64,000 bases of DNA from Crambe crambe (Eukaryota > Porifera > Demospongiae > Poecilosclerida > Crambeidae), in contig OZ004581.1 in NCBI GenBank assembly GCA_963924555.1, positions 4,774,001-4,838,000 on the forward strand, written 5' to 3'. Below, piece after piece: positions 1 through 64,000 of this stretch (positions are counted from its first letter, which is position 1; the number at the start of each line of letters is the position of its first letter). The notes under the pieces are model-generated. The model saw only the letters and a list, made by a program, of their open reading frames with translations. It had not been told where the DNA came from and searched no databases. The position numbers and the translations under genes are program-made.

Positions 1-705
1 ACTTGATCCAACCACCAAGTCATTGTCCTGTTGGTTCCATAATTAATATAGCTAGCTAGCTACCTTCAAGTGATATCGGCTAGTGTATATCTTCCTGGGA
101 AATTGTTATTTTTAACCTGATCATAGTTGACTAAATATCCTCTGGGAACTGTTGGTAACAGGTTGTCAGCAGAATATGACTTAATTGCCATAGATAATAG
201 CTATAGTCTGCATGTGTGCACATGATCACATCTCCTCTTGTGCTTTGTGTGAGTAATTTTTTTGTTATCACTAGGAACATTCATGCCTGATATGCATGGT
301 TGTTAGGCAGAAGTATCCAAAGCTGCCACATCTACCTTAACTGCTTAAGTATTACAGATTCCTGCATCTGGATTGGTACAGTTGTTGCCAGCAATCACCG
401 ATTTAATACCCATGCAATATTGTTGATAGAGAGCTATGGAACATGGAAGCCAAGGAGAGTGTGTGTTTAAATCTTAAAATACCTTGGCCATAGCCATTTA
501 AATCTAGTATTCCAGCATTCCATTCCAATATTCCATTCCAGTCCATCATTCCCAATCCACTGACTCTACACACCCAGGAAAATACACCAAATGGGAGGCA
601 TTGTATTTTTACTCCACCCACAGTGAACAATCAACACCTGAAATGAAGATGTCATAACTGCATGGTGCTGTTTTGAGACATAATATAGTTAAGCATTATA
701 CTTAC
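1..705. other. Non-coding stretch at left edge (likely RMDN intron)
   Basis: I found no exon that continues the RMDN reading frame here, so this is most likely intron of the RMDN-family gene, whose 3' exons lie beyond the window. It holds AT-rich unique-looking sequence, a TAGCTAGCTAGC run near 50-60, and a short run of GGAATG/CATTCC-like words near 508-555 that recurs at 41600-41650 and 43090-43130. Confidence 0.4.
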
Positions 706-1574
706 CACCTTCCAAGTATATGCTTGATGGTCGGATCACTGCCTTTGATGGCCATTGCTTTCTGAATAGAATAATTGTCACAATTGGAAAGTGACATACT
801 CATGTGAGTGCTTTATACACTGAAGACATTCTCAGATGACTAGTCATCTATGTCCACCCATTAAGATGATTAATGACTTACTTCCAAGTACTCCTTAATA
901 ACAAAGGTCTGCTGTATCTGAGCTTTTGTTGATTCCAATTCCATCACCCAGGTCAGCATGATAGCAGTCTCCTACAGCCCCAAAATATTGTACTATTACT
1001 ATGACTTGATAATGATTATAATGGTTTTCAGGTTGGGCCATACTACATTGTGGGATCATGAAGAGTGAACCACAAAAGACAAAAGGGGAAGTGTATCGAC
1101 TTTTTGCATGTGATGCAGGAAGTTCCACTACTACTGACCATAATATGGCTTAGTTATACCTGATTTAAGTGAGTTACACTCAGACTATGTGACTACAAGT
1201 GTATGCATGGCTTCACTAACAGTGAAACTATGACAACTGTAGCACTACATGTGCCTGAAGTATACAGCTTCAGTTTGTCTACAAATATCGCAAAGCAGAC
1301 AATGAGATTTTCCTACCCGCAGCACATCAAAGTGGTTATTGTCAGCCTTCATTGCACGATCAGAGATCTCCTGCACCTTCTTAGCTCGTTCTTTCTTCAC
1401 TGGCTTGTCTTTAGAGTGGTACGCACCCACCCAATTATAAACACGGATCAGCCGCCATAGCAACTCCACGTCCTCAGTCTTATCTTCAAATGGTTTCAGC
1501 AATTCCAATTCTGCTTCCCATTTACTTTGATTTTCTAGTTCATCAGCTTGCTTGATAACTTCTGCAGTATCCAT
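706..1574 (-). CDS. Regulator of microtubule dynamics (RMDN/FAM82) family protein, 5' three exons
   Basis: Three phase-compatible exons on the minus strand: 1574-1317, 971-882 and 761-706. The start ATG at 1574 sits in a GCCATGG context. Exon 1 encodes MDTAEVIKQADELENQSKWE and then an ELLWRL segment. Exon 2 ends in QQTFVIKEYLE. Exon 3 reads KAMAIKGSDPTIKHILGRW and splits the Trp codon at its donor. The order ELLWRL, (F)KE(H/Y)L(D/E)KA, then DPT..H.LGRW is the family signature of RMDN1/2/3, TPR-like proteins that associate with microtubules or, for RMDN3, with mitochondria-ER contacts. Human proteins carry a further TPR-containing C-terminal half, which is absent here because the gene runs off the left edge. 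No transmembrane segment is visible at the N-terminus, so this resembles a short soluble form. Family assignment is firm; the subtype is not determined. Confidence 0.8.
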
Positions 1575-3468
1575 GGCCCAGTACAGCTAATAATAGAGCA
1601 ATCATAACGGTCATAATTACAGGGTGTGTCCCATAGCCATACAGCCACGTAGAGCTAAGTAGCTTTAGCTCAGCTTATCTTTAAACCCACCTGTTCTTTT
1701 GGATTTTGTGAAGGACGAATAGTAGAGCCTAGCTAGCTACAAGAACGTCTACTGTCGTATAATACTTGAGGTATTCGCTAGATGTTGCCTGCTGAACTAC
1801 TTTCAGGCATCTATCGTCGACTAGGAACTTTCAATTGTCGATCAGGAATATTCAATTGTTTGTTACAACGTTCCTGACACCTAAACTGTGTTCAGTTCCT
1901 AGATCCAACTAGCTGTGCTCGATCGCGCATGCGTATAAAATTTCCTTCCTTTGCAAATTTAATTATTGGTCTCTCTACAATTATCACCTTTGCATCATGA
2001 GATTTTACATGCTCTTCTTCTGGGCCATTAGGTTCTGCTTCCAATATCTTTGGACACCTTCCTTTTTATTGCTGAGCTTGTGGTAAACCTTGGCCAGGCT
2101 CCTTCAAATACTTCAGAGCCTGAGGAATCTCAAGATAATAAATCTGATTCTCCTTTCACTCACTAGCTAGGTACGTGTCTTTATTCAGTGGAATGGAATG
2201 GAACAGTGTAATAAGAACAAGGTTTCTGCCACTGCATGTGACCACTGAGTCACTCATGAATATGCATAAACCAGGGTATCTTTATTCACTGGAGTAATAG
2301 AATAGAACACAAGAACAGACATTTTGTGGCTGGGAATAGTGGCTATACAACTAACCATGCAGTGCGACATAACTGAGTAAACACACATGATGGGGGTAGT
2401 GGCTACACTGGCCATATAGCTAGCTGCTTGCTTAATGCTATGATGGTAGTGAAATACCATGCAGGCATTGGAGTTTTCATTAACCTGTTAGTTATGTATA
2501 GAAAGTGGAGTTGGGGGGAGCACTATGGACTGAATGTCTCTCTTAGCCTTTGACGTAGATGGTACTTCAAAACACCTGCATGCATGCATGCAGATAATCA
2601 TGAGGAATTAAAGCAGCTTAAACATTAGCTACCTGCAATTAATCATTTGGAACCAGACATGTACTAAATTTATTGCCTCGTTTAGCTTTTCTCAGATAGC
2701 TATTGTCATGTCATGCATGGTATAGCTAGCTACTCGCTATGTGTTTTAGACAGGAAAAAGTTGTCCTTTTGTGCTAGATACATAGCTCACATAGTTGTCT
2801 TGAAATTTCATTGGAGGTCCCACTGCTCTGCTGCAGGCTATAATGAATGTCACTGCTGTAGGCTGATTTCAGTGTGGTCACTGACGATCAGTCTTGCAGG
2901 AATCATATTTTTTATACCACAGGAACAATTCTTCTCTTCTCTCTATTACACTTTACACTGTCCATGCATCAGATAGCAACAGTGATGCATGCATAGGACA
3001 TCTTCTGGTCATCTCTATCATTTGTCCCATCACTTTCTGCCCTTGTTTGATCAAAATTGCTGTCATAATGTCCTGACAATGAATGTGGTCTGAATACCCT
3101 CATTCGCAATTAACATGCTAGCTACTTGATAGCATTGAGGCCAACTCTCTCCATATTGAAGCAAATCATTCGCCAGATATTGAGGGTGCGATACATACTG
3201 TCACAGTGAGATAGCTGCAGTGGAATGTGGCCTAAGACTGGGACTGAACAAAGTGGCTATCATACAGAGGTGGCCCTTTTACACAGTGATCAGGTTCTCT
3301 CTTTCTTAACTGGTAGTAGCTATAGGTGACATGATCCAAGTCAGGTTCAACTGTCAAGTAAAATTAGTTGGAAAATATGTAGTTATTCAAACCCACAAAT
3401 CCATGCTTATATGATTATATATAAAAACAAAAAAATCAGTTCTTGATGTAATGTACAGAGGAAGCATG
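1575..3468. other. Intergenic region between RMDN and ECD (promoter side of RMDN, 3' flank of ECD)
   Basis: No supportable exon was found on either strand. The part next to 1575 should contain the RMDN promoter, but I see no clear TATA element. A GCATGCATGCATGC-type run lies near 2578-2592. The part next to 3468 should hold the ECD 3' UTR; no canonical AATAAA was recognised on the minus strand close to the stop codon. Confidence 0.35.
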
Positions 3469-25515
<22,047 letters not shown>

Positions 25516-26072
25516 GCCTATACTAGCCACGTGTATAACTTGACCGGATATATCCTAGAGACGTTTTGTCTACGTTCCCAGTCAACCGCTGGGGGTCTTG
25601 GGGTCTGATTGCTTCAATGCTTTTTAAAATTTTATTCATTATTTGGAATTTCCGCTATAATTAATCTGCATCGCGCGATCTTATTGGTCGAATATTAATA
25701 GCAATGACGTAATCCCCAAATATAGGCACAATCTAACTCGTGACCGACATGGGATCTAATAAATTGTACACAGCTTTAGGAGAGCTCAGTTCAGCCAAAA
25801 AAGAAAGATTATAAAGCATCAGGAAAGTAACAAAAAAGTTTCTTCTCGCTGAAAAAGCGTTTCGAAAGTTGCCTTTTACAATGCGATTGTTGATTTCGTT
25901 GTCATCAAAGATTATTTCTTCTCACCACACGGATTGGATACGGAAGAGCTTGCATGATTGAAAACCTTTACATCCAGATTCATCAACTTTGAACACTAAC
26001 TTCATATAATAGATCGAAAGAGTAATCGTAGGGCGATTTGTGTGATATATTTTTTCTGGCTGTGGGTATAGT
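25516..26072. promoter_or_regulatory. Divergent promoter between ECD and the ATF4-like gene
   Basis: Only 557 bp separate the ECD start codon (25515, minus) from the first short uORF of the ATF4-like gene (26073, plus). Visible elements are an inverted CCAAT box (ATTGG, 25683-25687), a CRE/ATF-like site ATGACGTAAT at 25704-25713, and CACGTG at 25527-25532 close to the ECD start. No TATA box is clear. Three further upstream ATG frames lie on the plus strand: 25749 (21 codons), 25881-25961 (26 codons) and 25954-25992 (12 codons). Whether these are transcribed depends on the unknown start site. The CRE-like site would fit bZIP or ATF autoregulation, which is inference. Confidence 0.6.
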
Positions 26073-26084
26073 ATGGCTATTTAA
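26073..26084 (+). promoter_or_regulatory. uORF1 of the ATF4-like mRNA (Met-Ala-Ile-stop)
   Basis: ATGGCTATTTAA in a strong start context (A at -3, G at +4). It lies 54 nt upstream of the uORF2 start. Mammalian ATF4 also has a 3-codon uORF1 that permits efficient reinitiation. Confidence 0.65.
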
Positions 26085-26138
26085 AGAGGGAAGGGTGCTA
26101 TTGCACTGCTGTACCCAAATTCAAAGTTATATTTCACT

Positions 26139-26398
26139 ATGGGGTAAGCTATTTGTAGTAGAGACACTATTGTAATTGAGTTATGTAGGAAGTTATATTC
26201 ATTCACTGTTTTTTTCCGTGTAGGTTCTTTACAATTACCTTGTCCACAAGTATTGGACACAAAAAGCAGAAACCAATTTGTTTCGAGATTACTGATCGCC
26301 AGAAAGATATTGAAATTGCACCTGAAAGATCGTTCAATGGCTGTGAATCTAGAATCACTGTTACCACAGGTTTTCCAAGGGAACATGGTTCCTTCTGA
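26139..26398 (+). promoter_or_regulatory. uORF2 of the ATF4-like mRNA, 59 codons, overlapping the main start
   Basis: The ATG at 26139 has A at -3 and G at +4. After two codons it meets a GTAAGC donor (exon end 26143). An acceptor TTTTTTTCCGTGTAG (exon start 26224) restores an open frame that runs to TGA at 26396-26398, giving 59 codons. It overlaps the main coding start (26337) by 62 nt in another frame. Without splicing the frame stops at once (ATG GGG TAA), so the uORF depends on removal of the 80-nt intron 26144-26223. Mammalian ATF4 uORF2 is also 59 codons and overlaps the coding region. Confidence 0.65.
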
Positions 26399-28471
26399 TG
26401 ACCTGCTCTTTAATGAGCACTTATCCCTCTCCTCGATGTATCAGAACGACTCTGTCCTGGGGGATTTGACTGACTCTGCTTTGGAGTTCTCCTTTTCCAA
26501 GCCTGATAGTTTGCCACTGGACGTCAGTGACAGTGTCGAGTATTTTGGAAATGACTTTCCTGAGCAAGCATCACAAAGCTCCCCTTCTTCTGGTAATTAA
26601 TTTTATTTAGGGTTTATTGAAGAGTGCATGATTGTGTGACCATCTGTATTTTCCTGGTCTTTATTACATAGACACGCAAATAAACTTGCAATGCAATATC
26701 AGAGTCTCAATTCTGCACTTGAGAATTTTGATCAGTCGTAGGCCATTTCCTTGAGTTGTGTCAACACCACCCCACTCAGCTTAATGGTAGTTGGTTATTT
26801 GTCAATGGCTTATCCTTTGAAGAGGGACAGGTATTAGGTACACAGCATTGGACCTCTAAAGAGGCGACCTCTGTACAGGAATTCCTGTTCAGATGTCTGT
26901 CTCCATAGTATTGTGAGCAAAACATGATGTAATCACATTTATTTTAAATAGTAACAAAAATGTCTCTGAAGGAATTCTACAGGAATTCCTGTTCAGATGT
27001 CTGTCTCCATCCATAGTATTATTGTGAACAAAACACATGTAATTTTAAATAGTAACATTAAGCCCTCTGGCATGCCCGCATCCTTGTAGGTTTATTAGGT
27101 GGAGTGAAGCTGTGTCTGGTTATAGAGCTTCTGTTAAGAGTTTTGTCTGACTTGCCTTTGTTCAAAGTGGGATGTTGCTTTCTCGATAATGAGTCCAAGA
27201 ATGTCTTTACTATCTTGGAAGCTTTGATGTAATGCGTTTGTGGTTTTAGTACTAGAGACAGCACATTCCTTTTAGGGAGGTGGTACAGTCTAGTACTAGA
27301 GACAGTGCATTCCTTTTGGGAGGTGGTACAGGGTTTCTCCCAGAAGGTAGCATGCAAATTCAACCATTAGAAAATAATAAATAGCTGACCCTATTGCTTG
27401 TGTTTAAGCTATAAGGGGGTACTGGGCTTAAACTTTGAGCACTGGATACTTTAATGACTACTTTAAGCTTTTCCTATTCTTCCTGACTGTATAGATTTCT
27501 TTGGAGACACTTGGCTCACCACTTCTATGGTCCTTCCTCTCACTCCAGAAGAAACTCTGGATGACACATGCTACACCCAGGCCTTCAACTCTGAGACACC
27601 ATCACCCACTTCTACCTTTGTTGCCACACCCACTAATTACCCCCACCACATTCCCCTTTCAGATGTCCCACTCACTCCCGAGTCTTTGCCTTCTCCTCTT
27701 TCCTCTTCCAACAGTAGCGAAGACTTAAACGAGGTTCTGTCTTACTTCAACGACAACTCACCTTACAGTGATTTCGATTGCACAACTGGTGAGCCACCTG
27801 TGTCGATATCTCCCTTAGCAACCACACCTCTGACCTCATGCAGTGATGGTAAGTATAGTTTAACTAATTTTGTGTTGGGTATAATATAATATTTGATGAT
27901 CAAACATGTGATTTATTTCATATTCTTGTACAATTTAGGACCTTCTATTTATTCATCTTATGCTTTTATGGGATCACCGACTTCTTCCTCCCCTTCCACC
28001 CCTGTCACACTCACCACTGTCACACCCAACGACACCATCAGGGGTCTCCTAGCAAGAGAATCTGATTCGATGTTCAGCAGTCAGCAACCATTTCAGGGTG
28101 TCCAAGACACATCAGCGAACTCTCCTGCTGCAAAGTCCACTTCACAATGCAGTGTCAACCCTCGAAAGAGGAATGCAAGTGACACGGGCTTGTCTTCCAA
28201 GGCACCTGAAAGCAAATCTCGTGTGTTTCGTTCACGGAAGCATATAAATCCAACTGGGAAGAAGGAGCGAAAGAGGGAACAGAATAAATCTGCTGCTCTT
28301 CGCTACAGGCAGAAGAAGAAGGAAGAGAAATCTGAGATAGAGATCCTCGAGCAGAACTTGGAAGAGAAAAATGTGGGCCTAAAGGCCACTGTGAAGTCAC
28401 TTGAAGCTGAAATCAACTATCTCAAGAAGTTATGGTTTGAAATTGAAGATAAGCGCCAGAAAAGTATTTAG
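26337..28471 (+). CDS. ATF4: ATF4/ATF5-type bZIP transcription factor
   Basis: Three coding exons: 26337-26592, 27495-27848 and 27939-28471. Phases match (both introns after the first base of a Gly or Asp codon) and the total is 380 aa. The N-terminal 300 residues are acidic and Ser/Pro/Thr-rich, as expected for an activation domain. The bZIP occupies about residues 311-378. Its basic region KKERKREQNKSAALRYRQKK matches the ATF4/ATF5 consensus (EQNK.AA.RYRQKK), and a leucine zipper follows (LEQNLEEKNVGLKATVKSLE). ATF4 is the effector of the integrated stress response and is controlled by uORFs when eIF2alpha is phosphorylated; the leader here has the matching arrangement. A DTGLSS motif in exon 3 resembles a beta-TrCP degron with Thr in place of Ser. 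The main ATG has a weaker context (T at -3) than either uORF. A 5' non-coding exon upstream of 26143 is inferred. ATF4 versus ATF5 cannot be separated here. Confidence 0.88.
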
Positions 28472-28690
28472 CTTGCAAGGACGTCTTTCTACCTTTCTCC
28501 AAATATGCATCTACACCAAACTAAACTAAACTTGTTTTTTTAATCCCCCATTTTTCACGAGTACATTGTTACATTTAAAAAAAACCTTATCTCCTTACAG
28601 TATTGGTTTGTGTTATACTTTTTTGTTTGGCAGTTTTGTTAGATCAGTCGAGTAATAGTGTACAATATTTAAATTGTTTTGTATGATGAA

Positions 28691-28696
28691 AATAAA
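28691..28696 (+). terminator. Polyadenylation signal of the ATF4-like gene
   Basis: An AATAAA hexamer 220 nt after the stop codon, followed by TTTCAATTATTGT-type sequence, fits the mRNA 3' end near 28710-28720. Confidence 0.6.
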
Positions 28697-29474
28697 ATTT
28701 CAATTATTGTCAGTACTAAATCTTGATAAGAGACAAAAGCCCAAGGAGTGTAGATGACATTTTGAGGGGGGGGGGGGCCATTATGTGACCGTTATTCAGA
28801 CATTTCTAATCATTGTTTACAGTAGGGGCTGGGGAGCTAAAACCAAGGGGTACTTCATAACCCCCATTCATTATACCTGGATCTTGTCCAACTTGTAACC
28901 CGGACCAGATGCATAATTATTATTAGTCAGGAAGATTGGTGTAATTACATGAAGGAATTGCATAAAAGCACGAAATTTGGTACATAGTAAGAAAATGCCT
29001 TTAGATAAAAAAATTAGCTATAGGGCCATCTCTGATTTGCCCTTTGACCTCAATGGCAGCTGTTTTCCAAAATGGCTGACAGAATATGATCCCTTTTTTT
29101 GCTATATCCACTTTTAGCCACATGAAATATTTGCACCTGATTAGGAAGTGATAAAATCATGGTGTTCGTTGATTAGAAATCCATAAGCCACACCCTGTAT
29201 GATTGGGTATCTTAGCAACGGCTGATGAATGTCAATAATTTAGGTTCACTAGTGATCATACATTAACTTTATTCATGGTCACATTGGCCTCCACACTGAC
29301 ACAGAGCACACAGTAGAGCAGCCTTGACATATTTGCATCGACTCCTGCAGCGTTTCTTGCAAAAGATATTTGGTGGTTGAAGATCTCTCTGCAATGTATG
29401 TTTGCATGAGCTTATCAAAGAATAGATGATGGTGCAGACAGTGAAGTAGTTCTAATATTCAAGCTGGCAGACCT

Positions 29475-30164
29475 CATTAGAATACATTCCACCAAACTGG
29501 GAACAAGCTTGCATGGCTGTGTGAACTCATGATCAACCAAGCTGAAAGACAGGTACTTGCATATCTTACAGGCTCATAAAAAAGGTCAAGATATCCCTTT
29601 TGTTTTCAACAATGATGTTCAACCAGCTATGAGGAAAGCCTGTAAGTATGATGCCAACACTGATGTCATCCAGTTAGCAGACTTTGGTCATGGAATTGTG
29701 GGGCACATTGTCTGACATGTGCATCTAGACCAAATGTTGCAGCTTCTGCAGAAAAAGCACTACTCCATCTCAGCAGAAGTTTGGCCTAAACTATGATGAG
29801 CATCTTCATTTTCTACTGGGGATACCATTTGCTTTCGTTGGAGTTTGGTTTTGTTTTTACTGCAGCAAGCAACTGTCATGCCATTCGGCCTTGTGGCTTC
29901 TTACAATCTCTTCATTTAAGTAGAAGATATCCTCCCCTGTCCTTGTTACAGCCAACAAAGGAAGAAGCAGAACAGAGTTCGCTTGATGCACTACATCAGT
30001 GGCCTTCCATGGTCTTGGAGGTGTTCTTACTTAAAGATATTTATACTTTCGAACAGGCATGCCATAAGAACAGTCAAATGGAGTGCCCTTTAGTGAAATG
30101 GAGCTGCTATGTGCCTGAGAAGCTGCACAAAAACACTGGCTACTTCAACAGTTCACCAGTATGA
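29475..30164 (+). pseudogene. Broken open frame inside the transposon
   Basis: One plus-strand frame encodes GQDIPFVFNNDVQPAMRKAC followed by a short KYDANTDVIQLADFGHGI stretch, then stops. A second frame at 29793-30164 encodes 120 residues with a hydrophobic N-terminal start and no domain I recognise. The first stretch resembles, from memory, uncharacterised repeat-associated proteins of cnidarians and sponges, but I cannot name a family. Stops and frame changes on both sides indicate decay. It is probably the remnant of a gene carried by the surrounding element. Confidence 0.4.
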
Positions 30165-30747
30165 CAATCTGCAAAAACTAAAAGGGTAGCCAACCCAGTT
30201 TATCTACAAAGCCACATAGCTAACTTACTGCACAAAGTAATTGCCTATTAAGAAAATTTGGAGGCATCACCAAAAGTTCAATGTGCAAGTTGGAAGGTTG
30301 AATTGCGGCCAAGGATACAAGCTAGAGTGAATGAAGAATGCTGTTAAGCCTGTAAAGTGGGTGTATATGTAGTTCACTGCAAGTGCTAATGGTTTATGCC
30401 CAGGGGCCCATAACCTGGGGGCTCTTAGCCTGAGGGCCTCCTACATTGTCATTGTGCTGTTGCAACTGTTTCCAATCCTTTATCTATGACAAAAGTGCCG
30501 AGATCTGCTTATCACAGGTCATCAGCAGATTTTATTGCAGGATTCCTGCAGGATGTTTCAAGGATTAGTGCTGTTTGAACATCTATAGGGCACACTTCGA
30601 GTGCATCTGGATTCTTCCCCCCCCCCCCCCCCCCCCACTAGGCTGCCGAGAATATGTTATTTTATACACTCTTTTCATTGTCTAAGTCTAAGCTACCACC
30701 ATCAATACTACGGTCAAGAATAGAATGTTTGCAGCTAAGGCCAAACC

Positions 30748-31056
30748 AATTAAATTTCCTGTTTCTCATCACAAAAATATGAAAAATCCAATGCTGCGTG
30801 CGAAAACAAAAACAAAAACACGAGGACTTTCCAGCTGCACAGAGTTATGTAGCTAGATTATTTTGATAGCTAGCCAGCCTAGCTAACTTAGTCTACATAA
30901 AGCTCTTAAAAAGAGCACTTTTTTGTTGCCTAACTTAATTAAGCAGCTGTCACAAATTACTCACAATCTATTATTTATGATTAGAATGAGAAAAAGTTTT
31001 TTCAATTTTGGCAAAAATCAATGAGGGAGCTGATGAGAAACAGGAAATTTAATTGG
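30748..31056. mobile_element. MITE with CCAATTAAATTTCCTGTTTC termini, nested in the larger element
   Basis: The left end CCAATTAAATTTCCTGTTTC (30748) is the exact complement of the right end, which finishes at 31056 (GAAACAGGAAATTTAATTGG). The interior contains GAAAACAAAAACAAAAACAC. Related copies are at 52510-52700 and, partly, at 8160-8530. Confidence 0.75.
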
Positions 31057-31760
31057 TTTGACCTTAAATAATGCACATGAGTTTACAGGGCCAGGATCGA
31101 TGAAAGTACAGTAGTTAATAGCAAAGGATTTAGAGATCTCTAATAAACTAACACCATGATTTTATCACTTCCCAATAAATTAAATACCAAACATGATTAT
31201 TATAAACATTACTAGGAAAAAAGGTTATATTCTGTTGGCCATTTTGGAAACACCTGCCACTGAAGGGCAAATCGGAGATGGCCCTATAGCCAATTTTTTC
31301 CCTTAGGGCATGTTCTTCCTATGTACCAAGTTTCATGCTTTTATCATTAAGTGAGCGATTTTTTCACCAATCTGCGTCGCATGGCTAAGTGACCTGTTTC
31401 ATCATAAAGATGGACATCCGGATTGTTTCATTAATAATATGTGCTTATATAATAGAAGCAATGATGTAGGCAATAGCCTGTAAAAAGATTGATGTAGCTA
31501 GCTACCCAGCCACCATTTATCATCTCAGCATTGGCTATGTAGCTACTGGGCTAAGACCATGGAATCTAGAGGTGGAATTTAAAATTAAATATGGAATGAC
31601 TTTTCATCTTACTTGCCATGCATTGGACGATCAATAACCAAGAGCACTTGCTGAGAGATAGTTATTTTTTCTGAATCATTTTTGGCTGATAATTATCACA
31701 TCAAAATGAGGTTCATAAATTTTTTTACTAGGTATAGCTAATATAACTCCAATTTTGTGA

Positions 31761-33023
31761 TCACAGTCTGTTCTTGAAGTCACCATAAGATAATTTTGGC
31801 AAAGATGGTAAGACTTCTTGAATACTGGCTGCCAAATCCAACAAGCTGCTGTCATCATCACGTGGAGCAACCACTTCAAGTCCAATTGGTAGACCATCAG
31901 ATGACAGACCACATGGGAGCGAGATACAGGGGACACCAGCGCAGGATTGTGGTATCGAATTATGAATATACGCAGCAAATGTTGAAAGGTTTTTTCCATG
32001 CACTTCCACCTCATTTGGACTTGGTCTTTTCACGGCAGGCAAAATTGTACTGGGGCACACAAAAGCTTTTAAATCATTCATTTTGAAGTAGTCATCAAAG
32101 AGCTGATGAATACTTGTCACTAGATGTTGACACTCTTCATATCTCTCAATAGAAATCTTGTCAGCATTTGTAAATACACCTTTGACAGCTGGATCATAAA
32201 TCTGCCTATACAGCTCATCAAATTTCACAGGGGCGTTTTGCTTCTCGAGATATTCTGGAAGAAGGCGGTATGCTTCATAAGTGACAAGCTCAATAGCTCC
32301 GCCAATAATTAGCTCAGCAAGCTCCTTAAAAGGAATATCAACCTCAACCAACTCGACTTTCGCTTCTTTTAGGCGCTCTAAAGCAACCTCAACAACTCGA
32401 GATACTTCATCATCTAACAGACTATAGTAATACTGACGAGGAACTCCAATCCTTACACCTTTCAGTGACCGTTTTGTAGGAGAATAAGATGTAATAACTG
32501 CTTTGTGAACTTGCTGAACAGTGTGGACATGCTGAGCAAAAATGCCGATAGTATCAGTGGAAGAGAGGGGACACACTGCAGACGTATCGTAAAGCTTTGT
32601 GGTTGGACGATATCCTACCACACCACATAAGGCAGCAGGAATACGTATAGAGCCACCTGTGTCAGTACCTAAGGAAAAAGACACCGCATTTATAGCAACA
32701 GCAGCAGCACTACCTCCACTAGACCCTCCAGCTATGTATCCAGATTTGTGGGGATTGTCGACTGCTCCAGTAGTTGGATTTTCAGATGTGATGCCGAAGG
32801 CTAGCTCATGCATATTTGTAATGGCAACATTTTTGTGTCCTGCATCTTCCAGGGAACGAACGATAAGAGAATAATCCTTAGGAATCCAGCCTTGCAGGCT
32901 TGGTGTTGAGGCTGAAGCTGGCAATCCACACCCTATGTTTGCCTTCACAGCAAACGTCATGTTCTTATCCAGAGGAGCTTCCCCAAGAAATTTTGGGTGG
33001 ACGATCTCGTTAAAAATGTTCAT
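31761..33023 (-). CDS. Amidase-signature hydrolase, intronless, bacterial type
   Basis: A single uninterrupted 420-aa frame, with an in-frame stop upstream of the ATG at 33023 and no earlier ATG. The amidase-signature catalytic triad is complete: Lys27 (in FAVKANIG), cis-Ser101 (in AGGSSGGSAAAVA) and nucleophile Ser125 (in GTDTGGSIRIPAALCGVVG). The 101-to-125 spacing equals that of FAAH (217-241). The segment NMHELAFGITSENPTTGAV and the length match bacterial mandelamide or indoleacetamide-type amidases more than animal FAAH, GatA or vertebrate amidases. No membrane segment or signal peptide is seen, so it is probably cytosolic. Such enzymes hydrolyse small aromatic or aliphatic amides to acid plus ammonia; the substrate here is unknown. 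It is unusual in this window in lacking introns while all neighbours have many, which supports horizontal acquisition. A bacterial contaminant is unlikely because repeat-rich sponge-like DNA flanks both sides. A processed retrocopy is an alternative. Confidence 0.9.
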   Translation of the reverse strand: MNIFNEIVHPKFLGEAPLDKNMTFAVKANIGCGLPASASTPSLQGWIPKDYSLIVRSLEDAGHKNVAITNMHELAFGITSENPTTGAVDNPHKSGYIAGGSSGGSAAAVAINAVSFSLGTDTGGSIRIPAALCGVVGYRPTTKLYDTSAVCPLSSTDTIGIFAQHVHTVQQVHKAVITSYSPTKRSLKGVRIGVPRQYYYSLLDDEVSRVVEVALERLKEAKVELVEVDIPFKELAELIIGGAIELVTYEAYRLLPEYLEKQNAPVKFDELYRQIYDPAVKGVFTNADKISIERYEECQHLVTSIHQLFDDYFKMNDLKAFVCPSTILPAVKRPSPNEVEVHGKNLSTFAAYIHNSIPQSCAGVPCISLPCGLSSDGLPIGLEVVAPRDDDSSLLDLAASIQEVLPSLPKLSYGDFKNRL

Positions 33024-34132
33024 CTTCTTAGAATCAGCCGAGCAGAAGTAGCTATTAGGTAACGATCGTCAGCACATTGCTAGGGGCGGATCTAGCTAGC
33101 GTATACGTACGTACGTACGTACGTACGTATAGCCCGGATTCCGGCCACGCCCATTTTGAGACTGAACCAATGGTTTGGTTGGGGGGCTAGAGAGGGGGCC
33201 TCCTCCTACACCTATGATTAGTCTTGCAGGCCACACTACACCTAAGGCTATGATGATTTAGTTGTAGCCTCACCATTTTGTGAATCTATACAAAAAATAT
33301 GCACATCATCTGATCCACCTAGTCTCGTGCGTGGGGTCGGGCCTGCAAGACTATGATCCACCTGGATCAGATGTGCATATTTATTTATTACTTTGCCAAT
33401 ATCGGATACCCGCGCAAGACTACAGGCAAATTAAAACTAGTATAATTGTGACACACCCTTTTTTAGTATGACATCATCATCCTCATATCATCATAAGTAC
33501 ATGCAGTTTAGCTATGATCCTATGTCTCCAAAACCAACAACAACAACAATAACAGCAACAACAACAAACAAAAAACTGTGTACATGTGCCAGTTCCGAGA
33601 GAGCAGCGGTTATGTTGGGAACTTAAGTTCCAGTAAGTTTCAGACAGCATTGGTTATGTGTGTCAAGCCATAGCTAGGTTGGGAACTGACTGCAAATGAG
33701 TGAGTATCATTAAGTCACTTGTGTTGGGCAATGTGACAAACTGAAGGCAGATAATTATAACCAGTCTAGTGGCACGCACATATCTATACAGTTAAAGTTA
33801 ACAACTTGACACAGATAGTTTTAATAGTAGCTAGCTATGACTGATACAATCATGTATAATTAGCTAGTGTCATCCCCTTCAGTAAACTTATGATTATCAC
33901 TGATTTCTGCTTTGTGTGTAAGACCTAACAGTACAGTTGTAAGATAATAGAGTAAAATAACATCAAAAGCTTCATATCTGTGTGGGAACTTGACTTGCAG
34001 AATGAGAGGGTTATTGAGAATCAAAGTTACGTCAGAAGATCAAGAGAAAGTAAGCAATGAAGCAAAAATAGAGAATACAGATTATTTTGAAACTCTTATA
34101 GATAGTAAGCTATAAAAATTCGTCCCTCCATT
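33024..34132. other. Intergenic region between amidase and receptor A, with ACGT repeat and a palindromic element
   Basis: A (ACGT)n run lies at about 33103-33130. An inverted-repeat element follows: GATTAGTCTTGCAGGCC (about 33218) faces GGGCCTGCAAGACTATGATC (about 33339), and ATATGCACATCATCTGATCC faces GGATCAGATGTGCATAT (about 33364). A CAACAACAACAATAACAGCA tract lies at about 33535-33565. The rest is AT-rich with no exon. Confidence 0.55.
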
Positions 34133-37100
34133 TTAGCATGCTGCAGCTTCTGCACTGACATTTGCTTCTTTTCCATGAAATCCATACTCTTCTTCATCCT
34201 CTTCTTTAATAACATTTCGATTTCTTATCACCATCTGTGGGGTATTCTCTGGTTCCATGGACTCATCATCTTCACTTTGTTTTGTGTTGATGTTTTGCTT
34301 ATGGATGGGACGACTGCTCACCAATTCAAAAGTGTTAGAAATGGCAGACCCAAGTGTACTTTCATTGCACCTTACTTCACTGCCTCTGGAAATGTTACTT
34401 AGCTTGGAAGATTTCACATCACTAGATGAAGTGGACCAAATCAGGATTTTTTTCTGGCATTTATTGCAGAGTAGCTTATTCATCCACAATTTCCATTCAT
34501 TTCGAGCATCTTCAAGTCGCAAGCAATACATCAAGAACAGATACAATCCGTGGAAAGCTGTGAGGACGATAAAAATGATCTGTACGATTGTAGCTACTAC
34601 TAAATTCCTGAATCCTTCAGTGGCAGCAATTCCAGCTCCCCAGCCAATTCCAAACAGAATGCACAGAGACACAACTACTATAAATCTCTTTCTCATTCTC
34701 AGCCATGCAGACTTGTCTTCATCACCAACTTTAGCTCTGTCTGCCTTACACAGGAGAGAGAAGATGATGAGGAGGAACATTATCCAAATGAAAATGTAGA
34801 TCACACCAAATGGCCCAATGAGTCCGATGTAAAATGGAAGACCGTAAGGACGACACCTACATTCATAACAATCATGAAACCTCCAAAATCAATGACGAAT
34901 ACAAAAAGCGCTACATATAATAGCTGAACACATGCCATAGTGCTTATAACTGTGCTAAAGCTCACAATTCTTTGTTATAGTAGTTGATCCATTTAGGGCC
35001 AATGCACACTCCAGTGATCACAAGAGGTACACCTGAAAAACATTAGTTGAGAGTTAAACTCCATAACATAGGTGGTGGATCAGGTCAGGCCAGTCAGACC
35101 CAGGAAAGGTTGATTATTAGCTAATCAGTGACTGTCAATCACTTAATATTGAAAGTGTCCTATGATGCTACAATGTTTTCAATTTCAGGCCTGACCAATC
35201 GAACCATACCCAAATTACTTTTATTAATTCTTAATGCAAGGATGTAGATAAAGGGGGGCTTTGGGAGATAAAGGAGAGACCTTAAACATTTCAGCTAGCT
35301 AGACTCCAATGACTATAGCTTCCTTGCTCTATAGAAGTTATCTACACCCTTGGTTAATGGGCTCATTTCACTCACTCCAAGACAAGATAGCAGCCTTTAG
35401 GGCATATCTGTTTTTGAAGAAAGATGGAATTCCAATGACAATCACCAAGTAAACATAGAGATCCAAGGCTTCTGCAGCCATTAAGAAGAAAGTAACCAGC
35501 ATGAAATAATGCACTCCTGCTCCAGCGATTGAACATATGATAACATATTTGGTGACTCTTGAGCTGATCATGAATGTAGTGTATATCCCAAGCAAGCTAA
35601 AACAGAAGTTGATGAGGAGGGGTGTGTTTTTGGCATGACGCAACTTTTTTGAGGAAAGATAAGTAAGAACCGTGATGAAGATACATACAGTGGAGACTGA
35701 AACTCCAATGTATGAGAGAGAGGTCAAGGTGTAAACAACTGCAGGTGGGGGTGAAATGTCAAACTGGGGACTGACATCCTGTAGGAAAAAGGGCAGTGAT
35801 GGGACAATTCAAGGCTCAATAATTATAGCTAGTAAGTATTACATGTCGTAGTGCTGTATGTATGTATATATTCTCCTATTACAATTAGTGTACTTAAACT
35901 CCCCCTTCCCCTGAAGTGTTTGATGTGGAAACTTTAAAATGGGTGTAGAAGTATCTCTGACTTCAGCATATAAGTATTATAGTGTTATAGCATTTTATGC
36001 CAGGTTATAATAGGAACTCACCATTAAAATGGCAAAATTGGTGAGATGGTCACATTCACATGTCACCATTTCTTCAGTTTCCATAGCAACACTACAGCCT
36101 CTACTTGACCAGTCACCGAATCCCTCTAGAGATAAAAAAAACAACAACAATAACATGAAGTCTCTGCAGTCACACTACTTGCAATAAGCTATGAACACAC
36201 CATCAGCCAATGGATCCCAGAAATTGCAGGATGCATTTGTTGCATTCTCAACTTCGGGCCTCTTGGTAAAGTTCAGCATTATAGGATCCTGAAGTCCTTC
36301 TACAAACTTGTTGCCAATGGAGACAGATGTGATTATTCCACCGACTGTAAAGTTGCTTTCGTCATGTTGTAGAAATAAAGATTCTGCTAAGTATATCACA
36401 TTAATGATCCTTATATCTGACTGGTTCAAATCTATGTCCTGGAATATGTTATCTGGAATAGCAATAGACGATACTGAATTGTTATCTCTTTCATAACTCA
36501 ATGATTGTTCTGGAATCTTATCATTATAACTGAGTGAGTCATATTCCAAAGCAGCACTGAAAGTTAGTCCACTGAATTGATCCACTTGTATATTTCTCGC
36601 AGCAAGAGACAGTAAGTGCTTAGACACCATCACACTTGTCTGATTCTCAGCAATTGGTATATTCAAGCCCACTGCATTAACAACATTCAGTATCCTGCAA
36701 TAAAAATGAAGAGCATGGCTATTCTAGAGATAAATATGCATAGATTTTTTCTTCTTTGACTTTGTTACTAGGGTGACTCAAGTATTTCCAGCAAGCAAAT
36801 GCCTTGTCTCAGTAGATAATATTTGAGCAAGTATAACAGAATTATACCTTGGTTGTCCCACCTTGCACCTCATTAATTTTTTGCACCTCATTTAATATCT
36901 GGAACTTTCAGATTTTGGATATTTTTATGATTAATTAGCAATTGCACAACAACAACTACCAGTATCAGCTACACTGTTCTAGGTTGTTAGTGCTAACTAT
37001 GAAAAAATTATAAACAACGCAGCATAACCACAACACTAGCTAATACCATTTTTCTGCACTAATTATCCAGCAGCCCTGGGAAAAAAGTTTGGATGAAAAA

Positions 37101-40100
37101 AGATGTAGCTATGATCTACAGCGAAACATCTTGTCAATCACTGTGTTCAAGTCGAGCCTGAACATGGAGCTTTTTCATTCACTCATCCATTTTGCTAAAT
37201 GAGCATACATATAATTATACCCAATTGCTTGTGGCTGGTATTTAACCTAGTCTCTGTATGCAGCCCCATGATATAATGATCACTTGCTTGTGATAAAATA
37301 CAGCCAGTTGCATGCAAGTTGCAAAATAGAACCACTCAATGTCAATACCAGTAAAAACTATGTGAGAGAAAAATGCTCTCATTTCAAGGTACCCACTAGT
37401 TAATATCAGGGAGTCCATATTGTCACGAGGGTAACTGGTATACTGTATGTATAATTAGCTATGCTATACTGTATAACCAATGTTGGATCACATGCATCAT
37501 GCCATAATATTCTCTGGTTGTGCCTGATAGCTGTATAACTTCATTCTTATGAGTTGAGTTGCTCTATGCAATAGTAAACTGACCTTGCAGATGCATTGTA
37601 CTCAGCCTGGCCAGCTTGCAACACAGAAGGATCAACTGCCATTATATTGTCCACTGTCCCAAGAATATCTTCAGATACCTATCAAATAGGTAAGAAGTGG
37701 GTAAAGGGGTGGGCTCAATCTACTAGTTAACATGATTCCCTTTCAGGTACATTCCCTTCCCAGGGTTTTCATTTAGGATTATACCCAAGGGGGGGGGGGG
37801 GGGGGGGGGCAAAATGAAGGTTGAGGAAAATAAGGGGGGGAAGCATATCTGTTGCACGCGGAAATTTTTTTGCCTAACCACACCCCCACTTTTGCCTGAC
37901 CACACCCTTTTGGATAAACTGCACCCACTTGATGATATTAATGACTTGTGTATTATCAATGGACATTGCCTACACATCATATCACTTATCAATATGTGTG
38001 CAGAGGAAGTTATACCAGCTCTAAGAGCTGGTACCAATTCCCTGAAATTCTTTGATCTATTCTTTCTAATAGCCTTGGGGGACTCATGCTTATCTAACTA
38101 AGAATAGTGCTATAAATATGGAATAGAAGGCTTGTTGTATTAACTATGTCATTTAGTTAATATTACTGAAATCCCAAGGGGGGCGAACCATTGCCAAGGG
38201 GGGGCGAATGCCCCTCCCCTAACTGAACCCCTGCTTCCCCTATGTACATGCCCCTCCCCATCTGTTGTGGGCACATGCCCCTCCCCCTCTATTGTAGGTA
38301 CATGCCCCTCCCCATCTGTTGCAGGGGGGGTCGGACAAGCTTTTCGCGAAATTGGCTCGCAAAGCTTTGCAAGAATAGACGCGCAGTAAAGAATGGTTGG
38401 AATGTAATTAACCTGATGTTTGATAGGCTGTTTCTCCAGGTTTAAGCGTTTGTAGATGATTTTACCTTGGCACAAGAAAGATCTAGTAAGCTAGTTGCTA
38501 GAAAGCAAACCAGTTTTAGCTGGGCTTTGAAATTCAGTTAGCAATTAACCTTTTTCTGAATCTCCAAAACAGGACGGGGGTCAGTCGATTTTCAGAAATC
38601 TACCTGTTAGATCTATCTACAGTCCAATTCAAGTTCATTCAAAGCGTACATATCTCGAGGAATAGCAACTTCCAAAAATGTATTGAAATTCTATGTGAAT
38701 AAAAAGTGCCTACTCAGCAATAATTGACCTTGTCCGACCCCCCCTGCATCTGTTGTAGGTACATGCCCCTCCCCATCTGTTTTTGGTACATGTCCCTCCC
38801 CATCTGTTGTAGGTACATATGGTGCAAGATTTCATGGGCTGAAAATCTTCGTGCTAAATCTCTACACATAGAAAATAGTGACAAGATAGACAATTGGCAG
38901 CTCTCAGAATATTCTCTCATATTATATTGAGAGCAGTAATGCACAGACCCTCTTATCCAGTATTAGATGCTATTTCTGCTATATATATGTATGTATGTGA
39001 TTGCTCTTGGGAAGTACAAGATGTCGTAATCATAACACACTGGCCACTTCACAGCTAGCTACAAAGTCATCATTATTATAGATGATGTTCAACTTCCAGA
39101 ACAAGTATTTAGCTTTACATAATATGGTTCTTCATATCATGTGCAGCAATTCTATTGACAAATTCATGGCAACAAACTTAGTAGTAAGATAGCTAATTTT
39201 TCAAGTATTAAAATGTATCAGCTGCTAATATCTTACATTTCTATCTTGTAATGCCATGGGATTAGAAGCTATTGAGTTCAGAAGAGTTGTCACTACTCCA
39301 ACTTCAACCGAACCAAGATTCTCTGTGTTGTTGGTGATGCTTTCCAGTTTAGAAGCAGCTGCTTCAGGATCACCTAAAAGCTGTACAAAATACATGCATA
39401 GCTATGTACATAATCTAATGGGAAAAATATTTTCTTAGCTCCATGTGAACTAAAGTAGTAGACCATTTATTATTAGTTGTACAGGGAAAGCTTGCTATAC
39501 AAAGTGGGATCTTTCTATCTGCGACAAGAGGACATTCAGGCAGTTGAATCTCAATAATACACAGTCTCTATAATAGTATTATTTCAGGGATTCCACATTA
39601 AAAGGTTCCTGATCATTCACTTACATCAGCCACTTGGCATAATCTTCGAGCTGTACTACTGAGATTGCAAGCCATTTGCAGTGGTTCCTCCCACATTCCT
39701 CCTGAATTGAAATCTCCTCCACACACTCGAACAGCCTCTCTCCTCAATGAACCAGCGGAGAGATTTCCACATGGACAAGGTAGAGTCACTACCTCCCCTA
39801 TAGCAGCCTCAGGCCATTGTATGGTGATGTCAATGCCTCCAGGCTCAACAGATGGGATGATGGTGTCTTCAGCTTCACAACCATCTATACATAGAGTTCA
39901 GCAAATGCCTAGTAGCTACAAATAATGATTGCTTGGGTAGCTATATCTATATTAAATGCTAAAAGATAAGATTTCCTGAATTATTAAAGATCAACATAAG
40001 AAGAGGGTGAGAGGTTATGCTAGTGAACTCAATTAATAAACTAACCAAATCTTTGTATGGCAGAGAATGTAACACTAATGCCATTTGTGTTTCTTGAAAT

Positions 40101-43100
40101 CTCATCTATAGCATTCCCAAAGACAGTTTCTAGCAGCTGAGTTAGTTCTGGACTTCCTCCACTTGAATTCATTAGTGTGACCATGACAGGAACAGTGAAG
40201 ACATCTGTGTCATTTGAAGAGTTGGTAGGAATCTTTCCTTGTACAGATGTGATCGTGGCATTACCAATCACAGTACCTGGCAACTGCATCAAAAGCTGTG
40301 GGTGGAGGGGTAGTATAAAAATGCAATTCATGTATTTTCCTGGTTTTAGGACATAGCTAACAGATAGAAAGAGAAGAAGAAGAAGATTAATGTTGCTAGA
40401 TCAAATGCCACTAGCTACTACTAATTATTAATTTTCTTTCTGTAGGAAAGGTAAGGGAGGCTGTAATATTTGAGAGAAGTATCTAGTATTATCGATCAAT
40501 TATGGACGGCAAGAAGATCATACTATGGTCCAGTGTTTCTTCTTAAAACATTATAAATGATGGCTTAAAAGCTAACAGCACCATAAACTCACCAGATCTA
40601 TATAGCTAGCTGGCTGCTAAAGTGGACCCTCCCAATTCAGTTATATATAGGTGGGTGGTGGCAGGATGATAGGAGAGCAGTAACAATTTTGAAAAAAGGA
40701 TAGTTTGCCTATTTTAGGTGCAGCTGATATTCACTAAGTTATATGTAGCTTCAGCCATTTTGACTACTCAAAGCCATCACTGTTTAAGAAGTGTTTTATA
40801 TCTCTCACTTGGTTAATAATGCTATTCATGACATCCTGTTGGTCCTGCAATGGATCCTGTCTCTTCCTTCTCCTAGTAACTGATTCAATACTCAGTTCAG
40901 TTGTGTACTGCACTATGCCTTTAATATTGACCACAACTTCATGAGAATCAGCTGTGTTTACAGAGTTTGAAGCATTACAATAGTAGTTCCCTCTGTCTTC
41001 AATGTTGACTTCATCCAGCAGCAAGTAAGGCAGCCTCTCCCCTTCCAGCAGAATTCCATCTTTATACCAGGAGATCTCAGGCTGTGGACTACCAACTACA
41101 TCACATGTCAAGTTAAGTTTGCCAAATAATGATGGAAAATCCAGGAGCACTGGAGGCTTTATTATCATGGTCATGGTCTGTTCTCGTTCCATCATAACTA
41201 CAATAAAGAGCAACTACATATAATTTTCTAGCTCCAGTCCTATTATGCTACTGTTCTTCAGTGAAGGGCTAATAGCATTATTTTCAAGCAAAATGCTATG
41301 GAATTGCTCAATATTATCATAGACTCCCTTCACTGTCTTCCATGCAATGTACAATATGTAGGTGTGCATAGATTACACCCCTTAAAACCTCTGACACTTT
41401 CAGATCTCAAATTTGTCAACACTGAGAGATATCCACTGTAGCTACCTATGTCACCACACCCACCAGTATGTCACCACACCCACCCTCCCTAATAACGATA
41501 TTCCTGAACAGGTGGCAAGCAAGGATTGCAAGAGACTTCATATTATAGACACTGAATTTGTCCAATTCATATTTTTGTCGGGTGTCTTGATTCGGTGGAA
41601 TGGACTAGTGAAATGGAACAGTGGAATGGAATACTGGAATGGTGGAATGCTTCAAAGAGCATACCTTATCAAGATCATCCAGCACATTGACATTATTCAG
41701 CCTTGGATGTAGCTATAGTGACAGTGGCTTGCTCGTTTTGCAGTGCTTTTGCAAGTGCAGTAAATGTAATTAACCTGATATTTAACAGACTCTTTCTCAA
41801 GCTTTAAACATTTGCATGCAGATAATTTTACCAGAGCACTAGCTAGAAACAGAATGTGTTATCTATCCCTGCTAGTAAGCTAGTTGCTTGCTAGCATAGC
41901 AGTTTCAGCTGGATTTTATGCTTTTCTGAATCTCCCAAACGTTCAATGGGGTTCAGTTGCTGTACAGGTTAGTATGTTAGCAAGCCCGTACGCAGGATTT
42001 TGAAAAGGGGGGTTACTAGGTTAATATACATGGAAAACCACACCCATTTTAATTACCACACCCCTTTAATTATCAAGAACAAAAATTAATTAGAAATCAA
42101 ATAATAAACTCGCATTTTCCATTCTACGTGGACGTTTCTTAAGGAAAAGTTTACACACTTCATCTATAGCTATTTAGTTCACATGAATAAGTGCCAGACC
42201 ACTAAGTCTCTTCTCAGCGTTTCAGGGCAGATCCAGATTTTTCACATTAGCATAAACTGAGTGGGAGAGTAGCAAAAATCCGAAGTAAAGTAAAATATTT
42301 GTCTTTCAAGGACTCAGCTCTTGTATCTGGACGATTTTCCTTAGGAACAGGGATTTCCACCGATAAAATTCTTCATCTTTTTGAAAATAGTAGCTCTTCA
42401 TTTTTTAAATTATGTAAAGCTAGTTGCACGAGACAAAGTCATGTGATCGTCACTGTCAAAGTTGTTAACACAATTAATTAAGGGAAACTGTTACTTTGAT
42501 CATCAAGTTGTTAATTGTGTAACCCAAACAGATTTCTAATTAATGAATTCATTAATTTCAAAGGGGGGTTACCAGTAACCCCCAAAAACCTCCCTTGTGT
42601 ACGGGCCTGGTTAGATCTAAGATTCTACAGTCCTGAGTCCACTCAAAATGAACATGCTAAAAATTGCCTACTCAGCAATAATTGAAAGCTAAAGCTATAA
42701 ACTTTGACCTTTGACCCAGGATGCTTTGGCTATGCACCTGTACTGTACAACCTGAACAGGAGAGCTCTGGCTTGATTCGTCACTGTCAATGATGATAGGA
42801 GAGTCAGCACTAGCTGGCTACCAGTTAGAGCCATGGTAGCTATGATCAGCCCATAGATACACCATGATTAGTCTAACTGCTATAAAAAAAACTGCTAAAC
42901 TTCACACAACAACCAAATGCCACGTGCTTAAATTTCCCTCCCGTGCGCGGTATTTTACCTTTTTTGATCTGCCTGCATGCATGTAGCTACGTACCAGGGA
43001 ACGGGGCTAGGCAGTCAGCGTATGCAAATCGAGCAAGCCACAGTTGAACGTGCTGGACGATCATGATGAAATATGCCCTTTACGAGCATTCCACCATTCC

Positions 43101-46100
43101 AGTATTATTCAATTCCACTAGTCCATTCCACCAATCAAGACACCCATTTTTGTCACAGGAGGAAATTTGTCATACCTTTTGCAGCTATTAGCTAAAGGTT
43201 AAAATCCGTGATACGTCATAGCTAGTCACTCTGCAGTTAGCTACATTGTTTTTGCACTACACATGCCCAGAAAGCCAGAAGGTCTTCACTTTAAATGCTT
43301 TCTTCCACAAAAAGAACCAAACACACAAGGCAGTACAGTTTAAAGAAATTCTATTGCTTATAGCTAATTCAAGGCTAATGGGTGCAGCACCCCGGAAAAT
43401 CAAAAGAGAAACTGAATGCAAAGTTAGCTTTAGCTATAAGTTGCAAGATTGATGGATAGCACCCCCCAATAATTTTTATCTACAGCCTTAATGTCTTAGC
43501 TAGCTAATGTATTTTGGGATATAATTATAGGTACACTTGGACTTTTACTCACCCTTTCCACAGTCTCTTCCACTCCAGTGATCTTCCACACATTCACACA
43601 AGTAGCCAGTTCTTAGACTGATGCAGGTACCTTCATTCAAACATGGATCCTGGGCACAATAATCCATGTAACCTATGAAAGACACGAATAGTTCTCAATT
43701 GACAGAGATAAGTCACCTGTTCTACTAGGGAAATGCAAGCATTGTGGGGGAGAGGGATCATGCATGCTCAGTTTACCCAAGGTTATCATGAAAACTTGTG
43801 TTTGCATATGAGGGTGAAAGGTCATCATGGGGTCTCCTTATAAATTTCAGCCCAATTGCTAATAGTTGTAGAGAGCTTAAGAAGTCCGCTACAGCTGCTA
43901 ATAGTTATAGAGAGCTAAACAAGTCTCTAATTTTAAATTGCACTCAGCTTCGCCTCGTGCCAGTTTTTAATTGCACTGAAGAGCATGTGATTACCCTCTT
44001 TTTTACCCATACTAATTTTTACCAAACCATGAAAAAATTTTACATGATTGATATCTTACTTTCATTTATCTGTAGGGTGAAGGGCTGGGAAACTACCCTT
44101 CTTGCTTTAGTGTCACTCATCACAGAATTTAGCTCAGCAATGCATGTATAATCCCCCGCATCTCGAAATAGGAGGTCATCAATGATAAGAGTGCTGTTAT
44201 GAGCTGTTAAAATTGATGGACGAAATGTTGAGTTGATAATTTCAGGCATTATTGTGATGCGATGATTGAAGGCAGGCACAATTAGTCTTTCATTATGGAG
44301 CCAGAGGATGTTCGGTAAAGGGACTCCATCAGCAACGCATGTGAATGAAGCTGTGTCTCCTGTTGTCACTTCCAAGCTCTCAGATTGATAAATAAATAGA
44401 GGTTCAGCTACATTAAAATACAGAAGGTTCTAGCTTAGCTACCATGTTCAGCTGGTTTATCATATTTATCATATCATAGAATAATTATTCTCAACATGGC
44501 AGCATTTTAAACTAGCTGAAGATGGAAGCATGTATTAGTACAACTAGCTTACCAATTGTACTAATAAATGCTTCCATGTTCAGCTAATCTTTCGTAATGA
44601 TGAAGGAGCCACAGGTAAACATAGCTAATCCATTAAAAAATTTTTTTCATACTTCTACATACGTCATAATACAATGCATGCATGTAGCCAAACCTGTACG
44701 GTGAGCTCAAATAGGGTGTTTGATACCATCACAGAACACAAGCTTGGGATAAAGCACATCTAAAAAATGGCTGGATAAAAGCTATTTGTTTGCATGCTAA
44801 AGATACAACAGTGCTATTGCTTTGATAATTGAAACAAACAGTGCTATAGCTAGATATACTAGTTATGTGCTCGTAGCACAGAATGGCGAGTGAAGCAACA
44901 TGGCTTGTTTTTGCGAAACCTTAAATGTTGCATTATGAGTTGCATGCCCTCTTCTCATAGAGTCTATAAGCCCTATCTCTTTTATCAAGCCTTGACTGTT
45001 TTTGTTCCGCTGATTCAGAGCTTCTTCTGGTTCTATCCTTCGCATTCCTTCGGTCTAACCTTGCTGCTCAGTTTTGGAGCAGTGTTCATTCGCTTCACTT
45101 TCCATCATTAATCTAGGATTTTTTAATAGGGGGGGAGAATATCCGCGCACTTGTGCGCGGGAAAAATTTTGCCTTGGCCATGCCCACTTTTGCATAACCA
45201 CATCCCTTTTGGATATCAAACCATGCCCACTTGATGTTTTGCAAAAAAATATACAAACAATGACTTTTAGCTAGCAGCTGCGCAGTATTTTACCCTCGGG
45301 GCTTGATATATATAGCTATAGCTATATATCACCACTATCCAGTTTATACACCATAGAGAGGGGCTCACTTCGCTCACAATTATATAACATAGCTAATTAG
45401 CTAACTGATGTTTCACACTTGCTTTGCATTTCATTTCATGTTGGGTGTCCACGGGTGCATGTTGGGTGTCCACGGGTGCATGCACTATATGATTACACTT
45501 GGAAATGAATGAGACTCACCTTCAATATCAATATCCACATTAACAGTATCACTTCCAGCTGGATTAGTGACTGTGATTATAGCCTCTCCTTTGTCTACAA
45601 CCATCAATCTTTGCAAAGTTAGAGTTTGAAGATCAGGTGAGAGAGTGAATTTTCCATCACCGAACAAGCCAGATGATGTTTGTATCAAATCTGTAGCATT
45701 CTCTGTGGAGTAGTTGGAATACTGCCATTGAATTCCTGACAGCCCAACAGGTGGTGAGGCATTTATAATGGAGAACTCAATTGAGAGTGGAAAAGATCTT
45801 TCATCTCTTGACTGGAGTCCAATGAAATCCTTGACTACTAAAACAATCTGTGGTGGTACTGAGTAATAATAGGATATGCAGTGAATGACAGCATAGTGAT
45901 TCATCACCAGCCAATAGGATTAATTTCTCCATCGTCTGGCGATGTGATCGGTAGCTATTGGGTCAGGCTAAGGCTTCACACCTATTTTCCCTATTTGCAC
46001 TAATTAGCATCGACTAAAGCGTGGAGGAAAGGGGTGGAGCTTCTGGCCCGTACCTCTGCCTTAGTAGCTACTGGGAAAGAGCGTAAACTAGGTAGTTGGA

Positions 46101-49100
46101 TAGCTAGCATGAAGACTGATTGTCAAACTAGCTACAGGATATTATGTACCTTGTACTGTAATACTAAAATATTTCTGTTCGGAGGAACCAAATACTTTAT
46201 CAACCAAAGTGCAGCTGTAATTTCCTTCATCACTTTTATTGATATCGAAGAAAGTATAGCCCACCTCCAGTGTACTTATTGCACTTTGGCCAATCATTGG
46301 TCTCTCAGAGACAAGTGTAGTGTTGCCACTTAAAATTGCCACTTCCATTTCGGGTGATCCCCTTGCTTTACACATCAAGTTGACTACCTCACTCTTATTG
46401 GTTACGATTAGGCTTGGAGGCCAGTGAGTGAAGAAAGATGTTTCTATAATTAATACAAGAGAATCACAGCAAGTAAGGAGCTCAAACATAGATATCTTCT
46501 TTCATATTCTAGCTAATTCTGTACTTAACTGGGAGGTTCAGTGAATGGGGTTGTTAATGCATTACGATCATTGTGCAAATCAAGCAAATCAGCTTTGAAT
46601 AATGAACACACTTAATAGTTGGAGACAATCCTGATTAAAGTATGTTTTGATGTGCTATAAGTTAACCTCTTGGTTCTACTGCAGAGCACTCACCGTTTAT
46701 CACTATATTGAAAGTTGTGGAAACATTAGTTAAGTTTACATTCCTCATTATTTCTATGGTGTATCTCCCAACATCTTCTTCTTGTACAAAATTAAGAAAG
46801 AACCTTGTGGAGTTATCATGAAGGATCCCCTCTCTGGCTAATATCTCACTACCATCTGGTCGGTACCAGTGAATCTCTTCAGCTTTGACTTCTGGTTGCC
46901 CTGCCACGTAAATCTTCAGATTGACAAAACCTCCATACATACCAGCTACTACTGATTGTGCTGGGACAACAGCCAGTAAATCTACAGAAAAAAATCACAT
47001 TAACACATTTTCAAGTATGTAAGTGTTCACAAATTTCATATTTATTAATTTCCATCACATAAAGAAGATAAAAATTCATGTAAACAGTAACGGATGAAAG
47101 CAGCTGGAAATCTCTTATTAAAGAATCACAACCATTTTTGTGATGGTGTGCAGAAGCTGCAATTATTCAAGTCTTAATTACTATCCTTTGCCATTGAAGC
47201 CATTGAAGCCATTGAAGCCATTGAAGCCATGATTTATTTAGTACCATTATATAGGACTTGTTAGGTGTGAACCTGATGATGAGCTTTGAGAAATTTGACT
47301 GTTATGGCTTTATATATATGCAGCCCTTGTGGTCTCTTCTCACAAATAAAGTGGGAGTTGCCCCTTTGAGTCATGGAGAGATAAGATACTGCGGCTGCTG
47401 AAGCTATGTGGGGCATGCTGTTGTAAAGCTAGCTAGCTTCATCTGAGTAAGTTCATAAATTGATCTTGGGATGTATGGCATATACAAATCATGAAAATTT
47501 GGACCATTTGAAAATTTCCTGACATGGTGATTATTCATATAAACCCACTATTTTCTCGTGATAGCTACGTACACCTTTGTGTACTCTATACAAACACCTA
47601 GTTTATGAAAAAATTTACCCACTAAAAATTCCCACTGTCAATCACCTTGAGTGGTAACACTATTGATAGACTCTCCACTTGATTCATCTGTACATGTATA
47701 CTTTCCAAGATCTTGCTCACTGGATGGAACCATTGATATCCTTGTTCCATTGGGAATCTCACTGATAACGACATCAGCATACTGTGGGAAACTAGACCAG
47801 GATAAGCTCTCTCCATTCCCTTGAGTGGTATTGCAGTCTAAAAAATAGCTGGTTTTGTTTTCTGTATCTTGGTCAAGAATCACTAAGCCACTAGAGAGAG
47901 TAGATACTTCAGTGTCATCAGGTTCAATGATTCCTTGATAGATCGATAGTGTACCTAGAAGGGAAAAGATTAGGATAGTTAAAATCATGAATAACTGATT
48001 TAGAGTTGAGAACTGTCAAAATCACTTAGAGGCTGAATAAAGAGCTAGCTATTTCATCACTTGGTCTTGTTGGCATGTTTATTAAAGTATATAGTATACC
48101 TGTGGTGCAATCATGTCCTGTCCATCCAGGCTGGCAAGTACAGGTGTTGGGAGTTGTACATGCCCCTCCATTATAGCAAGAGAAATCACAAATGGCTACA
48201 GCATCACAAAATTAATAATGTCTTAGCTATGGACCTTTTTATCAGTGTGAACCAATAATGTGTCAATGAACTGAGTTGTAGCTACTGTCCTAGTGAATGG
48301 AGTGCAACTCCATTCATGCATATTGAAGGTAGGAAAGGGCACTACCATTGGATGTACTTCAGTAGAGGTTTGACACATAATAGAAAAAGCACACACAGCA
48401 TATAGTATACAACTCAAGTCCTGTGATACAACATGACATCACATTACATGATTACAGATTACCACACAAGTACAACAGTACATAGCTACTACAAAAGGTC
48501 TCACTAAAATATGATTTTCACACCAGGAAAAGTGAATACTCTTGTAGATTTGATCAAGAGCTATTCATAAATCAGGTTTATCTGCTTTCCTTCACCAGAA
48601 GTCATTGATTTTTAAAAGGAAGTAGGAAACAGGAAAGATCAGGCTCGCTATACCTGTTGTTCATTTACAACTCTTATCCTTGGATGTTTTCCTTCTAGTT
48701 ATTCTTTCCTATACCTGCTAGCTGTAAGCTATGCACTTTGATCTTGGCATTTTTTTTAAGCTCAAAAGAACACTGCACGGATAGTCCAATATGTCCAGTG
48801 GGATAATGATCACTGTAGCTGCTTAGCTTTGCACACTATAAATCAAATTCAGGAAAGACAAAAACAAAACAACAAGACAAACAAAATAAAACGAAATAAA
48901 GCAAAAAAACTAGCTAATGACTTATTGTAGAGCTGATCTGATGCATGTATGTAGCTAGCTATCCCAAAACTAAGTAGCTAGAGTTAAAATCTGAGTTGCT
49001 AGCTTGGAGAACTTAGCTAGAAAGATAAATGGTGGCAGTAAGATACTAGACCGCCATATATGAACGGACACTGCAGAGGACAGCCTGGACATTAATAAAA

Positions 49101-52100
49101 TAAAATTCCACGATGGAAAGATAGGGCAGGCGTACACTAATTAAATATGAAGCGTGAGGGCCGTGCAGAGAATCCACCACAAAAGAAACGTCCGAAGATC
49201 ACTTAACATCGGGCAATCTCATTGATAATCGGATACCCCCTACTAGAAATCACACAGTAACTAAGCCTACAGACTAACTGGTAGCCCCAAGCTGCTACTA
49301 CAATCCTTCAACAATTCAACTTCCCAGCTGCAAACTGGGCAGAGCTAATAGAATTTAAAATGAACACGTCAGCAACTTGATATTCGGACTGCAAATAATC
49401 TATCGGACTCTTCCTGGCCACTACAAAGCATTAAAAGTAAGTTCTGGAGCAATTTTAAGTACATCCGACATATTTAGCCTAAGCTAAGGTTTTGGCCGTG
49501 CGATAATACACGGCCAAAACCTTAGGCACCAATCATCTTAGAATAAAAGTAGATCCTTCTAAATATGTTGGATGTACTATTTTGCTAAAATACTTACTTC
49601 AAAAGCTTTATAACGGCCAGGAAGAGTCGATGGATTATTTGCAGTCCAAATATCAAGTTGCTGACGTGTTCATTTTAAATCCGCCCAGTTTGCAGCTGGG
49701 AAGTTGAATTGTTGAATTGTAGTAGCAGCTTGGGGCTACCAGTTAGTCTGTAGGCTTAGTTGGTATATCGTGCACTGTCTAGTAGGGGGTATCCGATTAT
49801 CAATGAGATTGCCTGATGTTAAGTGATCTTCGGACGTTTCTTTTGTGGTGGATTCTCTGCACGGTATTATTCCATTGATCCCTCGCGCTTCATATTTAAT
49901 TAGTGTACCCCTGCCCTATCTTTCCATCGTGGAATGTCCAGGCTGTCCTCTGCAGTGTCCGTTCATATATGGCGGTCGATAATTGAAAATCTACTCTATT
50001 AGCTAGCTATACATCAGCATCAGTTACATGAAGCTATATATATCTTTAGATATGTACTTGGCATGCAACAGTCACTGGTGGAATATTTTGCTACACAGGT
50101 ATTGTAATCACTGGGAGAATATTTTGCTACACAGGTATTGTAATCACTGGGAGAATATTTTGCTACACAGGTAGCTACTGCAGTCCACTGCTACACAGGC
50201 AGCAGAGAGTAACACACTCTCTAAGTAGGGATGGTCCCTGGGTCAAAGGTCATAAGACTGTATACACTAATTAAAACTCTTCTTTCTCTTCTAACACGTT
50301 CTCAGAAAGCTACAATGAAATATTACATCTGCACAGAAGAGGGAAGAATATTTAATTCATTCGCTAACATAAGGAAAAAAAGATTCTAAATCGACTTTTG
50401 TTGATAATGTAATTTAAGATCAGTGTACTGATTTACTGGCTGCAGCTATGACATTGATATCACTGCAATCTGCTCGTGAGTGGTATTTAGAGGCATGCAT
50501 GCCTTTTGCAATTTGTTCCAACTAAGTTCATACTAGAGTAGATGTGGGTATTATGAGTCAGTTAGGGAAATGGACTCTCTTAGAATGCCGAAAATTGTAG
50601 AAATGTAATGATTAGTTTAGCCATTCTGATATGGTGTTCTACAATAAAGCTTTGAGGATCTATGCAGTCATTCCTTAGTACTGCAGATACTCATCCTTCA
50701 TACTCTCCTCCCTCAAGTGCTATAGTATAGCTAGGCTACAAAGAAAATAATGAAGACAAATTCATTGCAAAATACCCTTAAATTTGGTTCAAGGGTCAGT
50801 GTATTGTCTTCACTGCACTATCTATGAATTGTGATAATTACAAAGAAAACAAGTGAGTGCAAAAAATTTCTTCAAATAAAAAAGTTAAGTAGGGATGGCC
50901 CCAAAATTTAGCTGGACTATGACTGCAGCATCATATCAAACCAAGCTGTGTGGCCCCAAAATCTAGCTGGATTATAATTATATGTATTATGACTGCAGTA
51001 TCATATCAAACCAAGCCGTATGGCCAAAAATCTAGCTAGATTATGTACTTTGACTGCAGCATCATATCAATCCAGGCTAGATTTTGGGGCCACACGGCTT
51101 GGTTTGATATGATGCTGCAAAATTACCTGTGGTGCAATCATGTCCAGTCCATCCAGTTCGACAAGTGCAGGTGTTACGAGCTGTGCACATTCCTCCATTG
51201 TGGCAAGTGAAATCACACAGGGCTATACAAAAAACAACAAAGCAAGCAAATAAGCAGCTGTAACTTTAATTCTGAAAGTAATGTCCTGATTAGAGAAGTG
51301 AGGTTATAGTTACATTGTATTCCTTCAATTTAAGGAAAACAACAATAACAAACCAACAAACAAAAATAGCACACCAAAACAATAACAACAAACAAACTAA
51401 TAACAATAAATAAACAAAACAAAAACAAAACCTGGCATGGCCCCTAGCTATAAGTTTTGAATTTACAATAACGACTTTGAATTCTGAGGTGGACGTGAGG
51501 GAAGTGATGTTAAACCAAGCCAGCCATGCAGCACACAGTGTACCTTAAGGTGGTCTTACATATGCAAGATGAGCTTCCAGATAATTGGTACCCAGAACAA
51601 CAGCCAAACTGATGAGAGTATACAGTGTAGTAGTAAACAGAAAATTGGCTACGATAGTGTGTTCTGTAACAAAAGAGTTGAAGGAATAAAAATTGATACA
51701 GCAGAGCCTCCTATCATTACTGAAAATTGACCAAAAATACTGAAGAATTAAAAAAAAAAAAATAATACTGAAATTAAGTATTATACACATTTTATATTAT
51801 AAAATGGCTGAAATTCATGGTAAAAATGGGACAATTAAATTTATACTGAATCAAAGCTAGTTCACAGGTACTACGTGGGTTGGAGGCACATGATACAATA
51901 GCTAGCAATATATCAAACTTTACCTTCTGCAACTAGACCAAGACCAAAATCCACAGGAATAAGAGGATGTGAAAGAAGTTTGATAATAGTAATATCTAGC
52001 TGCAGTACTTGTCACAAAACGGTAACACACTCTAAGAAGAAATATAATAATAGTAGCTACTGTAAATGCATCAAACATTGAAATTTGAATTGCTCACCCT

Positions 52101-52163
52101 GGTTGTGCAGACGTGTCCACACAATAGGCACATTAGCACTAAAATGACCCTGAAACAAGACAT
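34133..52163 (-). CDS. Adhesion G protein-coupled receptor A (EMI-EGF-Ig-SEA-HormR-GAIN-7TM), complete
   Basis: Exons (minus): 52163-52098 signal peptide; 52031-51924 and 51663-51560 EMI; 51222-51127 and 48195-48100 EGF; 47954-47646, 46981-46694, 46443-46150, 45858-45520, 44407-44060 Ig-like; 43672-43553 EGF; 41197-40809 Ig plus RRRKR furin site; 40295-40046 SEA-like; 39884-39625 HormR-like; 39380-39237, 37678-37584, 36694-36201 GAIN; 36125-36022 GPS; 35778-35376 TM1-4; 35032-34966; 34856-34133 TM5-7 and tail. All junctions fit in phase except the first: 66 nt gives phase 0 where phase 2 is needed, so a 1-nt error, a lesion or a missed splice is present. The GPS carries TCECDHLTNFAILM, with cleavage expected at HL/T and a tethered agonist TNFAILM. 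Conserved receptor cysteines are in VIICSIAG and ELCRPYG. TM7 reads FHGLYLFLMYCLR. Two Ig-like domains (46981-46694, 45858-45520) lack the usual cysteine pair. About 1,700 aa. Ligand unknown; the architecture recalls ADGRF5-like receptors but adds EMI and EGF. Confidence 0.9.
36040..36048 (-). other. GPS autoproteolysis site His-Leu|Thr of receptor A
   Basis: The codons CAT CTC ACC within CECDHLTNFAILM form the canonical GAIN-domain self-cleavage tripeptide. It follows the two conserved GPS Trp residues (NFWDP, FGDW) and the cysteines. Cleavage would leave TNFAILM as the N-terminus of the 7TM fragment. Confidence 0.85.
37791..37810. repeat. Poly-G tract
   Basis: An uninterrupted run of about 20 G in a receptor A intron, flanked by CACACCC-rich sequence of likely repeat origin. 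Homopolymer length may be unreliable. Confidence 0.8.
38200..38820. repeat. 'CCCCTCCCCATCTGTTG' minisatellite, split by a transposon
   Basis: Units of about 29 bp (TAGGTACATGCCCCTCCCCA plus TCTGTTG) lie at 38200-38321 and resume at 38746-38820. The intervening 424 bp is an inserted element. Confidence 0.85.
38313..38754. mobile_element. 424-bp TIR element with perfect 9-bp target duplication
   Basis: The element 38322-38745 begins CAGGGGGGGTCGGACAAG and ends CTTGTCCGACCCCCCCTG-like. It is flanked by CATCTGTTG on both sides (38313-38321, 38746-38754). CAGGG termini recall hAT elements, though hAT usually makes 8-bp duplications. The interior matches the element around 41740-42690. Confidence 0.85.
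40860..40874 (-). other. Furin-type cleavage site RRRKR of receptor A
   Basis: The codons for Arg-Arg-Arg-Lys-Arg followed by Gln-Asp lie just after the last Ig domain and before the SEA-like exon. The identical site is at 61241-61255 in receptor B. Proprotein convertase cleavage here would add a second cleavage to the GPS. Confidence 0.75.
41740..42690. mobile_element. Second copy of the CAGGGGG-family element, interrupted by a nested transposon
   Basis: 41740-41960 and 42615-42690 match the interior of 38322-38745 (for example GTAATTAACCTGAT, CTAGTAAGCTAGTTGCT, CCTACTCAGCAATAATTGA). They are separated by the element at 41981-42609. Receptor B's matching intron is only 0.55 kb and lacks both, so the insertions postdate the duplication. 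Confidence 0.75.
41976..42614. mobile_element. 629-bp element with CAAGCCCGTACGCAGG termini and 5-bp duplication
   Basis: The left terminus CAAGCCCGTACGCAGG (41981) and the complement of the right terminus (CAGGCCCGTACACA, ending 42609) match. GTTAG flanks both sides (41976-41980, 42610-42614). No coding sequence. It lies inside another element in a receptor A intron. Confidence 0.75.
48196..51126 (-). other. 2.9-kb intron of receptor A between the two EGF exons
   Basis: It contains the foldback element at 49049-49977, a 3-copy tandem repeat at 50085-50175 (unit about 40 bp with GGGAGAATATTTTGCTACAC), and a repeat family around 50900-51115 built on GACTGCAGCATCATATCAAA in both orientations. 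The rest (48200-49000, 50200-50880) shows no exon. Confidence 0.6.
49049..49977. mobile_element. 929-bp foldback element (almost wholly palindromic)
   Basis: The left end GACCGCCATATATGAACGGA is the complement of the right end finishing at 49977. Pairing continues inward for roughly 400 bp per arm to a centre near 49490-49520 (GGTTTTGGCCGTG facing CACGGCCAAAACC). Small indels break the symmetry. No clear target duplication was found. Confidence 0.85.
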
Positions 52164-52851
52164 AGTTGCAACTTTTCTCTGGCAGTTCGCGCGATGCTAG
52201 CTATAGCTATAAAAGCTAGTATTGGAAGTTCCAATGCTAGCTTTTATAGCTAGCTAGCATCGTGTGTATTATAAATAAAATTAGCTAGCAGACGTAGACT
52301 AGAAAAACGTAAAAAAAAAAAAAAAAATCCCTTTACCGAATTAGCAAAATTAATGTGTAGGCTGTAGCTAACTATTCCGAGTCATATTCATCACTAGTAT
52401 CACAAGATGAACTTCTGTGAGTTGCAGTCACTGATCTTTTTGCAGGAGTGGATGTTGAGATGACTGGGTAGCTCTAACTCATTGGCCATTTGGGAATATA
52501 ATATAACCTCAGATGGTTCAGAATGCAAATTTCCTGTTCCTCATCGTGTGTGAAAACAAAAACAAAAACACAAGCACTTTCCAGTTGCATTTCATTAACT
52601 AGCTGTACATTTTAATATCTAGCTAGCTAGCTAATTCTAGGAGTCTATAAGACTGGCACAGGAAAAGAGTAACGAGGGAGCTGATGAGAAACAGGTTGGT
52701 TTGGGCTAATACGTTAGCTAATAATCGTACTCACACGACCATTACCAACTTAGCAATTAAATGTGTGGGTGTGTGGGTGATTTGATACTATAAAAATCAT
52801 TGTATTTTCGTTAGCCAATTAGCTATAGCTGATAACACAAGCAAGCTAGCT
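52164..52851. promoter_or_regulatory. Shared divergent 5' region of receptors A and B
   Basis: This 688-bp region separates the two start codons. It contains the hairpin at 52191-52264, a poly-A tract at about 52313-52327 and a MITE-related block at 52510-52700 (AAATTTCCTGTTCCTCATCG to GATGAGAAACAGG), related to 30748-31056. No TATA or initiator was recognised with confidence. Confidence 0.5.
52191..52264. repeat. Short hairpin upstream of the receptor A start
   Basis: GCGATGCTAGC through GCTAGCATCG forms a 74-bp palindrome with CTATAAAAGCTAG arms, 28 bp upstream of the receptor A start codon. It could be a small MITE or a promoter structure; TATAAAA occurs in both orientations within it. 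Confidence 0.5.
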
Positions 52852-55800
52852 ATGTCCAATAGCATCACAATCATTTTAGTGCTACTGTGCTTTCTTGATG
52901 GCATGGATGCACAGCCAGGGTAAGTAAAAATAAAATTTAATGACTGAAATTAATTTCCACTTACTGATTCTGCGTTTCTAATAATTACAGAGTGTGCAAC
53001 TTTCCAGTGTCAAGCACTGCAAATAGAACTGTAGAATATCAAGTTTCATGTCTCAAACGGAGTTGTATTACTTCATGTGTCAGGCAAAGATATTAATTAT
53101 ATTGCATAGCTACATGTATCTAGCCTATGATTGTATCATTTAATTCTTAATGCAGAAAAGGTCACTGTACCAAGAAGCGTACGGAGTACTACACTACTTA
53201 CTCTCTTCAGTTTGGCTGCTGTTCTGGATACCAAATCTCTGGGGGCTCTACTTGCATACGTATGACTATTAAACCATAGTAGAGTAATCTTTCTGTACAG
53301 TGGAATTAACCTTTATTAACGGACACTACAAGACAGTTGTGTCGTTTCTAGCATGGTAGAACTCCTGCACATAATAGTGCTGATCAACTAATAGACGTGG
53401 TTTTTATGAAACAAACCACCGACATTTCAACCAGAATCAGAGAGAGCGGTAGCTCTCTCTATGTAGGGATGACGCAGACGGCTGCGCGTGCTGCATATAG
53501 ACTAATGCAAAAGTGAAATTCTAGTTCCCCCACTTAGACCTAACAAAAGCTACTGTGAATGATTATCCAGCCTACTAGAGCCGACTACAAAGTGCAGACC
53601 AAGTTTCAGGACCAGGGAGCTCACCATTTCAGAAATACGGCAAGCAGATAAATCGCTGGATTCTTCTTCTCTATTCTTATAAATCCACTCCAAATTCTAC
53701 CAGCTATGATCTTTTGCACTCGTCAATCCTCGAAAGAGTCGATGTAAAAGGAGACACTACGGAGCACAGTATTCGACTAACCTAATTATTGGAATTATCC
53801 TGAACTCTATACATAAAACCATAAAAGAGACCAGAAATAAGTAAGGGAAAAAATATTTTCGTGAAATGAAACAAAATGTAGGGATGACCATTGCTCAAAA
53901 AAGTATAGGTATGAAGGATGTTAGAATGGAAATGGGATCAATCTTTGTTCTGTATATCCAGCCAACATACGCACTATTATCTGAAGCTACCCGACGTATA
54001 TGTAGGGATTGTTGGCTGGATATACAGAACAAAGATTGATCCCATTTCCATCCTTCCATCCTTCATACCTATCCTTACTTTTTTGAGCAATGGTCATCCC
54101 TACATTTTTTTCATTTCATGGAAATGTTTTTTCCCTTACTTGTACTCTATAGCCTTCATCAGGGTGATCACCCTGGTTGAAGCATCGGTGGTTTATTATT
54201 GCCCTCCTATATCTCAAAAACACCTAGGCTTAGGCCAACATAAATTAATGCTGGAATAATGGAGCACATTTTGAGCATAATGAGAATAATTGGAGCTGCT
54301 GCAAGCCTGAAAACAAAGACTTGACTATCTACTAGTGTCCTGATTAGTAATTAATTGCAGTTTGATTTCTAAAAGGGTTTCTTGGTTGTTATTTTTTTTT
54401 TCATCCATCATAGGCTAGCTATCTTTAGAACATAGCTAGTTTGAATTGAGCAATGTGATTGGTCACTTACAGGTTTCTTATTCTCATAGTCTACCTGGTA
54501 CAGGTAGTCTACATATAGACTATCTGCTCTCAGGGCATTAATAGACACTTTCTCTAAGGGCATGCAAGTAACTTAGCAACGCACTAACCGTTTCCAAGGA
54601 GGTAGCTGTAGCACTTCAAAATGCTGTAAATTTATGACAAGAACAACGTAGGAATGAGGGAGGTTGGAGCAGACTGGAACAGGGAACAGTAGAGCTGGAT
54701 TGAGGAAGGTTGGAGCAGACTGGAACAGTAGAGCTAGCTGGAATGAGGAAGGTGGTTGTTCTTGTCATAAAATCTCAGCATTTTGAAGCGCTACAGCTAC
54801 CTCCTTGGAAACGGTTAGTGTGTTGCTAAGTTCTAAATCAGTTAGACACCTCGACCAACGGGGTCTACTGTATTTAGACACCCTCAGGCCCTTAGCAGCG
54901 CCCTCGCTACGCTCAGGACGCTACAGCCCAGGGCCTTCGGGTTGTCTAAATACAGTAGACCCCTTGGTTTCGCTGTCTAACTATTATTTATCTACCGGTA
55001 AGTGTTTTGTGATAAGCATCACACACGGCTACTTACGTACAACTTAGTCCAAAAGATCTTTTAATATTTGCTTGCCCATTATTATTATGCTGTCAAATGT
55101 TGTAGTATCTTGCTTAGTGCATGCTTAGCTAGTTTGACCATTTTTCCATTGAGCTTTACGATTATCAAAGTGCATACTGGTAGCTTACAGCTAGCAGCTA
55201 TAGGAAAGAATAACTAGAAGGAAAACATCAAAGGATAAGAGTTGTAAGTGAACAAGAGTTATGTTTATTATAGCGAGCCTGATCTTTCCTGTTTCCTATT
55301 TCCTTTTAAAGATCAATGATTTCTGCAAAGACTGATTAAAAAAGATGAACTTCATGATGAAGTAGTAGCAACATACCTACATATGCACTTGTGAGTGAGA
55401 ATCACACAAGTGCTTATGAATAGCTTTTCTACTTGATTAAATCTATGAAAGCATTCACTTCTGTTCTGATATAAGCTAACTTCATAAGTTAGTGTAGTAT
55501 TTCCTATTGGGATAGTACAACGGTGGGAGTGTTTGGCATCTCATTAACGTATACAATGCATTATTCTAATATGGAAAACCATTTTATTTTGGTACCTACA
55601 GCCATTTGTGACTTCCCTTGTTATAATGGAGGGGCATGCATAACTCCAAACACCTGTACTTGCCAGCCTGGATGGACAGGATATGATTGTACCACAGGTA
55701 TATATACCAGTCATAATGTACTTTACCAGCATGCTGATAAGGATCGATGCTTTAATCCTGGGATGGATGAATATCCCAGTCATTCTGCCGCTCTTTGCTA

Positions 55801-56565
55801 ATCCTCTCTCAGCCTCCCTCCCAACCTTCAGGCACCTTATGGCAGTGCTGGAGGCAACTATGCATGCGTGGTACATATACATCTTAATAGTAGCATGTAC
55901 ACCCACGGAATAATATATTGCATGCATGTCATGCATGTCTTAAAAAAATGGAGTAGGCCTAGTCACCGGAAACAACTTGTGTGCGTGTGATTTTGATATT
56001 AAGTTTAATCTAATGCCAAAGCTAGAAATTAGTCATTCACCATCACAATCTTTTTCCATTCTAGACACACTTTCAATCTATCAAGGAATTATCGAACCTA
56101 ATGACATTGAAGTATCTACTCTCTCTAGTGGTTTAGTGATTTTTGACCTGGATACAGACAACAACACCAGCTATTTCTTAGACTGTAATACCACTCAAGG
56201 GAGTAGAGAGAGCTTATCCTGGTCTAGTTTCCCACAATATGCTGATGTCGTTATCAGTGAGATTCCCAATGGAACAAGAATATCAATGGTTGCATTCAGT
56301 GAGCAAGATCTTGGAAAGTATACATGTACAGATGAATCAAGTGGAGAGTCTATCAATAGTGTTCTCACTCAAGGTATTGAAGTGTATAGCTAGTGAGTTT
56401 TTTCAGTGGTTAATAGTCAATTAATTAGCTCTAGTGCATGGCACCCACATGACCTTTAATCGTACAAATTCAACTTCAAACCATATACCAGTGAGCAAGT
56501 GAGTATTTTCTCTCTTGATTATTAATGTATCAACCCTAATTTCAAGTGTAACAACAACAACAAGA

Positions 56566-56619
<54 letters not shown>

Positions 56620-59600
56620 CTACTACTACTACTACTACTACTAGTGTTAGCTAAAGGCTACTGTAGCTGAATATGAATATAAACAACACTGAGTTTATCA
56701 ATACTTGATTTATTGTAGATTTATTGGCTGTTGTCCCAGCACAATCAGTAGTAGCTGCTAAAAATGGAGGTTTTGTCAATCTGAAGATTTACGTGGCAGG
56801 GCAACCAGAAGTCAAAGCTGAAGAGATTCACTGGTACCGACCAAATGGTAGTGAGATATTAGCCAGAGAGGGGATCCTTCATGACCACTCCACAAGATTC
56901 TTTCTTTATTTTGTACGAGAAGAAGATGCTGGGAGATACACCATAAAAATAATGAGGAATGTAAACTTAACCAATATTTCCACAACTTTCAATATATTGG
57001 TAAACGGTGAGTGCATGCGGTAGTGTTATATAATGCAACAAAATGGATTGTCTTTATCTTCAGTTAGCTACCGTAAATTGGATGTTGATTAATTTTTGTG
57101 GTCATGTTCAACAATAAAAATTAATTGCATGAAAATTAATAGTGTAAAGCATGTAAGCTGTAACAATGTAAAGCATGTAAGCTGTAACAATGTAAAGCAT
57201 GTAAGCTGTAACAATGAAAATTGTAAACATGACTAATGAAAATTTCACAATTTGTGGTAGTTAGTGTGTTCATGGTTCATGATAGCTGATTTGCTAGATT
57301 GTTTGATTTGCACGAATTCATGGTGTAGTTATAGCTCTGATCATAATGAACAAGCTTATCTTCTAACCCCCCTCCCCAGCACCTCCCCCCAGTATGTTCA
57401 AGTTTTTTACTTGCTCTTCTCTTATAATAAATACAGAAGCAGCCTCAATCACTCACTGGCCTCCGAGTCTAATCATAACTCGTGAGAGTGAGGTGGTCAA
57501 CTTGACATGTGTAGCAAGGGGATCACCCGAAATGGAAGTGGCAATTTTAAGTGGCAACACTACACTTGTCTCTGAGAGACCAATGAGCGGCCAAAGTGCA
57601 ATTAGTACACTGGAGGTGGGCTATACTTTCTTCGGCATCAATAAAAGTGATGAAGGAAATTATAGCTGCACTTTACATGATGAATTGTTATTGAACAATG
57701 GTTCCTCCAAACAGAAACATTTCAGTATTATTGTGCAAGGTACATTTGCAATTTCATTGTTGGCTATCCAATCTCCAGATTTGATAATAGATGGTGATGA
57801 ATCACTTATAGCTGCAGTAGACCCTATCCAGCCCTCACTTATACCATCGGCCTCACTTCCAAATCATGACTACATGCTAATTTACATGCATGTTATAGTA
57901 CATGCATGTTACAGTACATGCATGTTTGGAATTAAGTATAGCTAGCTACAGGGTGAAGCATCTACACCACAGACACAGGGCAGCTGCTGCAACATGTATA
58001 AACCATAATTATGGAAACCATTTACCACCAGATCTTGACTCATTCTAGAGCATATGTAAATTCACAAATTTCATAATATCCAATTTGGGTCGGTCCCATT
58101 GAGTACAGTATAGTTACGTGACTTGCTATTACAAGCTCCACCCCTTTCCCATGCCTTAATAGGTGCTAATAGGGGAATGGGAGCTTAAGGGTAAGCCTGA
58201 CCCAATAACTACCGATCACATCATCTGGCAAGCCAGACGATGGAGAAATTAATCCAATTGGCTGGTGATGAATGACTATGCTGTCATTTACTCTATTATT
58301 GTTGCAGTACTACCACAGATTGTTATAGTAGTCAAGGATTTCATTGGACTCCAGTCAAGAGATGAAAGATCTTTTCCACTCTCAATTGAGTTCTCCATTA
58401 TAAATGCCTCACCACCTGTTAGGCTGTCGGGAATTCAATGGCAGTATTCCAACTACTCCACAGAGAATGCTACTACAGACTTGATACAAACATCATCCGG
58501 CTTGTTGGATGATGGAAAATTCACTCTCTCACCTGATCTTCAAACTCTAACTTTGCAAAGATTGATGGTTGTAGACAAAGGAGAGGCTATTATCACAGTC
58601 ACTAATCCAGCTGGAAGTGATACTGTTAATGTGGATATTGATATTGAAGGTGAGTCTCATTCATTTCCAAGTGTAATTATATAGCTAGTGCATGCACCCG
58701 TGGACACCGAACACTTAGAAATGCACAGCAAGTGTGAAATATCAGTTAATTGTATTATATACGTATGTTGCTGCTATATATTGCATTTTGCTAGCTATAG
58801 CTAGCGCTGTTTGTTTCAATTACAAATAAATAGCACTGTTGTATCTTTAGCATACAGATGAATAGCTTTTATCCAGCCATAATTTTTTAGATGTGCTTTA
58901 TCTCTTTAGATGTGCTTTATCAAGCACCCTGTTTGAGCTCACCGTATGTACAAGTTAGGCTACATGTATGCATTTTTGAATGTTTGTATGCAACCATTGT
59001 ATGTAGAGTATCAAAACATATTTAAATGGATTAGCTAGCTCTGTTTACCTGTGGCTCCTTCATTATTAGTGTCTAGGCGTCAACCTACAGATGTGTTCCT
59101 GTCCATAATGAGCATACAGTGGAACCTCCAAATAATGGACACCCAGTCTTTGTCCTTTGTTTGAGAGGTTTGTTCTCTTTCGGACTGTTCAACTGCAAAG
59201 AAACAATTTTTTGAGGTTAATGGTTAACAGGCCATGGTAGTATTGACTATGATAGATATGTAAGAAACTCAGTGGGCATTATATTATCCATCTGCAGGGT
59301 TTCATCTACTGGGGGTGCAGAGGGGAAGCCCCCCCCCCCAAACCCTCAATCTTCCCCCCCCCCCCCCAAACTAACCAAGGGTACTCCCTTTGGTGACCAC
59401 AGGTTGTTACATAGTCACCAAAGGAAGTAATTAAGGGGATACTTTAGCATTTTTAGCTTCATGCTTCGCACTTCACGGTTTGCGTGGGAGGGGGCACATT
59501 CCCCTCCCACACCCTCCCCTTTGCTGTGGCCTATGGCCACGTGATCGGTGAACTTCCCCCCCCCCCCAACGTGAAATTCCTAGATGAAACCCTGATCTGT

Positions 59601-62600
59601 CTAGGTGCATAGCTTTTAGCTAGCAGTATAGCATTAATTTTATTGGTAAAATGTAGCAGAATACATTATTAATGCATCTCGTAATATAGCTGAACCTCTA
59701 CTTATTCATCAATCTGAGAACTTGGAACTGGTAGCAGGAAATACAGCTTCATTCACATGCATTGCTGATGGAGTCCCATTACCAAACATCATCTGGCTCC
59801 ATAATGAAAGACTAATTGTGCCTGCCCTCAGTCATCGCATCAGAATAATGCCTGAAATTGTAGATTCAATATTTCGTCCAATGATTTCAGTGGCTCTTAA
59901 CAGCACTCTGATCATCAATGACCTTCAACCTCGAGATGCAGGGGATTATTCATGCATTGCTGAACCGAATTCTATGGCAAGTGACATTGAAGCAAGAAGG
60001 GAACTTTCTCAGCCCTTCACCCTACAGATAAATGAAAGTAAGACAACCAGAAAGCTGGGATAGATGTAGGGTAAAATTTGAGGTATTTGAGGTAATAAAT
60101 ACCGTACCATGAAATCCACACAACTTAGCTGGTATCGTGTGGTAGGCATGAACTCTGAGCTTATTGATTATAATATTCAGATGTGTGCAATGTCAATAAA
60201 ATAATGTGGTAGTATGCCAGCCTATAAAGTTATGGTCATCGTGTCTGTTATAGGTTATGTGGATTATTGTGCCTCGGATCCATGTTTGAATGAAGGTACC
60301 TGCATCAGTCTAAAGACTGGCTACTTGTGTGAATGTGTGGAAGATGACTGGAGTGGAAGAGACTGTGGAAAGGGTGAGTAAAATCCTGTATTTGTGTCCC
60401 AGTTATGAGCATTGTACCCACTAAAATTTCTTTAAGCTGTAAAGTTGTGAACTGAAGAATTGAGTTTCTGTTTTTTAATTCAGCGAGCGAGCGAGCTGAC
60501 TTTCAGGTCATGACTCATTGAAATTGTAAAATATAGGTCTACACTCCAAAATGCTCCAGGTGTACATACCATGCATGGTATGTGTCCCAAATTAGTAGTA
60601 CTGTGGTGCATAATGCGCATGCTCCAATTGTAATGAGCTAGATTGTTTTCTACAGCCTTTTGTCATAGAGGCTCTAGGCTTATCTAAGTGCTTGTGGTAA
60701 GCATTTACCGCTTTCTATGTATGGAGCTTCCTGGTTGGAACCTGCACATGGAAGACAGTGAAAACGGTTTCTGGGAGTCCATCATTTTGCTTGAGAATCA
60801 TTAATGCCATGAGTTATACCCCCCCCCCCCCCCCCCCCCCCCCAGACAGCATAATACGTGGGTAGCAATTTAGGTAAGCTTGAAAATAATAGTTGCTCAG
60901 TATTGTATTATTGTATATAGTTATAATGGGACAAGAAGAGACCATGATAACAAAGCCTCCAGTGCTCCTGGATTTTCCGTCATTATTTGGCAAACTTAAC
61001 TTGACATGCGATGTAGTTGGTAATCCACAGCCTGAGATCTCCTGGTATAAAGATGGAATTCTGCTGAAAGGGGAGAGGCTGCCTTACTTGCTGCTGGATG
61101 AAGTCAACATTGAAGACAGGGGGAACTACTATTGTGGTGCTTCTAACTCTGTAAACAGTACAGCTGAATCTCATGAAGTTGTGGTCAACATTAAAGGCAT
61201 AGTGCAGTACACAACTGAACTGAGTGTTGAATCAGTTACTAGGAGAAGGAAGAGACAGGATCCATTGCAGGACCAACAGGACATCATGAATAGCATCATT
61301 AACCAAGTAAGAGATGATAACACTTTTTAAACATTGATGGCTTGCCTATTGGAGTAGTCAAAATAGAGTGTGAATAGACCAGAATATAATATTTCTGATA
61401 GAACTGTTGGGCCAAAACCCGACCAGCATGATCGCTTGAGCCACTGAAACATGCATGCCCACAAGTGATAGTACAATAGTGTTCTGGACAATTAATTCTC
61501 TCAAATAGCATCTCCTACAGAGAGAAACAATAGTAGCTGTGGTCACCTTTTTCTATCTATGGTTATAGTAAAAAAGTTCGTAGATTAGGAAAATCTTTTC
61601 TTCTTTTCTTACTATCATCTCTATCCCAGAACAGGAACCATGGATGAATAATTCTGTACTTTCCAACCCCTACAGCTTTTGATGCAGTTGCCAGGTACTG
61701 TGGTTGGTAATGCCATGATCACATCTGTGCAAGGAAAGATTCCTACCAACTCTTCAAATGACATGAATAACTCCACTGTCCCTGTCATAGTCACACTAAT
61801 GAGTCCAAGTGGAGGAAGTCCAGAACTGACTCAACAACTAGAAACTGTCTTTGGGAATGCTATAGATGAGATTTCAAGAAACACAAATGGCATTAGTGTT
61901 ACATTCTCTGCCATACAAAGATTTGGTTAGTTTATTAACTGAGTTCACTAGCATAGCCTCTCACCCTCTTCTTAAATTATGTGTACGCATGTTGATCTTT
62001 AATAATTCAGGAAATCTTGTCTTTTAGCATTTAATATAGATATAGCTACCAAAGCAATCATTATTTGTAGCTACTAGGCATTTGCTGAACTCTATGTATA
62101 GATGGTTGTGAAGCTGAAGACACCATCATCCCATCTGTTGAGCATGGAGGCATTGACATCACCATACAATGGCCCGAGGCTACTATAGGGGAGGTAGTGA
62201 CTCTACCTTGTCCATGTGGAAATCTCTCTGCTGGCTCAGTGAGGAGAGAGGCTGTTCGAGTGTGTGGAGGAGATTTCAATTCAGGAGGAATGTGGGAGGA
62301 ACCACTGCAGATGGCTTGCAATCTCAGTAGTACAGCTCGAAGATTATGCCAAGTGGCTGATGTAATTATGTAACTCTAACCTTTTAATGCAGAATCCCTG
62401 AAACACTAGTAACTCCTTAATTATAGAGACTGTCCTTAGCCTCGTGCCCAGGCCATTTGATTGGGCCTGGGTACAAAGCTAAGACTGTGCTACTCAGAAC
62501 CTGTCCCAGATAATAGCAAGCTTTCTTGTAGAACAGCTAGTAACTTGATCTATACTAGTTTAGTTTTGTTATAACTGATGTGGAATTATAATATGCCCTA

Positions 62601-63781
62601 TGGCTAGCTTATAAGAAAAAAATGTAGGAGATATTCAAATTTTATATAGCTTTTAAGTGATCCTGGAGCAGCTGCTTCTAAGTTGGAAAGCATCACCAAC
62701 AACACAGAGAATCTTGGTTTGGTGGAAGTTGGGGTAGCGACAACTCTTCTGAAGTCAATAGCTTCTAATCCCATGACATTACAAGATAGAAATGTAAGAT
62801 ATTAGACATAATAGATGTAGCTAGACAGTATACAGACATGTTATTTATGAAGTAGCTATTATGCATGTGACTTGACAACCACTATCTTACTATACTAAGG
62901 ATTGAGTTTGTTTCAGTGTAGTATAGACTTGCTACACATGAAGAACCTGATATATATAATAGCTATGACGTACTAGAGAATGTGTGTGTGATGTTTTCCC
63001 CAAGAGCAATCAGCACATAGCTATAGCAGAAAAATGGAAAAGACAAAGCTAGAGGTCTGCATTACTACTCTCAATGCATGGTGAATATTTAGGGGAGATT
63101 CTGACAGATTCTGTCACTGTTATGTGTAATATTAATGCATGACAAATATGAAATTCCAGAAAGAAGCTTCCTGATACCTACAGTATTGGTACAGTACTAC
63201 AATCATGCAACAGTTATAGTCATTCAACTATATGCAAGAATAGTGGAAACCTATTACAAAAAGCCTTTTTCCAAAAAATCGGCTCAATTTAAACACTCAA
63301 AAACACCACTGGCTCCGGAATAGTTATAACAGATAGACAGACAGACAGACAGAAGGATAAACTGACTACTATAACCCTTGTGCATGTGCAGAGGGTTAAT
63401 AATGGAACCTTACTCTTACATACCACATTCACCTTCCATAAAAGTGAGATTCCGGAAGCATCTACATGGGAAACCAATTAGCTATCAGGTATTATGTTTC
63501 ACATCATTACTTCGAATTAAGTGATGACATCATTAAAATTACTTATATACCATTGGTTAAAATTTTGACTTTTATTCCATGAAAATTGTGCTGTAGAGTA
63601 GCTATGTACATACAACAGAGGGTGAGGGAGTTTTAGTACATACAGTAAGTTTGAAACTCACCCACTTCTTATTATAATTATGATAGGTATCTGAAGCTAT
63701 TCTTGGGACAGTGGACAATATAATGGCAGTTGATCCTTCTGTGTTGCAAGCTGGCCAGGCTGAGTACAATGCATCTGCAAG
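52852..63781 (+). CDS. Adhesion GPCR B, paralogue of receptor A, 3' truncated by window
   Basis: Exons: 52852-52919 signal peptide ([16 protein letters not shown]); 52991-53083 and 53156-53259 EMI; 55602-55697 EGF; 56065-56373, 56719-57006, 57437-57739, 58308-58649, 59690-60037 Ig-like; 60254-60373 EGF; 60921-61306 Ig plus RRRKR; 61676-61925 SEA-like; 62102-62361 HormR-like; 62650-62793 and 63687-63781 GAIN start. All phases fit; 1,068 codons are present. The rest of GAIN, GPS and 7TM lies beyond 64000. Exon order, phases and lengths match receptor A almost exactly, and some introns align (for example after 58649 and 61925). Differences: one EGF instead of two after EMI, a GC donor after 53083 where A has GT, and small in-frame indels in two Ig exons. 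The EMI domain is seen in VCNFPVSS and [15 protein letters not shown]. Ligand unknown. Confidence 0.88.
53409..54196. mobile_element. Foldback element in receptor B intron
   Basis: The outer ends AAACAAACCACCGACATTTC and the complement of GGTTGAAGCATCGGTGGTTT face each other. The core 53836-54165 is a strong palindrome (GGATCAATCTTTGTTCTGTA facing TACAGAACAAAGATTGATCC). The spurious 113-aa frame here reflects the palindrome. It lies in the 2.3-kb intron between the EMI and EGF exons. Confidence 0.8.
54571..54831. mobile_element. Foldback MITE with tandem centre
   Basis: The arms ACTTAGCAACGCACTAACCG and the complementary CGGTTAGTGTGTTGCTAAGT enclose two copies of a GGTTGGAGCAGACTGGAACA unit. 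Same intron as the previous element. Confidence 0.8.
54841..54981. mobile_element. Palindromic MITE with GTTAGACA termini
   Basis: The left GTTAGACACCTCGACC and right complement GTTAGACAGCGAAACC, plus GGTCTACTGTATTTAGACA arms, form a 141-bp hairpin with a GC-rich loop. Confidence 0.8.
56555..56641. repeat. (CAA)n(CTA)n microsatellite
   Basis: About 20 ACA/CAA triplets are followed by about 8 CTA triplets, in a receptor B intron between two Ig exons. Confidence 0.95.
57140..57215. repeat. 24-bp tandem triplet
   Basis: Three copies of AATGTAAAGCATGTAAGCTG plus TAAC in a receptor B intron. Confidence 0.9.
59295..59594. mobile_element. 300-bp element with CAGGGTTTCATCTA termini
   Basis: The left CAGGGTTTCATCTA (59295) and right TAGATGAAACCCTG (ending 59594) are exact complements. 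The interior contains several poly-C runs. The flanks share only ATCTG, so the duplication length is uncertain. The termini are hAT-like. It lies in a receptor B intron. Confidence 0.75.
60821..60843. repeat. Poly-C tract
   Basis: A run of about 23 C shortly before the receptor B exon at 60921. Homopolymer length may be unreliable. Confidence 0.85.
62437..62481. mobile_element. Tiny TAGCC-family palindrome
   Basis: TAGCCTCGTGCCCAGGCC ... GGGCCTGGGTACAAAGCTA is a 45-bp hairpin with family termini. The flanks AGACTGTCC and AGACTGTGC form a 9-bp duplication with one mismatch. It lies in a receptor B intron. Confidence 0.65.
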
Positions 63782-64000
63782 GTCTGTTTACTATTGCATA
63801 GAGCAACTCAACTCATGAGAGTGAAGTTATACAGCTATCAGGCACAACCAGAGAACATAGTATGGCATGATGCATTATGATGCATGTGATCCAACATTGG
63901 TTATACAGTAGCACAAATAATTATAGTACCCCCATGATAATATGGACTCCCTGAAATGTCTAATATTTGTGGGGGGAAATGTTGTGTGCATGTAATAAAT

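Follow-up and report, generated by a model that had tools for sequence, protein, structure and literature searches.

Within the stretch of Crambe crambe DNA analysed in this study (64,000 nucleotides, hereafter the window), three coding exons on the forward strand were found to join into a clean product of 380 amino acids with a bZIP domain at its C-terminal end (Table 1). The portion of the third exon that carries this domain (28001-28468) gave Pfam matches to bZIP_1 (3e-11) and bZIP_2 (2.1e-7), and its sole PDB sequence match at E <= 0.001 was to ATF-4 (1ci6, E 2e-7). An ATF4-type basic region and leucine zipper were identified from these PDB and Pfam matches, and the assignment of the gene as an ATF4-type bZIP is well supported by its sequence. 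All 13 metazoan bZIP families have been described as older than the split between sponges and eumetazoans (PMC4736632). Searches of the 143-Mb genome with the bZIP protein piece and with the leader DNA as queries revealed no second ATF4 copy and no haplotig. Protein searches for relatives in viral and prokaryote collections, where no match was to be expected, likewise revealed none. Furthermore, the genome was found to encode an eIF2alpha exon, seven matches to the W2 domain and a GCN2-like exon with a match to PF12745 over the cut-off. PF10488 (GADD34/CReP) gave no match, a negative to which the control of that search lends no weight.

Table 1. Coordinates of features identified at the ATF4 locus, given as positions of the window.
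Feature	Position	Strand	Remarks
Possible extra uORF, 21 codons	25749..25814	+	G at -3, G at +4; only with an upstream transcription start
Possible extra uORF, 26 codons	25881..25961	+	A at -3, C at +4; only with an upstream transcription start
Possible extra uORF, 12 codons	25954..25992	+	T at -3, A at +4 (weak); only with an upstream transcription start
uORF1, 3 codons	26073..26084	+	ATG GCT ATT TAA (MAI*); A at -3, G at +4
uORF2, first 5 nt (ATGGG), leader exon 1	26139..26143	+	A at -3, G at +4
Leader intron, 80 nt	26144..26223	+	GTAAGC ... TTTTTTTCCGTGTAG; splits codon 2 of uORF2
ATGTAG start-stop inside the intron	26183..26188	+	Present only on intron retention
uORF2, remainder	26224..26398	+	Stop TGA at 26396-26398; overlaps the main CDS from 26337
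ATF4 CDS exon 1	26337..26592	+	Main ATG with T at -3, G at +4
Hairpin predicted within the overlap, 7 bp	26378..26394	+	Triloop is the in-frame AUG of codon 17 (26385-26387)
ATF4 CDS exon 2	27495..27848	+	Frame-consistent splice
ATF4 CDS exon 3	27939..28471	+	bZIP domain and stop

Head to head with ATF4, an ORF of 83 amino acids lies on the reverse strand (25264-25515); it has no Pfam match, and the two may share a promoter. A CCAAT-like motif and an ATF/CRE-like motif (TGACGTAA) were read by eye near 25680-25712. A second reverse-strand ORF, of 101 amino acids and started by an ATG (26081-26386), runs antisense to the leader and to the overlap between uORF2 and the coding sequence, and is probably due to chance. 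Other ORFs in the neighbourhood were identified as encoding an amidase (PF01425; 31761-33068, reverse strand), a secretin-type 7TM protein (PF00002, a weak match; 34133-34888, reverse strand) and Ig domains (57367-57945, forward strand).

Two further observations concern the genome at large. The pattern ATGGGTAAGN{20,50}CAG gave 669 forward and 1159 reverse matches, compared to 153 and 133, respectively, for a reversed control. Among the matches listed, many were found to belong to one repeat family with opposite copies situated about 100-150 nt apart, which is perhaps a dispersed inverted-repeat element. C1A proteases accounted for 121 matches in the genome, with the catalytic Cys present in all five of eight retrieved loci that were read on the coding strand, while a regular expression applied to eight further stretches (one being the GCN2-like locus) identified one C1A motif, also with the Cys. 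Seven cathepsin-L-like exons were read by place, of which five possess the Cys and two possess a Ser instead (CGSSYAF at C15:865537-865659 and CCSSYAF at C9:8366829-8366945). These two exons lie amid many C1A matches and are silicatein-like, the silicatein motif having Ser in place of the catalytic Cys, which makes a demosponge the probable host.

Upstream of the main ATG of ATF4, a pair of uORFs was identified. The first is within the short size of 2-3 amino acids and in a good context (MAI*, A at -3 and G at +4), while the second, on joining 26139-26143 to 26224-26398, measures 180 nt and consists of 59 residues and a stop. The distance from the stop of uORF1 to the ATG of uORF2 is 54 nt, and that from the latter to the main AUG is 118 nt when spliced; in the spliced form only, uORF2 overlaps the start of the main CDS by 62 nt and out of frame. 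After splicing, uORF1 and the main ATG are separated by no ATG other than that of uORF2, and the 225 nt of spliced leader from 26032 contain 2 ATGs, compared to approximately 5.5 predicted at 0.0243 per nt. When recomputed, the coordinates and lengths of the uORFs reported in the earlier note, together with the gap and the overlap between them and the main frame, were reproduced exactly; its start contexts for the two uORFs and for the main ATG (T at -3), and its reading of the unspliced ATG at 26139 as Met-Gly-stop, were likewise recovered. The presence of an ATF4-type paired-uORF leader on this ATF4 gene is considered well supported from sequence.

This layout depends on the leader intron, which is very likely to be real and, as read from its splice sites, would be removed in vivo. 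Its donor and acceptor scored 4.0 and 7.2 bits, respectively, and were the sole sites above 3 in the region 25700-26400, the weights used being human-type frequencies and not ones fitted to the sponge genome. On the forward strand, only 46 of 3517 GT and 4 of 4323 AG dinucleotides scored at least as highly, with those of the leader intron themselves counted. GT-AG pairs at a spacing of 40-150 nt with both sites this strong were limited, in the 64-kb window, to the leader intron on the forward strand and to one pair on the reverse strand, while 14 were found in 342,228 nt of other loci (both strands, with some overlap), real introns possibly being among them. For reference, 53 matches were drawn on to choose 24 pairs of adjacent exons in TCP1-family genes, and 23 of these pairs gave a frame-consistent intron; one pick (C15 122/116) showed a length misfit of 12 nt. 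Against these 23 homology-anchored genomic introns, a set biased towards strong sites since several pairs had multiple candidates and were chosen by the same weights, the leader intron had a donor at least as strong as 13 and an acceptor at least as strong as 20, and its length falls inside their range of 49-581 nt.

The chance expectation for the layout was modelled with 20000 dinucleotide shuffles, with the CDS kept, of the leader in its spliced form, cut at 26050. In 45% of shuffles some out-of-frame uORF overlapped the main start, and in 27% one with a purine at -3 did so. Exactly two ATGs, forming a short uORF (<=10 codons) followed by an overlapping uORF, were found in 1.1%, and in 0.3% when both were to have a purine at -3. 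Overlapping uORFs of exactly 59 codons occurred in 0.22% of shuffles, with the pair of 3 and 59 codons in 0/20000. These figures are biased in favour of the two-uORF layout, since the chosen cut lies a short way before uORF1. Taken from 25740, the real leader contains five uORFs and thus lacks the two-ATG arrangement, which was also found in 0/20000 shuffles, and in its unspliced state it has no overlapping uORF, compared to 39% of shuffles that have one. On this sequence evidence we take the layout to be meaningful.

The same pair of lengths is known from mammals, where ATF4 has been described with a uORF1 of 3 codons and a uORF2 of 59 that runs into the CDS in another frame (PMC6321046, PMC11832788), although a review counts them as 4 and 60 codons (PMC12839439). 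The sponge leader is therefore like the mammalian one in possessing a 3-codon uORF1 and a 59-codon overlapping uORF2. Differences were identified in the overlap, which is reported as 83 nt in mammals (PMC5666893) and as 125 nt in Drosophila crc/ATF4-RA, a transcript whose two uORFs are described as having opposite effects on a reporter (PMC4433282). Unlike in mammalian ATF4, no start-stop uORF is included among the ATGs of the spliced sponge leader. The intron that splits codon 2 of uORF2 in the sponge may be a further difference; literature listings gave nothing on the placement of a human leader intron relative to uORF2.

The mammal-like lengths emphasized in the earlier note do hold as an equality, but carry less evidential weight than was given to them. 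A uORF1 of 2-3 amino acids is typical, and the length of uORF2 amounts to a match of approximately 1 in 58, as the stop in its frame is fixed and 58 upstream codon slots would give an overlapping uORF. The exact length of 59 codons is probably coincidental when judged in this way. The match was rejected as proof of conservation given this number of slots and the differing overlap in Drosophila.

A published survey describes paired ATF4 uORFs as conserved across metazoa with the exception of nematodes, with arthropods, Aplysia and Hydra included, and gives the typical arrangement as a permissive uORF1 of 2 or 3 amino acids followed by a long uORF2 (PMC4176352). The sponge leader shares with these animals the short uORF1 and the long uORF2, some of their leaders having an extra uORF of weak context upstream. 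The terms sponge, Amphimedon and Porifera have 0 occurrences in the main text of that survey (PMC4176352), and none of the literature matches listed treats a sponge ATF4 leader, judging by titles and the start of abstracts. The suggestion in the earlier note that the switch is ancient or has been strongly maintained is partly supported, being in agreement with the survey as regards antiquity, but is not a new inference, since the layout has already been reported across metazoa. While the paired-uORF layout itself is already known from other animals, the intron inside the repressor uORF was found here.

The number of uORFs on the mRNA would depend on where transcription starts, and a count of two is valid only for a start between about 25957 and 26072. 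Scanning from 25600 to uORF1 revealed five ATGs that were absent from the earlier note (25617, 25704, 25749, 25881 and 25954). A TATAAA string was identified at 25810, from which a start could add the uORFs at 25881 and 25954 to the leader, and TATA-like strings were identified at 26046, 26078 (inside uORF1) and 26128, from which transcription could start at or beyond uORF1.

It is somewhat unlikely, yet to be taken seriously, that transcription begins far upstream, as at 25740-25850, and gives an mRNA with four or five uORFs, which would bring the gene nearer to multi-uORF repression than to a clean two-uORF switch. Many ribosomes would then be taken up by the added uORFs, of which two have a purine at -3. 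The ATGs at 25749, 25881 and 25954 and the TATAAA at 25810 are in favour of such a start, as are the arthropod ATF4 leaders described with an extra uORF of weak context before uORF1 (PMC4176352). However, ATGs are scarce in the spliced leader from 26032 and the two present are strong, and short AT-rich strings such as TATAAA are frequent by chance. This reading also overlaps partly with the paired-uORF explanation, as the last two uORFs may still act.

A start in the opposite direction, at or after uORF1, or the addition of a spliced leader at the acceptor at 26223, would leave only uORF2 or no uORF at all and would reduce the layout to a coincidence. The three TATA-like strings and the frequency of a lone overlapping uORF among shuffles (the 45% given above) are compatible with this. 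It is nonetheless considered unlikely, as TATA-like strings are frequent in AT-rich DNA, and the strong donor at 26144, pairing with an acceptor 80 nt away, argues for an ordinary cis-spliced leader.

Of the possible explanations, it is considered fairly probable, on the present analysis, that the paired-uORF leader works by delayed reinitiation of the ATF4 type, like its mammalian and fly counterparts. The repressor uORF2 would come into being only once the 80-nt intron is removed, and the switch would hence exist only in spliced mRNA. Ribosomes would translate the three codons of uORF1, a permissive uORF, and then resume scanning. With ample ternary complex they would reinitiate at uAUG2, 54 nt past the uORF1 stop, read 59 codons and miss the main ATG. 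When eIF2 is phosphorylated, many ribosomes would regain ternary complex only after passing uAUG2 and would initiate 118 nt further on, at the main ATG, so that ATF4 is predicted to be induced under stress. Reinitiation at uORFs tuned by eIF2 phosphorylation is a likeness to yeast GCN4. The leader of GCN4 has four short uORFs, none of which is known to overlap the CDS, and GCN4 belongs to a bZIP family other than that of ATF4.

Retention of the leader intron would alter this arrangement. Ahead of the main ATG the unspliced leader contains MAI*, MG* and M*, none of which reaches into it, and RNA that keeps 26144-26223 would consequently allow ATF4 to be made without eIF2 phosphorylation, making retention a second, splicing-based switch. 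The reading frames of the unspliced leader are coherent with this idea. However, 61% of shuffled unspliced leaders likewise have no overlapping out-of-frame uORF, and retention is expected to be low given the strength of the splice sites. Such a switch is regarded as decidedly unlikely.

Within the overlap between uORF2 and the CDS, the bases of the hairpin at 26378-26394 are predicted to pair with probabilities of 0.84-0.99 when the spliced leader is folded, but the hairpin does not form part of the minimum-energy fold computed for 26260-26398. Hairpins with an AUG loop that are at least as stable (-5.6) were found to follow 49 of the 2944 ATGs of the window on both strands, 11 of them being in frame (that of ATF4 itself counted), while 78 of the 2944 have an ATG at codon 17. 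The two properties together occur once, at ATF4. In human ATF4, AUG3, described as the 17th codon, is reported to lie in the loop of SL3 within the uORF2/CDS overlap, and its mutation to be without observable effect in human cells (PMC11058473). The codon-17 AUG of the sponge ATF4 may resemble this, as the loop of a predicted hairpin inside the overlap, in a comparison that was picked after the fact. No unusually strong folding was found for the overlap as a whole (z = +0.42, with 128 of 200 shuffles folding at least as well).

The most far-reaching version of events, in which the uORFs of 3 and 59 codons and the codon-17 AUG hairpin have all been kept since the ancestor of sponges and humans, with uORF2 assembled by splicing and retention serving as a second, eIF2-independent switch, is judged very improbable. 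In its spliced form the main frame contains no stop over the 75 codons from 26032 to the main ATG at 26337, which would leave room for an N-terminal extension from a non-AUG start and a presumed leader that is partly coding. Such an extension is likewise very improbable, as those 75 codons are translated without a Met and, among model sequences with a length of 118 nt, which is shorter than 75 codons, approximately 7.5% stay open in a given frame.

Delayed reinitiation on a spliced, paired-uORF leader thus remains the favoured explanation for the ATF4 gene of C. crambe. If true, sponges, among the first animal lineages to branch off, would be added to the animals with the paired-uORF ATF4 switch, and this translational arm of the integrated stress response would have arisen close to the time when animals originated. 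The intron that interrupts uORF2 would furthermore provide a natural test of the coupling of splicing and translational control at ATF4.
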